The notes under the pieces were generated by a model, which ran no database searches, had not been told where the DNA came from, and saw only the letters and a program-made list of their open reading frames with translations. The position numbers and the translations under genes are program-made. Shown piece by piece: positions 1 through 64,000 of a DNA stretch of 64,000 nt. The stretch is from positions 354,659-418,658 of the forward strand of contig NZ_KQ948453.1 in assembly GCF_001514115.1 (NCBI RefSeq), read 5' to 3'. Every line of letters begins with the position of its first letter. The stretch's first letter is position 1. This DNA is from Streptomyces olivochromogenes. GTDB lineage: Bacteria > Actinomycetota > Actinomycetes > Streptomycetales > Streptomycetaceae.

Positions 1-2083
<2,083 letters not shown>

Positions 2084-2087
<4 letters not shown>

Positions 2088-3000
2088 GCAATGTGACGCG
2101 GAAACACACCGCACTGCCCAAGGCCCGGATCCTCATCGAGGCACTCCCGTGGCTGACCCGCCACAACGGCAAGACGGTCGTCATCAAGTTCGGCGGAAAC
2201 GCCATGGTGAACGAGGAGCTGAAGGCCGCCTTCGCCCAGGACGTGGTGTTTCTGCGGCAGGCCGGCCTCAAGCCCGTCGTCGTGCACGGCGGCGGCCCGC
2301 AGATCAGCGCCGCCCTCGACCGGCATGGCATCGTCAGCGAGTTCAAGGCGGGCCTGCGCGTCACCACCGAGGACGCCATGGACGTCGTACGCATGGTCCT
2401 GGCCGGTCAGGTGCAGCGTGAGCTGGTCGGACTGCTCAACCAGCACGGACCGCTCGCCGTCGGCATGACCGGCGAGGACGCGCACACCATCACCGCCACC
2501 AAGCATCAGCCCGAGATCGACGGGGAGTTGGTCGACATCGGGCGGGTGGGCGAGATCACCGCGATCGACACGGGCGCGATCGAGGCACTGCTCGCCGACG
2601 GCCGGATCCCGGTCGTCTCCTCGATCGCCCGGAGCCAGGACGACGGACATGTCTACAACGTCAATGCTGATACGGCGGCTGCGGCTCTCGCTGCGGCACT
2701 GGGCGCCGAAACCCTCATGGTCCTCACGGACGTCGAGGGCCTCTACGAGGACTGGCCCGACAGCGACGAGGTGATCAGCCGCCTGACCGCCTCCGAACTG
2801 GAGAAGCTGCTGCCGGAGCTGGCCAGCGGCATGGTGCCGAAGATGGAGGGCTGTCTGCACGCCGTGCGCAACGGCGTCACCACCGCCCGCGTCATCGACG
2901 GCCGGGTCCAGCACTCGATCCTGCTGGAGATCTTCACCGACGAGGGGATCGGCACGATGGTCGTGCCGGACGCACGGCCCGATGAACAGGGGGACGCCGA

Positions 3001-3004
<4 letters not shown>
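2084..3004 (+). CDS. argB: N-acetylglutamate kinase
   Basis: ArgB phosphorylates N-acetylglutamate, the second step of arginine synthesis and usually the arginine feedback-inhibited step. It has 306 residues and the amino-acid-kinase fold motifs: VIKFGGNAM near the N-terminus (phosphate-binding Lys and glycines), VVHGGGPQI, and [12 protein letters not shown] in the nucleotide-binding half. Unlike short enterobacterial kinases it has an N-terminal extension of the type seen in arginine-inhibited, hexameric enzymes, so feedback inhibition is likely (inference). The ATG overlaps the argJ stop (ATGA), and its own TGA overlaps the argD ATG. Confidence 0.97.
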
Positions 3005-4206
<1,202 letters not shown>

Positions 4207-4216
4207 GACGACGACG

Positions 4217-4753
4217 ATGAGCCAGGCGCAGGATCACGAGCACGTCGGGCCTGCCGTGCCGCAGACCCGCACCGCACGCCACCGCCGGATCGTGGACATC
4301 CTCAACCGGCAACCGGTGCGATCCCAGAGCCAGTTGGCGAAGCTCCTCGCCGACGACGGGCTGAGCGTCACGCAGGCGACGCTCTCCCGGGACCTGGACG
4401 AGCTGAACGCGGTGAAGATCCGCAACAACGACGGCGACCTCATCTACGCGGTGCCGAGCGAGGGCGGTTTCCGCACCCCGCGCGCGCCGCTGGGGGAGTC
4501 GGCGAAGGAGGAGCGGATGCGGCGGCTCTCGGCGGAGCTGCTGATCTCCGCGGAGGCGTCCGCGAACCTCGTGGTTCTCCGTACCCCGCCGGGGGCGGCG
4601 CAGTTCCTCGCCTCCGCCATCGACCAGGCCGAGCTGCAGGACATTCTCGGGACGATCGCGGGTGACGACACGTTGCTGCTGATCAGTCGTGACCCGACGG
4701 GTGGGCAGGCTCTGGCCGATCATTTGCTGCGGTTGGCTCAGAACAATCATTGA
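4217..4753 (+). CDS. argR: Arginine repressor
   Basis: ArgR is the hexameric, arginine-dependent repressor of arginine biosynthesis. The 178-residue protein has an N-terminal winged helix (about residues 20-85; [10 protein letters not shown] then [13 protein letters not shown], where SR is the typical recognition-helix pair) and a C-terminal arginine-binding and oligomerisation domain (about 95-178; [12 protein letters not shown] contains the conserved aspartates). It is the last gene of argCJBDR and is closed off by a strong hairpin just downstream. A likely target box is visible at the argG promoter, 10 kb away. The ATG at 4217 has a purine-rich stretch (GAGACGACGACG) in front of it. Confidence 0.96.
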
Positions 4754-4764
4754 GCTGTACGTCG

Positions 4765-4799
4765 GTGGAGGCGCACCCCGGGTTGGGGTGCGCCTCCAC
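4765..4799. terminator. Strong hairpin between argR and apbE
   Basis: A perfect 15-bp inverted repeat, GTGGAGGCGCACCCC and its complement, with a 5-nt loop. It lies 11 bases after the argR stop and between convergent genes, so it probably ends transcription from both sides. There is no long U tract, which is normal for Streptomyces. Confidence 0.88.
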
Positions 4800-4829
4800 T
4801 TCCGTGTGTTTGAGTTTTGGGTGCGGCCC

Positions 4830-4865
4830 GGTTGTGGCTGGTCGCGCAGTTCCCCGCGCCCCTAA
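4830..4865 (-). repeat. Dispersed intergenic repeat, tail part (inverted)
   Basis: This is the sequence GGTCGCGCAGTTCCCCGCGC with its flanks, the reverse complement of a motif that recurs at 12273, 17698, 21004, 40744, 40855 and 57571. It lies just past the stop of apbE on the minus strand, matching the position of the other copies after gene ends. Confidence 0.7.
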
Positions 4866-4875
4866 AGACGGACAC

Positions 4876-5664
4876 TCACCCCAGGCGCTGTGCCAGGCCC
4901 CCCGTGCACCGCACCTCGTCTCCCGCCGTGATCAGTAAGGCCTCGATGTCGGGGAGGGACTCCAGCCAGGTCAGGCCCTCTCGGGAGCCCATCGCGAAGG
5001 CCGCTGTCGCCCAGGCGTCCACCCAGGTCAGGCGGGGGCCCACCACGGTCACGGCGACCAGGTCGGTGACCGCGGAGCGGCCGGTGCGGGGGTCGACGAT
5101 GTGCGCGCCGCGCTCGGCGGTGCCGGAGGTGGCCACCGACAGTTCGTCGACACCGGCCGCGGAGACCACGGCCGCGAGCGAACCGGGACGCAGCGGGTCC
5201 GAGACGCCGACCCGCCACGGGCGGTGCGTGCCGGGCGCGCCGAGCAGTTGGACGTCGCCGCCGCCGTTCACGCTGACTCCGGTCGCGCCGGCCGCCGCCA
5301 GGTGACGGGCCACGCGCTCGGTCGACCAGCCCTTCACGATCCCCGTCGGGTCGAGCCGGCCCTCGTACGTCGAGCTGAACCAGCCGTCGCTGACCCGCTC
5401 CGCCTCGGCACACAGGCCGAGCACCTCGGCGACCTCCGGATCGCACTCCTCGACCGTCAGCTCACCGCGCGCGAGGCGCGAGATCTGGCTGTCCTCCCGA
5501 TAGGTGCTGAACACCTTGTCCACCCGGTGGAGTTGGGCGACCGCCTCCTCCAACGCGGTCCGCACGGCCTCGGGTTCGCCGCCACGCACGTCGAAGGAGA
5601 AGACGGTGCCCATGACTTCTTCCGCGTGCCGCAGGGCAGGCGGCTCCTGGTCCGGGTCAGCCAC
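4876..5664 (-). CDS. apbE: FAD:protein FMN transferase, ApbE family
   Basis: ApbE enzymes split FAD and attach FMN through a phosphoester bond to a Thr or Ser in an SGAxxT-type motif of extracytoplasmic FMN-binding domains. This 262-residue protein shows family signatures: EEVMGTVFSF near the start, LDPTGIVKGWSTER (substrate/FAD region), VNGGGDVQLLG and VDAWATAAFAMG (Mg-binding Asp region). The GTG start at 5664 is preferred because it overlaps the stop of the upstream FMN-binding gene; an in-frame extension to 5724 runs into that gene. No clear signal peptide is visible, so export, if any, is unclear. The three neighbouring FMN_bind domains are its expected substrates. Confidence 0.93.
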   Translation of the reverse strand: MADPDQEPPALRHAEEVMGTVFSFDVRGGEPEAVRTALEEAVAQLHRVDKVFSTYREDSQISRLARGELTVEECDPEVAEVLGLCAEAERVSDGWFSSTYEGRLDPTGIVKGWSTERVARHLAAAGATGVSVNGGGDVQLLGAPGTHRPWRVGVSDPLRPGSLAAVVSAAGVDELSVATSGTAERGAHIVDPRTGRSAVTDLVAVTVVGPRLTWVDAWATAAFAMGSREGLTWLESLPDIEALLITAGDEVRCTGGLAQRLG

Positions 5665-6481
5665 CGGCCTTGTCCAGGGCCGACTGCAGGGACTGCTTGT
5701 AACCGGTGCTGGTGTAGGTGGCACCGGAGACGGCGTCGATGTTCGCGTTCCCGGCCGCGACCGCCTCCTGGTTGAGCTTGGGCACGGCCAGCGCGGTCTT
5801 CTGGTCGCTCAGCCCGCCCTTGGGCGCCTGCACGGCCTCGGACTTGGTGATCTTTCCGCCGCTGACGGTGATACGGACCTGGACCGCCCCGTACTGGGTC
5901 TGGGCGACGCTTCCGGTGACCGTCTTGGCCTGAGCGGCGGGCGCCTGGGACGAGGAGCCGGCGGAACCGGAGGAGCCCGCACCCGCGGACCCGGTCGATC
6001 CCGCGGAACCGCCGCCGCTCGCCTTGGCCTTGTCGAGGGCCGACTGCAGCGACTTCTTGTATCCGGCGCTCGTGTAGCTGGCACCCGACACCGCGTCGAT
6101 GTTCGCGCTGCCCGCGGCGACGGCCTCCTGGTTCAGCTTGGGCACGGAGGCGTTGCTGACCTCGGTGCTGCGTCCGCCGCTGGGAATCTGGACGACCTCG
6201 GACTTGGTGATCTTTCCGCCGCTGACGGTGATACGGACCTGAACGGGCCCGTACTGGGTCTGCGCGACGTCGCCGGTGACCGTCTTGGCCCCCGTGGACG
6301 ACTGCTGCGCGCTGCCGCCCTGGGGCGACTCCTGTCCCGCCACCGACTGCTGGGGCGCGGCACCCTGTGCCGACGCGGACGCCGGATCGGAGGCGGGCTT
6401 CAGCGACAGCAGCAGGACGATTCCGGACACGGTGGCGGCGCCGGCCAGCACGACACGCCGCAAGGGGTGGCTCTTCTTCAT
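5657..6481 (-). CDS. Membrane-anchored protein with two FMN-binding domains
   Basis: A 274-residue exported protein. It has an N-terminal signal or anchor segment (RRVVLAGAATVSGIVLLLSL, from about residue 9), a Ser/Gln-rich linker, a first FMN_bind domain (about 65-145), a Gly/Ser/Ala-rich linker and a second FMN_bind domain (about 190-272). Each domain carries the flavinylation motif: DAVSGASYTS in the first and DAVSGATYTS in the second, with the acceptor hydroxyl residue at the end. Family knowledge says ApbE attaches FMN there to make a one-electron carrier outside the membrane. A 46-bp stretch is identical in both domains (5836-5881 and 6196-6241), so the duplication is recent or gene-converted. 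It lies between apbE and a ferric-reductase-like gene. Confidence 0.9.
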   Translation of the reverse strand: MKKSHPLRRVVLAGAATVSGIVLLLSLKPASDPASASAQGAAPQQSVAGQESPQGGSAQQSSTGAKTVTGDVAQTQYGPVQVRITVSGGKITKSEVVQIPSGGRSTEVSNASVPKLNQEAVAAGSANIDAVSGASYTSAGYKKSLQSALDKAKASGGGSAGSTGSAGAGSSGSAGSSSQAPAAQAKTVTGSVAQTQYGAVQVRITVSGGKITKSEAVQAPKGGLSDQKTALAVPKLNQEAVAAGNANIDAVSGATYTSTGYKQSLQSALDKAGG

Positions 6482-6500
6482 CGCTCCTGACTCCCGTCGC

Positions 6501-7880
6501 TCACATCTCGAACGACTCGTGATGGATGCGGCGGGCGGGAACCCCCGCGCCGCGCAGTGCTTCGTAGACCTGCTGCGCGAAGCCGGGCGGCCCGCACATG
6601 AAGACGTCGTGGCGGTCGATGTCCGGCAGCTTGCGGCTCAGCGTCTCCGCCGAGATGTCCGGGCGCTCGCCCTCGGGGCTGTTCACCGCGTACATCAGCC
6701 GCGCCCCGCGCTCCTCGGCGATCGCCGCCAGCTCGTCCCACAGGGCCAGGTCCTGGGTGGTGTTGGCCCGGTAGAGCAGCGTCAGGTCGCCCGCCGCGCC
6801 GGGCAGCGTCTCGAACAGCGCCCGCATCGGAGTGATGCCGACCCCGCCCGCCACCAGCAGCACCTTGCCGCGGCTGCGCTTGCCCGCCGTGAGCGCCCCG
6901 TACGGGCCCTCGGCCCAGACGCGGGTGCCGGGCCGCAGGTCGCGCAGCGCCGAGCTGTGGTCGCCGATCGCCTTCACCGTGATGCGCAGCATGTTGGGGC
7001 GGGGCGCCGCCGACAGCGAGTACGGGTGCGAGCTGAGCCGCATGCCCGGCGCCAGGAAGCGCCAGCGGAAGAACTGCCCGGCCTCGGCGCCCATGCGGTG
7101 CAGCTTGCGTCCGCTGATCAGTACCGAGACGATCCCGGGGGTCTCCTCGATCACGGCCTCGACCCGCATCCGGTGCTTCAGGTTCAGCCGGATCGGCGAG
7201 AGGATGCGGTACCAGATCACCAGGGCCGTCACCGACCCGTACAGCCCGTACCAGACCGTCTTGGCGGTCGGTTCGACGGCGAACTCGTTGCCCGTCGACA
7301 GCTGGTGCCAGAACGTCAGGAAGACGGCGGCGTAGGTGAGCAGGTGGATGTGGTACCAGGTGTCGTAGCCCATCCTGCGGCGCACCGGGCCCATGGAGAG
7401 CAGGCCGATCAGGAACAGCAGACCGGTGCCGATCGCCGCCTTGCCCATGTCGGGCAGCTGGTTGATCGAGTCGATGGTCTGCTGCACGATGTCGCCGAAG
7501 CTCTTGCCGGCCTGCAGCGCGTAGCCCCACATGATCAGCACGAGGTGCGCCAGCACCAGGGAGATCGTGTACCGGCCGCTCATGGCGTGCCAACGCGCCA
7601 CCCGGTCCGAGCCCACCCGGCGCTCCAGGGCGGGCACCCGGGCCATCTGCAGGACCACCAGCGCCATCAGATACCCCGCGAGCAGTCCGGTGATCCGGCC
7701 CGCGTTGAGGATCTTGCTGTTGTCGTCGGCGATGGACGGGGTGTTGCTCCACCACAGCCAGATGACCCCGGCCGCGCCCGCCCCGACGGCGAGCAGCAGG
7801 GGGACGGCGGGGGAGCGTCGTGGGCGAATACGGCGCAAGGTCTGGCGCCGCGCGGCGCGGCCACCGGCGATCGTGGACAC
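6501..7880 (-). CDS. Ferric reductase-like transmembrane flavocytochrome
   Basis: A 459-residue membrane oxidoreductase. The N-terminal half (about 25-215) has six hydrophobic segments of the ferric-reductase type with histidines placed to bind haem (RWHAMSGRYTISLVLAHL and YHIHLLTYAAVFLTFWH). The C-terminal half is a ferredoxin-NADP-reductase module: FAD-binding HPYSLSAAP, NAD-binding LLVAGGVGITPMRALFE, and the terminal FMCGPPGF plus HHESFEM. It should carry electrons from NAD(P)H through FAD and haem across the membrane, probably to the covalent FMN of the adjacent protein (inference from order). GTG start with CGGAGGAACC in front. It is a paralogue of the gene at 8471-9841, with nearly identical domain order. 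Confidence 0.92.
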   Translation of the reverse strand: MSTIAGGRAARRQTLRRIRPRRSPAVPLLLAVGAGAAGVIWLWWSNTPSIADDNSKILNAGRITGLLAGYLMALVVLQMARVPALERRVGSDRVARWHAMSGRYTISLVLAHLVLIMWGYALQAGKSFGDIVQQTIDSINQLPDMGKAAIGTGLLFLIGLLSMGPVRRRMGYDTWYHIHLLTYAAVFLTFWHQLSTGNEFAVEPTAKTVWYGLYGSVTALVIWYRILSPIRLNLKHRMRVEAVIEETPGIVSVLISGRKLHRMGAEAGQFFRWRFLAPGMRLSSHPYSLSAAPRPNMLRITVKAIGDHSSALRDLRPGTRVWAEGPYGALTAGKRSRGKVLLVAGGVGITPMRALFETLPGAAGDLTLLYRANTTQDLALWDELAAIAEERGARLMYAVNSPEGERPDISAETLSRKLPDIDRHDVFMCGPPGFAQQVYEALRGAGVPARRIHHESFEM

Positions 7881-7959
7881 GGTTCCTCCGTGGTCGTCCG
7901 TGGGACGGGGCTGGGGAGAGGCCCCTGGCCCAGAGATACGGCGCTCGACGGCCGTGCGT

Positions 7960-8463
7960 TCAGAGGCCTGCCGAGTCCAGTGCCGATTGGAGGGACTGCT
8001 GGTATCCGTCGCTGGTGTACGTGGCCCCCGAGACGGAGTCGATCTGGGCGCTCTGCGCGGCCAGCGCCTCCCTCCTGAGCTGGGGAAGGGCGTAACTGTT
8101 GATCTCCTGGTCCCGTGGGTTGTCCGAGGGATAGGAGACCGCGGTCACATCGGTGATCTTGCCGTTCTTCAGCGTGACGCGCACCTGGACGGGTCCCCAG
8201 CGGGTCTGGATCGTGTCACCGGTGACGGTCTTGGTGCCGGTGCTCCTCGTGCTCCCGGACGAGCCTGCCGAGGAGCTTCCTGAGGTACTTCCCGACGACG
8301 GTGACCGGGAGGGCGACTGGGACTGTCCGGCGGACGACGACGCCTGCGCCACGGTCGGCGCCGTGTGCGGCTTGAGCGACAGCAGCAGGACGAAACCGGT
8401 GACGGTGGTGGCCGCCGCCAGCGTCACCCGGCGCAGCGGACGGTGCTTCTTCAGGGCGTGCAC
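7960..8463 (-). CDS. Membrane-anchored protein with a single FMN-binding domain
   Basis: A 167-residue homologue of the product at 5657-6481 but with one FMN_bind domain. It has an N-terminal signal or anchor (RRVTLAAATTVTGFVLLLSL), a Ser-rich linker (about 35-80) and a C-terminal FMN_bind domain with DSVSGATYTSDG, the expected FMN attachment motif for ApbE. GTG start with GTGAGGTCACC in front. The stop of the upstream flavocytochrome gene is 7 bases away, so the two are cotranscribed. The next gene, at 6501-7880, is another flavocytochrome, so the locus is two reductase-plus-carrier pairs followed by one apbE. Confidence 0.9.
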   Translation of the reverse strand: MHALKKHRPLRRVTLAAATTVTGFVLLLSLKPHTAPTVAQASSSAGQSQSPSRSPSSGSTSGSSSAGSSGSTRSTGTKTVTGDTIQTRWGPVQVRVTLKNGKITDVTAVSYPSDNPRDQEINSYALPQLRREALAAQSAQIDSVSGATYTSDGYQQSLQSALDSAGL

Positions 8464-8470
8464 GGTGACC

Positions 8471-9841
8471 TCACAGCTCGAACGACTCGTGGTGGATACG
8501 GCGGTCGGGGACCCCGGCCGCGCGCAGCGCCCCGTACAGGTCCCGCGCCATGGCGGGCGGACCGCACAGATAGACGTCGTGCCCGGCGAGACCGGGCACG
8601 CAGGCCCGCAGGGAATCGGCGGTGAACCGCGGACGGGTCCCGTCGGCGCCGTTGACCGCGTACAGGACGCGCGCCCCGCGCCACTGCGCTATCGCCTCCA
8701 GCTCGGCGCCGAGCGCGAGGTCCTCGGCCGTGCTCGCCCGGTAGAGCAGCGTCACGTCGCCGGGCCCGCCGGGCAGCGTCTCGAACAGGGCGCGCAGCGG
8801 TGTGATGCCGACGCCGCCGGCGATCAGCAGCGCCTTGCGTCCGGTGTGCCGCTCGGCGGTCAGCGCGCCGTAGGGGCCCTCCGCCCACACCCGGGTGCCG
8901 GGCCGCAGCAGCCCCACGGCGGCACTGTGGTCGCCGAGCGCCTTCACGGTGATCCGCATCCGGTCGGGGCGCGGCGGCGCCGACAGCGAGTACGGCGTCG
9001 AGGTCCACCGCATCCCGTCCGAGAGGAACCGCCAGCGGAAGAACTGTCCGGCCTCGGCGCCGAGCTCGTCCAGCCGCTCCCCGCGTACGACGACGGAGAA
9101 GACCCCGGGTGCCTCGCGGTACACGGACTCCACGCGCAGCTTGTGCCGCAGGTTGAGCCGCACCGGGGCGAGCAGCCGGAACCACACCACCAGCGCCGCC
9201 GTGCCCAGGTAGAGCACGTACCAGGCGGCCTGGGCGGCGGAGTTGCCGACGAAGTCCGAGCCCAGCGCGAGCTGGTGGAAGAAGGTGAGGAACACGGCCA
9301 CGTACGTCAGTAGGTGCAGGTAGTACCAGAACTCGTGGCTGATCCTGCGGCGGGCCGCGCGCGCCGAGGTGATGCCGACCGCGAAGAGGATGAGCGTGCC
9401 GGTCGTGGCCTTGAGCATGTCCGGGTAGTCGAACACCACGCTGAGCGTCTCGTGCACGATGCCCGCCCCGTCCTGGGCGGCGTACCCGAACAGGATCAGC
9501 GTGACATGCGCCACCAGCAGGCTGACCGTGTACCGGCCGGCCATGGCGTGCCAGCGGGCCACCCGGTCGGAGCCGATCCGCCGCTCCAGCAGGGGCACCC
9601 GGGCCATCAGCGCCACGAGCACCGCGCAGCTGTAGCCGCACAGCAGCCCGGCGATCCGCCCGGCGTCCGTCAGCCACCCGGCGAGGCCCACCACCGACCG
9701 CGTGTCGTACCACCACAGGGCGACGACCGCGCCGGCCCCGGCCCACAGCAGGGCCAGCAGGGGTCCGACGGGCGAGGGACGCGGTCGTCCGCGTCCGCGT
9801 GACGGGCGAGGGACCGCTGTCCGCTCGTACACCGTGGTCAT
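8471..9841 (-). CDS. Ferric reductase-like transmembrane flavocytochrome (second copy)
   Basis: A 456-residue paralogue of the product at 6501-7880. It has a ferric-reductase-like membrane domain with haem-type histidines (RWHAMAGRYTVSLLVAHVTL; YYLHLLTYVAVFLTFFH), then FAD-binding TPYSLSAPP and NAD-binding ALLIAGGVGITPLRALFE, and ends with HHESFEL. It is the first gene of the five-gene minus-strand set. The ATG at 9841 is chosen over an in-frame ATG 45 bases upstream because GGAAGGAC lies 6-8 bases before it. The divergent promoter region shared with the two-component system carries three repeat-type operators, so this operon is probably their target. Confidence 0.91.
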   Translation of the reverse strand: MTTVYERTAVPRPSRGRGRPRPSPVGPLLALLWAGAGAVVALWWYDTRSVVGLAGWLTDAGRIAGLLCGYSCAVLVALMARVPLLERRIGSDRVARWHAMAGRYTVSLLVAHVTLILFGYAAQDGAGIVHETLSVVFDYPDMLKATTGTLILFAVGITSARAARRRISHEFWYYLHLLTYVAVFLTFFHQLALGSDFVGNSAAQAAWYVLYLGTAALVVWFRLLAPVRLNLRHKLRVESVYREAPGVFSVVVRGERLDELGAEAGQFFRWRFLSDGMRWTSTPYSLSAPPRPDRMRITVKALGDHSAAVGLLRPGTRVWAEGPYGALTAERHTGRKALLIAGGVGITPLRALFETLPGGPGDVTLLYRASTAEDLALGAELEAIAQWRGARVLYAVNGADGTRPRFTADSLRACVPGLAGHDVYLCGPPAMARDLYGALRAAGVPDRRIHHESFEL

Positions 9842-9884
9842 ATGTCCGTCCTTCCGGCTGTCCGGGAGGAAACTGTGCTTCGGC

Positions 9885-9979
9885 AACTTCTGAGCAGCCT
9901 CTGAATGGGCGCTCTCGTCGCGGATTCACAGGAAACGCAGAGCGGCGCACGCGGCCCACTCAGAGGAAACTCAGAGGCG
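9885..9979. promoter_or_regulatory. Three tandem 11-bp repeat operators in a divergent promoter region
   Basis: Three 22-bp sites, each two 11-bp direct repeats: ATTCACAGGAA + ACGCAGAGCGG (9924-9945), ACTCAGAGGAA + ACTCAGAGGCG (9958-9979), and the reverse-strand site ATTCAGAGGCT + GCTCAGAAGTT (9907 down to 9886). An 11-bp period, one helix turn, is the usual layout for OmpR/PhoB-family regulators, and such a regulator is encoded just downstream. Two sites face the regulator gene and one faces the flavin operon. Confidence 0.7.
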
Positions 9980-10025
9980 GGAGGGGTGCTGCCGGCTCCG
10001 GCGAGGGGTGATCCTGGAAGACGAC

Positions 10026-10778
10026 ATGAACACTCCCCGCTCCCGAGGCACCGGCCTGCCCGCGCTCACCCGCCCCGACGGCACCCCCGTACGCGTCCTG
10101 GTCGTCGACGACGATCCCGACCTGGCCGAGGTGCTCTCCGGCGCCCTGCGCTACGAGGGCTGGGAGGTCCGGACGGCGGGCGACGGGGCCTCGGCCGTCA
10201 CCGAGGCGCGCGAGCTGATGCCGGACGCCGTCGTCCTCGACGTGATGCTCCCGGACACCGACGGCTTCGCCGTGCTGCGCACCCTGCACACCGTGCACCC
10301 CGAGGTCTGTGTGCTCTTCCTCACCGCGCGGGACGCCGTCGAGGACCGCATCGCGGGCATCACCGCGGGCGGCGACGACTACGTGACCAAGCCGTTCAGC
10401 CTGGAGGAGGTCATCGCCCGGCTGCGCGGCCTGCTGCGCCGCGCGGGCATGGCCCGGCAACTGGACGAGGGCCCGCGCCTGACCGTCGGCGACCTCGTGA
10501 TGGACGAGGAGGCCCGCGAGGTGACCCGGGGCGGCGAGCTGGTCGAGTTGTCGCCGACCGAGTTCGAACTGCTGCGCTTCCTGATGCGCAACCCGCGCCG
10601 GGTGCTCAGCAAGGCGCAGATCCTCGACCGCGTCTGGTCCTACGACTTCGGCGGCCAGGCTCATGTCGTGGAGCTGTACATCTCGTACCTGCGCAAGAAG
10701 GTGGACGCGGGCCGCGAGCCCATGATCCACACGGTGCGGGGCGCCGGGTATGTGATCAAGCCGGTGACCGGACGATGA
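10026..10778 (+). CDS. OmpR-family response regulator
   Basis: A 250-residue regulator. The receiver domain (about 25-140) has the acidic pocket VVDDDPDLAEVL, phospho-acceptor Asp in AVVLDVMLPDTDG and the conserved Lys in DYVTKPFS. The C-terminal winged helix (about 155-245) has LSPTEFELLRFLMRNPRRVLS and YISYLRKKVD. ATG at 10026 is preferred over the GTG at 10008 because GGAAG precedes it at normal distance. Its stop overlaps the ATG of the kinase gene in ATGA. It probably controls the divergent flavin electron-transfer operon and its own operon through the three 22-bp sites upstream (inference). Confidence 0.93.
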   Translation: MNTPRSRGTGLPALTRPDGTPVRVLVVDDDPDLAEVLSGALRYEGWEVRTAGDGASAVTEARELMPDAVVLDVMLPDTDGFAVLRTLHTVHPEVCVLFLTARDAVEDRIAGITAGGDDYVTKPFSLEEVIARLRGLLRRAGMARQLDEGPRLTVGDLVMDEEAREVTRGGELVELSPTEFELLRFLMRNPRRVLSKAQILDRVWSYDFGGQAHVVELYISYLRKKVDAGREPMIHTVRGAGYVIKPVTGR

Positions 10779-12283
10779 GCCGCCGCCGGTGGCCACGGGT
10801 GCGGGCGTGTGTACGTCGGCTGCCGCTCGCGCGCACGATGCGGGCCCGCCTCACCGCCGGGCTCCTGGTGCTGCTCGCCGTCAGCTGCGCCGCCGTCGGG
10901 GTGGCCGCGGTGTACGAACTGAACGGCTTCCTCACCGGCCGCCTCGACCAGCAGCTGCACGATGTGGGAGTGCGGTTCCCCGCGAGCCTGGAGCACGGCG
11001 CCGTCAAGCCGTCGGACCATGACGGCGACGAGCACGGCGACACCCGGCGGCAGAGCACCGGCACCTTCGGCGCGCGGCTGGTCGGCCGGGACGTCACCAA
11101 CGCGGCGGTCGTGCCCTCCGGCCAGAACCTCACCGACCTGAACGTGTCCCTGACCACCTCCGACCGGCAGACCCTGGCCGGCATCCCCACCGACGGCCGC
11201 GCCCACACCGTCTGCCTGTCGGCACTCGGCGACTACCGCGTGCTGGCGGCGCGCGGACTGGACGGCGACGTCCTGATCACCGGGCTGCCGATGGAACCGG
11301 TCACGGCCGCCGTGCACCGTCTGGAACTGGTCGCCGGCTGTGTCTTCGGCCTGGCCCTCGTGGTCGCCGGAGTCGCCGGAGCCCTGTGGGTGCGCTGGTC
11401 GCTGCGCCCACTGAGCCGGGTCGCCGCGACCGCGACCCGGGTCAGTGAGCTGCCGCTCGCCAGCGGTGAGGTGGCGCTGCCGCCGCGTGCGCCGGAGCAG
11501 GACCCGCGCAGCGAGGTGGGCCGCCTCGCCGGTGCCTTCAACCGGATGCTCGGCCATGTCGAGGACGCCCTGACCAAGCGGCACGCGAGCGAGGAACGGC
11601 TGCGCAGCTTCGCGGCCGACGCCAGCCATGAGCTGCGCACGCCGGTCGCCTCGGTCCGCGGCCACGCCGAGCTGGCGCTGCTGCACCCGGACCCGGTGCC
11701 GCCCAAGGTCACCCGGGCCCTCGAACGCATCGCCGCCGAGTCGGCGCGGATGGGCGAGATGGTCGACGACCTGCTCCTGCTCGCCCGCCTCGACGCGGGC
11801 CGCCCCCTGGAGCGCCTTCCGGTCGACCTCACCCACCTCGTCCTCGACTCGGTCACCGACGCCCGCGCCGCGGGCCCCGACCACCGCTGGACGCTGGAAC
11901 TGCCGGAGGAACCGGTCACGGTGACGGGCGACGCCCACCGGCTCCAACAGGTGTTGGCCAACCTGTTGGCCAACGCCCGTTGGCACACGCCCGTCGGCAC
12001 CAAGGTCACGGTGTCCCTGGAGACCGACGCCAAAACGGCCGTCCTGACGGTCCACGACGACGGCCCGGGAGTTCCGGAGGACGTCCAGCCCGGCGTCTTC
12101 GAACGCTTCACCAGAGCCGACCGCCGCCGCAGCGGTGGAGCGGGCGGTGGCGCGGGCCTCGGGCTGGCCATCGTGGCGGCCGTGGTGGAGGCCCACGGCG
12201 GCACCGTCGGACTGGAGAGCCGTCCGGGGGCGACGACGTTCACGGTTCGTCTCTCGAGCAACGGTGGCGGAGGCGCCCCCTGA
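10775..12283 (+). CDS. Sensor histidine kinase
   Basis: A 502-residue transmembrane kinase paired with the regulator before it. Two membrane segments (about 23-45 and 185-208) enclose an extracytoplasmic sensor region of about 140 residues that is rich in charged residues and has one Cys and several His. A HAMP linker follows, then the dimerisation helix with the phospho-His in ASHELRTPVASVRGH (near 283) and the ATPase domain with N box QQVLANLLANARWHT, DDGPGVPEDV and GGAGLGLAIVAAVV. The signal is unknown; the neighbouring flavin reductases suggest a redox, metal or copper-type cue, but nothing in the sequence proves it. The stop codon lies inside the terminator hairpin at 12273. Confidence 0.93.
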   Translation: MSRRRWPRVRACVRRLPLARTMRARLTAGLLVLLAVSCAAVGVAAVYELNGFLTGRLDQQLHDVGVRFPASLEHGAVKPSDHDGDEHGDTRRQSTGTFGARLVGRDVTNAAVVPSGQNLTDLNVSLTTSDRQTLAGIPTDGRAHTVCLSALGDYRVLAARGLDGDVLITGLPMEPVTAAVHRLELVAGCVFGLALVVAGVAGALWVRWSLRPLSRVAATATRVSELPLASGEVALPPRAPEQDPRSEVGRLAGAFNRMLGHVEDALTKRHASEERLRSFAADASHELRTPVASVRGHAELALLHPDPVPPKVTRALERIAAESARMGEMVDDLLLLARLDAGRPLERLPVDLTHLVLDSVTDARAAGPDHRWTLELPEEPVTVTGDAHRLQQVLANLLANARWHTPVGTKVTVSLETDAKTAVLTVHDDGPGVPEDVQPGVFERFTRADRRRSGGAGGGAGLGLAIVAAVVEAHGGTVGLESRPGATTFTVRLSSNGGGGAP

Positions 12284-12311
12284 GGGGCGCGAGGAACCGC
12301 GCGACCAGCCA
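12273..12311 (+). terminator. Terminator hairpin plus dispersed tail repeat
   Basis: Hairpin GCGCCCC-CTGA-GGGGCGC contains the kinase stop codon and is followed by the tail GAGGAACCGCGCGACCAGCC. The same hairpin-plus-tail unit occurs after several genes in this window (17698, 21004, 40744, 57571). Confidence 0.75.
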
Positions 12312-12353
12312 CGGACGACCGGCAGACGCCCACGACCCTGGCTCCGACGGCGC

Positions 12354-13043
12354 TCAGTACCGCGTGATCGCCGTTACCCCACTCACCGTCCCGATCGACA
12401 TCCGCGGCCCCCGCGCAGGATCGACCCACCCGAGAACCCGCCGCATCGCGTCCGCCGACACCGACACGCAACCAGCGGTCGCCGCCCGCCCGTTGACGTG
12501 CAGGAAGATTCCCGCGCCGCGGCCTCGCACGGGCCGCTCGTAGTTGAACCCCACGACCAGCGCGTACGCGTACTGCGTCGCGTACGCGATCAGATGCTCG
12601 GACTCGGACGCTCGGCAGTCGGCCGGCCGCGGCTCGGTCCACCGGTTGTAGGAACGGGAGTCGTTGTCCTGGCACCACCAGGACTCCTCCCGCACCCGCC
12701 GGTAGGGAACCGCGGTGCCGTCCGGCGCGGCCTTGATCCCGAAGGCGAACGGAAGGTCGTACAGCCCCGTGGGTGTCGTGTTCGACCCCTGCTTGCGTGA
12801 GCCCCCCTCCACCAGCCCCTTCGCCCCGAAGCGCGCCGCCGCCGAACCGGCCTTCACCCAGTGCCCGTCCCGCCGGTCCCACCAGGTGAGCGTGCCCGAC
12901 GTCGAGTCCCCGCGGGGCGCCTGAGCCGTGATCAGCTGGCTGCCGCCACCGGTGTCCGCCATCTGTTCAGGGAGAGTGGGGGGATCGCTGGGGGCCAGGA
13001 CGAGCAGGGACGCGGACGCGAGGGCGGCGGCTGCGAGGCGCAT
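12354..13043 (-). CDS. Secreted L,D-transpeptidase-like (YkuD) protein
   Basis: A 229-residue protein with an N-terminal signal peptide (MRLAAAALASASLLVLAPSD). The YkuD fold covers about residues 60-225: KQGSNTTPTGLY is the typical entry motif and FLHVNGRAATAGCVSV holds the His and the catalytic Cys of the family (HxN...GC). Family enzymes form 3-3 peptidoglycan cross-links or attach proteins; some members of this L,D-transpeptidase-like subgroup have no tested activity. It starts 3 bases after the stop of the PNPOx-family gene, so the two are probably cotranscribed and coupled. A three-residue C-terminal tail (TRY) follows the domain. Confidence 0.85.
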   Translation of the reverse strand: MRLAAAALASASLLVLAPSDPPTLPEQMADTGGGSQLITAQAPRGDSTSGTLTWWDRRDGHWVKAGSAAARFGAKGLVEGGSRKQGSNTTPTGLYDLPFAFGIKAAPDGTAVPYRRVREESWWCQDNDSRSYNRWTEPRPADCRASESEHLIAYATQYAYALVVGFNYERPVRGRGAGIFLHVNGRAATAGCVSVSADAMRRVLGWVDPARGPRMSIGTVSGVTAITRY

Positions 13044-13046
13044 GGC

Positions 13047-13634
13047 TCAGACCGTACGGGGAGGCAGCGGGAGCGGCAGCCCGGGCAGGCCGTCCAGGCT
13101 CGTCGCCACGTGGTCCTTCTTGGTGAAGTACTCGCTCAGCGAGGCGTCGTCCTCGCGCGCGAAGCGCTTGCCGTGCAGGTCGCGGTCCGCTTCGTACGAC
13201 ATGAAGGGCACCGCGTAGCCGCAGGTGTCCCGGACGAGTTCGGCGGTCACGACGATGATCGCGCGCAGACCGTGCGGGGTCGGGTCGATGCCGGGGAAGT
13301 GCGTGAGCAGTTCCTCGAAGCGGGGGTCGTCGCGGAAGACGGGCTCGCCGTGGCCGTGCACCCGGACGATGTTCGGCGGGCCCTGGAAGGCGCACCACAT
13401 GAGGGTGATCCGGCCGTTCTCCCGGAGATGGGCGATCGTCTCCGCGTTGCTGCCGGCGAAGTCCAGGTAGGCGACGGTGAGTTCGTCGAGCACGACGAAC
13501 GAGCCGGTGAGGCCCTTGGGGGAGAGGTTGACCGTGCCGTCCCCGGACAGGGGTGCGGTCGCGGTGAAGAAGAGGGGCTGCGCCTCGATGAACGAACGCA
13601 GCCTGCCGTCTATGCGCTCATAAGTCTTTCCCAT
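13047..13634 (-). CDS. Pyridoxamine 5'-phosphate oxidase family protein
   Basis: A 195-residue cytoplasmic protein with the split-barrel fold of PNPOx-like flavoproteins: FFTATAPLSGDGTVNLSPKG near the start, then TVAYLDFAGSNAETIAHLRENGRITLMW, a layout known from FMN- or F420-binding family members. True pyridoxamine oxidases have a C-terminal catalytic region that I cannot see here, so PLP synthesis is unlikely. The substrate is unknown. It is the first gene of a two-gene minus-strand unit with the YkuD gene. The space upstream (13635-13768) contains the terminator of the next gene. ATG start at 13634. Confidence 0.85.
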   Translation of the reverse strand: MGKTYERIDGRLRSFIEAQPLFFTATAPLSGDGTVNLSPKGLTGSFVVLDELTVAYLDFAGSNAETIAHLRENGRITLMWCAFQGPPNIVRVHGHGEPVFRDDPRFEELLTHFPGIDPTPHGLRAIIVVTAELVRDTCGYAVPFMSYEADRDLHGKRFAREDDASLSEYFTKKDHVATSLDGLPGLPLPLPPRTV

Positions 13635-13715
13635 GTCTAATGATTATTGGGCAAGACCGTTCGCCTGTCTAAGGAATTCACCCGTCCGGCGCATTCGTTC
13701 ACGTGGCGGACGGCC

Positions 13716-13762
13716 CCGTGGCCGCTGCGCCCCGGTCGGCGGACGGGGAGCAGCGGCCACGG
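13716..13762. terminator. Long-stem hairpin terminator
   Basis: CCGTGGCCGCTG pairs perfectly with CAGCGGCCACGG across 23 bases, and the loop itself holds an inner CCCCG/CGGGG stem. It lies 7 bases beyond the stop of the minus-strand gene at 13769, so it most likely ends that transcript. Confidence 0.82.
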
Positions 13763-13768
13763 AAGACG

Positions 13769-14635
13769 TCACTTGTTGAGCGTGCAGGTCGCGAGGGAGT
13801 CCAGACCCGTGGGCTTGGCCGCGGTGCGGCCGATGGAGATGGCGATGCGGTCGATGGTCGACTTCCGCTTGTCCGCGAGGGGGCCGAGGATCGCGTTCTG
13901 CACGAAGTTCGGGCCGCCCTGGCCGACGGTGTTCGCCAGTCGGGTGTTCGCCTCGGTGATCTGGGTGTTCAGGAGCGTGAGGTTGCGGGTGACCTCGGCC
14001 TGCGCGGAGGCGGGGATCGCGGGCAGCTTCGACGCGACGTCCGGGCAGGTGATGGTGCCGGCGGCGGTGGTGCTGCCGGTGTTGCCCGTGGCGCCCGTGT
14101 TTCCGGTGTTCCCCGTGTTGCCGGCCTGCTGGGTGGCCGTCGCGCTCGGGGCCGCGGTGGCCGCGGCGCCGCCCGTGTTCACGCCGTTCGCGTTCAGGGT
14201 GCAGGGCGCGAGCGAGTCGAGACCCGTGGGCTTGGCCGCGGTGCGGCCGATCGCGGTGGCGATGCGGTTGATCGTCGCCACCCGCTTGTCCTTGAGGGGG
14301 CCGAGGATCGCGTTCTGGACGAAGTTCGGGCCGCCCTGGCCGACGGTGTCGACGAGCCGCTTGTCGGCCTCGGCGATCTGGGTGTCCAGGAGGGTGAGGT
14401 TGCGGGTGACCTCGGCCTGCGCGGAGGCGGGGATCGCGGGCAGGCTCGGCGCGACGGCCGGGCAGTTCACCGTGCCCGGGGAGGTCGCGGCCTTGGTGGT
14501 GGCGTTCGTGCTGCTCTTGGACGTCTCCCCGGCCAAGGCGTTGCCGGCGATCACGGCTCCGGAGAGCACCACCGCGGCGGTGCCGCCGATCATCAGGACG
14601 CGGCGCTTGTTGTACTTCGGAAGGGCCCTGGACAT
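13769..14635 (-). CDS. Secreted protein with two copies of an unknown Cys-bounded domain
   Basis: I do not recognise a named family. The 288-residue product has a signal peptide ([20 protein letters not shown]), then two ~92-residue repeats that each begin at a Cys ([40 protein letters not shown]) and end at CTLN. Each copy contains [17 protein letters not shown] and [15 protein letters not shown]. With two Cys per copy, one disulfide per domain is plausible. The linker is Asn-Thr-Gly-rich (GNTGNTGNTGATGNTG). The copies are 417 bp apart and very similar at DNA level, which points to a recent internal duplication. The helical content and secretion suggest an extracellular or wall-associated role, but no function can be given. 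Divergent from argG. Confidence 0.85.
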
Positions 14636-14708
14636 GCGGAAGCCTCACTCGGTTCGGGGGTGGGGGACCGTCCGGTGGTCGTCCGGGCGGTCCGTTGCTC
14701 GTCGCGCC

Positions 14709-14771
14709 TCGGTCTGCGAAGACCTCGGCGGCTAAGACCTCTGTGTACGAAAACCTCGGTGTACGAAAACG
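14709..14771. repeat. Four tandem 15-16-bp units in the argG upstream region
   Basis: On the minus strand the units read GGTTTTCGTACACCGA, GGTTTTCGTACACAGA, GGTCTTAGCCGCCGA and GGTCTTCGCAGACCGA. They sit 75-135 bases upstream of the secreted double-domain gene and 170 bases upstream of argG. The regular spacing suggests a multi-site operator or a repeat expansion. Confidence 0.6.
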
Positions 14772-14878
14772 CGGCGCCTGCGTTCGGGGAGAAGTACGAG
14801 AAAGCGCGTTCCATCGTTCAAACAGCCTCAGACATTTTCGATCAGGGTTCCCCATGGCTCCTTCGAGGGGGACCGCGA

Positions 14879-14914
14879 TTGACGAATCATGCGGAGTGCT
14901 GCATACTCATGCAT
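14879..14914 (+). promoter_or_regulatory. argG promoter with overlapping ArgR box
   Basis: A -35 TTGACG (14879-14884) and a -10 CATACT (14902-14907) stand 17 bases apart. The -10 is covered by the palindrome TGCATACTCATGCA (14900-14913), a good match to bacterial ARG boxes as AT-rich inverted TGCAT/ATGCA halves. A further half-like GAATGCA follows at 14921. ArgR bound here would block RNA polymerase directly. Confidence 0.72.
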
Positions 14915-14943
14915 ACCAGCGAATGCAGTGTGAGGAGAAACCC

Positions 14944-16137
14944 GTGACCGAGCGCGTCGTACTCGCCTACTCAGGCGGTCTGGACACCTCCGTCGCCATC
15001 GGCTGGATCGCCGAGGAGACGGGCGCCGAGGTCATCGCCGTCGCGGTCGACGTCGGTCAGGGCGGCGAGGACCTGGACGTCATCCGCAAGCGCGCCCTCG
15101 CCTGCGGTGCCGTCGAGGCCGAGGTCGCGGACGCCAAGGACGAGTTCGCCGAGGAGTACTGCCTCCCGGCGATCAAGGCCAACGCCCTCTACATGGACCG
15201 CTATCCGCTGGTGTCGGCCCTTTCCCGGCCGACCATCGTCAAGCACCTCGTCGCCGCCGCCCACAAGCACGGCGCCACGACGGTCGCCCACGGCTGCACC
15301 GGCAAGGGCAACGACCAGGTGCGGTTCGAGGCCGGCATCGTCGCCCTCGCCCCCGACCTCAAGTGCATCGCCCCGGTCCGCGACTACGCGATGACCCGTG
15401 ACAAGGCGATCGCCTTCTGCGAGCAGAAGAACCTCCCGATCGCCACCAGCAAGAAGTCCCCGTACTCCATCGACCAGAACGTCTTCGGGCGCGCGGTCGA
15501 GACGGGCTTCCTGGAGGACATCTGGAACGCGCCGATCGAGGACATCTACGAGTACACCTCGAACCCGGCCCAGGCCCGCGAGGCCGACGAGGTCGTCATC
15601 TCCTTCAAGGAGGGCGTCCCGGTCGCCATCGACGGCAGGCCCGTCACCGTCCTGCAGGCCATCCAGCAGCTCAACGTGCGCGCCGGCGCCCAGGGCATCG
15701 GCCGGATCGACATGGTCGAGGACCGGCTCGTGGGCATCAAGTCCCGCGAGGTGTACGAGGCCCCGGGCGCGATCGCGCTCATCACGGCCCACCAGGAGCT
15801 GGAGAACGTCACCGTCGAGCGTGAACTCGCCCGCTACAAGCGGCAGGTCGAGCAGCGCTGGGGCGAACTGGTCTACGACGGCCAGTGGTTCTCCCCGCTC
15901 AAGCGCGCCCTGGACGGCTTCATCGACGAGGCCAACCAGCACGTCAACGGCGACATCCGGATGACCCTGCACGGCGGCCGCGCGGTCGTCACCGGACGGC
16001 GCTCCGAGACCTCGCTCTACGACTTCGACCTGGCGACGTACGACACGGGCGACACGTTCGACCAGGCCGCCGCCAAGGGCTTCATCGACATCTACAGCCT
16101 GTCGTCGAAGATCGCCGCGAAGCGGGACCTGGCGTAA
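14944..16137 (+). CDS. argG: Argininosuccinate synthase
   Basis: ArgG joins citrulline and aspartate using ATP, the penultimate step of arginine synthesis. The 397-residue protein has the N-type ATP pyrophosphatase loop [14 protein letters not shown] at the N-terminus, the citrulline/aspartate site [13 protein letters not shown] and [12 protein letters not shown]. The GTG at 14944 is chosen because GAGGAGAAA lies just before it and the protein then begins at the conserved [10 protein letters not shown]; a longer in-frame reading from 14695 runs through the promoter and ArgR box. It is followed by a 121-bp gap and argH. Confidence 0.97.
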
Positions 16138-16192
16138 CGGCTCGCACAGCGGCTCGCGTACGACGAGGTCCACCCCCAACGCACTAGCCTGA

Positions 16193-17692
<1,500 letters not shown>

Positions 17693-17697
17693 GAAAA

Positions 17698-17739
17698 GCG
17701 CCCCGCAAGGGGCGCGGGGAGCTGCGCGACAAGCCACGA
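17698..17739 (+). terminator. argH terminator with dispersed tail repeat
   Basis: Hairpin GCGCCCC-GCAA-GGGGCGC directly after argH, followed by GGGGAGCTGCGCGACAAGCC. Same build as the copies at 12273 and 57571. Confidence 0.8.
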
Positions 17740-17853
17740 CGAACTCGCACTCGCCGAAGCACCGCACGCAACGAGCTCTGAGGCGAGAGCCGAAGGTCAT
17801 CGCGGGTTACGTTGGTCAGGAGCCGTACCGGAGCCGACCGAACGGAGCCCGCG

Positions 17854-18825
17854 ATGCCCTTCGCCCGTCTCGCCACCGCCACGACGCCCACCTGCCACAT
17901 CGGCCTGGGCCTCGCCGCCGTCGGCCGCCCGGGGTACATCAACCTCGGCCGGGACCATGACCTCGGAGAGGACCGCAGCGTCGAAACGCTGCGCGCCCGC
18001 ACCCACGAACTCCTCGACGCCGCCTACGCCCAGGGCGTGCGCTACTTCGACGCGGCCCGCTCCTACGGCCGTTCGGAGGAGTTCCTCGCCGACTGGCTGA
18101 AGAGCCGGCCGGATGTCGACGACGTGGTCATCGGGAGCAAGTGGGGCTACACCTACACCGCGGACTGGACCACCGACGCCGAGAAGCACGAGGTCAAGGA
18201 CCACACCCTCGCCACGTACGAGCGACAGCGCGCCGAGACCGCCGCGCTGCTCGGTGACCGGCTCGACCTCTACCAGATCCACTCGGTGACCCCGGACAGC
18301 CCGGCCCTCACCGACAAGGAACTCCACGCGAAACTCGCCGAGGCGGCCGCTCAGGGCCTTTCGATCGGGTTCTCCACGAGCGGACCCGCTCAGGCTGACG
18401 CCATCCGCGCCGCGCTCGCCGTGACGGTCGACGGCGAGCCTCTCTTCCGTACCGTCCAGTCGACGTACAACGTCCTGGAGACCTCGGCGGCTCCCGCCCT
18501 CGCCGAGGCGCACGACGCCGGGCTCACGGTGATCGTCAAGGAGGGCATGGCCAACGGCCGCCTGGCCGCCGAGCACGCGCCGGACGCGGTGCGGGCGATC
18601 GCCGAGGAGACGGGCCTCGGCGCCGACGCCGTCTCCCTCGCGCTGATCCTGCGGCAGCCCTGGGCCGGAGTCGTCCTCTCGGGCGCCGCCACCTCCGCCC
18701 AGCTCGCCTCGAACCTGCACGCGGCCGTCGTCGACCTGGACGAGGACCAGCTGACCCGCCTCGCGGCGCTCGCGGAGGACCCGGACGTGTACTGGGAGCG
18801 GCGCGGGCAGCTGCCCTGGCACTGA
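17854..18825 (+). CDS. Aldo/keto reductase
   Basis: A 323-residue NADPH-dependent oxidoreductase of the aldo/keto reductase superfamily, expected as a cytoplasmic TIM barrel. The catalytic tetrad is visible: Asp and Tyr in YFDAARSYGRSEEFL, Lys in VIGSKWGYTY and His in YQIHSVT. The C-terminal SGAATSAQLASNL is the usual cofactor-phosphate binding region. The substrate cannot be read from sequence. ATG at 17854 is chosen for AACGGAG before it; the earlier in-frame start at 17812 would add 14 atypical residues. It stands alone between argH and the TetR unit. Confidence 0.9.
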   Translation: MPFARLATATTPTCHIGLGLAAVGRPGYINLGRDHDLGEDRSVETLRARTHELLDAAYAQGVRYFDAARSYGRSEEFLADWLKSRPDVDDVVIGSKWGYTYTADWTTDAEKHEVKDHTLATYERQRAETAALLGDRLDLYQIHSVTPDSPALTDKELHAKLAEAAAQGLSIGFSTSGPAQADAIRAALAVTVDGEPLFRTVQSTYNVLETSAAPALAEAHDAGLTVIVKEGMANGRLAAEHAPDAVRAIAEETGLGADAVSLALILRQPWAGVVLSGAATSAQLASNLHAAVVDLDEDQLTRLAALAEDPDVYWERRGQLPWH

Positions 18826-18874
18826 CCGCGGCGGAAATCCCGGCACCGCAAAAGTCAACAAAATGGGACGCGGG

Positions 18875-18932
18875 TGAGACTCGCACGCTCCTGATGAGAC
18901 AAGTATGTCTCACATGGGGTACCGTTGTCTCA
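18875..18932. promoter_or_regulatory. TetR-type operator
   Basis: A perfect inverted repeat TGAGACA-AGTA-TGTCTCA (18895-18912), with extra half sites TGAGAC at 18875 and TGTCTCA at 18926-18932 that reaches the A of the tetR start codon. This is typical for self-regulation by the TetR protein that follows. Confidence 0.78.
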
Positions 18933-19477
18933 TGGCCGTCGACCGTGACCACGTGCTGCGCAGCGCAGCCGCCCTGCTCACCCGCAAATCCACCGCCACC
19001 ATGGACGAGGTCGCCCGGGCGGCCGGGATCAGCCGGGCCACGCTGCACCGCCAGTTCGCCGGACGGGACGCGCTCGTCCGCGCACTGGAGGCCCTCGGCA
19101 TCGAGGAGTGCGAGGCGGCGCTCGATGCCACCCGCCTCGACGAGGGCACCGCTCAGGAGGCCCTGCGCCGCCTGGTGAAGGAGCTCGAACGAGTGGCCGG
19201 TCTGCTCGCCTTCCTCTACACCGAGAACCAACTGTTCGAGGGTGAGGGGCAGAACGAGGGCTGGGCCCGGCTCGATGCCCGGATGGCCGCCCTGTTCCGG
19301 CGCGGCCAGGAAGACGGCGAGTTCCGCATCGACCTCAGCCCCGCCTGGCTCACCGAGGCGCTCTACGGGCTGATGGCCTCGGGCGCGTGGGCCGTGACCG
19401 AGGGCCGCGTCGCCGCCAAGGACTTCCACTACATGATCGTCGAGCTGCTGCTCGGCGGCGCACTACGGAGAGAGTGA
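18932..19477 (+). CDS. TetR-family transcriptional regulator
   Basis: A 181-residue repressor. The N-terminal helix-turn-helix (about 5-50; ATMDEVARAAGISRATLHRQFAGRDAL) is typical. The C-terminal ligand domain (about 60-181) is rich in Trp, Leu and Phe and should bind a hydrophobic effector. The ATG at 18932 starts at the usual MAVDRDHVLR; in-frame ATGs at 18905 and 18914 sit inside the operator. It is followed 2 bases later by a DHA2 transporter, so the pair probably forms an autoregulated drug-efflux unit. Confidence 0.9.
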   Translation: MAVDRDHVLRSAAALLTRKSTATMDEVARAAGISRATLHRQFAGRDALVRALEALGIEECEAALDATRLDEGTAQEALRRLVKELERVAGLLAFLYTENQLFEGEGQNEGWARLDARMAALFRRGQEDGEFRIDLSPAWLTEALYGLMASGAWAVTEGRVAAKDFHYMIVELLLGGALRRE

Positions 19478-19479
19478 TC

Positions 19480-21003
19480 ATGACCAGCACCCTGCAGCCG
19501 GTGTTGACGGCGGAGGTGGAGAAGCGTCCGGGCCGTTGGCTCGCGCTCTGCGTCCTCGTCCTCGCCGTGCTGTTGGTGGCCGTCGACGCGACCGTGCTCG
19601 GTCTCGCGACCCCTTACATCAGCGAGGACCTGAAGCCCTCCGGCACCCAGCTTCTGTGGATCGGTGACGTCTACTCGTTCGTCATCGCCGGTCTGCTCGT
19701 CTCCATGGGCAGCCTCGGCGACCGCATCGGCCGCAAGAAGCTGCTGCTGATGGGCGCCACGGCGTTCGGCGCGATATCGGTGCTCAACGCGTACGCGACG
19801 AGCCCGGAGACGATGATCCTGGCGCGGGCGCTGCTCGGCGTCGCGGGCGCGACCCTGATGCCCGCCACGCTCGCCCTCATCCGTAACCTCTTCCACGACC
19901 CGCGCGAGCGCAGCCTCGCCATCGGCATCTGGGGCGCCACGGCCTCCGCCGGCACGGCGGTCGGGCCCGTCGTAGGTGGCTTCCTGCTCGAACACTTCTG
20001 GTGGGGTTCGGTCTTCCTCATCAACGTGCCCGTGATGCTGATTCTCGTCCCCGTCGGCATCAAGCTGCTGCCCGAGTCCCGCAACCCGAACCCCGGCCCC
20101 TGGGACCTGGCCAGCGTCGTGCTCTCCCTCGTCGGCATGATCGGCATCGTGTACGCGGTGAAGGAGGCCGCCACGCACGGGTTCACCTGGGAGCCGATGG
20201 CCGTCGGCGTGCTCGGCGCCGGAGCCCTCTACGGCTTCGTACGCCGTCAACTCGCTATGCCCGTACCGCTGCTGGACATGCGGCTGTTCCGCAACCGGGG
20301 CTTCTCGGCGGCGGTGCTCGCCGATCTGCTGACCGTCTTCGGCCTGTCCGGACTGGTCTTCTTCCTGTCCCAGTACCTGCAACTCGTCCAGGGCAGGCCG
20401 CCGTTCCAGGCGGGGCTCGCCGAACTGCCCGCCGCCATCGGCGCGGTGGGAGCGGGTCTGATCGCGGGCTCGGTCGCGCGCCGCTACTCGGTGCGTGCCG
20501 TGGTCTCCGGCGGTCTCGCCGCCGTGGGCCTCGCGCTCGGTGTACTCACCCTGTTGAACCAGTCCACCGGGTACTCGGTGCTCGGCTCGGCGCTTCTGAT
20601 CGTCGGCATCGGCGCGGGTTTCTCGTTCACCGTCACCGCCGACGTGATCCTCTCCAGCGTGCCCAAGGAGCAGGCCGGCGCCGCGTCCGCGGTCTCCGAG
20701 ACGGCGTACGAGCTCGGCGCCGCCCTCGGCATCGCCCTGCTCGGCTCCATCGTCACCGGTGTCTACGCGGGCTTCACCGGCCCCGCGGGCACCCCGGCAG
20801 GGGCCCACGACTCACTTGGCGGCGCGGTGGAGGCGGCGGCAACCCTGCCCACCCACACCGCGGAGGCCCTGCTGACCGCGGCTCGCACCTCCTTCGTGGA
20901 CGGCCTGGCACTGGCGTCCGGCATCGGAGCGGCGGTACTGCTAGCCACGGCAACAGCCGCATGGTTCCTGCTGAAGGACCAGAAACTGGAAAACGGGGCT
21001 TGA
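19480..21003 (+). CDS. MFS drug transporter, DHA2 (14-TMS) type
   Basis: A 507-residue proton-antiport efflux protein with about 14 hydrophobic segments. The motif GSLGDRIGRKKLLLMG after the second segment is MFS motif A, and GATASAGTAVGPVVGGFLL is the antiporter motif C. The family exports toxic hydrophobic or cationic compounds; the substrate is unknown. The start lies 2 bases after the tetR stop with GGAGAGAG before it. Expression should be released when the TetR protein leaves the upstream operator. Its stop is followed at once by a dispersed repeat. Confidence 0.93.
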   Translation: MTSTLQPVLTAEVEKRPGRWLALCVLVLAVLLVAVDATVLGLATPYISEDLKPSGTQLLWIGDVYSFVIAGLLVSMGSLGDRIGRKKLLLMGATAFGAISVLNAYATSPETMILARALLGVAGATLMPATLALIRNLFHDPRERSLAIGIWGATASAGTAVGPVVGGFLLEHFWWGSVFLINVPVMLILVPVGIKLLPESRNPNPGPWDLASVVLSLVGMIGIVYAVKEAATHGFTWEPMAVGVLGAGALYGFVRRQLAMPVPLLDMRLFRNRGFSAAVLADLLTVFGLSGLVFFLSQYLQLVQGRPPFQAGLAELPAAIGAVGAGLIAGSVARRYSVRAVVSGGLAAVGLALGVLTLLNQSTGYSVLGSALLIVGIGAGFSFTVTADVILSSVPKEQAGAASAVSETAYELGAALGIALLGSIVTGVYAGFTGPAGTPAGAHDSLGGAVEAAATLPTHTAEALLTAARTSFVDGLALASGIGAAVLLATATAAWFLLKDQKLENGA

Positions 21004-21049
21004 GGGGGGCGTCCCTCAGGGGCGCGAGGAACTGCGCGACCAGCCACAA
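21004..21049 (+). repeat. Dispersed intergenic repeat copy
   Basis: GGGGGGCGTCCCTCAGGGGCGC followed by the tail GAGGAACTGCGCGACCAGCC. The hairpin part is imperfect here (GCGTCCC/GGGGCGC), but the position right after a stop codon is the same as for the other copies. It may end transcription of the MFS gene. Confidence 0.65.
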
Positions 21050-21088
21050 CTCACCCGCAGGCAAGACACGGCCGAACCGCCGGAGGCG

Positions 21089-21760
21089 CTACGCGGCCTT
21101 CGCCTTCGTGGCGTACATGTCCACGTACTCCTGCCCCGACAACCGCATGACCTCGGTCATCACGGAGTCGGTCACGGCCCGCAACACATACCGGTCACGG
21201 TCCATGCCTTCGTACCGCGAGAACTCCATCGGCTCACCGAAGCGGAGCGTCACCCGGCCGGGCCGCGGGAACCCGGCCCCACCGGGCTGGACCTTGTCCG
21301 TGCCGATGATGGCGAACGGGATCACGGGCGCGCCGGTCATCAGGGCCAGCCGGGCGATGCCGGTACGACCGCGGTAGAGCCGGCCGTCGGGGGAGCGGGT
21401 GCCCTCCGGGTAGATGCTGAAGACCTTGCCCTCCTCCAGCACCCGGCGGCCGGTCATCAGCGCCGCGACACCGCCGTGGCCGCCGTCACGGTCGACGGGG
21501 ATCATCCCGGTGCCGGTGAAGAACCAGGCCATCAGCCGACCCTTGATGCCCTTGCCGGTGACGTACTCGTCCTTGCCGATGAAGAAGACCTGGCGGTCGC
21601 AGAAGAGCGGCATGATCATCGAGTCGATGAACGTGAGGTGGTTGCCGGCCAGGATGACCGGGCCGTCGCCCGGGATGTGCTCCACGCCTTCCACCCGTGG
21701 GCGGAACATCAGGCGCATGATCGGTCCGAGCACTGCCTTGATGAGCGCGAAGCGGGACAA
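21089..21760 (-). CDS. 1-acyl-sn-glycerol-3-phosphate acyltransferase family protein
   Basis: A 223-residue PlsC-family enzyme that should esterify lysophosphatidic acid or a related acceptor at the inner face of the membrane. The catalytic HX4D motif is in LAGNHLTFIDSMIM, and the substrate-binding motif is YPEGTRSPDGRLYRG. A hydrophobic N-terminal region (FALIKAVLGPIMRLMF) probably helps membrane association. A TTG start at 21760 is favoured because GGAGGGCCCG lies directly before it; the longer reading to 21874 adds unusual residues. The C-terminus is basic (ATKAKAA). It has no operon partner. Confidence 0.88.
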   Translation of the reverse strand: MSRFALIKAVLGPIMRLMFRPRVEGVEHIPGDGPVILAGNHLTFIDSMIMPLFCDRQVFFIGKDEYVTGKGIKGRLMAWFFTGTGMIPVDRDGGHGGVAALMTGRRVLEEGKVFSIYPEGTRSPDGRLYRGRTGIARLALMTGAPVIPFAIIGTDKVQPGGAGFPRPGRVTLRFGEPMEFSRYEGMDRDRYVLRAVTDSVMTEVMRLSGQEYVDMYATKAKAA

Positions 21761-22001
21761 CGGGCCCTCCGGTGTCAAGGGATCGGTATGAAGTCTGTGC
21801 AGGTGAGGACGATACTCGCGGCCCCCCGGTGATTGCACATCGGGTTCACCGACTGGATACGGACTGTTGACCAATGTTTACCTGAGGTGGCGGGCTGTTG
21901 CGCGTTCGTCACACGGACGGAAGCATGTGACGTATCTCGCGACGGCTTCGGCCGCCACGCCGAACGAGATGCACAGGTTCGCCGAACGAGTCGCGCATTT
22001 C

Positions 22002-22034
22002 GACCGGGTCGACCGGGTCGACCGGGTCGACCGG
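22002..22034. repeat. 9-bp palindromic tandem repeat (GACCGGGTC)
   Basis: Three full copies and a partial fourth of GACCGGGTC in a row, each unit being its own inverted repeat around the central G. It lies 11 bases upstream of the ATG of the small membrane protein gene. Confidence 0.75.
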
Positions 22035-22045
22035 ATGGAGCGGGG

Positions 22046-22288
22046 ATGGTGGGATACATGATCGTGACGCTCGCCGCCTTGGTCCTGGTCCTCGGGAGTG
22101 CCGCAGTGGTCCTGATCCGCAGGGACCGCCGCCGCGTCTACGACAGCCCCGACTCGGCGCGGATCGAGGCGCAGGCGACCAAGGGCCTGCGCGACGCCCG
22201 CGGCCGCGCCCACGCGGCCCAGCACGTCAGCGACTCCGGGGCCGTCAGTGCCGCCCGGGACCGGGACCCCGGAATCGGGAACCTCTGA
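22046..22288 (+). CDS. Small membrane protein, unknown function
   Basis: An 80-residue protein with one N-terminal hydrophobic helix (MIVTLAALVLVLGSAAVVLI), an RRDRRR stop-transfer patch and a charged, Ala/Arg-rich cytoplasmic tail (SARIEAQATKGLRDARGRAH). I do not recognise the family. ATG at 22046 has GGAG 5 bases before it; an alternative ATG lies at 22058. The 9-bp repeat array sits in its leader. Codon use is normal for the genome. It may be a small anchor or an adapter, but no function is supported. Confidence 0.65.
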   Translation: MVGYMIVTLAALVLVLGSAAVVLIRRDRRRVYDSPDSARIEAQATKGLRDARGRAHAAQHVSDSGAVSAARDRDPGIGNL

Positions 22289-22349
22289 CCGCGTACCCGG
22301 ACCGCGTACCCGCCACCGTCACCCCGAAACTGACGGATTGCCAGCCCCC

Positions 22350-22376
22350 TTGTTCCGTACAGCTGTTCCGTACGCC
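22350..22376 (+). promoter_or_regulatory. Direct repeats upstream of the phosphodiesterase gene
   Basis: Two copies of TGTTCCGTAC (22351-22360 and 22364-22373) with a 13-base period lie 110 bases upstream of the Tat-exported phosphodiesterase. PhoP control of the glpQ1 homologue is known in Streptomyces coelicolor, so these may be degenerate PHO-box units. The match to GTTCACC repeats is only partial. Confidence 0.3.
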
Positions 22377-22485
22377 ATCCAGTGGCACCCACGTGTTCCG
22401 CCACAGGTCTCCCTCCCGTCACGGAAGGGAACCTACGATCGACCCGCTTTGACAGGTACGGGGCGGTACGGCGGGAGGAGCGCTC

Positions 22486-23688
22486 ATGGGGACGCAGGGG
22501 ACGCAGGGGACATCGCAGTCGCGGGAGCCGAACGGGCAGGACCGGGGCACGGCGCGACGCGCGCTGCTCGGGGCCGCGGTGCTCGGCGCGGGCGGAGCGG
22601 TCCTCGGGCTGCCGGGTGCGGCGAGAGCCGACGAGCGGCACGGGAGCGGCGGGCACGGCGGTGGCTACAAGAGCCTGCCGAAGCCGACCGTCATCGGGCA
22701 CCGGGGCGCCAGCGGCTACCGGCCCGAGCACACCTTCGGCTCGTACCAGCTGGCCCTCGACATGGGCGCAGACGTCGTCGAGGCCGGTGACCTGGTCCCC
22801 ACCAAGGACGGCCACCTCGTCTGCCGGCACGAGCCGGAGATCGGCGGCACCACCGACGTGTCGGCGCACCCCGAGTTCGCCGACCGCAAGACCACCAAGA
22901 CCCTCGACGGCATCCCCACCACGGGTTGGTTCACCGAGGACTTCACGCTGGCCGAGCTGAAGACCCTGCGGGCCGTCGAGCGCATCCCCGGCAACCGCCC
23001 GCACAACACGCTCTACAACGGCCGTTGGGAGATCCCCACCTTCGAAGAGGTGCTCCGCTGGCAGGACGAGCAGACCCGCAAGCGCGGCAAGCAGGTCTGG
23101 ATCTACCCCGAGACCAAGCACCCCACCTATTTCCGGGCGCTGGGCCTCGGCCTGGAGGAGCGCCTCGCCAAGGTGCTCCGCAAGCACGGCAAGGACAAGA
23201 AGAACTCGCCGGTCATCATCCAGTCCTTCGAGCCGACCAGCATCCAGCGCCTCGACAAGCTGGTCGACAACCCGCTCGTCGTGCTGCTCTCCGCCGCGAA
23301 CACCCGCCCCTGGGACTTCGTCACGACGGGTGACCCGCGCACCGTCGCCGACCTCGTCAAGCCCGAGGGCCTGAAGTGGATCGCCTCGTACGCCCAGGGC
23401 ATCGGCCCCACGCTCGACCTGGTCATCCTCAAGGACGCGAACGGCGCCCTCACCACGCCGACCACGCTGGTCGCCGACGCGCACCGCGCGGGTCTGATCC
23501 TGCACCCGTACACGATGCGCAACGAGAACGCCTTCCTGCCCGCGAACTTCCGGCAGGGCACCGACCCGAACGCCTACGGCGACGCCTTCGGTGCCTTCAA
23601 GACCTACTTCGCCACGGGCATCGACGGCGTCTTCTCGGACAACGCGGACACCGCGCTGCTCGCCCGCGAGGACTTCGTCAACGGATGA
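22486..23688 (+). CDS. glpQ1: Tat-exported glycerophosphodiester phosphodiesterase
   Basis: A 400-residue secreted enzyme that releases glycerol 3-phosphate from deacylated phospholipids or teichoic acid. The Tat signal is TARRALLGAAVLGAGGAVLG, and cleavage after ARA is likely. The GDPD barrel starts with VIGHRGASGYRPEHT (catalytic His-Arg and Glu), then VEAGDLVPTKDGHLVCRHE, with the second catalytic His, and later WIYPETKHP. The name follows the Streptomyces glpQ1 by type and position in the core gene order; paralogue assignment is an inference. The first codons contain three repeats of GGGGACGCA. GGGAGGAGCGCTC precedes the ATG. A hairpin follows the gene. Confidence 0.88.
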   Translation: MGTQGTQGTSQSREPNGQDRGTARRALLGAAVLGAGGAVLGLPGAARADERHGSGGHGGGYKSLPKPTVIGHRGASGYRPEHTFGSYQLALDMGADVVEAGDLVPTKDGHLVCRHEPEIGGTTDVSAHPEFADRKTTKTLDGIPTTGWFTEDFTLAELKTLRAVERIPGNRPHNTLYNGRWEIPTFEEVLRWQDEQTRKRGKQVWIYPETKHPTYFRALGLGLEERLAKVLRKHGKDKKNSPVIIQSFEPTSIQRLDKLVDNPLVVLLSAANTRPWDFVTTGDPRTVADLVKPEGLKWIASYAQGIGPTLDLVILKDANGALTTPTTLVADAHRAGLILHPYTMRNENAFLPANFRQGTDPNAYGDAFGAFKTYFATGIDGVFSDNADTALLAREDFVNG

Positions 23689-23717
23689 TCCACTCACCCC
23701 GATGGGGTGACAGCGCC

Positions 23718-23745
23718 CCGCCCCGGCAACCCTGTGCCGGGGCGG
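23718..23745. terminator. Hairpin after the phosphodiesterase gene
   Basis: CCGCCCCGGC pairs perfectly with GCCGGGGCGG across an 8-base loop, 29 bases after the stop and 16 bases before the start of the sigma-factor gene. As a strong stem in this place it should separate the two transcripts. Confidence 0.75.
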
Positions 23746-23761
23746 CGGCGTCCCGCCGCAT

Positions 23762-24268
23762 ATGACCCACGAGATGGTTTCCACCCTGCGTCCGCTGCTC
23801 GCCGCCGAAGCCTCCGCGGAAGGCTTTGCGTCCGGGACCGAACCGGGCGACCTCGAACAGGCCGTCTGGCTGCGCCTCCTGGAGCGCCTCGACTCGGACG
23901 GGCCACCCGTCGACCCGCAGGCCTGGTTGCGCCGAGCCGTGCGCTCCGAGGTCCGCCGCACCCGCCGCACGGCCCGGCACGAACGGCCGTACGTCCGCGA
24001 ACCCGCCGACGAGAGCGGGCCGGACCCCGAGCAGCAGGCGATGACCGCCGACAGCCGGCGCGCCCTGCACGACGCGGTACGGCGGCTGCCCGGCCGCTGC
24101 CCCGGTCTGATGGCGGCACTGCTCTCCCCGAAGGACCTCACCTATCGGGAGATCGCAGGCGAGTTGGGTATCTCACAGGGCAGTCTGGGTCCGGAACGTT
24201 CCAGATGCCTGGGATGTCTGCGTCGATTGCTCTCCCCGGTGGTTGCGGCCCGCGCACCACGGGGATAG
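23762..24268 (+). CDS. Sigma-70 family (ECF-like) RNA polymerase sigma factor
   Basis: A 168-residue protein with a short region 2 (about 20-75; DLEQAVWLRLLERL...WLRRAVRSEVRRTRRTARHE) and a region 4 helix-turn-helix (about 105-155; LLSPKDLTYREIAGELGISQGSLGPERSRCLGCLRRLL), the usual ECF layout. No anti-sigma gene is adjacent and no extra domain is seen, so its control is unknown. The ATG at 23762 lacks a good ribosome-binding site and lies close behind a hairpin; a second ATG at 23774 is possible. It is close to the phosphodiesterase and an acetyltransferase, but neither is an obvious target. Confidence 0.82.
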   Translation: MTHEMVSTLRPLLAAEASAEGFASGTEPGDLEQAVWLRLLERLDSDGPPVDPQAWLRRAVRSEVRRTRRTARHERPYVREPADESGPDPEQQAMTADSRRALHDAVRRLPGRCPGLMAALLSPKDLTYREIAGELGISQGSLGPERSRCLGCLRRLLSPVVAARAPRG

Positions 24269-24314
24269 GAGTGGGGGACGACCGGTGGAACAGGTGAGCG
24301 GGAGGCATGCACAC

Positions 24315-24818
24315 ATGGGCATGAGCGTGACCATCTCGGCGGCGACCGAGCAGGACGCAGAGCAGATCCTCAAACTGCAGTACCTCTGCTACCAGAGCGA
24401 GGCCGAGCTGTACGGGGACTACGGCATCGAGCCGCTCACGCAGCCGCTCGACTCCCTCAGGGCGGAGTTGGCGGACGGTACGGTCCTGGTGGCCAGGCTG
24501 GGCGAAGAGGTGGTGGCCTCGGTCCGCGGAGCCGTGGACCCGGACGGCACGGCCCGCATCAACAAGCTCATCGTCCACCCGCGCATGCAGCGCCACGGCC
24601 TGGGCGGGCGGCTCCTCGACGCGATCGAGGCCAAGCTCGCGACGGACGGCGCGGCCAAGTCCTTCCAGCTCTTCACCGGCCACCGCAGCGACCGCAACCT
24701 GCGGATGTACCGCAAGCACGGCTACGCGCAGGTCTCCACGGAGCGCGTCGACGAGCGGCTCACCCTGGTGACCCTGCAGAAGGGCGCCGACGCGGGCGCG
24801 TTCGTGACCAGCGCCTGA
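24315..24818 (+). CDS. GNAT-family N-acetyltransferase
   Basis: A 167-residue acetyl-CoA-dependent acetyltransferase. The acetyl-CoA loop is in LIVHPRMQRHGLGGRLLDAI (R/Q-x-x-G-x-G/A type), followed by FQLFTGHRSDRNLRMYRKHGY, the usual GNAT C-terminal part. The substrate is unknown. ATG at 24315 is supported by GGGAGG 9 bases upstream and by the conserved start of the domain (SVTISAATEQD). A longer reading from 24243 would overlap the end of the sigma gene. Possibly cotranscribed with it. Confidence 0.88.
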   Translation: MGMSVTISAATEQDAEQILKLQYLCYQSEAELYGDYGIEPLTQPLDSLRAELADGTVLVARLGEEVVASVRGAVDPDGTARINKLIVHPRMQRHGLGGRLLDAIEAKLATDGAAKSFQLFTGHRSDRNLRMYRKHGYAQVSTERVDERLTLVTLQKGADAGAFVTSA

Positions 24819-24829
24819 CCAGTACCCGC

Positions 24830-24906
24830 GTTCCGGGCCCGAGCTACGGCCACGGGCCCGAGCTACGGACCCGGGCTACGGTCCCGGGCTACGGCTACGG
24901 TCCGAG
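24830..24906. repeat. Imperfect tandem repeats (CCGGGCTACGG type)
   Basis: Degenerate units such as CGGGCCCGAGCTACGG, CCCGGGCTACGG and CTACGG repeat across the gap between the convergent acetyltransferase and membrane-protein genes. GC-rich palindromic cores (GGGCCC, CCCGGG) may act as terminators. Confidence 0.55.
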
Positions 24907-25389
24907 TTACGCCGACCGGTCGGCCGTACGCGCCTTGCGCAGCCAGTACATGGCCGACAGCGGCAGCAGCACCGGGATGAACAGATAGCCGATCCCGTAG
25001 TCCGACCACACGGTGGCGTCGGGGAAGGCGGACGGCTCGACCAGCGTCCAGGTCCCGACGGTCAGCACGCCCACGAGCTCGGCGGCGCAGCACACCAGCG
25101 CCGCCCTGCGGGCCGTTTCGCCGCCGCGCACGAGTGAGTACGTGATGAAGCCGTAGACGAGGCCCGCGACCGCCGACAGCGAGTAGGCGAGCGGGGCCTT
25201 GTCGAACTCCGTCGAGATCTGGACGGCGGAGCGCGACACGGCGCCGACGACCATCACGCCGTACAGCCAGAGCAGCAGCATGCCGGGGCCGCTGATCAGC
25301 CGGGTGCGCTTCTTCTCCGGACCCTCCTGGCTCTCCCGGCTCTCCTGATTCTCCTGAGGCGCGGTCCCGTTCTCCTCCGTGGCCGTCAT
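24907..25389 (-). CDS. Small integral membrane protein, unknown function
   Basis: A 160-residue protein with a charged, Glu/Gln-rich N-terminal tail (about 1-30) followed by four hydrophobic segments (MLLLWLYGVMVVGAV, AYSLSAVAGLVYGFITY, ALVCCAAELVGVLTVG and YLFIPVLLPLSAMYWL). It is of a type common in Streptomyces but has no assigned function that I know. The ATG at 25389 is chosen because GGGGAGGCTGAG lies just before it. It starts 1 base after the stop of the next membrane-protein gene upstream on the same strand, so both form one transcript. Confidence 0.8.
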   Translation of the reverse strand: MTATEENGTAPQENQESRESQEGPEKKRTRLISGPGMLLLWLYGVMVVGAVSRSAVQISTEFDKAPLAYSLSAVAGLVYGFITYSLVRGGETARRAALVCCAAELVGVLTVGTWTLVEPSAFPDATVWSDYGIGYLFIPVLLPLSAMYWLRKARTADRSA

Positions 25390-25390
25390 C

Positions 25391-25750
25391 TCAGCCTCCC
25401 CAGATGTCATAGAGCCGCACCTCCAGTACGGCGAGGACGACACCGCCGGCCGCCACCGTGATCGATCCCCAGCGGGTGCGCTCCGCCAGCGACATGAAGC
25501 CCGCGGCCGGAATGCACGCGAAGGCACCGAGCAGATACGCCACGAAGATCGTCGTGCCCTGGTCGGGCTTCTCGCCGCGCGCCAGCTGGACGATTCCGAC
25601 CACCAGCTGGATCAGGGCGAGCAGGGTCACCACGGCCATGCCGATGAAGTGCCAGTCCTTGGTGGGCTGATCACGGTAGGCGGCCCAGCCGCACCAGGCG
25701 GCGAGCCCGAGCGCGGCGACGGCGGTCGCGACCGTCAGGGCATCAAGCAT
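25391..25750 (-). CDS. Small integral membrane protein, unknown function
   Basis: A 119-residue protein with four predicted membrane helices (VATAVAALGLAAWCGWAAY, IGMAVVTLLALIQLVVGIVQ, IFVAYLLGAFACIPAAGF, ITVAAGGVVLAVLEVRLY). No catalytic motif is seen. It is the first gene of a two-gene minus-strand unit with another small membrane protein, and the pair is divergent from the HAD phosphatase gene 69 bases away. The two may form a complex, but that is only an inference from coupling. Confidence 0.8.
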   Translation of the reverse strand: MLDALTVATAVAALGLAAWCGWAAYRDQPTKDWHFIGMAVVTLLALIQLVVGIVQLARGEKPDQGTTIFVAYLLGAFACIPAAGFMSLAERTRWGSITVAAGGVVLAVLEVRLYDIWGG

Positions 25751-25819
25751 GCCGTGACCCTATTACGGGCCAAAAGGCCCGACGCCCTCGCCCCCGGGCT
25801 GCCCCGTAGGGTCGAGGGC

Positions 25820-26467
25820 ATGAAGATCCACGCTGATGCCCTGCTGTTCGACAACGACGGGACGCTCGTCTCATCCCTCGAGTCGGTGAACCGGTGCTGG
25901 ACACGATGGGCGCGCGAGTACGGGATCACCGCGGAGGACTTCGCCCGGATCGAACTGCACGGCCGCCCCGCCGTCGAGATAGCCGCCGACCTGCTGCCCG
26001 CCGACCTGGTCCCCGAGGCGCTCGCGCGCATCGAACTGCTGGAGGTCGAGGACGTCCCCGGCGGCGTCGTCCTGCTCCCCGGCACCGCGGCGTTCCTCGA
26101 CGCGCTGCCGGCCGACCGCTGGGCCGTCGTCACCTCCGCCACCCGGCGACTGGCCGAGGCCCGGCTCGCCGAGGTCGGTATCCGGCCCAAGACGCTGATC
26201 TCCGCCGACGACATCACCCGCGGCAAGCCCGACCCCGAGCCCTACCTCCTCGCCGCCCGTGAACTGGGCGTCGACCCGGCCCGCTGCGTCGTCTTCGAGG
26301 ACGCCCCGGCGGGCCTGCAGGCAGGCCGCGCCGCCGGGATGACCACCGTGGCGTTGGCCACAACCCACGAGGCGTCCGAGCTGGACGCGGACCTCGTGGT
26401 GAAGGACCTGTCGGCCCTGTCCGCACTGGTCACCGGCGGGGGAGTGGAGATCTCCACCCGCGGCTGA
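25820..26467 (+). CDS. HAD-family sugar phosphatase-like hydrolase
   Basis: A 215-residue haloacid-dehalogenase hydrolase with a cap domain of beta-phosphoglucomutase type. All four motifs are visible: I LLFDNDGTLV (nucleophile and acid/base Asp), II VVTSATRRLA, III RGKPDPEPYLLA (Lys) and IV CVVFEDAPAGLQAG (Mg-binding acids). Such proteins dephosphorylate small sugar or polyol phosphates; the exact substrate is unknown. ATG at 25820 has GGGTCGAGGGC before it. A perfect 11-bp palindrome follows 10 bases after the stop. Confidence 0.9.
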   Translation: MKIHADALLFDNDGTLVSSLESVNRCWTRWAREYGITAEDFARIELHGRPAVEIAADLLPADLVPEALARIELLEVEDVPGGVVLLPGTAAFLDALPADRWAVVTSATRRLAEARLAEVGIRPKTLISADDITRGKPDPEPYLLAARELGVDPARCVVFEDAPAGLQAGRAAGMTTVALATTHEASELDADLVVKDLSALSALVTGGGVEISTRG

Positions 26468-26477
26468 GATGTGTCCA

Positions 26478-26502
26478 CCGCTGTCCGCAATGCGGACAGC
26501 GG
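26478..26502. promoter_or_regulatory. Perfect palindrome: terminator or operator upstream of metNIQ
   Basis: CCGCTGTCCGC-AAT-GCGGACAGCGG, an 11-bp perfect inverted repeat, 10 bases after the phosphatase stop and 38 bases before the met leader ORF. It could end the phosphatase transcript. Its short symmetric core (TGTCCGC-AAT-GCGGACA) also looks like a regulator site. Both roles remain possible. Confidence 0.6.
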
Positions 26503-26540
26503 TTCTGGGTCCCGCCTGTACGTCTGCTTTACTTGATCCC

Positions 26541-26627
26541 ATGACCACGACGAGCAGCCGCATCCTTGCGACCGAGGCGACCATGACGCCCGGTGCTCGC
26601 TGTATGTGTCGAATGTGCGCCTTCTAG
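26541..26627 (+). CDS. Cys/Met-rich leader peptide of metNIQ
   Basis: A 28-codon ORF (start ATG, stop TAG) whose end reads RCMCRMCAF: three Cys and two Met in six codons, in sequence TGT ATG TGT CGA ATG TGC, with TGT and CGA being rare in this genome. It lies 214 bases upstream of the methionine importer. A shorter start at 26583 would give a 14-residue peptide with the same end. By analogy with known amino-acid attenuators and with Cys-rich leader ORFs in actinobacteria, ribosome stalling at these codons during Cys or Met shortage could change the downstream RNA fold. This is an inference; no experiment is implied. Confidence 0.6.
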   Translation: MTTTSSRILATEATMTPGARCMCRMCAF

Positions 26628-26649
26628 AGGGCCCCCGCACCACCGCCCC

Positions 26650-26671
26650 GTCTCGCGCCCCGAAGCGAGAC
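26650..26671 (+). promoter_or_regulatory. Hairpin downstream of the leader ORF
   Basis: GTCTCGC pairs with GCGAGAC across an 8-base loop, 22 bases after the leader stop. It is a candidate attenuator element for metNIQ. A CCGGA/TCCGG stem with a T-rich loop (near 26731) follows. Confidence 0.4.
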
Positions 26672-26841
26672 AGCCGCGCCCTGTCCGTACTCCGTACGTG
26701 AGCGGCGTCGCCCCGCGCGCATGTTCTCTCCGGATTTTTCCGGTTCCATCGCCACCGCGAGAACCGTGTCGCGTTCCCGACCGAATGCACCCGTGCCGGC
26801 GCACACCCGCGCCCCGCACTCGACAGTGACGGAAACCCCCA

Positions 26842-27876
26842 GTGATCACGACAACGGGCCTCACCAAGGTCTACCGCTCGCGCGGCCGCGAAGTGACCGC
26901 CCTCGACGGCGTCGATCTGCACGTCCGCGAAGGCGAGGTGTACGGCGTCATCGGCCAGTCCGGCGCCGGCAAGTCCTCCCTCATCCGCTGCGTCAACCTC
27001 CTGGAGCGTCCCACCGCCGGCACGGTCACCGTCGCCGGACAGGACCTCACCGCGCTCGTCGGCCGCGGTCCGCGCGCGGGCAAGGAGCTTCGCCAGGCCC
27101 GCAGCCGTATCGGCATGGTCTTCCAGCACTTCAACCTGCTGTCCTCGCGCACCGTGCAGGACAACGTCGAGCTGCCGCTCGAAATCCTTGGCCTGTCGGG
27201 GAAGGAACGATCCTCCAAGGCGCTCGGGCTGCTCGACCTGGTCGGTCTCTCCGACAAGGCCAAGGCCTACCCGGCCCAGCTCTCCGGCGGCCAGAAGCAG
27301 CGCGTCGGCATCGCCCGCGCCCTGGCCGGCGACCCCAAGGTGCTGCTCTCCGACGAGGCCACCAGCGCCCTCGACCCCGAGACCACCCGCTCCATCCTCC
27401 AGCTGCTGCGCGACCTGAACCGGCAGCTGGGCCTGACCGTCCTGCTCATCACCCACGAGATGGACGTCGTCAAGACGATCTGCGACTCGGCCGCGCTCAT
27501 GGAGAAGGGCCGCATCGTCGAGTCCGGCACCGTCAGCGAGCTGCTCGCGACCCCCGGCTCCGAACTCGCCGGGGCGCTCTTCCCGGTGAGCGGCGAGCCG
27601 TCCGGCGACGACCGCACCGTGATCGACGTCACCTTCCACGGCGAGGCCGCCACCCAGCCCGTCATCTCGCAGCTCTCGCGCACGTACAACATCGACATCT
27701 CGATCCTCGGCGCCGCGATGGACACCGTCGCCGGCAAGCAGGTCGGCCGGATGCGCATCGAACTGCCCGGCCGCTACGAGGAGAACGTCGTGCCGATCGG
27801 ATTCCTGCGCGAGCAGGGCCTGCAGATCGACATCCAGGGCCAGCAGCCCGTGCTCGTGAAGGACGGTGCCAAGTGA
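26842..27876 (+). CDS. metN: Methionine ABC transporter ATP-binding protein
   Basis: A 344-residue ATPase of the MetNIQ importer. Walker A is GQSGAGKSS, the signature is LSGGQKQRVGIARAL, Walker B is VLLSDEATSALD, and the switch His is in LLITHEMDVV. The C-terminal ~95 residues (VIDVTFHGEAATQPVISQLS...) form the NIL/ACT-like domain that binds methionine and inhibits transport (known for MetN). The GTG at 26842 has only a weak GGAAAC ribosome-binding site. The stop overlaps the GTG of metI. A leader ORF and hairpins lie upstream, so control at the RNA level is likely. Confidence 0.95.
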   Translation: MITTTGLTKVYRSRGREVTALDGVDLHVREGEVYGVIGQSGAGKSSLIRCVNLLERPTAGTVTVAGQDLTALVGRGPRAGKELRQARSRIGMVFQHFNLLSSRTVQDNVELPLEILGLSGKERSSKALGLLDLVGLSDKAKAYPAQLSGGQKQRVGIARALAGDPKVLLSDEATSALDPETTRSILQLLRDLNRQLGLTVLLITHEMDVVKTICDSAALMEKGRIVESGTVSELLATPGSELAGALFPVSGEPSGDDRTVIDVTFHGEAATQPVISQLSRTYNIDISILGAAMDTVAGKQVGRMRIELPGRYEENVVPIGFLREQGLQIDIQGQQPVLVKDGAK

Positions 27877-28610
27877 CCTGGTCGGAGATGCAGCCCCTGC
27901 TGTCCCAGGCGTGTTGGGACACGCTCTACATGGTCGGCTGGTCCACGCTGATCGCGATCGTCGGCGGTCTGCCGCTCGGCGTTCTGCTCGTCCTGACCGA
28001 CCGCGGCGGACTCCTGCAGAACGTCGTCGTGAACAAGGTCATCGGTCAGGTCGTGAACATCGCCCGCTCGCTGCCGTTCATCATCCTGATGGTCGCGCTG
28101 ATGAACTTCACGCGCACGATCACGGGAACGACCATCGGGCGCGAGGCGGCGATCGTGCCGCTCGCCGTCGGCGCGATCCCCTTCTTCGCGCGTCTGGTCG
28201 AGACGGCGGTCCGCGAAGTGGACGGCGGTCTCGTCGAGGCCGTGCAGTCGATGGGCGGCAACACCTGGACCATCGTGCGCAAGGTGCTCGTACCGGAGTC
28301 GCTGCCGTCGCTGATCTCCTCCGCGACCACCACGATCGTCGCCCTCATCGGCTACTCCGCGATGGCCGGCACCGTCGGCGCCGGCGGGCTCGGCGACATC
28401 GCCATCCGCTACGGCTACCAGCGCTTCGAGACCGGACTGATGTGGATCACCGTGGCGATCCTCGCGGTCGTCATCTCCGTCATCCAGTTCGCCGGCGACT
28501 ACGCGGCCCGTACCCTGCACCGGCGCGGCGGCCACTCCGGCGCCGCACCGAAGCTGCGGCTGCTGAAGGCCAAGGAACCCGCCACCGCGGAGGTCGGCGA
28601 GGTCGCCTGA
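27873..28610 (+). CDS. metI: Methionine ABC transporter permease
   Basis: A 245-residue permease with five to six membrane segments and the BPD-type coupling loop (EAVQSMGGNTWTIVRKVLVPESLPSLI) that contacts MetN. ARSLPFIILMVALM and GTVGAGGLGDIAI are typical for MetI. It starts with GTG overlapping the metN stop (GTGA), so the two are translationally coupled. The C-terminal tail (KLRLLKAKEPATAEVGEVA) is charged and cytoplasmic. metQ follows after 102 bases. Confidence 0.95.
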   Translation: MTWSEMQPLLSQACWDTLYMVGWSTLIAIVGGLPLGVLLVLTDRGGLLQNVVVNKVIGQVVNIARSLPFIILMVALMNFTRTITGTTIGREAAIVPLAVGAIPFFARLVETAVREVDGGLVEAVQSMGGNTWTIVRKVLVPESLPSLISSATTTIVALIGYSAMAGTVGAGGLGDIAIRYGYQRFETGLMWITVAILAVVISVIQFAGDYAARTLHRRGGHSGAAPKLRLLKAKEPATAEVGEVA

Positions 28611-28712
28611 GACCGCCCGAACACCCCCTCCTGGTTCTCCCCCCCCCACCCGCAGATTTCCCCGTAACCACCCACCACGGGGTCGCTCCACCCTTAAGGA
28701 AAGGCACTTTTC

Positions 28713-29543
28713 GTGCGTAACACCGCCAAGATCACCACCGCAGTCCTCGCCGCCGGAGCCCTCACCCTCGGCCTCTCCGCCTGCGGTTCGGACAAGAGCA
28801 ACAGCGCCTCCGACACCAGCGGTCCGCTGGTCGTCGCCGCGAGCCCCACCCCGCACGCCGAGATCCTCGACTACATCAAGGACAACCTGGCGAAGAAGGC
28901 CGGCCTCGACCTGCAGGTCAAGGAGTTCACGGACTACGTCACGCCGAACACGGCGACCGAGGACGGGTCCGTCGGCGCCAACTACTTCCAGAACCAGCCG
29001 TACCTCGACGACTTCAACAAGAAGAACGGCACCCACATCGTGCCCGTCGTCACGGTCCACCTGGAACCGCTCGGTCTCTACTCCCACAAGATCAAGAAGA
29101 CCGACGAGCTCAAGAGCGGTGCGACGGTCGCCGTCCCGAACGACACGGTCAACGAGGCGCGGGCGCTCAAGCTGCTCGCGTCCAAGGGACTCATCACGCT
29201 CAAGGACGGCGCGGGCAACAGCGCGACCACCCAGGACATCGCGAAGAACCCGAAGAACCTCAAGTTCAAGGAGCTGGAGGCGGCCCAGACCCCGCGCTCC
29301 CTGGACGACGTCGACGCCGCGGTGATCAACGGCAACTACGCCATCTCGTCCGGCCTCAAGCCGGCCAAGGACGCGCTCTTCCTGGAGTCCGCGACGAACA
29401 ACCCCTACGGCAACTTCCTCGCCGTCAAGAAGGGCAACGAGAGCGACCCGCGGGTGAAGAAGCTCGCCAAGCTCCTGACCTCGCCCGAGGTCAAGAAGTT
29501 CATCGAGGACAAGTACGCCGGCTCGGTCATCCCGTCGTTCTAG
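28713..29543 (+). CDS. metQ: Methionine-binding lipoprotein
   Basis: A 276-residue NlpA/MetQ-family lipoprotein that delivers methionine to MetNI. The lipobox is LGLSACGSDKS, so the mature protein begins at Cys anchored in the membrane. VVAASPTPHAEILDYIKDNL and NYFQNQPYLDDFN are typical MetQ ligand-binding segments. GTG at 28713 has AAGGAAAGG before it. The 102-base gap after metI has a C-rich stretch but no good terminator, so cotranscription is likely. A strong terminator follows. Confidence 0.94.
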   Translation: MRNTAKITTAVLAAGALTLGLSACGSDKSNSASDTSGPLVVAASPTPHAEILDYIKDNLAKKAGLDLQVKEFTDYVTPNTATEDGSVGANYFQNQPYLDDFNKKNGTHIVPVVTVHLEPLGLYSHKIKKTDELKSGATVAVPNDTVNEARALKLLASKGLITLKDGAGNSATTQDIAKNPKNLKFKELEAAQTPRSLDDVDAAVINGNYAISSGLKPAKDALFLESATNNPYGNFLAVKKGNESDPRVKKLAKLLTSPEVKKFIEDKYAGSVIPSF

Positions 29544-29578
29544 TTCCGGTCATCCCGTCTTTCCGGTCGGGTCACCGT

Positions 29579-29613
29579 ACGGGGTCCACTCCATCACTCG
29601 GAGTGGACCCCGT
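29579..29613 (+). terminator. metNIQ terminator
   Basis: A perfect 14-bp stem, ACGGGGTCCACTCC with GGAGTGGACCCCGT, and a 7-base loop. It begins 36 bases after the metQ stop. Confidence 0.9.
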
Positions 29614-29707
29614 GGTGCAGTTCGGTGGCCTCATGCTGCATGCTGGGCAGTTCAGCGGGCCCGAAGGATCCGAGGGCCCGACGTCCCCGACGGTTACGGA
29701 GCGGCGC

Positions 29708-30346
29708 ATGACCAGCACCTTCCCCGACATCTCCATCAGCACGGAGCGGTTGGTCCTGCGTGCGCTCGACGAGGACGACGTCCCCTCCCTGGCCGCGATG
29801 ATGAACGACGAGCAGGTCGGTGCCTGGACCGACGTGCCCCAGCCCTACACCGAGGACGCGGCCCGCACCTGGATCACCGAGTACGCGCCCACCGAACGCA
29901 CGGCGGGCCGCGGACTCGACCTCGCCGTCACCGAGTTCCTCACCCAGCGCCTGGTCGGCATCGTGCAACTCGCCAAGACCAACTGGCATGTGCGCTCCAC
30001 GGAACTGTCGTACGTCATCGCCCCCTGGGCACGCGGCGAGGGCTACGCCTCCGAGGCGGCGCTCGCCACCGCCCGATGGCTCTTCCGCGACCAGAAGTTC
30101 GAGCGCATCGAACTGCGCACGGCGGCCGACAACACCGCCTCCCAGCAGGTCGCCCAGAAGATCGGCTGCATCAGCGAGGGCGTCCTGCGCAACGCCTGTA
30201 TAGCGCACACCCGCACCGAGGACGGCCGCTGGGTGGACGTGCGCACCGACTTCATCGTCTGGAGCCTCCTGCCGGAGGACCTCGACGGAGTCGGCGACCA
30301 GCTCGCCGACACGGGTGGTTTCACGTCGTTCTCCGACTGGAACTGA
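29708..30346 (+). CDS. GNAT acetyltransferase, RimJ/RimL type
   Basis: A 212-residue acetyltransferase. It starts with STERLVLRALDEDDVPSL, the usual RimJ/RimL N-terminus, and has the acetyl-CoA site in ELSYVIAPWARGEGYASEAA with RIELRTAADNTASQQVAQKI after it. Relatives acetylate protein N-termini, antibiotics or small amines; the acceptor here is unknown. ATG at 29708 is chosen because ACGGAGCGGC lies before it and the domain starts soon after. The terminator of metQ lies upstream, so it should have its own promoter. Confidence 0.89.
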   Translation: MTSTFPDISISTERLVLRALDEDDVPSLAAMMNDEQVGAWTDVPQPYTEDAARTWITEYAPTERTAGRGLDLAVTEFLTQRLVGIVQLAKTNWHVRSTELSYVIAPWARGEGYASEAALATARWLFRDQKFERIELRTAADNTASQQVAQKIGCISEGVLRNACIAHTRTEDGRWVDVRTDFIVWSLLPEDLDGVGDQLADTGGFTSFSDWN

Positions 30347-30521
30347 ACCGGCGGGATTCCCCGCGCCGCATGCGGGGGACGTCCCGCACCGCGTCGGGAA
30401 GAACCGCTCCCACCCGGCAGAGACCTGTGCGCCCGCACCCAGCAAGACCAGGTACCCTCACGGAGCCCGCCCGCGGGCTGCCCACCGACGACCTGCGAAA
30501 ACCTTCTGGAGACTGACGACG

Positions 30522-31733
30522 ATGGCCGACCGGGTCACGGTGATCGGCTGGGACGGCTCGCCCTTGACCGCCGCGGCGCGCTCCGCCCTCGGCGCGGCCA
30601 CCCTGGTGGCCGGAGCGGCGCACCACCTGGCGCTCCCCGAGGTACCCCGGGCCGCCGAACGCATCCGCCTCGGCAGCGTCTCCCTCGCCGCTCGCCGCAT
30701 CGCGGGCCACCGTGGCAGCGCCGTCGTCCTCGCTGACGGCGACCCCGGCTTCTTCGGAGTCGTACGCACCCTGCGTGCCCCCGAGTTCGGCCTGGAGGTC
30801 GAAGTCGTGCCCGCCGTCTCCTCGGTCGCCGCCGCCTTCGCCCGCGCCGGCATGCCCTGGGACGACGCACAAGTGGTCGTGGCGCACCGCCGCACCCTGC
30901 GCCGCGCGGTGAACGTCTGCCGCGCCCACACCAAGGTCGCCGTCCTCACCTCGCCCGGCGCCGGCCCCGCCGAACTCGGCCTGCTCCTCGAAGGAGTCCA
31001 CCGCACCTTCGTCATCTGCGAGGAACTCGGCACCGCGAGCGAGCGGGTCACCATCCTCACCTCCGACAAGGCCGCCGACCACACCTGGCGCGACCCCAAC
31101 GTCGTCATCGTCATCGGCGGTTTCGTGGCCACGGCCGAGGACGGCGGCTGGATCGCCGGACGCGACCCGGGCACCGGACCGCGCGGCTGGGCGCTGCCCG
31201 CCCAGGCGTACGGCGGCGCGCTGGGCGAAGGCGAAACGGATCTGCTGCGCGCCGCCCAACTCGCCCGGCTGGGCCCGCGCGTGGGAGACCTCGTGTGGGA
31301 CATCGGCTCCGGCAGCGGCGCCTTCGCCACCGAGGCGGCGCGCACCGGCGCGGCGGTCATCGCCGTCGACCGCAACCCCGGCTCCTGCGCCCGGACCGAG
31401 GACTCCGCGCGCCGCTACGGCGTCCAGATGCAGATCGTGCACGGCACCGCGCCGCACGTCCTGGAGAACCTCCCCGAACCCGATGTCGTACGCGTCGGCG
31501 GCGGGGGAGCGCAGGTCGTCTCGGCCGTCGCCGACCGCCGTCCGCAGCGCATCGTGACGCACGCGGCGACCCGCGACGCGGCCGAACTCGTGGGCCGTGA
31601 TCTCAGCGAGCACGGATATCAGGTCGAATGCGCCCTGATTCAGTCCGTCGAACTCGACACAAGGGCTTGGACGGAGACCGAGCGGAGCGTCGCGTTCCTG
31701 CTCACAGGCCGTCTGCCCGATCGCAACCCGTGA
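30522..31733 (+). CDS. cobL: Precorrin-6Y C5,15-methyltransferase (decarboxylating)
   Basis: A 403-residue fusion of the CbiE and CbiT activities: methylation at C-5 and C-15 and decarboxylation of the acetate side chain of the corrin ring. The N-terminal tetrapyrrole methylase (about 1-200) has VTVIGWDGSPL and ADGDPGFFGVV; the C-terminal class I SAM methyltransferase (about 215-403) has VWDIGSGSGAFATEAAR and AVDRNPGSCARTEDSARRY. ATG at 30522 has TCTGGAGAC before it. It is next to the BluB-CobT fusion and a SUMT gene, so they make a partial cobalamin set. I see no B12-box type riboswitch upstream. Confidence 0.93.
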   Translation: MADRVTVIGWDGSPLTAAARSALGAATLVAGAAHHLALPEVPRAAERIRLGSVSLAARRIAGHRGSAVVLADGDPGFFGVVRTLRAPEFGLEVEVVPAVSSVAAAFARAGMPWDDAQVVVAHRRTLRRAVNVCRAHTKVAVLTSPGAGPAELGLLLEGVHRTFVICEELGTASERVTILTSDKAADHTWRDPNVVIVIGGFVATAEDGGWIAGRDPGTGPRGWALPAQAYGGALGEGETDLLRAAQLARLGPRVGDLVWDIGSGSGAFATEAARTGAAVIAVDRNPGSCARTEDSARRYGVQMQIVHGTAPHVLENLPEPDVVRVGGGGAQVVSAVADRRPQRIVTHAATRDAAELVGRDLSEHGYQVECALIQSVELDTRAWTETERSVAFLLTGRLPDRNP

Positions 31734-32078
31734 TCCTGTTGTCGTACTGCGCGCGGTAGGCTGGCCGATCGTTGTACCGCTCCAGGGCGATCGGTCTTTC
31801 GTAGGCCAATGTCCGGAAAACGCGCCCGTTTTGAGGCGTGTGTGGTACGGCAGAACCTGAGGACGCGCAACGTGGCGCAGTCCACAGCGGGCCGTCGCGG
31901 ATCAAGCTGTCGCGAGGGTCGGACGACCGGGACAATGCCTGTTAATGGCTTTGTCGCCTTTGTTGGCCGGTCGTTCGTGCCGCTGGGCACGCACGCTCGT
32001 TCTTCACTGCGGGGCGGTCGGTGCGCCGTTCCGGGCGAGCAGGACTTGGAAGCACTAACCGATGGGCGAGGGGTACGC
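31734..32078 (+). other. 345-bp intergenic leader of the bluB-cobT fusion gene
   Basis: No gene is supported here, although the fusion frame stays open upstream to an ATG at 31809; that part lacks the usual codon bias. CCGATCG (31765) and CGATCGG (31788) can pair across 16 bases and are followed by TCTTTC, so they may end cobL. No B12-box consensus is seen. Confidence 0.5.
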
Positions 32079-35000
32079 ATGACCGACACCGGCCAGGTCC
32101 CGGGCGAGGGACTGCCGGAGAACGCAGGCATGGTGGAGCAGCCGGGCGTCCCCGCCCCGGGCGCGTACACCTTCCTCGACCCCTCCGAGAACCCCGCCGA
32201 GGACGACGACCTGCTTCTCATGCCGGGCGCACAGGGAGCGTGGGGCAACGAGGTGGCCCCGCCGCCCCCGCAGCCCCTCGTCGACGAACAACCTCTCGTC
32301 CATGAGCCGGGTCCGCACGAGACGGCCGGCCGGGACAGCGGTTCGCTCGACCTCAGCGGCGTCCGCGTACCTGGTCCCGCTCCCGCCGCGCAGCCGACGG
32401 CTCCGCGCCGCCCGCTGCACCTCGGGCCGCCGACTCCGGACGGCTCCGCGAGCCCGGTGCGCTCGCTCGCCGACCGCGGCCCCGCCGCCGCGCCCATGGC
32501 CACCCCGATGAACCCCGTGACTCCCCCAACTCCGGTACGGCACGCGGGTCCCCCGACGACCGGTCCCGAGTACCTCGACGTATCGCAGCTCTCCGAGACC
32601 CCGCCCCAGGGCGCGGTGCCGTGGGGAGCGCCGCCGGTGGGTCCCGAGGGGACGGCTGCAGAAACGGTCGTCCCGTCGGCCGTCCAGGGCCCCGAGACCG
32701 GAGCGGTCGCCGAGGCGCCGACGACGCCGGAGACGGCGCCGGTCGCGGAGGCCGTCGAGCCCGCGGGATTCGCCCCGGTTCCCCAGGCCGCGGAGGCGGT
32801 CGAGGCGGTCGAGGCTCAAGGATTCGCGCAGGTGCCCCAGGCTCCGGAGGCCGCCCACGCGCCCGAGGCGTCGGAGGGTCACTTCGTCCAGCAGGCGGTG
32901 GAGGTCGCGCCGGGCCCCGAGACCGAGCAGCGCCTTGAGGCCGAGCCGGGCTTCGAGCCCGACCCTGGCTTCGAGGTGGCGGCGGGCCCTGAGGCCGAGC
33001 CGGGCTTCGAAGTGGCGGCGGGCCCTGAGGCCGCGCCCGCGCCGGACGGCTTCCCGGCCCCCGAGGGTCCGGCGGTCACCGCCGCTTCGACGCCCTTCCC
33101 GGTCGCCCAGGACCTCCCGCACATCGCCCCGACCGTGGACGACACGGCCGGGCACCTTGCCGACATCCCGGCACAGGTTTCCGAGGCGGGGGAGCCCATG
33201 GCGACCGAGCAGGTGCTCCAGCCCGCGCAGGACCCACAGTCGACACCCGAGGCCGAGCCGCAGCCCACCGAACAGGCACCCCAACTCGCGGACCAGGCCG
33301 CCCACCTCGCCGAGCCCGTCGCCCACGCGGTCGACCAGGCGCCCCGGTTCCCGGCTCAGGACGCCCGGTTCCAGGAAGCCGGTGTCCACACCCCGGAACC
33401 CGTGGTCCAGTTGGCGGACACCGGCGTGGAGCCCGCGTCCTTCGCGGAGGCCGCGCAGCCCGAGTTCGCCCCGGAGCCCCTCGTGGTGTCCGCCGCCCAC
33501 GCCGCCGCCGAGGCCCAGGCACAGGTGGCGCACGCCGCGGACGACTCGTACGGACACGCGGTCCCCGGCGTCGAGGCCTTCCCGGTCCAGGCCGCGCAGT
33601 TCGCGGCCCCCGCCGAGGCCCACGCCGCGTTCGCCGAGGCCGGTGCCGGTGTACCGGTCGGCGTCGCCGCCCACGCACAGGCGCCGCACGCGGCCACGAA
33701 CCAGTCGCACGGCGAGCACCGCCCCGGTGACACGGCAGGCGCGGCCGGATTCCAGGGCGCCCCCCTGGACTCCGTCGCGGACCAGCCCCTCGGCCAGTTC
33801 GTGCCCGTCGAGGGCACGGTGCCGACGACCCCGCACCTGGCCCCGACCCCGCCGCACGCCATGACCGTGCCGCCGCTGCCCACGGAGGAGCGGCCCCCGG
33901 TCGAAGAGCCCCCGGCGATGGTGGAAGCGGTGGCGGTGGAGAGCCAGGAGGCTCCCCTCGCCCCTCTCGCCGAGGCGGAGCCCGCCATCGAGGCGGAGCC
34001 CGTTGCCTCGGTTCCCGCACCCCGCGAGGCCGAAGCCGAGACACCCCCCGTACCGGAGCCGTTCGAGGCGGACCCGGAGCCCGTAGTAGTCGCACAGCAA
34101 GCGGACGACCTGGACACCCAGGTCGCCGATCAGGAAGAGAGCACGGCCGCAGTGGAAGACGTACGAGAGTCCACCGGCCCGGCGGCCCCCGGCTACGACG
34201 ACGCCGAGCGCGAGGCCGTGCTGCGCGTGATGCGCGAGCGCCGCGACATCCGCAACGGCTTCCGCAGCGACCCGATCCCGCACGACGTGCTGCTGCGGGT
34301 CCTCGAGGCCGCGCACACCGCGCCGTCCGTCGGCCACTCCCAGCCCTGGGACTTCGTCGTCATCCGCTCCGCCGAGACCCGGCGCACGATGCACGAACTG
34401 GCCGCCCGTCAGCGCGAGGCGTACGCCAAGTCGCTGCCCAAGGGGCGCGCGAAGCAGTTCAAGGAACTGAAGATCGAGGCCATCCTCGACACCCCGGTGA
34501 ACATCGTCGTCACCGCCGACCCGACCCGCGGCGGCCGGCACACCCTGGGCCGTCACACCCAGCCCCAGATGGCCCCGTACTCCTCGGCGCTCGCGGTCCA
34601 GAACCTGTGGCTCGCGGCCCGCGCCGAGGGCCTCGGCGTCGGCTGGGTCAGCTTCTTCGACGAGCGCGAGATGGTCCGCGCCCTCGGCCTGCCCGAGCAC
34701 CTGGACGTGGTGGCCTACCTCTGCGTCGGCTACGTCGACGAGTTCCCCGAGGAGCCCGAGCTGATGCAGGCCGGCTGGTCCAAGCGCCGCCCGCTGTCCT
34801 GGGTCGTGCACGAGGAGACGTACGGCCGTCGCGCGCTGCCCGGTGAGGAGCCGCACGACCTGCTCGCCGAGACGGTCTCCAACATCCGCCCGCTGGACGC
34901 CAAGGCGCTCGGCGAGGCGTGGGAGCGCCAGAAGCGGATGACCAAGCCCGCGGGCGCGCTCGGCATGCTGGAGATCATCTCCGCGCAGCTGTCCGGCCTG

Positions 35001-35909
35001 TCCCGGATGTGCCCGCCGCCGATCCCGGAGCCCGCCGCCGTCGCGATCTTCGCGGGTGACCACGGCGTGCACGCCCAGGGCGTCACCCCCTGGCCGCAGG
35101 AGGTCACCGGCCAGATGGTGGCCAACTTCCTGGGCGGCGGCGCGGTCTGCAACGCCTTCGCCAACCAGGTGGGCGCCGAGGTCTGCGTCATCGACGTGGG
35201 CGTCGCCTCCGACCTCCCCGCGACCCCGGGTCTGCTCCCGCGCAAGGTCCGCGCGGGCACGGCCGACATGACGACCGGCCCCGCGATGACCCGCGAAGAG
35301 GTCAAGGCCGCCATCGAGGTGGGCATCGAGACGGCCCGCGACCTCGTGGCGGCCGGCAACAAGGCCCTGCTGACCGGCGAGATGGGCATCGCCAACACAA
35401 CGGCGTCGGCGGCCCTGATCTCCGTCTTCACGGACACCGACCCGTCCGAGGTGACGGGCCGCGGCACCGGCATCAACGACGAGACCCTCGCCCGCAAGAC
35501 CGAGGTCGTGCGCCGCGCCATCGAACTCCACCAGCCGGACCCGGCCGACCCCATCGGTGTCCTCGCCGCGATCGGCGGCCTCGAACACGCCGCCATGGTC
35601 GGTCTGCTCCTCGGTGGCGCCTCCCTGCGTACGCCGGTGATCCTGGACGGCGTCAGCGCCGGCGCCGCCGCCCTCGTGGCCCGCGCCATCGCCCCCGAGG
35701 TCCTCGCGGCCTGCGTCGCCGGTCACCGCAGCGCCGAGCCCGGCCACGTCGCCGCCCTGAACAAGCTGGGCCTGCGCCCCCTGATCGACCTGGACCTGCG
35801 CCTCGGCGAGGGCACGGGCGCCCTGCTGGCGCTGCCGGTGGTCCAGAGCGCGGCGAGGGCGATGCACGAGGTGGCGACGTTCGACTCCGCAGGGGTCACC
35901 GAAAAGTAG
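32079..35909 (+). CDS. cobT: BluB-CobT fusion with a long disordered N-terminus
   Basis: A 1276-residue protein with two lower-ligand enzymes of cobalamin synthesis. About 703-915 is BluB-like (VLRVMRERRDIRNGF, APSVGHSQPWDFVV, GLGVGWVSFF), which turns FMNH2 and O2 into 5,6-dimethylbenzimidazole (DMB). About 929-1276 is CobT (KPAGALGMLE, FAGDHGVHAQGVTPWP, GEMGIANTTASAAL), which transfers phosphoribose to DMB. Fusion would channel DMB. The first ~700 residues are low-complexity Ala/Pro/Glu/Val/Gln, with repeats such as PGFEVAAGPEAE, and are probably disordered. ATG at 32079 has GCGAGGGG before it and gives MTDTGQVPGEG. The fusion is known in Streptomyces; the role of the long tail is not. Confidence 0.9.
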   Translation: MTDTGQVPGEGLPENAGMVEQPGVPAPGAYTFLDPSENPAEDDDLLLMPGAQGAWGNEVAPPPPQPLVDEQPLVHEPGPHETAGRDSGSLDLSGVRVPGPAPAAQPTAPRRPLHLGPPTPDGSASPVRSLADRGPAAAPMATPMNPVTPPTPVRHAGPPTTGPEYLDVSQLSETPPQGAVPWGAPPVGPEGTAAETVVPSAVQGPETGAVAEAPTTPETAPVAEAVEPAGFAPVPQAAEAVEAVEAQGFAQVPQAPEAAHAPEASEGHFVQQAVEVAPGPETEQRLEAEPGFEPDPGFEVAAGPEAEPGFEVAAGPEAAPAPDGFPAPEGPAVTAASTPFPVAQDLPHIAPTVDDTAGHLADIPAQVSEAGEPMATEQVLQPAQDPQSTPEAEPQPTEQAPQLADQAAHLAEPVAHAVDQAPRFPAQDARFQEAGVHTPEPVVQLADTGVEPASFAEAAQPEFAPEPLVVSAAHAAAEAQAQVAHAADDSYGHAVPGVEAFPVQAAQFAAPAEAHAAFAEAGAGVPVGVAAHAQAPHAATNQSHGEHRPGDTAGAAGFQGAPLDSVADQPLGQFVPVEGTVPTTPHLAPTPPHAMTVPPLPTEERPPVEEPPAMVEAVAVESQEAPLAPLAEAEPAIEAEPVASVPAPREAEAETPPVPEPFEADPEPVVVAQQADDLDTQVADQEESTAAVEDVRESTGPAAPGYDDAEREAVLRVMRERRDIRNGFRSDPIPHDVLLRVLEAAHTAPSVGHSQPWDFVVIRSAETRRTMHELAARQREAYAKSLPKGRAKQFKELKIEAILDTPVNIVVTADPTRGGRHTLGRHTQPQMAPYSSALAVQNLWLAARAEGLGVGWVSFFDEREMVRALGLPEHLDVVAYLCVGYVDEFPEEPELMQAGWSKRRPLSWVVHEETYGRRALPGEEPHDLLAETVSNIRPLDAKALGEAWERQKRMTKPAGALGMLEIISAQLSGLSRMCPPPIPEPAAVAIFAGDHGVHAQGVTPWPQEVTGQMVANFLGGGAVCNAFANQVGAEVCVIDVGVASDLPATPGLLPRKVRAGTADMTTGPAMTREEVKAAIEVGIETARDLVAAGNKALLTGEMGIANTTASAALISVFTDTDPSEVTGRGTGINDETLARKTEVVRRAIELHQPDPADPIGVLAAIGGLEHAAMVGLLLGGASLRTPVILDGVSAGAAALVARAIAPEVLAACVAGHRSAEPGHVAALNKLGLRPLIDLDLRLGEGTGALLALPVVQSAARAMHEVATFDSAGVTEK

Positions 35910-35925
35910 ACCGACGACGCACCCG

Positions 35926-35975
35926 TTCGTGCGGGGGTTCGGGGGCGCAGCCCCCCACGCGGCGGAGCCGCACCG
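35926..35975 (+). repeat. Intergenic GC-rich hairpin repeat
   Basis: GGGGGC-GCA-GCCCCC (35942-35956) within TGCGGGGGTTCGGGGGCGCA and followed by CGGCGGAGCCG. A related GGGTCCGGGGGCGGAGCCCC occurs at 40927. It lies shortly after the cobT stop and may be its terminator. Confidence 0.6.
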
Positions 35976-36110
35976 TGTCACTGCCGGGACGGGGCGGGCT
36001 GGGGGAAGGAACCCCTCCCGCCCCCGCCGTATCGTGGACCCGCATCCAAAACAGCACGTCAAGGCCGCTCCAGCCGAGCGCAGCGGCCCCATACGAGGAG
36101 CCGCACCGCC

Positions 36111-37355
36111 ATGGCCGAAAACCCCGCCTACCCCGTAGGCCTCCGCCTCACCGGCCGCCGCGTGGTCGTCCTCGGCGGTGGCCAGGTCGCCCAGCGCCGC
36201 CTCCCGGCGCTCATCGCGGCGGGCGCGGACATCCACCTCGTGTCACCCGAGGCCACCCCCTCCGTCGAGGCGATGGCGGACGCGGGCGAGATCACCTGGA
36301 CGAAGCGCCCGTACGAGGACGGCGACCTCGCCGACGCCTGGTACGCCCTGATCGCGACCAGTGACCGGCAGGCGAACACGGACGCCTCCGCCGAGGCGGA
36401 GCGCCACCGTGTCTGGTGTGTCCGCTCCGACGACGCGGACGCGGCGACCGCCTGGACCCCGGCCACCGGTCACAGCGAGGGCGTCACGGTCGCCGTCCTC
36501 ACCACGAACGCCAAGGGCCGCGACCCGCGCCACACCGCCGCGATCCGCGACGCGGTGGTCGAGGGGCTGCGCGACGGCACCCTCGTGGCACCCCACCACC
36601 GCACCCGGACCCCGGGTGTCGCCCTGGTCGGCGGCGGCCCCGGCGACCCCGACCTGATCACGGTCCGCGGCCGTCGGCTGCTCGCCGAGGCCGACGTGGT
36701 CATCGCCGACCGTCTGGGCCCGCGCGACCTGCTCGCCGAACTCCCGCCGCACGTCGAGGTGATCGACGCGGCGAAGATCCCCTACGGCCGGTACATGGCG
36801 CAGGAGGCCATCAACAACGCGCTCATCGAGCACGCGAAGCAGGGCAAGTCGGTCGTCCGGCTCAAGGGCGGCGACCCGTTCGTCTTCGGCCGCGGCATGG
36901 AGGAGGCCCAGGCGCTCGCCGAGGCGGGCATCGCCTGCACGGTCGTCCCCGGCATCTCCAGTTCGATCTCGGTGCCGGGTGCGGCCGGTATCCCGGTCAC
37001 CCACCGGGGTGTCGCACATGAGTTCACCGTGGTCAGCGGCCATGTCGCCCCTGACGACGAGCGATCCCTCGTCGACTGGCCGGCCCTCGCCCGACTGCGC
37101 GGCACGCTCGTCGTCCTCATGGGTGTCGACAAGATCGGCAGGATCGCCGAGACCCTGATCGCGCACGGCAAGCCGGCCGACACCCCGGTCGCCCTGGTCC
37201 AGGAAGGCACGACCGCCGCGCAGCGCCGCGTCGACGCGACCCTGGCCACGGTCGCCGAGACCGTACGCACCGAGGACGTGAAGCCCCCGGCGGTGATCGT
37301 CATCGGAGAGGTCGTGAACGTGGGTGTGCACAGCCCGCTGAACGCTTCCGAGTAA
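36111..37355 (+). CDS. cobA: CysG-like uroporphyrinogen-III C-methyltransferase
   Basis: A 414-residue two-part protein. The N-terminal part (about 1-160) resembles the NAD-binding precorrin-2 dehydrogenase domain of CysG (RRVVVLGGGQVAQRRLPALI). The C-terminal SUMT part (about 165-405) has GVALVGGGPGDPDLITVRG, VRLKGGDPFVFGRGMEE and VVPGISSSISVPGAAGIPVTHRG, the signature regions that bind SAM and make precorrin-2. It should feed both sirohaem and cobalamin. The middle dimerisation/chelatase part is shorter than in E. coli CysG, so full sirohaem synthase activity is uncertain. CGAGGAG lies 10 bases before the ATG. Confidence 0.9.
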   Translation: MAENPAYPVGLRLTGRRVVVLGGGQVAQRRLPALIAAGADIHLVSPEATPSVEAMADAGEITWTKRPYEDGDLADAWYALIATSDRQANTDASAEAERHRVWCVRSDDADAATAWTPATGHSEGVTVAVLTTNAKGRDPRHTAAIRDAVVEGLRDGTLVAPHHRTRTPGVALVGGGPGDPDLITVRGRRLLAEADVVIADRLGPRDLLAELPPHVEVIDAAKIPYGRYMAQEAINNALIEHAKQGKSVVRLKGGDPFVFGRGMEEAQALAEAGIACTVVPGISSSISVPGAAGIPVTHRGVAHEFTVVSGHVAPDDERSLVDWPALARLRGTLVVLMGVDKIGRIAETLIAHGKPADTPVALVQEGTTAAQRRVDATLATVAETVRTEDVKPPAVIVIGEVVNVGVHSPLNASE

Positions 37356-37419
37356 CCACCGGTAACCCAACCCGTGCCCAGCCGTTGGCACCGCACCCAG
37401 GACAAGGCAGTATCACCCT

Positions 37420-38238
37420 GTGGCCGATCTCATCACCGTTGAGAACCCCGACGACCCGCGTCTGCGTGACTACACGGGCCTGACCGACGTGGAACTGCGC
37501 CGCAAGCGCGAACCCGTCGAGGGCCTGTTCATCGCCGAGGGCGAGAAGGTCATCAGACGCGCCAAGGACGCCGGGTACGAGATGCGCTCGATGCTCCTGT
37601 CCGCCAAGTGGGTCGACGTCATGCGCGATGTCATCGACGAGCTCCCGGCCCCGGTGTACGCGGTCAGCCCGGAACTCGCCGAACAGGTGACCGGCTACCA
37701 CGTGCACCGCGGCGCGCTCGCGTCCATGCAGCGCAAGCCGCTGCCGACGGCCGAGGAACTCCTGCGGTCCGCGCGCCGGGTGGTCGTCATGGAGGCGGTC
37801 AACGACCACACCAACATCGGCGCGATCTTCCGCTCCGCCGCGGCTCTCGGCATGGACGCGGTCCTGCTCTCCCCGGACTGCGCGGACCCGCTCTACCGCC
37901 GCTCCGTGAAGGTCTCGATGGGCGCGGTCTTCTCGGTCCCGTACGCCCGTCTCGAGACCTGGCCCAAGGGCCTGGAGACGGTCCGCGACGCCGGCTTCAA
38001 CCTGCTCGCCCTCACCCCGGACGAGAAGGCGAGGTCCCTGGACGAGGCGGCCCCGCACCGGATGGACCGGGTCGCGCTGATGCTGGGCGCGGAGGGCGAC
38101 GGCCTGTCCACGAAGGCACTGATGGCGGCGGACGAATGGGTCCGCATCCCGATGGCCCACGGCGTCGACTCGCTCAACGTCGGCGCTGCGGCCGCGGTCG
38201 CCTTCTACGCGGTCGCGACGGGCCGCCCCCAGCTCTAG
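37420..38238 (+). CDS. TrmH/SpoU-family RNA 2'-O-methyltransferase
   Basis: A 272-residue SPOUT methyltransferase expected to methylate a ribose in rRNA or tRNA. The N-terminal part (about 20-110) resembles the substrate-binding domain, and the C-terminal knot has NDHTNIGAIFRSAAALG (motif 1), ALMLGAEGDGLS (motif 2) and IPMAHGVDSLNVGAAAAVAFY (motif 3). Target base unknown. Members of this family can give resistance to ribosome-targeting antibiotics, but nothing points to that here. GTG start at 37420 with a weak AAGG before it. Confidence 0.9.
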   Translation: MADLITVENPDDPRLRDYTGLTDVELRRKREPVEGLFIAEGEKVIRRAKDAGYEMRSMLLSAKWVDVMRDVIDELPAPVYAVSPELAEQVTGYHVHRGALASMQRKPLPTAEELLRSARRVVVMEAVNDHTNIGAIFRSAAALGMDAVLLSPDCADPLYRRSVKVSMGAVFSVPYARLETWPKGLETVRDAGFNLLALTPDEKARSLDEAAPHRMDRVALMLGAEGDGLSTKALMAADEWVRIPMAHGVDSLNVGAAAAVAFYAVATGRPQL

Positions 38239-38267
38239 ACCGACTCCGCAGCGACCTGGACCCGTCC

Positions 38268-38360
38268 CCTAGGGCCTGCCGTTTGGATCAGGCCTGGGCC
38301 GCGGGGTGTGGCACGCACATCTGCGGCGTTGTCGTCAGCCAACAACGCTCGTGATCAATA
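38268..38360. repeat. Intergenic repeat with inverted GGCCTG/CAGGCC ends
   Basis: TAGGGCCTGCCGTTTGGATC is followed by AGGCCTGGGCC and then by GCGGCGTTGTCGTCAGCCAA. I recall similar text in intergenic gaps of other Streptomyces, perhaps as remnants of a transposable element. No transposase ORF is present. It lies between convergent genes. Confidence 0.4.
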
Positions 38361-38363
38361 CAC

Positions 38364-39680
38364 CTATGGCCTGTCCAGTTGGCTTCGGTACTGCTCGGCC
38401 ATCAGATCGCCGGGCGGTGGCGCGTACGACGACTGCCCGTGTCGTACGTCCTTGCGTGTGCCCCCGTCGTCCAGCCCGCGGGCCGGCCCCTGGCAGCCCT
38501 GCGCCGCCGCGATGCCCAGCGCGACGAGCAGCGTCACCACGACGAACACGAAGAGCCGCTGACGCAGCAGTCGCGGATTGGCCGGCCGCCGCCCGGTCCC
38601 CGTGGTCCGGGGGGCGGGACGCCCGGCGCCGCTGCGGGGTGCGGGCCTGCTGCCCGAGCGTCCGGTACCCCGGGCGGGCGCCGGTCGCGCACCCGACTGC
38701 GACGGCCGTGAGCCCCCGTTGGTGCCGCCCGTGCGCGGCGGCGGTGTGCCCTGCGGGCGGCGCTGGGTGGGCTGCTCGGCATACTGCTCGGCCAGGCGCC
38801 CCGACGGCCGGTCGGGATCATTGCGCTGCGCGGGCGGGCGGACGTCCGCCATGCCCTGCGCCTCGCGGGCGGCGATCTCCTTGAGCCGCAGGGAGAGTTG
38901 GAGCGTGCTGGGACGCTCCTCGGGGTCCTTGGCCAGACATGCGCGGACGAGCGGAGCCAGCGCGTCCGGAACGCCGTGCAGCTGCGGTTCCTCGTGCACC
39001 ACTCGGTACAGCATCACCTCGGAACTGCCGTGTCCGAAGGGCGAGTCGTTGGTCGCCGCGTACGCCAAAGTGGCGCCGAGCGCGAACACGTCGGTGGCCG
39101 GAGTGACGGCGGCGCCGCGCACCTGCTCGGGCGCGAGGAACCCGGGCGAGCCGACCGCCGTACCGACGTGCGTCAGGGTGCTCGCCCCCGTCGCCCAGGC
39201 GATGCCGAAGTCGATGATCCGCGGCCCCTTCGGGGACAGCAGGATGTTGGACGGCTTGAGGTCCCGGTGCACGACACCGGCCTCGTGCACGGCGACGAGC
39301 CCCTCGGAGAGCGCGGCCCCGACGGCGGCCACGTCGGCGGCCGACATCGGGCCCTCCTCGGCGACCTTGTCGTGCAGCGAGGGCCCCGGCACGTACTGCG
39401 TGGCGAACCACGGCCGGTCCGCCTCGAGATCGGCGGCCACGAGCCGCGCCGTGCAGCCGCCCCTGATCCGCCGGGCCGCCGAGACCTCGCGGGCGAACCG
39501 TGACCGGAACTCCTGATCCTCCGCCAGATCAGGTCGGATCACCTTCAACGCGACCCGCTGGCCGCGGCGGTCGGAGCCCAGGTAGACCACGCCCATTCCA
39601 CCCGCGCCGAGCCGCCTGTGAAGCCTGAACGAGCCGACGACACGCGGGTCCTCGCGCCTCAGGCGCATCATCGCCATGTC
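38364..39680 (-). CDS. Membrane-anchored serine/threonine protein kinase
   Basis: A 438-residue Hanks-type kinase. The kinase domain (about 15-270) shows LHRRLGAGGMGVVYLG (glycine loop), VALKVIRPD (Lys), VVHRDLKPSNILLS (catalytic loop), RIIDFGIAWA (DFG) and GFLAPEQVRGAA (APE-like). A Pro/Arg/Gly-rich linker (about 290-370) leads to one membrane helix (RLFVFVVVTLLVALGIAAA) and a short outer tail that ends SQLDRP. No PASTA repeats are visible, so it is not PknB-like. ATG at 39680 is chosen; an earlier in-frame ATG at 39713 is possible. Targets and signal are unknown. Confidence 0.9.
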   Translation of the reverse strand, partial: DMAMMRLRREDPRVVGSFRLHRRLGAGGMGVVYLGSDRRGQRVALKVIRPDLAEDQEFRSRFAREVSAARRIRGGCTARLVAADLEADRPWFATQYVPGPSLHDKVAEEGPMSAADVAAVGAALSEGLVAVHEAGVVHRDLKPSNILLSPKGPRIIDFGIAWATGASTLTHVGTAVGSPGFLAPEQVRGAAVTPATDVFALGATLAYAATNDSPFGHGSSEVMLYRVVHEEPQLHGVPDALAPLVRACLAKDPEERPSTLQLSLRLKEIAAREAQGMADVRPPAQRNDPDRPSGRLAEQYAEQPTQRRPQGTPPPRTGGTNGGSRPSQSGARPAPARGTGRSGSRPAPRSGAGRPAPRTTGTGRRPANPRLLRQRLFVFVVVTLLVALGIAAAQGCQGPARGLDDGGTRKDVRHGQSSYAPPPGDLMAEQYRSQLDRP

Positions 39681-39879
39681 CATCCCCGCTGCCCGGTCCG
39701 TTTGACGAGCCACAGCTTACGTTTCCGCGGCCGGGTGCGCGCAGAGGCCGCGCCCTCACGGTCCGATCGATTGTCAGTGCCGGGTGGGAAACTTGAAAGA
39801 CGGTCAGGGAATGCGAGAACACGGCTGCTTTGGGCTGCCCGTGATCCCAACCGTCCGTCGCAGAAGGGGGATTGAACCT

Positions 39880-40155
39880 GTGAAGGGTGATCGCGTGGAG
39901 ATAGTCGTGGACGCCGGGGACACGACGCGTACGTACGAGGTGGTGGCGAGCAGAGCGGGTCGCAGAGTGGAGACCGCGGTCCGCCGGGGGGTGGTGGAAG
40001 TGAGCGAAGTCACCCGAAACGGATCAGTGGTGCGCACCGCCCGCTTCATGGCGACCCGGGTGCTGGCGCTGGTCGAGCAGCCGGTGCCGAGGGAGGACAG
40101 CTCGGAACAGTCCGGGCACACCGGACGCCCCCTCCGGGAAGACCCTGAGACCTAG
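39880..40155 (+). CDS. Small conserved hypothetical protein
   Basis: A 91-residue, charged, probably cytoplasmic protein. It opens with KGDRVEIVVDAGDTTRTYEV and has a beta-strand-like pattern (VVEVSEVTRNGSVVRTARFM), then a hydrophilic tail. No family is recognised by me. GTG at 39880 with AGAAGGGGG before it is the probable start; a frame open to 39784 adds residues of unlike composition. It is divergent from the kinase gene, with 199 bases between the starts. Confidence 0.65.
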   Translation: MKGDRVEIVVDAGDTTRTYEVVASRAGRRVETAVRRGVVEVSEVTRNGSVVRTARFMATRVLALVEQPVPREDSSEQSGHTGRPLREDPET

Positions 40156-40354
40156 GTCCTCATCTCCACCCAGGGGAGTACACCGCAGGTCATCGCTCAT
40201 CCTCCGGGAGGCCCGGCAATCGGTACGAGGGCATGACGACCGATCGCCGCCGCGCCCATAGATTTGAGGTCAAGCGGCGGGTGCAGCACTCGTCCCCCGA
40301 GGTCAGACACCCGCCGCTGCCAAACCACACAGATGCTCGGTCAGGAGAGGGACC

Positions 40355-40561
40355 ATGGCCCACACGGCACCGCGGACGGCGATCCGCACAGGACGCAAGG
40401 CATACAGCGCCGCGTTCCGCCCGCGTCGTCAGGGTCAGCGCCACCCCTTGGTGGCGACAGCGATGGTCCTTCCCCTGGCGGCCCTGCTCGTAGTCGTCTT
40501 CGGCGGCTGGGACGCGGTGGTCACACAAGCGTCGTCCGTGGGCGTGATGCTGGGGCGCTGA
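40355..40561 (+). CDS. Small single-pass membrane protein
   Basis: A 68-residue protein with a basic N-terminal half (RTGRKAYSAAFRPRRQGQR) and one hydrophobic helix (VATAMVLPLAALLVVVFGG). AGGAGAGGGACC lies directly before the ATG, a strong ribosome-binding site that supports the gene. Function unknown. A strong terminator follows 87 bases after the stop. Confidence 0.7.
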   Translation: MAHTAPRTAIRTGRKAYSAAFRPRRQGQRHPLVATAMVLPLAALLVVVFGGWDAVVTQASSVGVMLGR

Positions 40562-40647
40562 GCGGCGCCCCAGGCCCGGAAGAGCGGTCCGGGCGGGGAC
40601 ATCCGGCCATGAAACCCCGTGGGGACGGGGGTGCGGCGGACGGCACA

Positions 40648-40681
40648 AATGCCCGCGCAGCTGGGGAGCTGCGCGGGCATT
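40648..40681 (+). terminator. Strong intrinsic terminator
   Basis: A perfect 15-bp stem, AATGCCCGCGCAGCT with AGCTGCGCGGGCATT, a 4-base GGGG loop, and TGTTTTG after it. This is the most textbook-like terminator in the window. Confidence 0.93.
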
Positions 40682-40741
40682 GTTTTGCCCTGACGCGGGG
40701 GCGGACCCGTCTCCTCTGATTGCGGGCAGGCGGGGGCCGGC

Positions 40742-41008
40742 CACGCGTTCCCCGCGCCCCTGAAGGGGCGCTGCGCGCATCTGCAGCCCGTCCGGCGTTC
40801 GGGGACCAGGCCGTCAGGCCGACGGGGCACCGGGGCGATGGGGCACCGGGGCGCAGCCCCGTGCCCCAGGGGCGCGGGGAACTGCGCGACCGGCCCCCAC
40901 CCACCCGCACCCGACGAACCCACCCGGGGTCCGGGGGCGGAGCCCCAGGGATGATGGGGGCCCCTGCTCGAGCGAAGCCGAGAGCTTGGGGGAGGCTAGG
41001 GGCCCCAG
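40742..41008 (+). repeat. Cluster of dispersed intergenic repeats
   Basis: Several known-looking repeats stand together in a gene-free stretch: GCGCCCC-TGAA-GGGGCGC (40755-40772), a second tail copy GGGGCGCGGGGAACTGCGCG (40871-40890), GGGTCCGGGGGCGGAGCCCC (40927-40946) and an inverted pair GGGGCCCCT/AGGGGCCCC (40957-41006) around CTCGAGCGAAGCCGAGAGCT. No gene is supported between 40562 and 41060. Confidence 0.65.
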
Positions 41009-41060
41009 GGACGGAGAACGTACGCTCGCGAGGTACCGACCGCACACCCCAGGGGGCCCC

Positions 41061-41999
41061 GTGACCGCAGACGTGCTTCCCGCCCTGACCGCCGGGGCGC
41101 GCACCGCGGCCCACCCCGCCGACACCCCCTGCACACACCACGACTCCGTCCTCGCCGACCGCCACGACGGCACCGTCGTCCGCCACGGCGACACCGTGGC
41201 CAAGGCCCACGCCCCCGGCACGGACCCCGCCGAACTCTCCCGCCGTCTCGAGCTCGCCGCACACCCCGCCCTCACCGGCGTCCTCCTCGCCCCGCTCCGC
41301 CCGAAGCCCGTCGACCTCCACGGCCGCCCGGTCACCTTCTGGCCGTACGGCACCCCGGTCGACCCGCAGACCCCCGAGGCCGCTCCCTGGGAGGCGGCCG
41401 CGACCCTGCTGGCCCACCTCCACCGGACTCCCGCGCCGAACGGCCTGCCGCCCATGCGTGGCCCCGCCAAGGCGGCCCGGGCGATCGCCCGGATGCGGAC
41501 GGCGGGCCCGCACCCGGCCACCGCCGTGGTGCTGCGCGCCTGGGCGGCCCTGCCCGCCTGGGCCCGCGCCGAGGCCCCCATGCCGCCCGTGGGGACCCTC
41601 TGCCACGGAGACCTGCACCTCGGCCAGCTCGTCCGCCACCCCGCGCCGACCGGACCCTGGCTCCTCATCGATGTGGACGACCTCGGCGTGGGCGTCCCGA
41701 CCTGGGACCTGGCCCGCCCGGCCGCCTGGTACGCCTGCGGCCTGCTCCCGCCCGACGAGTGGACCCGCTTCCTGACCGCCTACCAACGTGCCGGCGGCCC
41801 GGCCGTACCCGCCGACGGCGACCCCTGGCCCGCCCTGGACGTGGCGGCCCGCGCTCTCACCGTGCAGACCGCGGCCCTGGCGATCGCCAAGTCCGTGGGG
41901 GAGGAGCGCCCCTTGGACGAGGTGCAGCAGGCCGTGATCGACGCCTGTGACCGAATGGGAGCCGTCCCGCCCGAGTTGGCGCAGGGCTCGACGGCGTAG
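41061..41999 (+). CDS. Aminoglycoside phosphotransferase-family protein
   Basis: A 312-residue kinase-fold protein of the APH/choline kinase family. The Brenner-type loop is LCHGDLHLGQLVRH (catalytic Asp) and the metal-binding Asp is in LLIDVDDLGVGVPTWDLARP. The N-lobe is less typical and rich in His/Ala. Such genes in Streptomyces cores often act on unknown small molecules, so antibiotic resistance should not be assumed. GTG at 41061 is preceded by AGGGGGCCCC. It is followed 74 bases later by a zinc-ribbon gene. Confidence 0.85.
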   Translation: MTADVLPALTAGARTAAHPADTPCTHHDSVLADRHDGTVVRHGDTVAKAHAPGTDPAELSRRLELAAHPALTGVLLAPLRPKPVDLHGRPVTFWPYGTPVDPQTPEAAPWEAAATLLAHLHRTPAPNGLPPMRGPAKAARAIARMRTAGPHPATAVVLRAWAALPAWARAEAPMPPVGTLCHGDLHLGQLVRHPAPTGPWLLIDVDDLGVGVPTWDLARPAAWYACGLLPPDEWTRFLTAYQRAGGPAVPADGDPWPALDVAARALTVQTAALAIAKSVGEERPLDEVQQAVIDACDRMGAVPPELAQGSTA

Positions 42000-42073
42000 G
42001 GTGCAACCGTTCGAGGCCGGACAGTGTCTGTCCTGGTGGAAGCGGTACCGAACGGCGAGGAGTTGAGCCGAGC

Positions 42074-42373
42074 ATGCAGTGTCCGAAGTGCCATGCGCCG
42101 ATGCACACGTACAACCGCAATGGCGTCCAGATCGAGCAGTGCAGCGGCTGCCGCGGGATATTTCTCGACTACGGCGAGCTGGAGGCGCTGACGCGCGTGG
42201 AGTCCCAGTGGTCGCAGCCCGCGCCGCCCCCGCCCGCCCCGCAGGCCTACCCCTCGGCGCCCGCGCCCGCGTGGGGCGCCCCGCAGCACGGCGGACACGG
42301 CGGCCATGGCGGCGGTCACTACGGCGGTCACCAGCGCCACAAGAGCTTCGGCCACATGCTCTTCTCCTCCTGA
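42074..42373 (+). CDS. Zinc-ribbon (zf-TFIIB family) protein
   Basis: A 99-residue protein with a four-Cys zinc ribbon at the N-terminus (MQCPKCHAPMHTY...IEQCSGCRGIFLDYGELEAL), typical of zf-TFIIB. The second half is Pro/Ala-rich, then Gly/His-rich (GGHGGHGGGHYGGHQRH), which may bind metal. GAGGAG lies 11 bases before the ATG. Role unknown; the ribbon suggests nucleic acid or protein contacts. Ends next to a bidirectional terminator shared with the tRNA cluster. Confidence 0.85.
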   Translation: MQCPKCHAPMHTYNRNGVQIEQCSGCRGIFLDYGELEALTRVESQWSQPAPPPPAPQAYPSAPAPAWGAPQHGGHGGHGGGHYGGHQRHKSFGHMLFSS

Positions 42374-42402
42374 GCACGACCGGAGGAACGACCTGACACG
42401 AC

Positions 42403-42437
42403 GAAGCCCCCGACCGTACGAGACGGCCGGGGGCTTC
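42403..42437. terminator. Bidirectional terminator between the zinc-ribbon gene and tRNA cluster
   Basis: GAAGCCCCCG pairs with CGGGGGCTTC over a 15-base loop. The zinc-ribbon gene comes from the left and the tRNA transcript from the right. Confidence 0.85.
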
Positions 42438-42440
42438 GGC

Positions 42441-42515
42441 TGGTGCGCGATACTGGGATTGAACCAGTGACCTCTTCCGTGTCAGGGAAGCGCTCTCCCG
42501 CTGAGCTAATCGCGC
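42441..42515 (-). tRNA. tRNA-Val (GAC)
   Basis: Full cloverleaf with acceptor GCGCGAT/ATCGCGC, anticodon loop CTGACAC (GAC, Val) and a genomic CCA end. The T arm is ACTGGTTCAATCCCAGT. Last of four tRNAs transcribed on the minus strand (Gly-Cys-Val-Val). Confidence 0.96.
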
Positions 42516-42549
42516 GGGGATCCGGATGGATCAGGTCCTTGCGGACCAG

Positions 42550-42621
42550 TGGACGATACTGGGATTGAACCAGTGACCTCTTCCGTGTCAGGGAAGCGCT
42601 CTCCCGCTGAGCTAATCGTCC
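42550..42621 (-). tRNA. tRNA-Val (GAC), second copy
   Basis: Same as the neighbouring tRNA-Val in D, anticodon and T arms, but the acceptor stem is GGACGAT/ATCGTCC and no CCA is encoded. Anticodon GAC. Confidence 0.95.
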
Positions 42622-42622
42622 T

Positions 42623-42696
42623 TGGAGGTGGAGACGGGATTTGAACCCGTGTAGACGGCTTTGCAGGCCGTTGCCTCGCCTCTCGGCCACTCCACC
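42623..42696 (-). tRNA. tRNA-Cys (GCA)
   Basis: Acceptor GGTGGAG/CTCCACC, anticodon loop CTGCAAA with GCA (Cys), T arm CGGGTTCAAATCCCG, discriminator U and genomic CCA. Only one base separates it from the next tRNA-Val. Confidence 0.96.
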
Positions 42697-42735
42697 AGGA
42701 GTGTGGGGGTTCGGGATGATCCCCCTCTTCCTGCG

Positions 42736-42808
42736 AGCGGACGACCAGGTTCGAACTGGCGACCTCAACCTTGGCAAGGTTGCGCTCTACCAACTGAGCT
42801 ACGTCCGC
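42736..42808 (-). tRNA. tRNA-Gly (GCC)
   Basis: Acceptor GCGGACG/CGTCCGC, anticodon loop TTGCCAA with GCC (Gly), T arm CCAGTTCGAACCTGG, no encoded CCA. First gene of the tRNA cluster. Confidence 0.96.
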
Positions 42809-42951
42809 GTGTCGTTTCCGTTCGGCTTGCGCGTCCCGGCGACGTGTTGAACTCTAGCGGATTCCCCGGCCAGCACAAAAACGCGTTTGCGCAGCGTGCT
42901 GCGGTCTGTCCGGCAAAGGACACGGTCAGGGCACCCGCAGGTCACCCGACC

Positions 42952-42964
42952 TAGACTCGACTGC
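42952..42964 (+). promoter_or_regulatory. -10 box of pabB, probable leaderless start
   Basis: TAGACT (42952-42957) ends 7 bases before the pabB GTG. A transcript from it would start at or next to the GTG, so pabB mRNA is likely leaderless. No ribosome-binding site is visible. Confidence 0.55.
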
Positions 42965-44014
42965 GTGCTCGACCTCCCTCCTCTCGCCCGTTTCGGTGGC
43001 CTCGTCGCGACCGGTCTCCTCGACGTCACCAGCGACCCCGCGGCCCTGGACTCGGCCGGTTTCTGGGCTGTCGCGGCCGACTTCGAGGGCAGCCTGGTCT
43101 GCGCCCGCTTCGCCGACGTACGCACCGAACCCGTGCCCGCCCCCGTCCCCGGGCAGTGGCAGGGACCCACCCCCGGTGACTGGACGTCCTCCCTCGACCA
43201 CGCCGCGTACACCGCCGGCGTACGCCGCATCCGCGCCCACATAGCCGCCGGCGAGGTCTACCAGGCGAACCTCTGCCGCGTCCTGTCCGCACCGCTCGCC
43301 CCCGACGCCGACATCGACGCCCTCACCGCGCTGCTGGCCCGCGGCAACCCGGCCCCCTACGCGGGAACGATCCGCCTGCCCCGCCACGGCGTCGAGATCG
43401 CCACCGCCTCCCCCGAACTCTTCCTGCGCCGCACCGGCCCCGTCATCGAATCCGGCCCCATCAAGGGCACCGGACGCACCGAGGCCGACCTCCTCGACAA
43501 GGACCACGCCGAGAACGTCATGATCGTGGACCTCGTGCGCAACGACCTCGGCCGCGTCTGCGCCACCGGCACCGTGACCGTCCCCGACCTCTGCGTCGTC
43601 GAGAAACACCCCGGGCTCGTCCACCTCGTCTCGACCGTCCGCGGCGAACTGCCCGCGGACACCGGCTGGCCCGAACTGCTGGCTGCCGCGTTCCCGCCCG
43701 GCTCCGTCACCGGCGCCCCCAAGACCAGCGCCCTGACCATCATCGAGGCCCTGGAGACCGCACCCCGCGGCCCCTACTGCGGCGGCATCGGCTGGGTCGA
43801 CGCCGACCGCGCCACCGCACAGCTCGCCGTCGGTATCCGCACCTTCTGGACCGACCGCGCCGAAGGCGTCCTGCGTTTCGGCACCGGCGCCGGCATCACC
43901 TGGGGCTCCGACCCCGAAAGGGAATGGCAGGAGACCGAGCTGAAGGCCGCCAGGCTGCTCGCGGTAGCGTCGGGACAGTACGGAGACGCGTACGAAAGTG
44001 GAAGGACTCTCTGA
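42965..44014 (+). CDS. pabB: Aminodeoxychorismate synthase component I (chorismate-binding)
   Basis: A 349-residue PabB/TrpE-family enzyme that converts chorismate and ammonia to aminodeoxychorismate, for p-aminobenzoate and folate. Signatures: YTAGVRRIRAHIAAGEVYQANL, PIKGTGRTEADLLDKDHAENVMIVDLVRNDL split by typical residues, and AAFPPGSVTGAPKTSALTII. Shorter than many PabB proteins; no PabA glutaminase domain is fused and none is adjacent, so ammonia supply must come from elsewhere. GTG at 42965. pabC follows directly. Confidence 0.88.
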   Translation: MLDLPPLARFGGLVATGLLDVTSDPAALDSAGFWAVAADFEGSLVCARFADVRTEPVPAPVPGQWQGPTPGDWTSSLDHAAYTAGVRRIRAHIAAGEVYQANLCRVLSAPLAPDADIDALTALLARGNPAPYAGTIRLPRHGVEIATASPELFLRRTGPVIESGPIKGTGRTEADLLDKDHAENVMIVDLVRNDLGRVCATGTVTVPDLCVVEKHPGLVHLVSTVRGELPADTGWPELLAAAFPPGSVTGAPKTSALTIIEALETAPRGPYCGGIGWVDADRATAQLAVGIRTFWTDRAEGVLRFGTGAGITWGSDPEREWQETELKAARLLAVASGQYGDAYESGRTL

Positions 44015-44015
44015 C

Positions 44016-44837
44016 GTGAAGATCTGGCTCGACGGCGGTCTGCAGGACATGGAGTCCGCCCGCGTCTCCGTCTTCGATCACGGACTGACCGTGGGCGACG
44101 GCATCTTCGAGACCGTGAAGGCGGTGGAGGGGCGGCCGTTCGCGCTGACCCGCCACCTCGACCGGCTGGTCCGCTCGGCGCGCGGCCTGGGGCTGCCCGC
44201 ACCCGACCTCGACGAGGTGCGCCGCGCCTGCGTCGCCGTCCTGGACGCCAACCCGATGCCGCTCGGCCGGCTGCGGATCACATACACCGGTGGCTACGGC
44301 CCGCTCGGGTCCGACCGCGGCGAACACGGACCGACCCTGCTCGTCGCCCTCGGCGAGTCCACCCGCCGCCCCGACTCCACCGCCGTGATCACGGTGCCCT
44401 GGACCCGTAACGAGCGCGGCGCCCTCACCGGCCTCAAGACCACCTCGTACGCCGAGAACGTCGTCGCCCTGGCCCGCGCGCGCGAACAGGGCGCGAGCGA
44501 GGCGTTGTTCGCCAACACGGTCGGGCAGCTGTGCGAGGGCACGGGGTCGAACGTCTTCGTCGTCCTCGACGGCGAGATCCACACCCCGCCCGTCGCCTCC
44601 GGCTGTCTCGCCGGCATCACGCGCGCGCTCGCCGTCGAGTGGACCGGAGCCAGGGAGACCGATCTTCCGCTGGATGTCCTGGAGCGTGCGGACGAGGTCT
44701 TCCTGACGTCCACGCTGCGGGACGTGCAGGGTGTGCACCGGGTCGACGGGCGCCAACTCCCGGGCGCGCCGGGCCCGGTGACCGCCAAGGCCATGCGGGT
44801 CTTCGAGGAGCGGGCCGGCAACGACCTCGACCCGTAG
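44016..44837 (+). CDS. pabC: Aminodeoxychorismate lyase, class IV aminotransferase fold
   Basis: A 273-residue PLP enzyme that should release pyruvate from aminodeoxychorismate to give p-aminobenzoate. Fold type IV features: VSVFDHGLTVGDGIFETVKA near the N-terminus, LTGLKTTSYAENVVALARA with the PLP lysine and EGTGSNVFVVLDGEIHTPP. The family also holds branched-chain and D-amino-acid transaminases; context next to pabB makes PabC the best call. GTG at 44016 is preferred over GTG 43998 because GGAAGGA lies between them at the right distance. Starts 1 base after the pabB stop. Confidence 0.88.
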   Translation: MKIWLDGGLQDMESARVSVFDHGLTVGDGIFETVKAVEGRPFALTRHLDRLVRSARGLGLPAPDLDEVRRACVAVLDANPMPLGRLRITYTGGYGPLGSDRGEHGPTLLVALGESTRRPDSTAVITVPWTRNERGALTGLKTTSYAENVVALARAREQGASEALFANTVGQLCEGTGSNVFVVLDGEIHTPPVASGCLAGITRALAVEWTGARETDLPLDVLERADEVFLTSTLRDVQGVHRVDGRQLPGAPGPVTAKAMRVFEERAGNDLDP

Positions 44838-44922
44838 AGGTCGCGCGTGGCACGTCAGGGCGCAAGAAGGATGACGGCAAAACAGGATGACGACGGGGCA
44901 CGGGACGGGTAGAACACCCCTG

Positions 44923-45747
44923 ATGACCACCACCCTGCGGCCGACCGAGCCGCTTCAGCGCGGAGCCGACGGGGCGCTGTCCCGCCGCTACAAGGTGTGC
45001 GTGAACAGTCGTCCCGTGGGCGGGATCCACCTCGCCACGCATCCGGAGTACGGCCCCACCGTGGCCCGGGTCGGGGAGCTGTACGTCGAGGAACCCGACC
45101 GTGGGCGGGGCCGGGGCACGGTGGCGGTGCTCGCGGCCGAGGAGGTGGCCCGCGGCTGGGGCTGCAAGCGCGTCGAGACGTCGGTGCCCGGGGGCGCGGA
45201 CGGTGTGCTCCGGCTCGCCACGACGCTCGGGTACGTCCTGAGCAACCGCGTCATGACGAAGCCCTTGGACGGCCCCGGTCCCGACCTGCCGGTCGGCAGT
45301 GTCGCCCGGCCCATGACCGAGGCCGAGTACGTGCCCTGGCTGGCGAAGGAGCGCGAGGGGTTCGCCGACTCGCAGATCGGGCGGGGCGTGCCCGAGGCCG
45401 AGGCGTACCGCAAGACGGACCAGGGGCTCGCCCGGTTCCTGCCGGACGGACTGGCCAGCGAGAACACGGTGCTCAGCGTCCTGGAACACGAGGGGACCCC
45501 GGTCGGCACGCTGTGGCTGGGCCTGTGGCCCGACGCGGCGTTCGTGCTCGGGGTCGAGACCGGCCCCGAGCACCGGGGCCGCGGCCACGGGCGCACCCTG
45601 ATGCTGCTGGCCGAGGCCCGGGCGGTGGCCGGCGGGAGGGACCGCATCGGCCTCAACGTGTTCGCGGGGAACACCCCGGCGGAGAAGCTGTACGAGTCAC
45701 TCGGCTATACGACGAGCGAGTACCACCTCTACAAGAACCTGCTCTGA
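44923..45747 (+). CDS. Protein with two GNAT-like acetyltransferase domains
   Basis: A 274-residue protein with two GNAT-like parts. The first (about 20-120) has RVGELYVEEPDRGRGRGTVAVLAAE, the second (about 125-274) has VLGVETGPEHRGRGHGRTLMLLAEAR and LNVFAGNTPAEKLYESLGY, which looks the more complete domain. Dual GNATs of this type include mycothiol synthase, but the typical MshD features are not clear here, so no name is given. Start uncertain: ATG at 44923 or 44887. Its stop codon runs into a 13-bp tandem repeat array. Confidence 0.8.
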   Translation: MTTTLRPTEPLQRGADGALSRRYKVCVNSRPVGGIHLATHPEYGPTVARVGELYVEEPDRGRGRGTVAVLAAEEVARGWGCKRVETSVPGGADGVLRLATTLGYVLSNRVMTKPLDGPGPDLPVGSVARPMTEAEYVPWLAKEREGFADSQIGRGVPEAEAYRKTDQGLARFLPDGLASENTVLSVLEHEGTPVGTLWLGLWPDAAFVLGVETGPEHRGRGHGRTLMLLAEARAVAGGRDRIGLNVFAGNTPAEKLYESLGYTTSEYHLYKNLL

Positions 45748-45823
45748 CCACTTCGCCGGACCACTTCGCCGGACCGCCATGCGAGACCGCCTTACGGGAC
45801 CGCTTCGCGAGACCGCTTCGCGA
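45746..45823. repeat. Six tandem 13-bp units
   Basis: Exact period of 13: GACCACTTCGCCG (twice), GACCGCCATGCGA, GACCGCCTTACGG, GACCGCTTCGCGA (twice). It begins within the acetyltransferase stop codon and ends 25 bases before the stop of the convergent DsbA-like gene. Confidence 0.88.
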
Positions 45824-45848
45824 GAGCGAGCGCCTACGAGAACGGGTA

Positions 45849-46367
45849 CTACTCGCCCTCGGCCAGCAGGCGGTCGGCGATCTCCTCGATGCGCTCGCGC
45901 AGGCCCTCCTGGCTCTTGCCGCCGTCGAGCCGCTCGCCGCCGATGACGTACGTCGGGGTGCCGGTCACACCGATGGCCTTGCCCTCGGCCTGGTCGGCGT
46001 CGACGATCAGGATGTGCCGGCCGTCGATCAGGGCGGTGTCGAACTCCTCGGCGTCCAGACCGAGTTCGCGGGCCACCTCGATCAGGAAGGGCTCGCCCTT
46101 GCGGTCCAGTTCCTCGACACGGTCGAGGACCGCCTCGACGTACGGCCAGGCTCGGCCCTGCTCCGCGGCCTCCTCGGCGGCCTGCGCGGCGGCGAAGGCG
46201 TGCTTGTGCTTCTCCAGCGGGAAGTGCCGCAGCCGCAGCTCGAGACGGTCGCCGTAGCGGGCGCGCAGCGCGCGCAGGTCGGGAAGGGCGCCGCGGCAGT
46301 CGGGGCACTGGAGTTCGCACCAGACGTCCAGGACGGCGGTGGTGCGGGCTGGGGAGGAGTCGTTCAT
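45849..46367 (-). CDS. DsbA-like thioredoxin-fold oxidoreductase
   Basis: A 172-residue protein with a thioredoxin fold of the DSBA/FrnE type. The active site is VWCELQCPDCRGALPDL, giving a CPDC motif. The cis-Pro loop is GVTGTPTYVIGG. No signal peptide is visible, so it should work in the cytoplasm, unlike classical DsbA. ATG at 46367 is chosen for AGGAGTCGTTC-type purines in front (GGGGAGGAG region on the plus strand is the reverse side, so support is moderate). It is divergent from the membrane-protein gene at 46538. Confidence 0.83.
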   Translation of the reverse strand: MNDSSPARTTAVLDVWCELQCPDCRGALPDLRALRARYGDRLELRLRHFPLEKHKHAFAAAQAAEEAAEQGRAWPYVEAVLDRVEELDRKGEPFLIEVARELGLDAEEFDTALIDGRHILIVDADQAEGKAIGVTGTPTYVIGGERLDGGKSQEGLRERIEEIADRLLAEGE

Positions 46368-46537
46368 GGCACCCAGTCTCCCAGCCGTGGCGACGACGCC
46401 CCAACCGGGACCTGGGGAGGACCCCGACCCGGAGATGTCCCTGAGGTCCGCCCGGAGCATGGCATATCGGGCGTGGGGCGGTGCAGGATGGAAGGGACGA
46501 ACCGACCGCTCTGCCGAGCCCTGCCCTGGAGGACCGG

Positions 46538-46984
46538 ATGATTGCCGAGACTGTCTGTTCCGCCGTCTCCGCGGCCGGCCTCGGCATCGCCGCGGTCACG
46601 GCCTACCGCAAGCGGTTCCTCTCCGCCGCCCGCATAGCCGCCTACTCGCTGGTGCCGGTCGGCCTGGTGATGACCGGAGTCGTCGGCTGGCTGGCCGACA
46701 CCGCCTTCAGCCCCACCGCGTGGGCGGGCTTCGGCGTGCTGGGCGTGGCCTGGCTGCTGTTCATGACCACGCGGGCGGTGGAGCGGCGTAGTGGCGGGAC
46801 CCGGAAGGAACGCAAGGCGGCCGCCCGGGCCGCCCAGCGGGAGGCGGTGGCCCCCGCGGCCTCGGCGCCCTCGCTGAGCCAGGGCTCCCGTCCGGCCGCC
46901 AGGCCCGCGACGAGGCCCCGGGCCACGGGTTCCGACGACGACTTCAGCGACATCGAGGCCATCTTGAAGAAGCGCGGCATATGA
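46538..46984 (+). CDS. Small membrane protein, unknown function
   Basis: A 148-residue protein with two to three hydrophobic helices in the first 75 residues (AVSAAGLGIAAVTAY, IAAYSLVPVGLVMTGVVGWL, WAGFGVLGVAWLLFMTT), then a long basic, Ala-rich cytoplasmic tail (KERKAAARAAQREAV) ending in an acidic/basic motif (DDDFSDIEAILKKRGI). CTGGAGGACCGG before the ATG supports the start. Conserved type in Streptomyces, no function known to me. Confidence 0.8.
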   Translation: MIAETVCSAVSAAGLGIAAVTAYRKRFLSAARIAAYSLVPVGLVMTGVVGWLADTAFSPTAWAGFGVLGVAWLLFMTTRAVERRSGGTRKERKAAARAAQREAVAPAASAPSLSQGSRPAARPATRPRATGSDDDFSDIEAILKKRGI

Positions 46985-47128
46985 CGGACTGAAACGACAC
47001 AGAGGATCATGGGAGAGCGCGGAAACGATCACGTTCGTGCCTGCTCATCGCGGATATTGGCGAACTCCCGGTCATTCCGGGCGTGTTGATCGCGGAGCGG
47101 GTGGCGGCTGCGTCATCATCGCCGCGAG

Positions 47129-47281
47129 ATGCTGGACACAACACAGAGCGACACCGACGCCCCTCCCGAGGAGCCGCGGGGTTGTCTCTACGCGCTTTCC
47201 CAGCCACCGCTGATGATCTTCCTTGCGGTGATCGGCTGTCTGCTGCTCATGGCTTCGCTGCACGACCTGCTGCTGCTCTGA
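47129..47281 (+). CDS. 50-residue membrane peptide
   Basis: A short ORF that begins MLDTTQSDTDAPPEEPRG, then has one strong hydrophobic helix (PPLMIFLAVIGCLLLMASLH) and ends DLLLL. The acidic, Pro-rich head and single helix look like a real small membrane protein. Codon use is typical. There is only a weak purine stretch before the ATG (GCCGCGAG). No function can be given. A terminator hairpin follows 8 bases after the stop. Confidence 0.6.
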   Translation: MLDTTQSDTDAPPEEPRGCLYALSQPPLMIFLAVIGCLLLMASLHDLLLL

Positions 47282-47289
47282 GCCGTACA

Positions 47290-47322
47290 CGGAGCCCCTG
47301 GCGTCACCCGCCGAGGGCTCCG
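47290..47322. terminator. Hairpin between convergent genes
   Basis: CGGAGCCC pairs with GGGCTCCG, with an inner GGCG/CGCC pair in the loop. It lies between the 50-residue membrane peptide gene and the CGNR-domain gene. Confidence 0.75.
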
Positions 47323-47348
47323 TCAGCCCGCCGCGCGTCCAGCGTCCG

Positions 47349-47906
47349 TCAGCCCGCCGCTTCCTTGCGACGCGCCCGGTACGCCGCCACGTGAAGCCGG
47401 TTTCCGCAGGTCCGGCTGTCGCAGTAGCGGCGCGAGCGGTTCCGGGAGAGATCCACGAAGGCGTGCCGGCAGTCCGGGGCCTCGCAGCGCCGCAGCCGGT
47501 CCTGCTCTCCGGCGACCACGAAGAACGCCAGCGCCATCCCGCAGTCGGCCGCGAGGTGGTCGGCGACGGAGGCACCCGGCGCGAAGTAGTGCACGTGCCA
47601 GTCGTAGCCGTCGTGGTCGGTGAGCCGGGGAGTGGTGCCCGCGACGGCGACCAGCTCGTTGATGAGGCCCGCGGCGGTACGGGGGTCGTCGGCGGCGAAG
47701 ACTCCGGCGAACCGGCCGCGGACCTCGCGTACGGCCGCGAGGTCGTGCTCCGACAGCACGCCGACATCACTGATTCCGTGCTTTCGTACGAAATTGTCGA
47801 GGGACGCGACGTCCGCGAGCCCGTCCGGCGTGTCGTTCTCCGCCGCGGTGTTCACCAGGTCCACCACGGCGTCGAGGGAGCGCCGGGTGTCGTGGGTGAT
47901 CAGCAC
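47349..47906 (-). CDS. CGNR zinc-finger domain protein
   Basis: A 185-residue protein of the ABATE/CGNR family, probably a stress- or metabolite-responsive regulator. The N-terminal ABATE part (about 1-125) has SLDAVVDLVNTAAE and HDLAAVREVRGRFAGVF. The C-terminal zinc finger has RRCEAPDCRHAFVDLSRN, RRYCDSRTCGNRLHVAAYRA, which contains the CGNR motif and four zinc cysteines. GTG at 47906 has GGGAG before it; the longer reading upstream has odd composition. Target unknown. Confidence 0.88.
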   Translation of the reverse strand: MLITHDTRRSLDAVVDLVNTAAENDTPDGLADVASLDNFVRKHGISDVGVLSEHDLAAVREVRGRFAGVFAADDPRTAAGLINELVAVAGTTPRLTDHDGYDWHVHYFAPGASVADHLAADCGMALAFFVVAGEQDRLRRCEAPDCRHAFVDLSRNRSRRYCDSRTCGNRLHVAAYRARRKEAAG

Positions 47907-47912
47907 GTTTCG

Positions 47913-48457
47913 CTCCCTGGCCTGGGGGTCGGGCGGGCGCCCTCCGATGCTGGCCGATGGTAGTGGCTTCCTGGCGTGGGGGAGTGGGGGCGGTCGATCT
48001 ACGCGTGGTCCGCCACGACTCCCGGCCGGTTCACGGGTCGACAACGGCACCCCGAGCACCTCCGAGACAGCCTCAGGTCCCGTCCGGGCCGACGCAGAGC
48101 CTGGCGGGTAGCGAGGGTCCGCCGGGCGCGCCCCGCCCGGCCTGTCGGCCCGACCCGACCCGGAGCCTGCCCCGTGCCCCGCCCCCCCGTGCCCCGCCCC
48201 GCGCCCCGGGCGACGCCCTCATCGGCTCTCGTCGGCGTCCCCACTGGGGCGGGGCAGGGGAAGGCCCGCCTCGGCCCCGCGCACCGGCGCTGGGGCCGTC
48301 GAGGCCTGCCGGCGACCACGCGCACCGGCGCCGCCCCCGCGGGAGTCCGCGGCGACGGCGCCGGTGTTCGTGCCCTTGCGGTTGTGCCCATTGCAGATGT
48401 TTAGGCCCGAGCCGTCTCCCCGAGTGGACGGCGCCGGGCGGCTCTATGGGGGTCTCG
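47913..48457. other. 545-bp gene-free, C-rich region
   Basis: No ORF here has a ribosome-binding site plus normal codon use. The segment 48172-48210 is made of CCCCG runs on the plus strand, so the minus strand has many closely spaced G runs and could form a G-quadruplex. Promoters of the CGNR gene must lie in the first part. Nothing else is recognised. Confidence 0.5.
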
Positions 48458-48871
48458 TCAGCTCTCGGCCAGGATGTGTGAGAGCTCCGTGTCGAGATCG
48501 AAATGCCGGTGTTCCGTGCCGGGGGGCACGGCGGCGTCCGTTCGCTTCAGGAACGATTCCAGGGCCCGCGCCGGGGCTTCCAGCAGGGCCTCGCCCTCCG
48601 GGGAGCTCAGGGCGATGCATACGACGCCCTGGCCGTGGCTCCGGGACGGCCAGACTCGGACGTCGCCGGTACCGGTGGGCCGGTGCAGGCCCTCGGCGAG
48701 GAGGTCGCGGGCGAACACCCACTCGACGGTTTCCTCGGCTCCGGTGTGGAAGGTGGCGTGCACGGCGTAGGGATCGGCCGTGTCATACCGCAGTCCTGCG
48801 GGTACAGGCAGTGAGGACTCGCTCGACACAACGAGGCGCAGGTGCAGCTCGCAGCTGACCGTGGTGTTCAT
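48458..48871 (-). CDS. ssgB: SsgB-type sporulation and cell-division regulator
   Basis: A 137-residue SsgA-like protein. SsgB localises future septum sites in sporogenic hyphae and recruits FtsZ (established for Streptomyces). The sequence is close to the strongly conserved SsgB type: MNTTVSCELHLRLVVSSESS, GLRYDTADPYAVHATFHTGA, WVFARDLLAEGLHRPTGTGD, ending FDLDTELSHILAES. The length is exactly that of SsgB. ATG at 48871; an in-frame extension upstream lacks coding character. The gene is divergent from a PGPGW-protein gene. It is the best single marker that the host is a sporulating streptomycete. Confidence 0.95.
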   Translation of the reverse strand: MNTTVSCELHLRLVVSSESSLPVPAGLRYDTADPYAVHATFHTGAEETVEWVFARDLLAEGLHRPTGTGDVRVWPSRSHGQGVVCIALSSPEGEALLEAPARALESFLKRTDAAVPPGTEHRHFDLDTELSHILAES

Positions 48872-49062
48872 AAGCGCCAGGGCCTTTCGCTCAGTGTGCG
48901 CTCGGGGATTCGCACGTCGGCGAAATCGACATGCCACCTACGGTGCCGTTGTAAACCCCTCTGAGTGTTTTGCGTGTCTTTACGTAACTCTTCCGGCCGA
49001 GAGCACGTTCGCCGGATAGGGCCATTCCGGTGACTGGTTTCTCTCCGGTAGGGTTTGGCCGT

Positions 49063-49497
49063 ATGAATACGGGGAGTGACGAGCCGGGCGAGGTCGCCAC
49101 GGCCGATGGTGAGACGAAGATCGAGGGACCGCTCGGATCGCGGGCGCCGGAATTCATCAAGGCCCGCCGTGCGCTGCATCTGAGCTGGCAGGTGGGTGTT
49201 TTCGTCGTGGGGCTCGCGGTGGTCGGCGCGGGCGTGATCATGCTTCCGCTGCCGGGTCCCGGCTGGCTGGTGATCTTCGGCGGCATGGCGATCTGGGCGA
49301 CCGAGTTCGTCTGGGCACAGCTGGTGCTCCGCTGGACGAAGCGCAAGGTCACCGAGGCGACACAGCGAGCACTCGACCCGAAGGTGCGGCGCCGCAACAT
49401 CATCCTCACGAGTGTCGGTGTCGTCATCGTCGCGGCGCTCGGTGGCGTCTACCTCTGGAAGTTCGGCGTCGCGATGCCGTGGAACATCCAGGAATGA
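49063..49497 (+). CDS. TIGR02611-type PGPGW membrane protein
   Basis: A 144-residue membrane protein with the PGPGW motif in VIMLPLPGPGWLVIFGGMAI between the first two helices, and a third helix near the C-terminus (IILTSVGVVIVAALGGVYLW). A charged N-tail (about 1-35) and a basic loop (RWTKRKVTEATQRAL) are cytoplasmic. Function unknown; the family is common in actinobacteria. ATG at 49063 follows GGTAGGGTTTGG, which may be a -10-like element, so the mRNA may have a very short leader. Divergent from ssgB with 191 bases between. Confidence 0.88.
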   Translation: MNTGSDEPGEVATADGETKIEGPLGSRAPEFIKARRALHLSWQVGVFVVGLAVVGAGVIMLPLPGPGWLVIFGGMAIWATEFVWAQLVLRWTKRKVTEATQRALDPKVRRRNIILTSVGVVIVAALGGVYLWKFGVAMPWNIQE

Positions 49498-49578
49498 CCG
49501 ACGGCCGCAGGCCCCTCCTGGAGGCTCCTCGGCTGGTCGGAGCCACCCCTGACATGGGGTAATGTTCTCCCTGCGCCC

Positions 49579-49653
49579 GGGCGATTAGCTCAGCGGGAGA
49601 GCGCTTCGTTCACACCGAAGAGGTCACTGGTTCGATCCCAGTATCGCCCACCA
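49579..49653 (+). tRNA. tRNA-Val (CAC)
   Basis: Acceptor GGGCGAT/ATCGCCC, anticodon loop TTCACAC with CAC (Val), T arm ACTGGTTCGATCCCAGT, genomic CCA. A near-copy lies at 60652. Confidence 0.96.
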
Positions 49654-49656
49654 GCA

Positions 49657-49706
49657 CGACAGGCGACCCAGTTCCACACACCATGTGGGCAGGGTCGCCT
49701 TCGTCG
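49657..49706 (+). terminator. Terminator after tRNA-Val
   Basis: AGGCGACCC pairs with GGGTCGCCT, with an inner CCAC/GTGG pair and outer ACGAC/GTCGT support, followed by TTTCC. Confidence 0.8.
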
Positions 49707-50863
49707 TTTCCGCACCACCCCGCAGGGGCGGGAGAGCGCGCCCGTGGCGTCGACGGACCGCACTCCGTGCCGGTGGCGGAACCGGTAGCGGTCCCCTCGA
49801 GGGCGCCAGGATCGGAGCCGGAGCCGCCGTCGCAGCCGCCATCGGAATCGGCGCCGGCACCCCTGCTCGGGCCCAGCCCCGCCCATGCCCCGAACGCCCT
49901 TCCGCACACGGACTCCAGGTGGGCGGTAAGCCTCTCCCGAGCCGCTGACCTCGGTAGACGCCCGTTCCCCCGGTGGGCGCCCGGCCTAACATCCGCCCGT
50001 CCACCGGCGGTGTCCCGCCCTGTGGCGCAGCCATGCGGACCACGCGCCTCCGCCCGCCCGTCCGGCGCCGGGCTTCGGTCAGGCCGCCGTGCGGTTGTCC
50101 GCGCTGCTCGCGGGCATCGTCGCCGGGATGCGGCGGGGCGTCGGGCGCGTGGCAGGCATCGCCCTGCGCGGTCTTGAACTCCGCATCGCTACTTCGCACC
50201 GCGGGCCGCGCCCTCCACGCCAACCCGCCGGCCAGGACGAACGCCGGACCGACGCGAGCGAGCAGCTGTTCGGACGCGCACCAGTCGTCCCGCGTCGCGG
50301 ACGCGCCCCCGCACCGACCCGCCGACCAGGGCGAACACCGCACCAACGCGAGCGAGCCGCCGTCGGGACGCGCACCAGCGGACCGCGTCGGCACAACCCG
50401 CCCAGGCCCGCCCCGGACCAGCCCCAGGCCCGTCCAGGCCCGTCCGGACCTGGCTCAGGCTCGTCCAGGCCTGGCCAGGACCCATCCGGACTTACCAGGG
50501 CCCGTCCAGCCCCCCGAGCCCGAAGCCCGAAGCCCACCCCTCCTGACCACCTCTCACCCCCCCCGCCAACCCCACCCACATGTACGCCAGTTCGACCATC
50601 ACCCCTCCCCGCGAAAACCCACCCCCCAACCCCTCACTCTCGGTCCACCCACCCCTCCTCCGCCCCCCGCCCCGCCCCCGCATCCCCGCCCGCGCGGCAC
50701 TTGTTTTCGGCCCGGCCACACGCTCGCCCGACCTGTCGTTTTCCGTTCGATACCCCGACCGCACGCCCCGGACCTGCACATTCAGGCACCTCCGCGGGAG
50801 CGGCACCCCCCACACCCGTCGCCGCGCGGCCGAACCGCGTCACATCAATTCCTGTCCGAATCA
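49707..50863. other. 1.2-kb gene-free, C-rich region with an internal duplication
   Basis: No ORF on either strand has normal start signals, and the apparent translations are low in complexity. Two diverged copies of a ~65-bp unit with the core ACGCGAGCGAGC lie 94 bases apart (from 50223 and 50317). The part 50400-50520 is full of GTCCAGGCC/GTCCGGAC units, and 50520-50700 is very C-rich. It may be a decayed gene or a repeat-rich spacer. Confidence 0.55.
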
Positions 50864-50923
50864 TTGACGCGCCTGGAAGCCCTCCGTACCTTGTGCCAGC
50901 AAGCGCTTACTTGAAACGATTCA
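50864..50923 (+). promoter_or_regulatory. Promoter and LacI-type operators of the rhamnogalacturonan operon
   Basis: TTGACG (50864-50869) and TACCTT (50887-50892) have 17 bases between them, a good vegetative promoter. The palindrome AAGCGCTT (50901-50908) and the inverted repeat TGAA-ACGA-TTCA (50912-50923) overlap the expected start point. Both resemble LacI-family sites, so repression without substrate is likely. No LacI gene is in the window. Confidence 0.68.
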
Positions 50924-50958
50924 TGCAGGTGGCAACGACGTCGCGGGGAGGCCCGACT

Positions 50959-52248
50959 GTGGGTAACAACGGGAGTGTTGAGAGGCGTACGGTCCTCAAG
51001 GCGGCCGGAGCTTCACTGGCCACGCTGGGGCTGGCCGCGACGACGGGCTGCGGTGGGGACAGCGGCAGTTCCGGGGACGGGACGGTCACGATCCGGTACG
51101 CCTGGTGGGGTGCCGACGAGCGGGCGAAGAGGATCAACCAGTCCATCGCGCTCTTCGAGAAGAAGTACCCGAAGATCAAGGTGAAGACCGACTTCCAGGA
51201 TTACGTGGCCTTTTGGGAGAAGTTCCAGACCCAGGCCGCCGGTGGAAATCCTCCGGACGTATTCCAGAACGCGGTCGGATTCCTGCGGAAGTACGACAAG
51301 AGAGGCATCCTGCTCGACCTCAAGCCTCAGATAGACGCGGGAAATCTGAGCCTCGACAACTTCCGTGCCGGAGTCGAGAAGGTCGGTCAGGTCGACGGAA
51401 AGCAGCTCGGTATTCCGGTCGGATCCAACACCATGTCACTTGTCATCGACGAGAAGGTGTTTGAGAAGGCGGGCATCAAGCCGAAGCAGGGCTGGACCTG
51501 GGACGAGTACTTCGCCGCCCTGAAGAAGATCCACGACACCCAGAAGCTGGCCGGCGACACCGGCTACTTCAGCATCATGTACCTGTACGACCTCTACCTC
51601 CGGCAGAACGGCAAGGCGTTCTTCACCAAGGACGGACTGGGATTCGACGAGGCAGACCTGACGGAGTGGTGGACGGACGGCTACAACCGCGTCAAGGCGG
51701 GCATCGTCACCGACCCCAAGCGGGTCGAGCAGGACAAGCCCAAGTCCTCGCTCTCGGCGGCCCATGGCGCCTCCGAGTTCACCTGGGACAACTTCACGGT
51801 CCGCTACACCGCCGAGGGCACCAGCACCTACGGCCTCGCGCCGATCCCGACCACCGACGGCAAGCAGACCGGTCAGTACCTCGCCTCCCTGATGCTGAGC
51901 GCCTCCGCCCGCACCAAGCACCCCAAGGAGGTCGCCCAGTTCATCAACTTCATGGTCCACGACCCCGAGGTCGGCAAGATCATGGGCTACGACCGGGGCA
52001 TCCTCGCCACCACCGAGCAGTTCGACGCGTACAAGCCGGCCGACGCGCCCAACCAGGCGATCGCCAAGTACGAGACGGATGTCGCCGCGGCCGGAGTGCT
52101 CGGCACCATCACCCCGCACCCGGCAGGCGCCGACACCTGCGAGTCCGCCTTCCTGCGCATCGGCGGTGACATGTCGCAGGGCACGACCAAGGTCGCCGAC
52201 GCGGTCAAGCAGTTCTTCTCCGAGGCGAAGACCGCCCTCGCCGCCTGA
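50959..52248 (+). CDS. ABC sugar transporter, substrate-binding lipoprotein
   Basis: A 429-residue family 1 solute-binding protein. The N-terminus combines a twin-arginine (VERRTVLKAAGASLATLGLA) with a lipobox (ATTGCGGDS), so it should be a Tat-exported lipoprotein. IRYAWWGADERAKRINQSIALFEKKYP... is typical of oligosaccharide binders. GTG at 50959 follows GGGGAGG by 7 bases. Its stop overlaps the permease ATG by one base. The downstream lyase suggests that the ligand is a rhamnogalacturonan fragment such as an unsaturated disaccharide (inference). Confidence 0.9.
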   Translation: MGNNGSVERRTVLKAAGASLATLGLAATTGCGGDSGSSGDGTVTIRYAWWGADERAKRINQSIALFEKKYPKIKVKTDFQDYVAFWEKFQTQAAGGNPPDVFQNAVGFLRKYDKRGILLDLKPQIDAGNLSLDNFRAGVEKVGQVDGKQLGIPVGSNTMSLVIDEKVFEKAGIKPKQGWTWDEYFAALKKIHDTQKLAGDTGYFSIMYLYDLYLRQNGKAFFTKDGLGFDEADLTEWWTDGYNRVKAGIVTDPKRVEQDKPKSSLSAAHGASEFTWDNFTVRYTAEGTSTYGLAPIPTTDGKQTGQYLASLMLSASARTKHPKEVAQFINFMVHDPEVGKIMGYDRGILATTEQFDAYKPADAPNQAIAKYETDVAAAGVLGTITPHPAGADTCESAFLRIGGDMSQGTTKVADAVKQFFSEAKTALAA

Positions 52249-53216
52249 TGGGAACCGCCGTGACGCTCGTCAAGGACTCTCCGCCCGACGCCCCGGAGAT
52301 ACGCCCCGAGGCCCCCGCCGCCCAAAAGCGGCGGGGGCGCCGGGAAAACCTCGCCGGCTATCTCTTCATGTCCCCGTGGATCGCGGGCTTCCTGCTGCTG
52401 ACCGCGGGCCCGATGGCCGCCTCCCTCTACTTCGCGTTCACCGACTACAACCTCTTCAATTCGCCGAAGTGGATCGGCTTCGACAACTTCACCAAGATGT
52501 TCCACGATCCGCGGTGGCAGAAGTCGGTCGAGGTGACGGCCAAGTACGTCGTCATCGGCACCCCGCTCAAGCTGCTGCTCGCGCTCGGAGTGGCCCTGCT
52601 GCTCGCGCAGAGCCGACGGGGGCAGGCCTTCTACCGGGCCGCCTTCTACGCCCCTTCGCTCATCGGGGCGAGCGTCTCCGTCGGCTTCGTGTGGCGCGCG
52701 CTCTTCTCCGACGACGCCATCGTGGACCGTACGCAGTCGTTCCTCGGCTTCCACACGGGAGGGTGGGTCGGCGACCCGAACTGGGTGCTCTACAGCCTGG
52801 TCGCGCTCACCGTCTGGCAGTTCGGCGCTCCCATGGTGATCTTCCTCGCCGGGCTCAAACAGGTGCCGAGGGAGTTGTACGAGGCCGCCGAGGTGGACGG
52901 CGCCGGACCGTTCCGCAGGTTCTGGAACATCACCCTGCCGATGATCTCACCGGTGCTCTTCTTCAACGTGCTCCTGGAGACCATCCACTCCTTCCAGATC
53001 TTCGGCTCGGCGTACGTGGTCTCCAACGCCACCTGCGGACCGGCGGACGCCACGCTCGTCTACACCTGCTACCTGTACCAGAAGGGCTTCAGGGAGTCCC
53101 AGATGGGCTTCGCGTCCGCCATGGCCTGGATGCTGCTGCTCGCCGTGGCGCTGGTGACGGCCGTCCTCTTCTGGTCCCAGAAGCGGTGGGTGCACTACGA
53201 GGAGGACGCCCGATGA
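52248..53216 (+). CDS. ABC sugar transporter permease (MalF type)
   Basis: A 322-residue permease with six membrane segments. It starts with a basic tail (AQKRRGRRENLAGYLFMSPW) and has the EAA coupling loop (LYEAAEVDGAGPFRRFWNITLP), the MalF-type contact with an ATPase. No ATPase is encoded in the operon, as is usual for Streptomyces sugar importers, which share MsiK. ATG at 52248 overlaps the stop of the binding protein (TGATG), and its own TGA overlaps the next ATG. Confidence 0.92.
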   Translation: MGTAVTLVKDSPPDAPEIRPEAPAAQKRRGRRENLAGYLFMSPWIAGFLLLTAGPMAASLYFAFTDYNLFNSPKWIGFDNFTKMFHDPRWQKSVEVTAKYVVIGTPLKLLLALGVALLLAQSRRGQAFYRAAFYAPSLIGASVSVGFVWRALFSDDAIVDRTQSFLGFHTGGWVGDPNWVLYSLVALTVWQFGAPMVIFLAGLKQVPRELYEAAEVDGAGPFRRFWNITLPMISPVLFFNVLLETIHSFQIFGSAYVVSNATCGPADATLVYTCYLYQKGFRESQMGFASAMAWMLLLAVALVTAVLFWSQKRWVHYEEDAR

Positions 53217-54085
53217 GCACCACCCTGCGCAAGCCCCTCGAAGTCGGCAGCCGCAAACGCACCGGCTCGCTGGTCTGGCACATCGGCGCGCTGCTGATCC
53301 TCGCGGTCGTCCTCTATCCCGTCATCTGGGTCATCGGCGCCTCGTTCAAGCCCAGCCGGGACATCATCGGCAGCCTGGACCTGTTGCCGACCAGCCCCGT
53401 CCTCGGCAACTTCAAGGGCCTGGCCGACGGCATCGCGGACATCTCGATCGCGACCTTCTTCCAGAACTCCCTCTACTACGCGCTCGGCTCCGTCGTCGGC
53501 ATCCTCGTCTCCTGCTCGCTGACCGCCTATGCCTTCGCCAAGATCCGGTTCGCCGGCCGGAACCTGCTGTTCTCCCTCATGATCGGCACGCTTCTGCTGC
53601 CGTATCACGTGCTGCTCATCCCGCAGTACGTGATGTTCCAGAAGATGGAACTGGTCAACACCTACGTTCCGCTGCTGATCGGCAAGTACCTGGCCACCGA
53701 GGCGTTCTTCGTCTTCCTCATGGTCCAGTTCATGCGGAACCTGCCGCGCGAACTGGACGAGGCGGCCCGGCTCGACGGCTGTGGCCATCTGCGGATCTAC
53801 TGGTCGATCGTGCTGCCGCTGTGCCGCCCCGCCCTCATCACGAGCGCGATCTTCACCTTCATCAACGCCTGGAACGACTTCATGGGCCCGCTGATCTACC
53901 TGAACGAGCCCAGCAAGTACACGGTCTCGCTCGGCATGATGATGTTCCGGGACCAGGAGGGCGTCGCCAACTACGGCGGCATGATCGCGATGTCACTGGT
54001 CGCCCTGCTGCCCGTGCTCCTCTTCTTCCTCGCCTTCCAGCGCTACCTGATCGACGGTATGGCGACCTCCGGATTGAAGGGCTGA
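53213..54085 (+). CDS. ABC sugar transporter permease (MalG type)
   Basis: A 290-residue permease, partner of the preceding one. Six helices, with LYPVIWVIGASFKPSRDI near the N-terminus and the EAA loop ELDEAARLDGCGHLRIYWSI. It ends with DGMATSGLKG, a usual MalG-family end. ATG at 53213 overlaps the stop of the first permease (ATGA). Together with the binding protein and a shared ATPase it forms one importer. Confidence 0.92.
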   Translation: MSTTLRKPLEVGSRKRTGSLVWHIGALLILAVVLYPVIWVIGASFKPSRDIIGSLDLLPTSPVLGNFKGLADGIADISIATFFQNSLYYALGSVVGILVSCSLTAYAFAKIRFAGRNLLFSLMIGTLLLPYHVLLIPQYVMFQKMELVNTYVPLLIGKYLATEAFFVFLMVQFMRNLPRELDEAARLDGCGHLRIYWSIVLPLCRPALITSAIFTFINAWNDFMGPLIYLNEPSKYTVSLGMMMFRDQEGVANYGGMIAMSLVALLPVLLFFLAFQRYLIDGMATSGLKG

Positions 54086-54086
54086 G

Positions 54087-54716
54087 ATGGCCACCAGCCA
54101 GCTGCGGGCGCGGGCGGAGCAGAAGAGGCGGGCGAAGGCGCGCAAAGCGCCTCGCGAATCCGTCTTCGCCGAGCGTTTCGCCGTGTTCGCCGAGTGCCTG
54201 CTCACCGGGGTGTGGATCGCGGTGGCCTCGCTGCCGCTGGTCACCTGCCCCGCCGCGTTCGCGGCCGGTGCACGGCATCTGCGGCGGCGTACGTCCCACG
54301 AGGCGGGCGGCCTCAGAGAGTTCGTCGCCGACTTCCGGGCGGCCGTCCGGGGCGGCTGGATCGCCGGGGTCGCCGGCTGGGCCGCGGCCGTCGCGGTCTG
54401 GGTGGACGTCCAGGCCGTGCGCGCCGGTATCCCCGGCGGCCCGCTCGTCGGGGCCGTCGGTCTCTTCGCCCTGATCGGCCTCGCCGTGGCCGGGCTGCGC
54501 GCGGCGGCCGTCTGGGAACCCGGCGCCTCCTGGCGGGCGCTGTTCGCGGAGGCAGGACGCCGTACGGTCCTCGATCCGGCCGGCTCATTCCTGCTCGTGG
54601 GCGGACTGGCCGTCGTGGCCGCTTCCGCCCTGTTCATCGCGCCGCTCGCGGTCCCCGTCCTGGGGGCCGTCGCGGCGGCGGCCGTCGCCGTCGAGGCGCG
54701 CCACCGCCGCCGCTGA
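54087..54716 (+). CDS. YesL-like (DUF624) membrane protein
   Basis: A 209-residue protein with four to five hydrophobic helices (LLTGVWIAVASLPLVTCPAA, IAGVAGWAAAVAVWV, LVGAVGLFALIGLAVAGL, FLLVGGLAVVAASALFIAPL) and a long basic N-terminal tail. DUF624/YesL proteins are encoded in carbohydrate importer operons, including the rhamnogalacturonan yes locus of Bacillus; their role is not known. It starts 1 base after the stop of the second permease. Its place between importer and lyase supports the YesL call. Confidence 0.8.
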   Translation: MATSQLRARAEQKRRAKARKAPRESVFAERFAVFAECLLTGVWIAVASLPLVTCPAAFAAGARHLRRRTSHEAGGLREFVADFRAAVRGGWIAGVAGWAAAVAVWVDVQAVRAGIPGGPLVGAVGLFALIGLAVAGLRAAAVWEPGASWRALFAEAGRRTVLDPAGSFLLVGGLAVVAASALFIAPLAVPVLGAVAAAAVAVEARHRRR

Positions 54717-54794
54717 GCTCCTCGCAGGTCGGCGCCCCGGCGCCGTACCTCGCTCTGTCATGCCCCTGACTTCCCCGCACGGAAAGGAAAGGCC

Positions 54795-57527
54795 ATGTCT
54801 CCCATCCCCCGCAGGTCCCTGCTGAAGGCGGCCGCAGTCGCCGGAGCCGCCGCACAGTTCAGCTGGGCCCTGGGCAGCACGAACGCGCAGGCCGCCGCCA
54901 GATCCGAGGCCGCCGACACCGACCCCGTGACCCTGGACTGGCTGGAGGACGGCGCCCTGGGTGCCGCCCCGGGCTCCACCGTCGGCGTGCCCTGGCCGAA
55001 GGGCGCGTACCAGCAGGACCAGACCTTCGCGCTCACCGACGCCTCCGGCAAGGACGTGCCGGTGCAGTCCTGGCCGATCGCGTACTGGCCGGACGGCTCT
55101 CTCAAGTGGACGGCGCACGCGGTCAGTTCCGGCTCCGGAAAGCTCACGCTCGCCGCCGGTGCGCCCGCCGCCCCCGACCAGAAGGTGACCGTCGACAAGA
55201 GCGGTGGCACCATCGACATCTCGACCGGAGTCATCACCGCCAAGATCGGCAAGAGCGGCTCCACCCTGGTCAGATCGGTGAAGCGCGGCTCCACCGAGAT
55301 CGCCAAGGACGGCCGGCTGGTGCTGATCCGCCAGCCCGAGATCGAGGACGACGACCAGGGCGCGGAGAAGTACGAGCGGTTCGAGAGCGTCATCGCCGAG
55401 GTCACGGTCGAGCAGGAGGGTCCTGTCCGTGCCGTCGTCCGTATCGACGGCAAGCACCGCAAGGGCAGCCGCAGCTGGCTGCCGTTCTCGATCCGGCTGT
55501 ACTTCTACGCGGGCGCCGACTCCTTCCGGATGGTGCACACCATCACCTTCGACGGGAAGCAGGAGCCGGGGAAGACGAGCGGCGACTTCATCCGCGGCCT
55601 CGGCGTCCGCTTCAACGTGCCGATGCGCGACGCGGCGTACGACCGGCACATCCGCATCGGCGGCGACGGCTCCGGTCTGCTGCGGGAGGCCGTGCAGGGC
55701 ATCACCGGGCTGCGCCGCGACCCGGGCGCGGCCGTGCAGGCGGCCCAGTTCGCGGGCGAGAAGCTGCCCGACCCGTCCACCTGGGACCAGCGGGTGACGA
55801 CCCGCCTGCAGTACATCCCCGAGTGGGGCGACTACACCCTCTCCCAGCTCTCCGCCGACGGCTTCACCCTGCGCAAGCGCACCAAGAAGGGCCACGGCTG
55901 GATCGGCGCGGGCGGTGGACACCGGGCGAGCGGGTTCGGCTACGTCGGCGGGGCGAGCGGCGGTCTCTCCTTCGGCCTCAGGGACTTCTGGGAGAAGTAC
56001 CCGGCGCAGCTCGACATCCGCGACGCGGCGACCGACGAGGCCGAGGTCACCCTCTGGCTCTGGTCGCCCGAGGCGCAGCCCATGGACCTGCGCTTCTACC
56101 ACGACGGCATGGGCCAGGACACCTACGCCGAGCAGCTCGAAGGCCTCAACATCACCTACGAGGACTACGAACCCGAGTTCGGCACCCCCTACGGCATCGC
56201 CCGCACCTCCGAACTCCTCTTCTGGGCCAACGAGTCGACGCCCACGCCCGAGACGCTCGCCGAACAGGTCGCGGCCGTACGTGTGTTGCCGCAGCTCACC
56301 GCCCCGCCCAAGCAGCTCATCAAGGCCAAGGTCTTCGGCGGCCTCTTCTCCGAGCCGGACCGCTCCACCGCCGCCAAGGCGAAGATCGAGGACCACCTCG
56401 ACTTCCTCTTCACCTATTACAAGGACCAGGTGGAGATGCGCCGTTGGTACGGCTTCTGGGACTACGGCGACTTCATGCACTCGTACGACACCGTGCGCCA
56501 CCAGTGGCGCTACGACGTCGGCGGCTACGCCTGGGACAACTCCGAGCTGTCGCCCGACATCTGGCTGTGGATGGCCTATCTCCGCTCGGGCCGCTCGGAC
56601 ATCTTCCGTTTCGCCGAGGCGCTCACCCGGCACACCGGCGAGGTCGACGTCTACCACCTCGGCCAGTGGGCGGGCCTGGGCACCCGGCACGGCGTGCAGC
56701 ACTACGCCGACAGCGCCAAACAGCAGCGCATCGCCAACACCACATACCGTCGCTATTACTACTACCTCACCGCCGATGAGCGGGTCGGCGACCTCATGCA
56801 CGCCAACGTCGACTCCGACGAGACGTTCCTCGTCCTCGACCCGATCCGCAAGATCCGCACCGAGCCGTACACCCCCGACCGGCACGCCCTGTCCATCGGC
56901 TTCGGCACCGACTGGAGCGGTCTGGTCTCGGCCTGGCTCACGGAGTGGGAGCGCAAGGGCCCGAAGTGGGAGAAGGCCAAGGCGCGCGTGCTGTCGACGA
57001 TGGAGACGATCGCCGCCCAGCCCAACGGCTTCGTCCAGGGCAGCGGGCTGTACGACCTCGACACCGGCAGGTTCGCCATCGCCTCCGCGCCGGTCGTCTC
57101 GGTGTCGCACCTCTCCGCGGTCTTCGGCCTCAATGAACTGTGCGCCGAGCTGATCGACCTCGTCGACGTGCCGAAGTTCAAGGAGGTCTACCTCGACTAC
57201 TGCCGCTACTTCAACGCCACCAAGACCGAACAGGCGGCGCGCTACGGCTCCAACTTCGGCTCCCTGCTGCTGTTCCAGGGCCACTCGCGCCTCGACGCGT
57301 ACGCCGCCGTCCAGACCGGCGACGCGACGCTCGCCAAGCGCGCGTGGACGAAGTTCTACAGCTCCGACGGCTACATGGAGTCCTCGCCCTGGAAGACCGA
57401 GCCGCTGAGCGGCCCGGTCACGCTGGTGCCGGGCAGCGAGGCCAACTGGGTCAGTTCGAACGACAGCGCCCTGTACGGCCTCGCCGCCATCGAGAACCTG
57501 GCACTGCTCGGCGACAAGATGCCGTAG
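54795..57527 (+). CDS. Secreted exo-rhamnogalacturonan lyase family protein (PL26-like)
   Basis: A 910-residue protein with a Tat signal (IPRRSLLKAAAVAGAAAQFS). The order of parts matches PcRGLX-type lyases: an N-terminal beta domain (about 40-330), a middle beta domain (about 330-480) and a C-terminal (alpha/alpha) barrel-like domain (about 480-905), rich in Trp and Tyr (RRWYGFWDYGDFMHSYDTVR). These enzymes remove unsaturated galacturonosyl-rhamnose from rhamnogalacturonan I ends. I assign the family from overall sequence feel, not from a search. GGAAAGG precedes the ATG. It is last in the operon, 78 bases after the YesL gene. Confidence 0.82.
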   Translation: MSPIPRRSLLKAAAVAGAAAQFSWALGSTNAQAAARSEAADTDPVTLDWLEDGALGAAPGSTVGVPWPKGAYQQDQTFALTDASGKDVPVQSWPIAYWPDGSLKWTAHAVSSGSGKLTLAAGAPAAPDQKVTVDKSGGTIDISTGVITAKIGKSGSTLVRSVKRGSTEIAKDGRLVLIRQPEIEDDDQGAEKYERFESVIAEVTVEQEGPVRAVVRIDGKHRKGSRSWLPFSIRLYFYAGADSFRMVHTITFDGKQEPGKTSGDFIRGLGVRFNVPMRDAAYDRHIRIGGDGSGLLREAVQGITGLRRDPGAAVQAAQFAGEKLPDPSTWDQRVTTRLQYIPEWGDYTLSQLSADGFTLRKRTKKGHGWIGAGGGHRASGFGYVGGASGGLSFGLRDFWEKYPAQLDIRDAATDEAEVTLWLWSPEAQPMDLRFYHDGMGQDTYAEQLEGLNITYEDYEPEFGTPYGIARTSELLFWANESTPTPETLAEQVAAVRVLPQLTAPPKQLIKAKVFGGLFSEPDRSTAAKAKIEDHLDFLFTYYKDQVEMRRWYGFWDYGDFMHSYDTVRHQWRYDVGGYAWDNSELSPDIWLWMAYLRSGRSDIFRFAEALTRHTGEVDVYHLGQWAGLGTRHGVQHYADSAKQQRIANTTYRRYYYYLTADERVGDLMHANVDSDETFLVLDPIRKIRTEPYTPDRHALSIGFGTDWSGLVSAWLTEWERKGPKWEKAKARVLSTMETIAAQPNGFVQGSGLYDLDTGRFAIASAPVVSVSHLSAVFGLNELCAELIDLVDVPKFKEVYLDYCRYFNATKTEQAARYGSNFGSLLLFQGHSRLDAYAAVQTGDATLAKRAWTKFYSSDGYMESSPWKTEPLSGPVTLVPGSEANWVSSNDSALYGLAAIENLALLGDKMP

Positions 57528-57570
57528 GTCTATCGGCGCTGGGCGAATCCGTTGAACCGGGGGTTCTGCC

Positions 57571-57632
57571 GCGCCCCTTCAGGGGCGCGGGGCTGTGACA
57601 TATGCGGCTCCGCCGCGTGGGCGCGACCGGCC
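57571..57632 (+). terminator. Terminator with dispersed repeat tail
   Basis: GCGCCCC-TTCA-GGGGCGC followed by GGGCTGTGACATATGCGGC and GGCGCGACCGGCC. It lies between the lyase gene and the convergent membrane-protein gene. Confidence 0.78.
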
Positions 57633-57662
57633 ACGACGCGGCTGCGGTTTCGGACCGTCCCT

Positions 57663-60053
57663 TCAGCGCATCCGTCCGAGGACGTCCCGTACTCGTCGCG
57701 CGTCCCGGATCCGCTGCTCGTACGTCGCACCGAGTGCGAGCAGCACCAGACCGGCGAGTGCGGGAGGCACCCAACGCGGCAGCGCGCCCGCCATCTGCAC
57801 GAGGTACGGGGCGAGTTCGTGCAGAGCGTCCAGCGCGAGCACGCCGCCCCCGAGGACGAGCGGGGCCCGCAGCCGGTGCCGGGCACCCACGAGGGTGACC
57901 GCGAGGGCCGCGACACCGAGCAGCAGGGGGCGCGGCCAGTCGGGGTCGATCCACGCCGTCAGGAGACTCGGCACGAGCGTGACGGACAGCCCCGCTCCGT
58001 ACGCCGTCCAGGACGAGGTCAGCGGATCCTTGCGGCGCCCGACGGCCCCCACCAGCAGCGCCGGGACGGTCACCGGCAGTGTGTACGCCTCGACGGAGCC
58101 GACGCCCCAGCACGCCAGCCGGACCCAGGCGGCCAGCACGAACAGGGCGGTGGCCGCGTATCCGGCGGAGCGCCGGTCCTCTCGTACGGCGGTGCCCGCG
58201 GCGATCACCGCGCACAGGGCCAGGACCAGGGCCAGCAACGGGGGGTCGGGCACCGCGAGGCCGACGGCGAGCAGCCCGGCGACGGCGCCCGTCACCTCGA
58301 GGGGCACGCGCGCGGGGGAGTCGGCGAGGCGCGCCGCGAGCAGAGCCGCGACGACCGGTGCGAGCAGGACCAGCAGCGCGATGTACTGCGACGGCCAGCC
58401 GAGGGACGCGCCCACGGCACAGGCCAGCGCGGTGGCGTAGGTGAGAGCGGCGACGGGGGCGAGGCGCGAGCGCCCGGACACGGCGGCGAACAGCACCGTC
58501 AGCGCGGCGAGGACGCCGAGAGTCGTGCCCTCGGCGGCGAGGGAGAGGCACGCGAGGCTCACTGAGCTGACCAGGGCCAGGAGGAAGAGGACCGGGCGCG
58601 GCTCGGCCGAGCGGGCGACGTAGGCCAGCGCCGCCACGATCGTGAGTCCTTGCGCCGACATCCCGGCCCAGTAGGGGATGTCGAGGGCCGCGGGAAGGAC
58701 GAGCGCGGCCGCCCAGGCGAGGGCCGACGCGCCGATCGTCGCCCGGGGGCGCCACTGCGTACCGCGGACGGCCACGGCGAGGACGGTGGCGACGACGACG
58801 AGGACGAGCGGGGCCGTGGCCGCGTACGCAGGCCAGGGGACGCCGTCGGTCGTGACCGCCTCGCGCGCGGTCGAGGGGGCCCCGGTCCAGACACGTCCCA
58901 CCCAGGCCACCGGGCCCAGCACAGCGACGGCGACCGGCGGCAGCGCCCACACCACCGCGACCGCCTGCACGGAGGCGGCCCCCAGGGCGAGGCCGCGCCT
59001 CATCGGCTCGGGGAGCCGGGTGCGTACGGCCGCCAACAGGGCCACAGCGCAGAGCAGATACCCCGGAACCGTCCACTCGCCCGGCAGCGACGAGCGCGGT
59101 ACGCCACCGAGCGCGGCGACCGTGAGCAGGCCGCCGGCCGAGGCGACCCAGGTGGCGACGTTCGTGTCCGGCAGCCGCCACGCCGCCGCCAGAGCGATCG
59201 CCGCGGCGAAGAGGAGGAGCGCCGCCGCACGGGCGACGGCGCTCGGACCGGTGGCCGTCCAGGACAGCCAGCCGGCCGCGAAGGAGCCCCAGCCGCCCAG
59301 GCCGTACGCACCCACGGTGGCGACGAGACGTACGGACCGCACGGGCACCCGGAGCGCGACGGCCGTGTCGAGCGCCGCCGTGACCAGCAGCGCGGCCGTC
59401 ATGGCGGGGGCGCCCGCGTCGGCCGCCGCCGCCCAGAGGATCAGCGGGAGCTGCGCGGCGGCCATCGCGGTGGGCAGGGGCAGGCGCAGCGGGAGCCGCG
59501 CGGGGGTGGCCCCTTCACCGGCCGGCCGGCGCGGCCCGCCGAGTGCGAGTCCGTACGCCGTCCACAGGGCCGCCAGCAGGGCCGACGCGACGGCCGCGTA
59601 GCCCTGGCCGTTCGTGTCGGGGAACGCGACCTCGTGCAGCGCGTACACGTCCAGGACCGTCAGCGCGAGTCCCAGGCCCGCCACGGCCTCCGCCGTCGAG
59701 CGCAGCCTGTGCCGGAGCAGGAGCACGGGTGAGCCGAGCGCGGCCAGTGTCACCGCGCCCAGCACCAGCGCCCGCCCGGCGATTCCCATCCGGCCCCAGC
59801 TGACCAGCGTGAACGCGATCGCGGCGACGGTCAGGAGGATGCCGCCGAGGACGAGCAGCACGTTCTGGACGCGGGGCGCCGTGGTCTCAGGCCGGCGTAC
59901 GGGCGGGGGCGGGAGCGGCGGAGCCACGGGCGGCCTGAGCGCGGTGATCAGCCAGGCGCGGCGCGCCAGCAACAGGGCCCGGCGCGCGTCGAGTTGCCGC
60001 AGCTCGGTGTCCAGGAGCCGCAACTCCTCGGCCGGGGGCGGAAGGTGGGTCAT
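57663..60053 (-). CDS. Very large polytopic membrane protein (SCO7613 C-terminal type)
   Basis: A 796-residue protein. The first ~45 residues form a charged helix (ELRLLDTELRQLDARRALLLARRAWL), possibly a coiled coil, followed by a Pro-rich spacer (PPVAPPLPPPPVRRPE). The rest is more than 20 hydrophobic segments almost without loops, from VQNVLLVLGGILLTVAAIAF to ALPRWVPPALAGLVLLALG, then a basic tail (YEQRIRDARRVRDVLGRMR). The layout matches a Streptomyces family known only as SCO7613 C-terminal domain proteins; no transport or enzyme motif is visible. ATG at 60053. Convergent with the lyase operon, divergent from the SRPBCC gene. Confidence 0.78.
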   Translation of the reverse strand: MTHLPPPAEELRLLDTELRQLDARRALLLARRAWLITALRPPVAPPLPPPPVRRPETTAPRVQNVLLVLGGILLTVAAIAFTLVSWGRMGIAGRALVLGAVTLAALGSPVLLLRHRLRSTAEAVAGLGLALTVLDVYALHEVAFPDTNGQGYAAVASALLAALWTAYGLALGGPRRPAGEGATPARLPLRLPLPTAMAAAQLPLILWAAAADAGAPAMTAALLVTAALDTAVALRVPVRSVRLVATVGAYGLGGWGSFAAGWLSWTATGPSAVARAAALLLFAAAIALAAAWRLPDTNVATWVASAGGLLTVAALGGVPRSSLPGEWTVPGYLLCAVALLAAVRTRLPEPMRRGLALGAASVQAVAVVWALPPVAVAVLGPVAWVGRVWTGAPSTAREAVTTDGVPWPAYAATAPLVLVVVATVLAVAVRGTQWRPRATIGASALAWAAALVLPAALDIPYWAGMSAQGLTIVAALAYVARSAEPRPVLFLLALVSSVSLACLSLAAEGTTLGVLAALTVLFAAVSGRSRLAPVAALTYATALACAVGASLGWPSQYIALLVLLAPVVAALLAARLADSPARVPLEVTGAVAGLLAVGLAVPDPPLLALVLALCAVIAAGTAVREDRRSAGYAATALFVLAAWVRLACWGVGSVEAYTLPVTVPALLVGAVGRRKDPLTSSWTAYGAGLSVTLVPSLLTAWIDPDWPRPLLLGVAALAVTLVGARHRLRAPLVLGGGVLALDALHELAPYLVQMAGALPRWVPPALAGLVLLALGATYEQRIRDARRVRDVLGRMR

Positions 60054-60142
60054 ATTCCGGGAGTGTGGTCCCGGTCACCTTCGCCGGCATGAGTGCGGGT
60101 ACTCATGTCGTACTCAGATGCCCGGGCGGGCACACTCCGTCC

Positions 60143-60589
60143 ATGGACTGGAGCCATTACCGCTTCCGCAGTGTGTGGGCCCTGCCCGCGCCGCCCGCCG
60201 AGGTCTACCCCGTTCTCGAACAGGCCGAGGACTACCCGCGCTGGTGGCCCCAGGTCCGTGAGGTGACCCGGATCGACGAACGCAGCGGCACCATGCGCAT
60301 CCGCTCGTTCCTGCCGTACGACCTGGTGTTCACGGCGCGCGAGCTGCGTCGCGACCCGGCGGCCGGGGTCCTGGAGATCGCGATGGCGGGCGACCTCGAC
60401 GGCTGGGCGCGCTGGACGCTCACCACCGCCGGATCCGGCACCCGCGCCCAGTACGACCAGGAGGTCGACGTGAGCAAGCCGCTGCTGCGGCGGTTCGCGG
60501 TGCCGGGACGGCCGGTGTTCCGCGCCAACCACGCCCTGATGATGCGCGCGGGACAGCGCGGACTGGCGGCCCGACTCACGGATGACTGA
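60143..60589 (+). CDS. SRPBCC (polyketide cyclase/START-like) family protein
   Basis: A 148-residue single-domain protein with the helix-grip fold that binds hydrophobic ligands. HYRFRSVWALPAPPAEVYPVLEQAEDYPRWWPQVREV is the usual N-terminal strand and helices in this family (split here: SVWALPAPPAEVYPVL; DYPRWWPQV). The fold is used for lipid, hormone and polyketide binding; nothing more can be said about the ligand. ATG at 60143 is chosen because the fold begins just after it; an in-frame start at 60065 overlaps the promoter region. No partner gene nearby. Confidence 0.85.
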   Translation: MDWSHYRFRSVWALPAPPAEVYPVLEQAEDYPRWWPQVREVTRIDERSGTMRIRSFLPYDLVFTARELRRDPAAGVLEIAMAGDLDGWARWTLTTAGSGTRAQYDQEVDVSKPLLRRFAVPGRPVFRANHALMMRAGQRGLAARLTDD

Positions 60590-60651
60590 CGGCTCACCTC
60601 GAAGCGGTTTGAACCACACCCGCAGAGACCTGTATTGTTCAGTGCGTTCCC

Positions 60652-60723
60652 GGGCGATTAGCTCAGTGGGAGAGCGCTTCGTTCACACCGAAGAGGTCAC
60701 TGGTTCGAACCCAGTATCGCCCA
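60652..60723 (+). tRNA. tRNA-Val (CAC), second copy
   Basis: As at 49579 except for one D-loop base (GTGGGA instead of GCGGGA) and one T-loop base (GAACCC instead of GATCCC). CCC follows the discriminator, so CCA is not encoded. Anticodon CAC. Confidence 0.95.
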
Positions 60724-60733
60724 CCCGGAGAAG

Positions 60734-60762
60734 ACCGGTCCGTCACAGACGGACCGGTTTTT
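60734..60762 (+). terminator. Terminator after tRNA-Val
   Basis: ACCGGTCCGTC pairs perfectly with GACGGACCGGT over a 3-base loop and is followed by TTTT. It also lies just past the stop of the convergent exonuclease gene. Confidence 0.92.
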
Positions 60763-60779
60763 CGTTGTCCCGCGCGGAC

Positions 60780-61505
60780 TCAGGCCGCCGCCGGCAGTTC
60801 CGGACGCAGCGGCCACGCCGGATCCACCGCCTCCGGTGAACCGCTGCGCGCGAACCACGCCTGAAGGCCGCGCGCCTGTGCCGCGTGCCACACCGACTGC
60901 AAGGTGTGCAGCTCGGCGGGGGAGAGCCGCTCCAGCCGGGTGGCGAAACGACGCCCCACGGCTCGTACGACCTCCATGGCGGCCAGTGCGTCCGCCGCCG
61001 CGTCGTGCGCACCCTCCAGCACCACGTCGTAGTGCGCGCACAGGTCGGTCAGGGTGCGGCGGCCCTTGCGATAGCGGTCCAGATGTTTGTCCAGAACCCG
61101 CGGATCGAGCACATGCAGCGGCGCCGGCTCGAACCACCGGTCCAGATTGGTGGCGCGATGGCGGCGCAACTCCCGGTCCAGGAGCGTCAGATCGAACGGC
61201 GCGTTCATCACGACGAGCGGGCGGCCCGCCGCGGCCTGTTCGCCCAGCACCCTGGCTATCTCGTCCATCACCGGCGACGGCCAGCGGCCGTTGCGCTGAA
61301 GGTGTTCGTCTGTCAGCCCGTGCACCGCCGTCGCGCCCGCGGGCACCGGCACTCCCGGGTTCACCAGCCAACGGGTCACCCGAGGCCGGGAACCCGCGGC
61401 GTCCTGGACGACGACGGCGGCCGACACGATCCGGTCGGTCTCGACGTCCACGCCCGTGGTCTCCGTGTCGAACGCGGCCAAAGGGCCTTCGTACCAGCAC
61501 GTCAT
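60780..61505 (-). CDS. DEDD-family 3'-5' exonuclease (DnaQ-like)
   Basis: A 241-residue exonuclease. ExoI is LAAFDTETTGVDVETDR (Asp and Glu), ExoII NAPFDLTLLDRELRR (Asp), and ExoIII HDAAADALAAMEVV (His/Asp). It resembles the epsilon proofreading fold but stands alone, so it may act in repair or RNA/DNA trimming. A C-terminal region (about 175-241; ELHTLQSVWHAAQARGLQAW) is outside the catalytic core. GAGGAG lies 13 bases before the ATG at 61505. Divergent from the DUF4365 gene. Confidence 0.9.
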   Translation of the reverse strand: MTCWYEGPLAAFDTETTGVDVETDRIVSAAVVVQDAAGSRPRVTRWLVNPGVPVPAGATAVHGLTDEHLQRNGRWPSPVMDEIARVLGEQAAAGRPLVVMNAPFDLTLLDRELRRHRATNLDRWFEPAPLHVLDPRVLDKHLDRYRKGRRTLTDLCAHYDVVLEGAHDAAADALAAMEVVRAVGRRFATRLERLSPAELHTLQSVWHAAQARGLQAWFARSGSPEAVDPAWPLRPELPAAA

Positions 61506-61675
61506 ACGTACACAACTCCTCGTTCACCCACGGCAGCTGACGCACCGTCTTCTGCCTGTTTGGTGATACCCGGGCTGTTTGCGCCGTACGCCGGAAGGAG
61601 ACAACACAGGTACGGGTCTTTGCAGTTCAGCGGCCCGTCGCGGGGAATCACTTGGCTTGGAAGGCTGTTGGACTC

Positions 61676-62242
61676 ATGGCACTCGCGCAGCCCGAGCGGG
61701 GCGGGCTGCTGCCCCAGCGGACGGCACCCCATCGCGGCACACTCGCCACCACCGCCTGCATGGAGACCTTGCAGGTGGGCTACTTGCACGCCGTCGCGGC
61801 CGCGGCGGGCTGTTCGCTGTCCCAGCCCTTTCCCGACAACGGCATCGACTGGCACGTCAGCCACAGCGCCCCCGGGCACACGGTCGACGACGAAGTCACC
61901 ATCAAGGTGCAGCTCAAGTGCACGTACCAGATCCCGCCGAACCCGCCCGGGCCCGCCTTCTCCTTCACGCTCGACAACGAGCACCTGGCGAAGCTCGCCC
62001 GCACCCCGGTCTCGGTGCACAAGATCCTGGTCGTGATGCTCGTGCCCAGGTCCCAGGACGACTGGCTGCGCGCCAGCCACGACCGCCTCGACCTGCGGCA
62101 CTGCTGCTACTGGATCAACCTCGCCGGCCACGCGATCACCGGCCGGCGCCGGACCACCGTGCGTATACCGACCTCGCGCATCTTCGACGACAGGGCGCTC
62201 TGCGAGATCATGACGAGGGTCGGGACGGGAGGGAAACCTTGA
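61676..62242 (+). CDS. DUF4365 family protein, nuclease-like fold
   Basis: A 188-residue protein of the DUF4365 family, which I recall as related to PD-(D/E)XK nucleases. The possible catalytic residues are Asp in GIDWHVSH (about residue 57) and the Gln/Lys pair in VTIKVQLKCT (about 78-80), a common D...QxK variant. The rest is alpha/beta with VSVHKILVVMLVP and HCCYWINLAGH. ATG at 61676 has GGAAGG 11 bases before it. Its stop overlaps the TTG start of the next gene by four bases, so the two proteins are probably made together and may form a complex. Confidence 0.78.
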   Translation: MALAQPERGGLLPQRTAPHRGTLATTACMETLQVGYLHAVAAAAGCSLSQPFPDNGIDWHVSHSAPGHTVDDEVTIKVQLKCTYQIPPNPPGPAFSFTLDNEHLAKLARTPVSVHKILVVMLVPRSQDDWLRASHDRLDLRHCCYWINLAGHAITGRRRTTVRIPTSRIFDDRALCEIMTRVGTGGKP

Positions 62243-63465
62243 CACACCGCCCCATCGACTCCATCGGCGAACCGCTCCGGGCGGTCAGGCCGCACCCCGT
62301 CGAGTCACACTGGACCGAGCCGCCCGAGCCGGGCCAGGTCGACCCCGCCGTCCTCAGCGCGCTGCTGCACCGCCACGGCTGGCAGCGCCGCGGCGGAGCG
62401 GCCGGACGGTACGGCCGGTGGACCCCACCAGGGCCCGGTGGCGGCGGCACGAGCCTGCTCGTGCCGGAGAACCGGGCCTTCCCCGACAGCGACGACCTCC
62501 TCGGCGAGGCGCTCCTCGCGCTCTCGCGCAGCGGAGCGCCGTCCGCGCGCGACGTCCTGGTCGCCCTCGCCGTGCCCAGCGACGAGATCCGCTGGTGGCG
62601 CGATGTGCCGACCGGACCCGTGGGCGCCACGTCCTGGAGCGTGGAGGAGCGGCTGCGCTCGGCCGCCCGCTCGATGCTGCTCGCGGCGGCGCTCGCCACA
62701 CGCGCGCGTGCGGGCTACTACGGCGCCCGCCACCGCAGGCCCGCCGCCGCTTCCCTGGAGAACGTCCTCGTCGGCGCCGACCCCGGCGGCCGCCGGCTCA
62801 CCGCCTTCGTGCCCGTCGACACCGGCCGGCCGCTCTCCGTACGCCTGCACCAGGCGCTGTACGCCGCCCGCGAGGCCATCGACTACCAGCGGGCCACCGG
62901 CGGCATGGACGCCTTCGACGCGGCCGTCGAGGCGGGCGTCAGCCATGAACTCACCGAGGCCGTCGTCGCCCTCGTGCGCGGTACGGAGGGCGCCCGGATC
63001 GCCGTCGAGTGGGCGCCCGCCGCCGGGGTCCCCGAGGGCTGCGCGGCGCCCGACGAGGCCGTCGAGTTCTCGCCCGGCGACCTGCCCGTCCTGCGTGAGG
63101 CCGGGGCCCGCTATCTGCGCGCCGAGCCGTCCGTACCGGTGCGCCTCACCGGTGCCGTGGTGCGGATGCGCAGGTCCCAGCCGCGCGGGGAGGGCACGGT
63201 ACGGCTGCGGGTGATCGCGGGAGCGGAGGTCCAGCACGTCCGCATGACGCTCGACGAGGAGGCGTACCGGATAGCGGGCCACGCCCATCTGGTGGGGCTG
63301 CCGGTACGGGTGCTGGGGCGACTGGAGAGCCGCGGCGGCTTCCGCAGGCTCACCGACGCCTCCGGGGTCGCACCCGTGCAGGTGGACGAGGCCGAGCGGG
63401 ACCGGCTGATGAAGTCGCTCCAGGAGAACCTGGACTTCTTCGAGGAGGCGTGCAGCGGGGACTGA
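62239..63465 (+). CDS. Unrecognised 408-residue protein coupled to the DUF4365 gene
   Basis: I do not recognise a family. The TTG start at 62239 overlaps the DUF4365 stop (TTGA) and has GGGAGGG 6-7 bases before it. The N-terminal half has Trp-rich and Arg-rich segments (LLHRHGWQRRGGAAGRYG, VPSDEIRWWRDVPTGPVG). The middle is helical (SARSMLLAAALATRA-like). The last ~110 residues (VRLTGAVVRMRRSQPRGEG, IAGHAHLVGLPVRVLGRLES) alternate like an OB-fold or small beta barrel that could bind nucleic acid or a ligand. It ends with an acidic helix (LQENLDFFEEACSGD). Coupled to a nuclease-like gene, it might give target recognition, but this is speculative. Confidence 0.72.
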   Translation: MTHRPIDSIGEPLRAVRPHPVESHWTEPPEPGQVDPAVLSALLHRHGWQRRGGAAGRYGRWTPPGPGGGGTSLLVPENRAFPDSDDLLGEALLALSRSGAPSARDVLVALAVPSDEIRWWRDVPTGPVGATSWSVEERLRSAARSMLLAAALATRARAGYYGARHRRPAAASLENVLVGADPGGRRLTAFVPVDTGRPLSVRLHQALYAAREAIDYQRATGGMDAFDAAVEAGVSHELTEAVVALVRGTEGARIAVEWAPAAGVPEGCAAPDEAVEFSPGDLPVLREAGARYLRAEPSVPVRLTGAVVRMRRSQPRGEGTVRLRVIAGAEVQHVRMTLDEEAYRIAGHAHLVGLPVRVLGRLESRGGFRRLTDASGVAPVQVDEAERDRLMKSLQENLDFFEEACSGD

Positions 63466-63583
63466 CGGCTTTGTGGAGCTTTGCCGGTAACCGTTTCGCG
63501 GAGGGTGCCCCGGGCTCGGTACGATCGCCCTTGTATTGCGTACGTAGGAGAAGGTGCGCGTCCCCTTCAGTCAGGAGAGACCG

Positions 63584-64000
63584 GTGTCAGACGTCCGTGT
63601 GATCATCCAACGCGATTCCGAGCGGGAAGAGCGCGTGGTGACGACGGGCACTACGGCCGCCGACCTCTTCAGCGGCGAGCGCACCATCGTCGCCGCCCGC
63701 GTGGCCGGCGAGCTGAAGGACCTCGCGTACGAGGTGCGGGACGGCGAGGAGGTCGAGCCCGTCGAGATCTCCTCCCAGGACGGTCTCAACATCCTGCGCC
63801 ACTCCACCGCGCACGTCATGGCGCAGGCCGTGCAGGAACTCTTCCCCGAGGCCAAACTGGGCATCGGCCCGCCGGTCAAGGACGGCTTCTACTACGACTT
63901 CGACGTCGAGAAGCCGTTCACGCCCGAGGATCTCAAGGCCATCGAGAAGAAGATGCAGGAGATCCAGAAGCGGGGCCAGCGCTTCTCCCGCCGTGTGGTC
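63584..64000 (+). CDS. thrS: Threonyl-tRNA synthetase (3' end beyond window)
   Basis: Translation of 139 visible codons gives the N-terminal part of ThrRS. Residues ~1-65 form the TGS domain ([35 protein letters not shown]), followed by the start of the editing domain with the zinc-type motif [16 protein letters not shown] and [19 protein letters not shown] at 63584 follows CAGGAGAGACC, an excellent ribosome-binding site. No T-box leader is visible in the 118 bases upstream. The gene continues past 64000. Confidence 0.94.

Follow-up and report, generated by a model that had tools for sequence, protein, structure and literature searches.

A Cys/Met-rich leader ORF upstream of metNIQ in Streptomyces as a candidate ribosome-sensed attenuator

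In the 64,000-nucleotide stretch of Streptomyces olivochromogenes DNA that we analyzed (the window), the methionine importer genes metNIQ are preceded by a 28-codon mini-ORF at positions 26,541–26,627 that, on balance, is probably an attenuator leader, through which translating ribosomes would sense the supply of Cys-tRNA and perhaps of Met-tRNA. The leader and the attenuation idea have been in print since 2021: in S. lividans TK24, a mini-ORF named metL (SLIV_29928), with the peptide MSTTSDRTPATEATTTPGARCMCRRMCAF and a leaderless transcription start site (TSS), lies before metNIQ and was predicted to be a methionine-dependent attenuator with unclear termination (PMC8079986, in the parts drawn on here). 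It occupies the same locus and belongs to the same peptide family as the leader in our window. As far as those parts go, the published account concerns one species, names methionines and threonines and not cysteines, and gives no RNA fold or comparative evidence. What we add is the Cys signature, a fold within the ORF, a near-invariant hairpin, the spread of the leader, and a second mini-ORF in one family. The Cys/Met-rich attenuator put forward in the original prediction is consistent with the S. lividans prediction and with Cys-sensing leaderless mini-ORFs of mycobacteria, and its novelty falls away. The leader and the genes that it precedes are as follows.

26,541–26,627, + strand: leader mini-ORF (metL), 28 codons, stop TAG, Cys/Met-rich end RCMCRMCAF; from ORF reading, peptide and comparative searches
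26,842–27,876, + strand: metN, methionine ABC transporter ATP-binding protein; TIGR02314 E = 9.7e-112, 373 bits, under the equivalog cut-off of 499.7
27,876–28,610, + strand: metI-like permease; start approximate, open frame TWSEMQPLL...VGEVA*, named by operon position
28,713–29,543, + strand: metQ, substrate-binding lipoprotein; NF008285 E = 4.1e-59 (under cut-off), TIGR00363 E = 1.4e-57

The mini-ORF translates to MTTTSSRILATEATMTPGARCMCRMCAF, with Cys at codons 21, 23 and 26 and Met at codons 22 and 25. Its length and ending, the three Cys and two Met codons within six positions (21–26), and a metN 214 nt beyond its stop, all read from the letters alone in the original prediction, hold; metN has a GTG start at 26,842, in the same place in its own genome. 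Cys alternates with Met and Arg in RCMCRMC, with no contiguous Cys-codon run in this leader. The codons TGT and CGA had been called rare, and counts pooled over metN, metI and metQ agree (1 of 4 Cys and 1 of 42 Arg codons, respectively); an alternative count that includes a doubtful upstream ORF gives 0 of 5 and 14 of 135. No NCBIfam family was matched by the leader peptide. The reported lack of a SAM riboswitch is likewise upheld, with no Rfam family at gathering score in the leader and, in a permissive search of 26,440–26,900, a sole match at E = 3 to a Pseudomonas sRNA, which we took as chance. Elsewhere in the window, four tRNA genes are clustered at 42,444–42,808 on the minus strand.

The leader peptide is kept across the genus: of 150 Streptomyces genomes sampled, 137 have a match at E ≤ 0.0023, and an RNA model adds 5 of the 13 peptide-negative genomes (E from 2.5e-20 to 2.1e-12), bringing the count to 142 of 150. 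Five of the eight leader-negative genomes have no MetQ match, two have metN at the extreme end of a contig, and the eighth (G110) has a MetQ-like gene and no metN within the 3 kb read. Relatives of the leader are present in other Streptomycetaceae, Thermomonosporaceae, and Glycomyces. At family level, a cut-off of E ≤ 0.1 on the RNA model admits 96 of 150 genomes, in 13 of 17 genera, with doubt about the weakest matches, and a genome without a significant model match (G538) still has MFTTAHISGTAATATGCRCMCRSCQMCRMCGC before metN. For the class sample the figure was 60 of 394 genomes at E ≤ 0.1, with the majority of non-Streptomyces matches being weak, and in family f17 six of 80 genomes passed 0.05, four of them convincing. 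Loci without a MetN match from the weaker covariance-model searches (11 of 60) were left out, and two genomes with covariance-model E values of 0.03 to 0.045 (G471 and G680) were rejected because reading them showed no leader. Searching named genomes for the motif gave at least 117 stretches; in 105 of those listed, metN lies no more than 600 nt away (88 from Streptomyces, 14 from Actinomadura, and one each from Thermomonospora, Wenjunlia, and Glycomyces), and three of the other 12 listed come from unrelated proteobacteria. In the class sample, the stop-proximal motif occurs in 18 of the 394 genomes, at the leader every time. In two loci (L197 and L205) the leader is retained and the metN after it looks truncated or internally deleted.

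Judged from sequence, the locus has the makeup of an attenuator: a short leader ORF before an operon, with its frame held by 146 out of the 147 distinct leaders (26–38 codons long), its Cys/Met codons kept, and metN following in 129 of the 130 loci fetched (the remaining locus stops at a contig end). The frame count refers to CGAATG or CGCATG in frame with the ATG (CGA-ATG in 143 and CGC-ATG in 3, one leader lacking the motif), in a sample that is partly biased, as its Streptomyces part was gathered by peptide similarity; the relatives came from a nucleotide model with no translation step. The last 14 residues contain 1–5 Cys in all 147 leaders and 1–4 Met in 146, and Cys in the leader ends is encoded by TGT 294 times and TGC 127 times, compared to TGT for one of four Cys codons in metNIQ. 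Distant relatives with different N-termini retain the end (...CRCMCRSCQMCRMCGC and ...GCTCCRRMCDR), and insertions between the Cys/Met codons are seen (RCMCRMCRMCAF, RCMCRLMCRMCAF, ARCPRHARCHTRCRMCRR, and others), with flanking residues exchanging freely. Known arrest peptides have fixed spacing. The insertions and exchanged flanks, unlike that spacing, make it quite unlikely that the C-RMC end is a nascent-chain arrest peptide, stalling the ribosome on a small molecule or translation state and not on empty tRNAs; the near-invariant Arg-Met ahead of the last residues is what such a peptide has in its favor. The Met codon after CGA is near-invariant but also sits in a pairing strand (strand A, below), where an RNA constraint may keep it, so that Met may or may not be sensed besides Cys.

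Across the genus, the leader varies almost as little at third codon positions as at the others, which is more constraint than a peptide alone would need, and comparison of the genomes yielded a fold inside the ORF, followed by a hairpin after the stop.

26,547–26,555, + strand: P1 5′ strand ACGACGAGC, codons 3–5, pairing with 26,595–26,603
26,559–26,570, + strand: hairpin P2 (CGCA/TGCG), fold model
26,571–26,594, + strand: hairpin P3 (ACCG-A-GGCG / CGCC-CGGT), with both sides of the stem changed in L125 (AGCG/CGCT) and in L115 (GGCA/TGCC)
26,595–26,603, + strand: P1 3′ strand GCTCGCTGT, codons 19–21, including the first Cys codon
26,650–26,671, + strand: hairpin P4, GTCTCGC-GCCCCGAA-GCGAGAC, after the stop, with a near-invariant loop

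P1, P2, and P3 together form a predicted three-way junction within the ORF, which in the comparative fold places its 5′ end beside the Cys/Met codons. Folded as a whole, the leader reaches a minimum energy only slightly better than that of shuffles (z = −1.74), but the ORF part by itself is clearly structured, with a mean z of −3.18 over 95 distinct Streptomyces leaders and 87% below −2. Covariation, which the original prediction had proposed looking for in other genomes, is present for both the in-ORF fold and the post-stop hairpin. With relatives included, 23 of 28 pairs changed on both sides, and 142 cells had both-side changes, where shuffles gave 35.8 and slid controls no more than 39, in an alignment (A2) that was fitted to the fold model, so that these pair counts lean toward it. 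Within Streptomyces alone, where there is little variation, both sides change in 8 of 32 pairs, vs. 3.1 in shuffles. Alignment A1 excluded 9 of 102 distinct leaders, and L102, which has a partial metN, was excluded from counts. The exchange of AGC/GCT for AAC/GTT at codons 5 and 19 of P1 is found in 23 rows vs. 129 of the old type, with one exception, and amounts to one or two events on the tree. Thermomonosporaceae leaders have unrelated sequence and a similar three-way junction in many, not all, of the 15 examined (mean z −1.46; two short-called Actinomadura ORFs, L284 and L362, were excluded). The GTCTCGC/GCGAGAC hairpin of the original prediction was recovered at 26,650–26,656 and 26,665–26,671 and is conserved genus-wide; an 18-mer from P4 occurs in 8 of 296 phylum genomes, at the leader in each. 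Its loop is retained with an altered stem in a Glycomyces locus (L355) and in L222. A possible pseudoknot between the stop-adjacent GGGC and the P4 loop is compatible with the alignment but invariant, and about half of the rows cannot form one of its four pairs.

Fixed third positions, the strong fold of the ORF part, and a P4 loop almost invariant across orders are also what a riboswitch or protein-binding RNA would present, in which the junction and P4 would respond to a metabolite or protein and the ORF would be there by chance; with no Rfam match, it would be a new class. We judge this unlikely, as the frame is held despite the range of leader lengths, Cys codons persist where the N-terminal part has diverged, some Streptomycetaceae keep the ORF while P4 is lost or replaced (L194 and L198–L201), and the TSS in S. 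lividans is leaderless, at the ATG (PMC8079986, in the parts drawn on here). From these sequence comparisons, the leader appears to serve as peptide and RNA alike.

Part of the Cys/Met end could also pair with RNA beyond the stop, through two strands.

26,611–26,620, + strand: strand A GAATGTGCGC, covering the end of the CGA codon, Met25, Cys26, and the start of the Ala codon
26,717–26,726, + strand: strand B GCGCATGTTC, partner of strand A; B-type motifs partly follow the A type

Their 10 pairs make GAATGTGCGC:GCGCATGTTC the longest pairing between leader and untranslated region in the genome of the window. Measured against dinucleotide shuffles, A:B pairing has a mean z of −0.40 in 133 Streptomyces loci (19% below −1.6), −0.52 in 35 other Streptomycetaceae, and −2.74 in 17 Thermomonosporaceae loci; a locus's own A pairs better than another A in 67–69% of Streptomyces and other Streptomycetaceae, and in 94% of Thermomonosporaceae (examples are AUGUGUGAC:GUCGCGCAU, AUGUGCGGU:ACCGCACAU, and AUGUGUGA:UCACACAU). 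Among Streptomyces, B contains GCGCAC in 60 of 75 Cys-Ala leaders and GTCAC in 14 of 30 Cys-Asp leaders, while Arg-Ala leaders have GCGCAT in only 6 of 35 and GCGCAC in 10 of 35. On the tree, A:B covariation in Streptomyces comes down to few events, with two supported independent pairs, and the sign test is not significant. By these measures the Met-Cys codons can clearly pair with a downstream strand B in Thermomonosporaceae, and only weakly in Streptomyces. By eye, an alternative B:C hairpin can be drawn further downstream in a few sequences.

All 17 named Actinomadura and Thermomonospora loci (L280–L384) also have a second mini-ORF of 18 codons 3′ of P4, located about 57–79 nt past the stop of the first leader and before metN, with its AUG at or adjoining strand B in most of them. 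Its pattern is M..[EQV][RLT]HLL.[HN][AT]P[YF]PPG.. (HLLSHAPYPPG type), which with N permitted for H matches 17 of 17 loci. Codons vary synonymously while residues are held, in a codon table whose rows were chosen on H[AT]P[YF]PPG, so that only the remaining positions are a test. The second mini-ORF was not found in Streptomycetaceae: a partial string match occurred in 17 of 177 loci searched, and the full peptide among those 17 in three f17 loci only. Pro-Pro-Gly slows ribosomes. In a two-step relay, which we consider fairly unlikely, the Met-Cys codons of the first Thermomonosporaceae leader would hide the start of the second mini-ORF, a stall on the first would release the second, and the Pro-Pro-Gly pause of the second before its stop would open metNIQ; Streptomyces would then have a form without the second ORF, with the strand acting directly on the message.

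How a stall would be read out was explored in the leader-to-metN gap, which is C-rich, untranslated, and about 150–340 nt long across loci. Directly before metN (26,791–26,841 and relatives) lies a conserved block, CCCGTGCC.GG..CAC plus GCACTCGACAGTGACGGAAA. The T-rich hairpin of the original prediction (CCGG-ATTTTT-CCGG) is present at about 26,730–26,743; as a terminator we rejected it, because its stretch is poorly conserved. No conserved intrinsic or U-run terminator was seen in the leader–metN alignments, which, together with the likewise missing terminator for metL in the parts of PMC8079986 drawn on here, argues against classical transcription attenuation, in which the stall would toggle a terminator before metN that is either intrinsic without a U-run or Rho-dependent. 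Rho would still fit, the C-rich untranslated stretch speaks for such a mechanism, and the model is in print for other actinobacterial leaders; our estimate of its probability is nonetheless low.

Placing a ribosome on strand A lifts the predicted accessibility of the metN Shine-Dalgarno (SD) sequence from 0.425 to just 0.463 (a rise in 66% of 169 genomes), compared to 0.452 with the ribosome at the stop and 0.450 for a control cut after P4, and the strand A and stop positions do not differ (p = 0.34). The effect being slight, unspecific, and nearly equaled by the control, we rejected SD unmasking by the stalled ribosome. Of the earlier claim that stalling opens metNIQ, the conserved, in-frame, leaderless-type Cys/Met leader is supported, and opening by SD unmasking is not. 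RNAalifold proposed, in several groups, a pairing of UGUCGA (the Cys-Arg codons) with UCGACA, which directly precedes the metN SD; this sequestration was rejected as unproven, since both sides are nearly invariant and exceptions lack compensation, and it is also disfavored by Thermomonosporaceae, in which UGUCGA is fixed though the metN start region has no partner.

In the attenuator that we favor, the metNIQ message would begin at or very near the mini-ORF AUG, as is in print for S. lividans, and the first ribosome would melt the in-ORF fold. With Cys-tRNA (or Met-tRNA) in good supply, the ribosome would reach the stop and depart, the fold would re-form and limit re-initiation, and strand A would pair with strand B, so that metNIQ stays low. 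Under a shortage of Cys or Met, the ribosome would park on UGU-AUG-UGU-CGA-AUG-UGY and mask strand A, so that strand B and the RNA downstream are freed and metNIQ is expressed. The final step could be translation of metN or relief from early termination, Rho-dependent or otherwise; we lean toward translational control, because strand B in Thermomonosporaceae contains the start codon of the second mini-ORF.

Upstream of the leader are two further elements.

26,482–26,498, no strand assigned: inverted repeat TGTCCGCAATGCGGACA, conserved in most Streptomyces, lying before the leader promoter and likely an operator
26,528–26,533, + strand: putative −10 element TTTACT, preceded by TGC, extended −10 like

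The inverted repeat lies about 58 nt 5′ of the leader start. In the 120 nt upstream, the best match to TGTCCNNNATNNGGACA departs from it at no more than one position in 112 of 128 Streptomyces loci and mostly sits between −57 and −60 relative to the leader ATG, whereas shuffled upstream sequences always have at least three mismatches; TGTCCNNNATNCGGACA has one exact match in its own genome. From its sequence, TGTCCGCAATGCGGACA is likely an operator for a regulator, which we would guess to be of the IclR type, such as NdgR. The string TCTG.TTTACT stands about 8–9 nt 5′ of the leader ATG in nearly every Streptomyces row displayed. A SenR site, CCGTGCCGCGTTCCG, was predicted before metN (SCO1559) in S. 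coelicolor (PMC4991794, in the parts drawn on here); if the S. lividans TSS holds, that site would fall inside the transcribed leader.

Among known systems, the polycysteine leaderless mini-ORFs of mycobacteria are reported to confer Cys-responsive attenuation on a downstream sulfur operon (Canestrari 2020, as cited in PMC9031893, PMC9094748, and PMC13236596). As described in those citing papers, they share with metL a leaderless start (for metL, in S. lividans), Cys codons near the end, and a sulfur-related operon downstream, but have contiguous Cys codons before Cys genes, in contrast to interleaved Cys/Met codons and an in-ORF fold before a methionine importer; CC pairs do occur in some Actinomadura leaders. 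A 2005 comparative study reported Cys leaders in mycobacteria and, in the parts drawn on here, found that no RNA structure is conserved ahead of methionine operons (PMC1262725). The ilvB-II motif of Corynebacterium, a conserved “RNA motif,” proved to be an attenuator uORF (PMC10272879, as excerpted); it differs from metL in its branched-chain amino acid codons and transcription attenuation, and we claim no sequence relation. In the open-access literature searched, neither a further treatment of the metL leader nor data from ribosome profiling or codon swaps turned up. Under oxidative stress, transcripts of metQ, metI, and metN in S. coelicolor are reported to rise 2.3-, 3.5-, and 5.2-fold, together with Cys biosynthesis genes (PMC4991794, in the parts drawn on here), which fits Cys sensing and is not specific to it.

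The comparative anatomy of the leader, in which fold and hairpin are constant, codon insertions vary, and one family has a second mini-ORF, makes the mechanism testable by a few reporter constructs. If the proposed reading is true, methionine uptake in a large group of antibiotic producers would be gated by a combined sensor of cysteine and methionine supply, and both sulfur amino acids would be linked in one short sequence that is at once message, sensor, and RNA fold.
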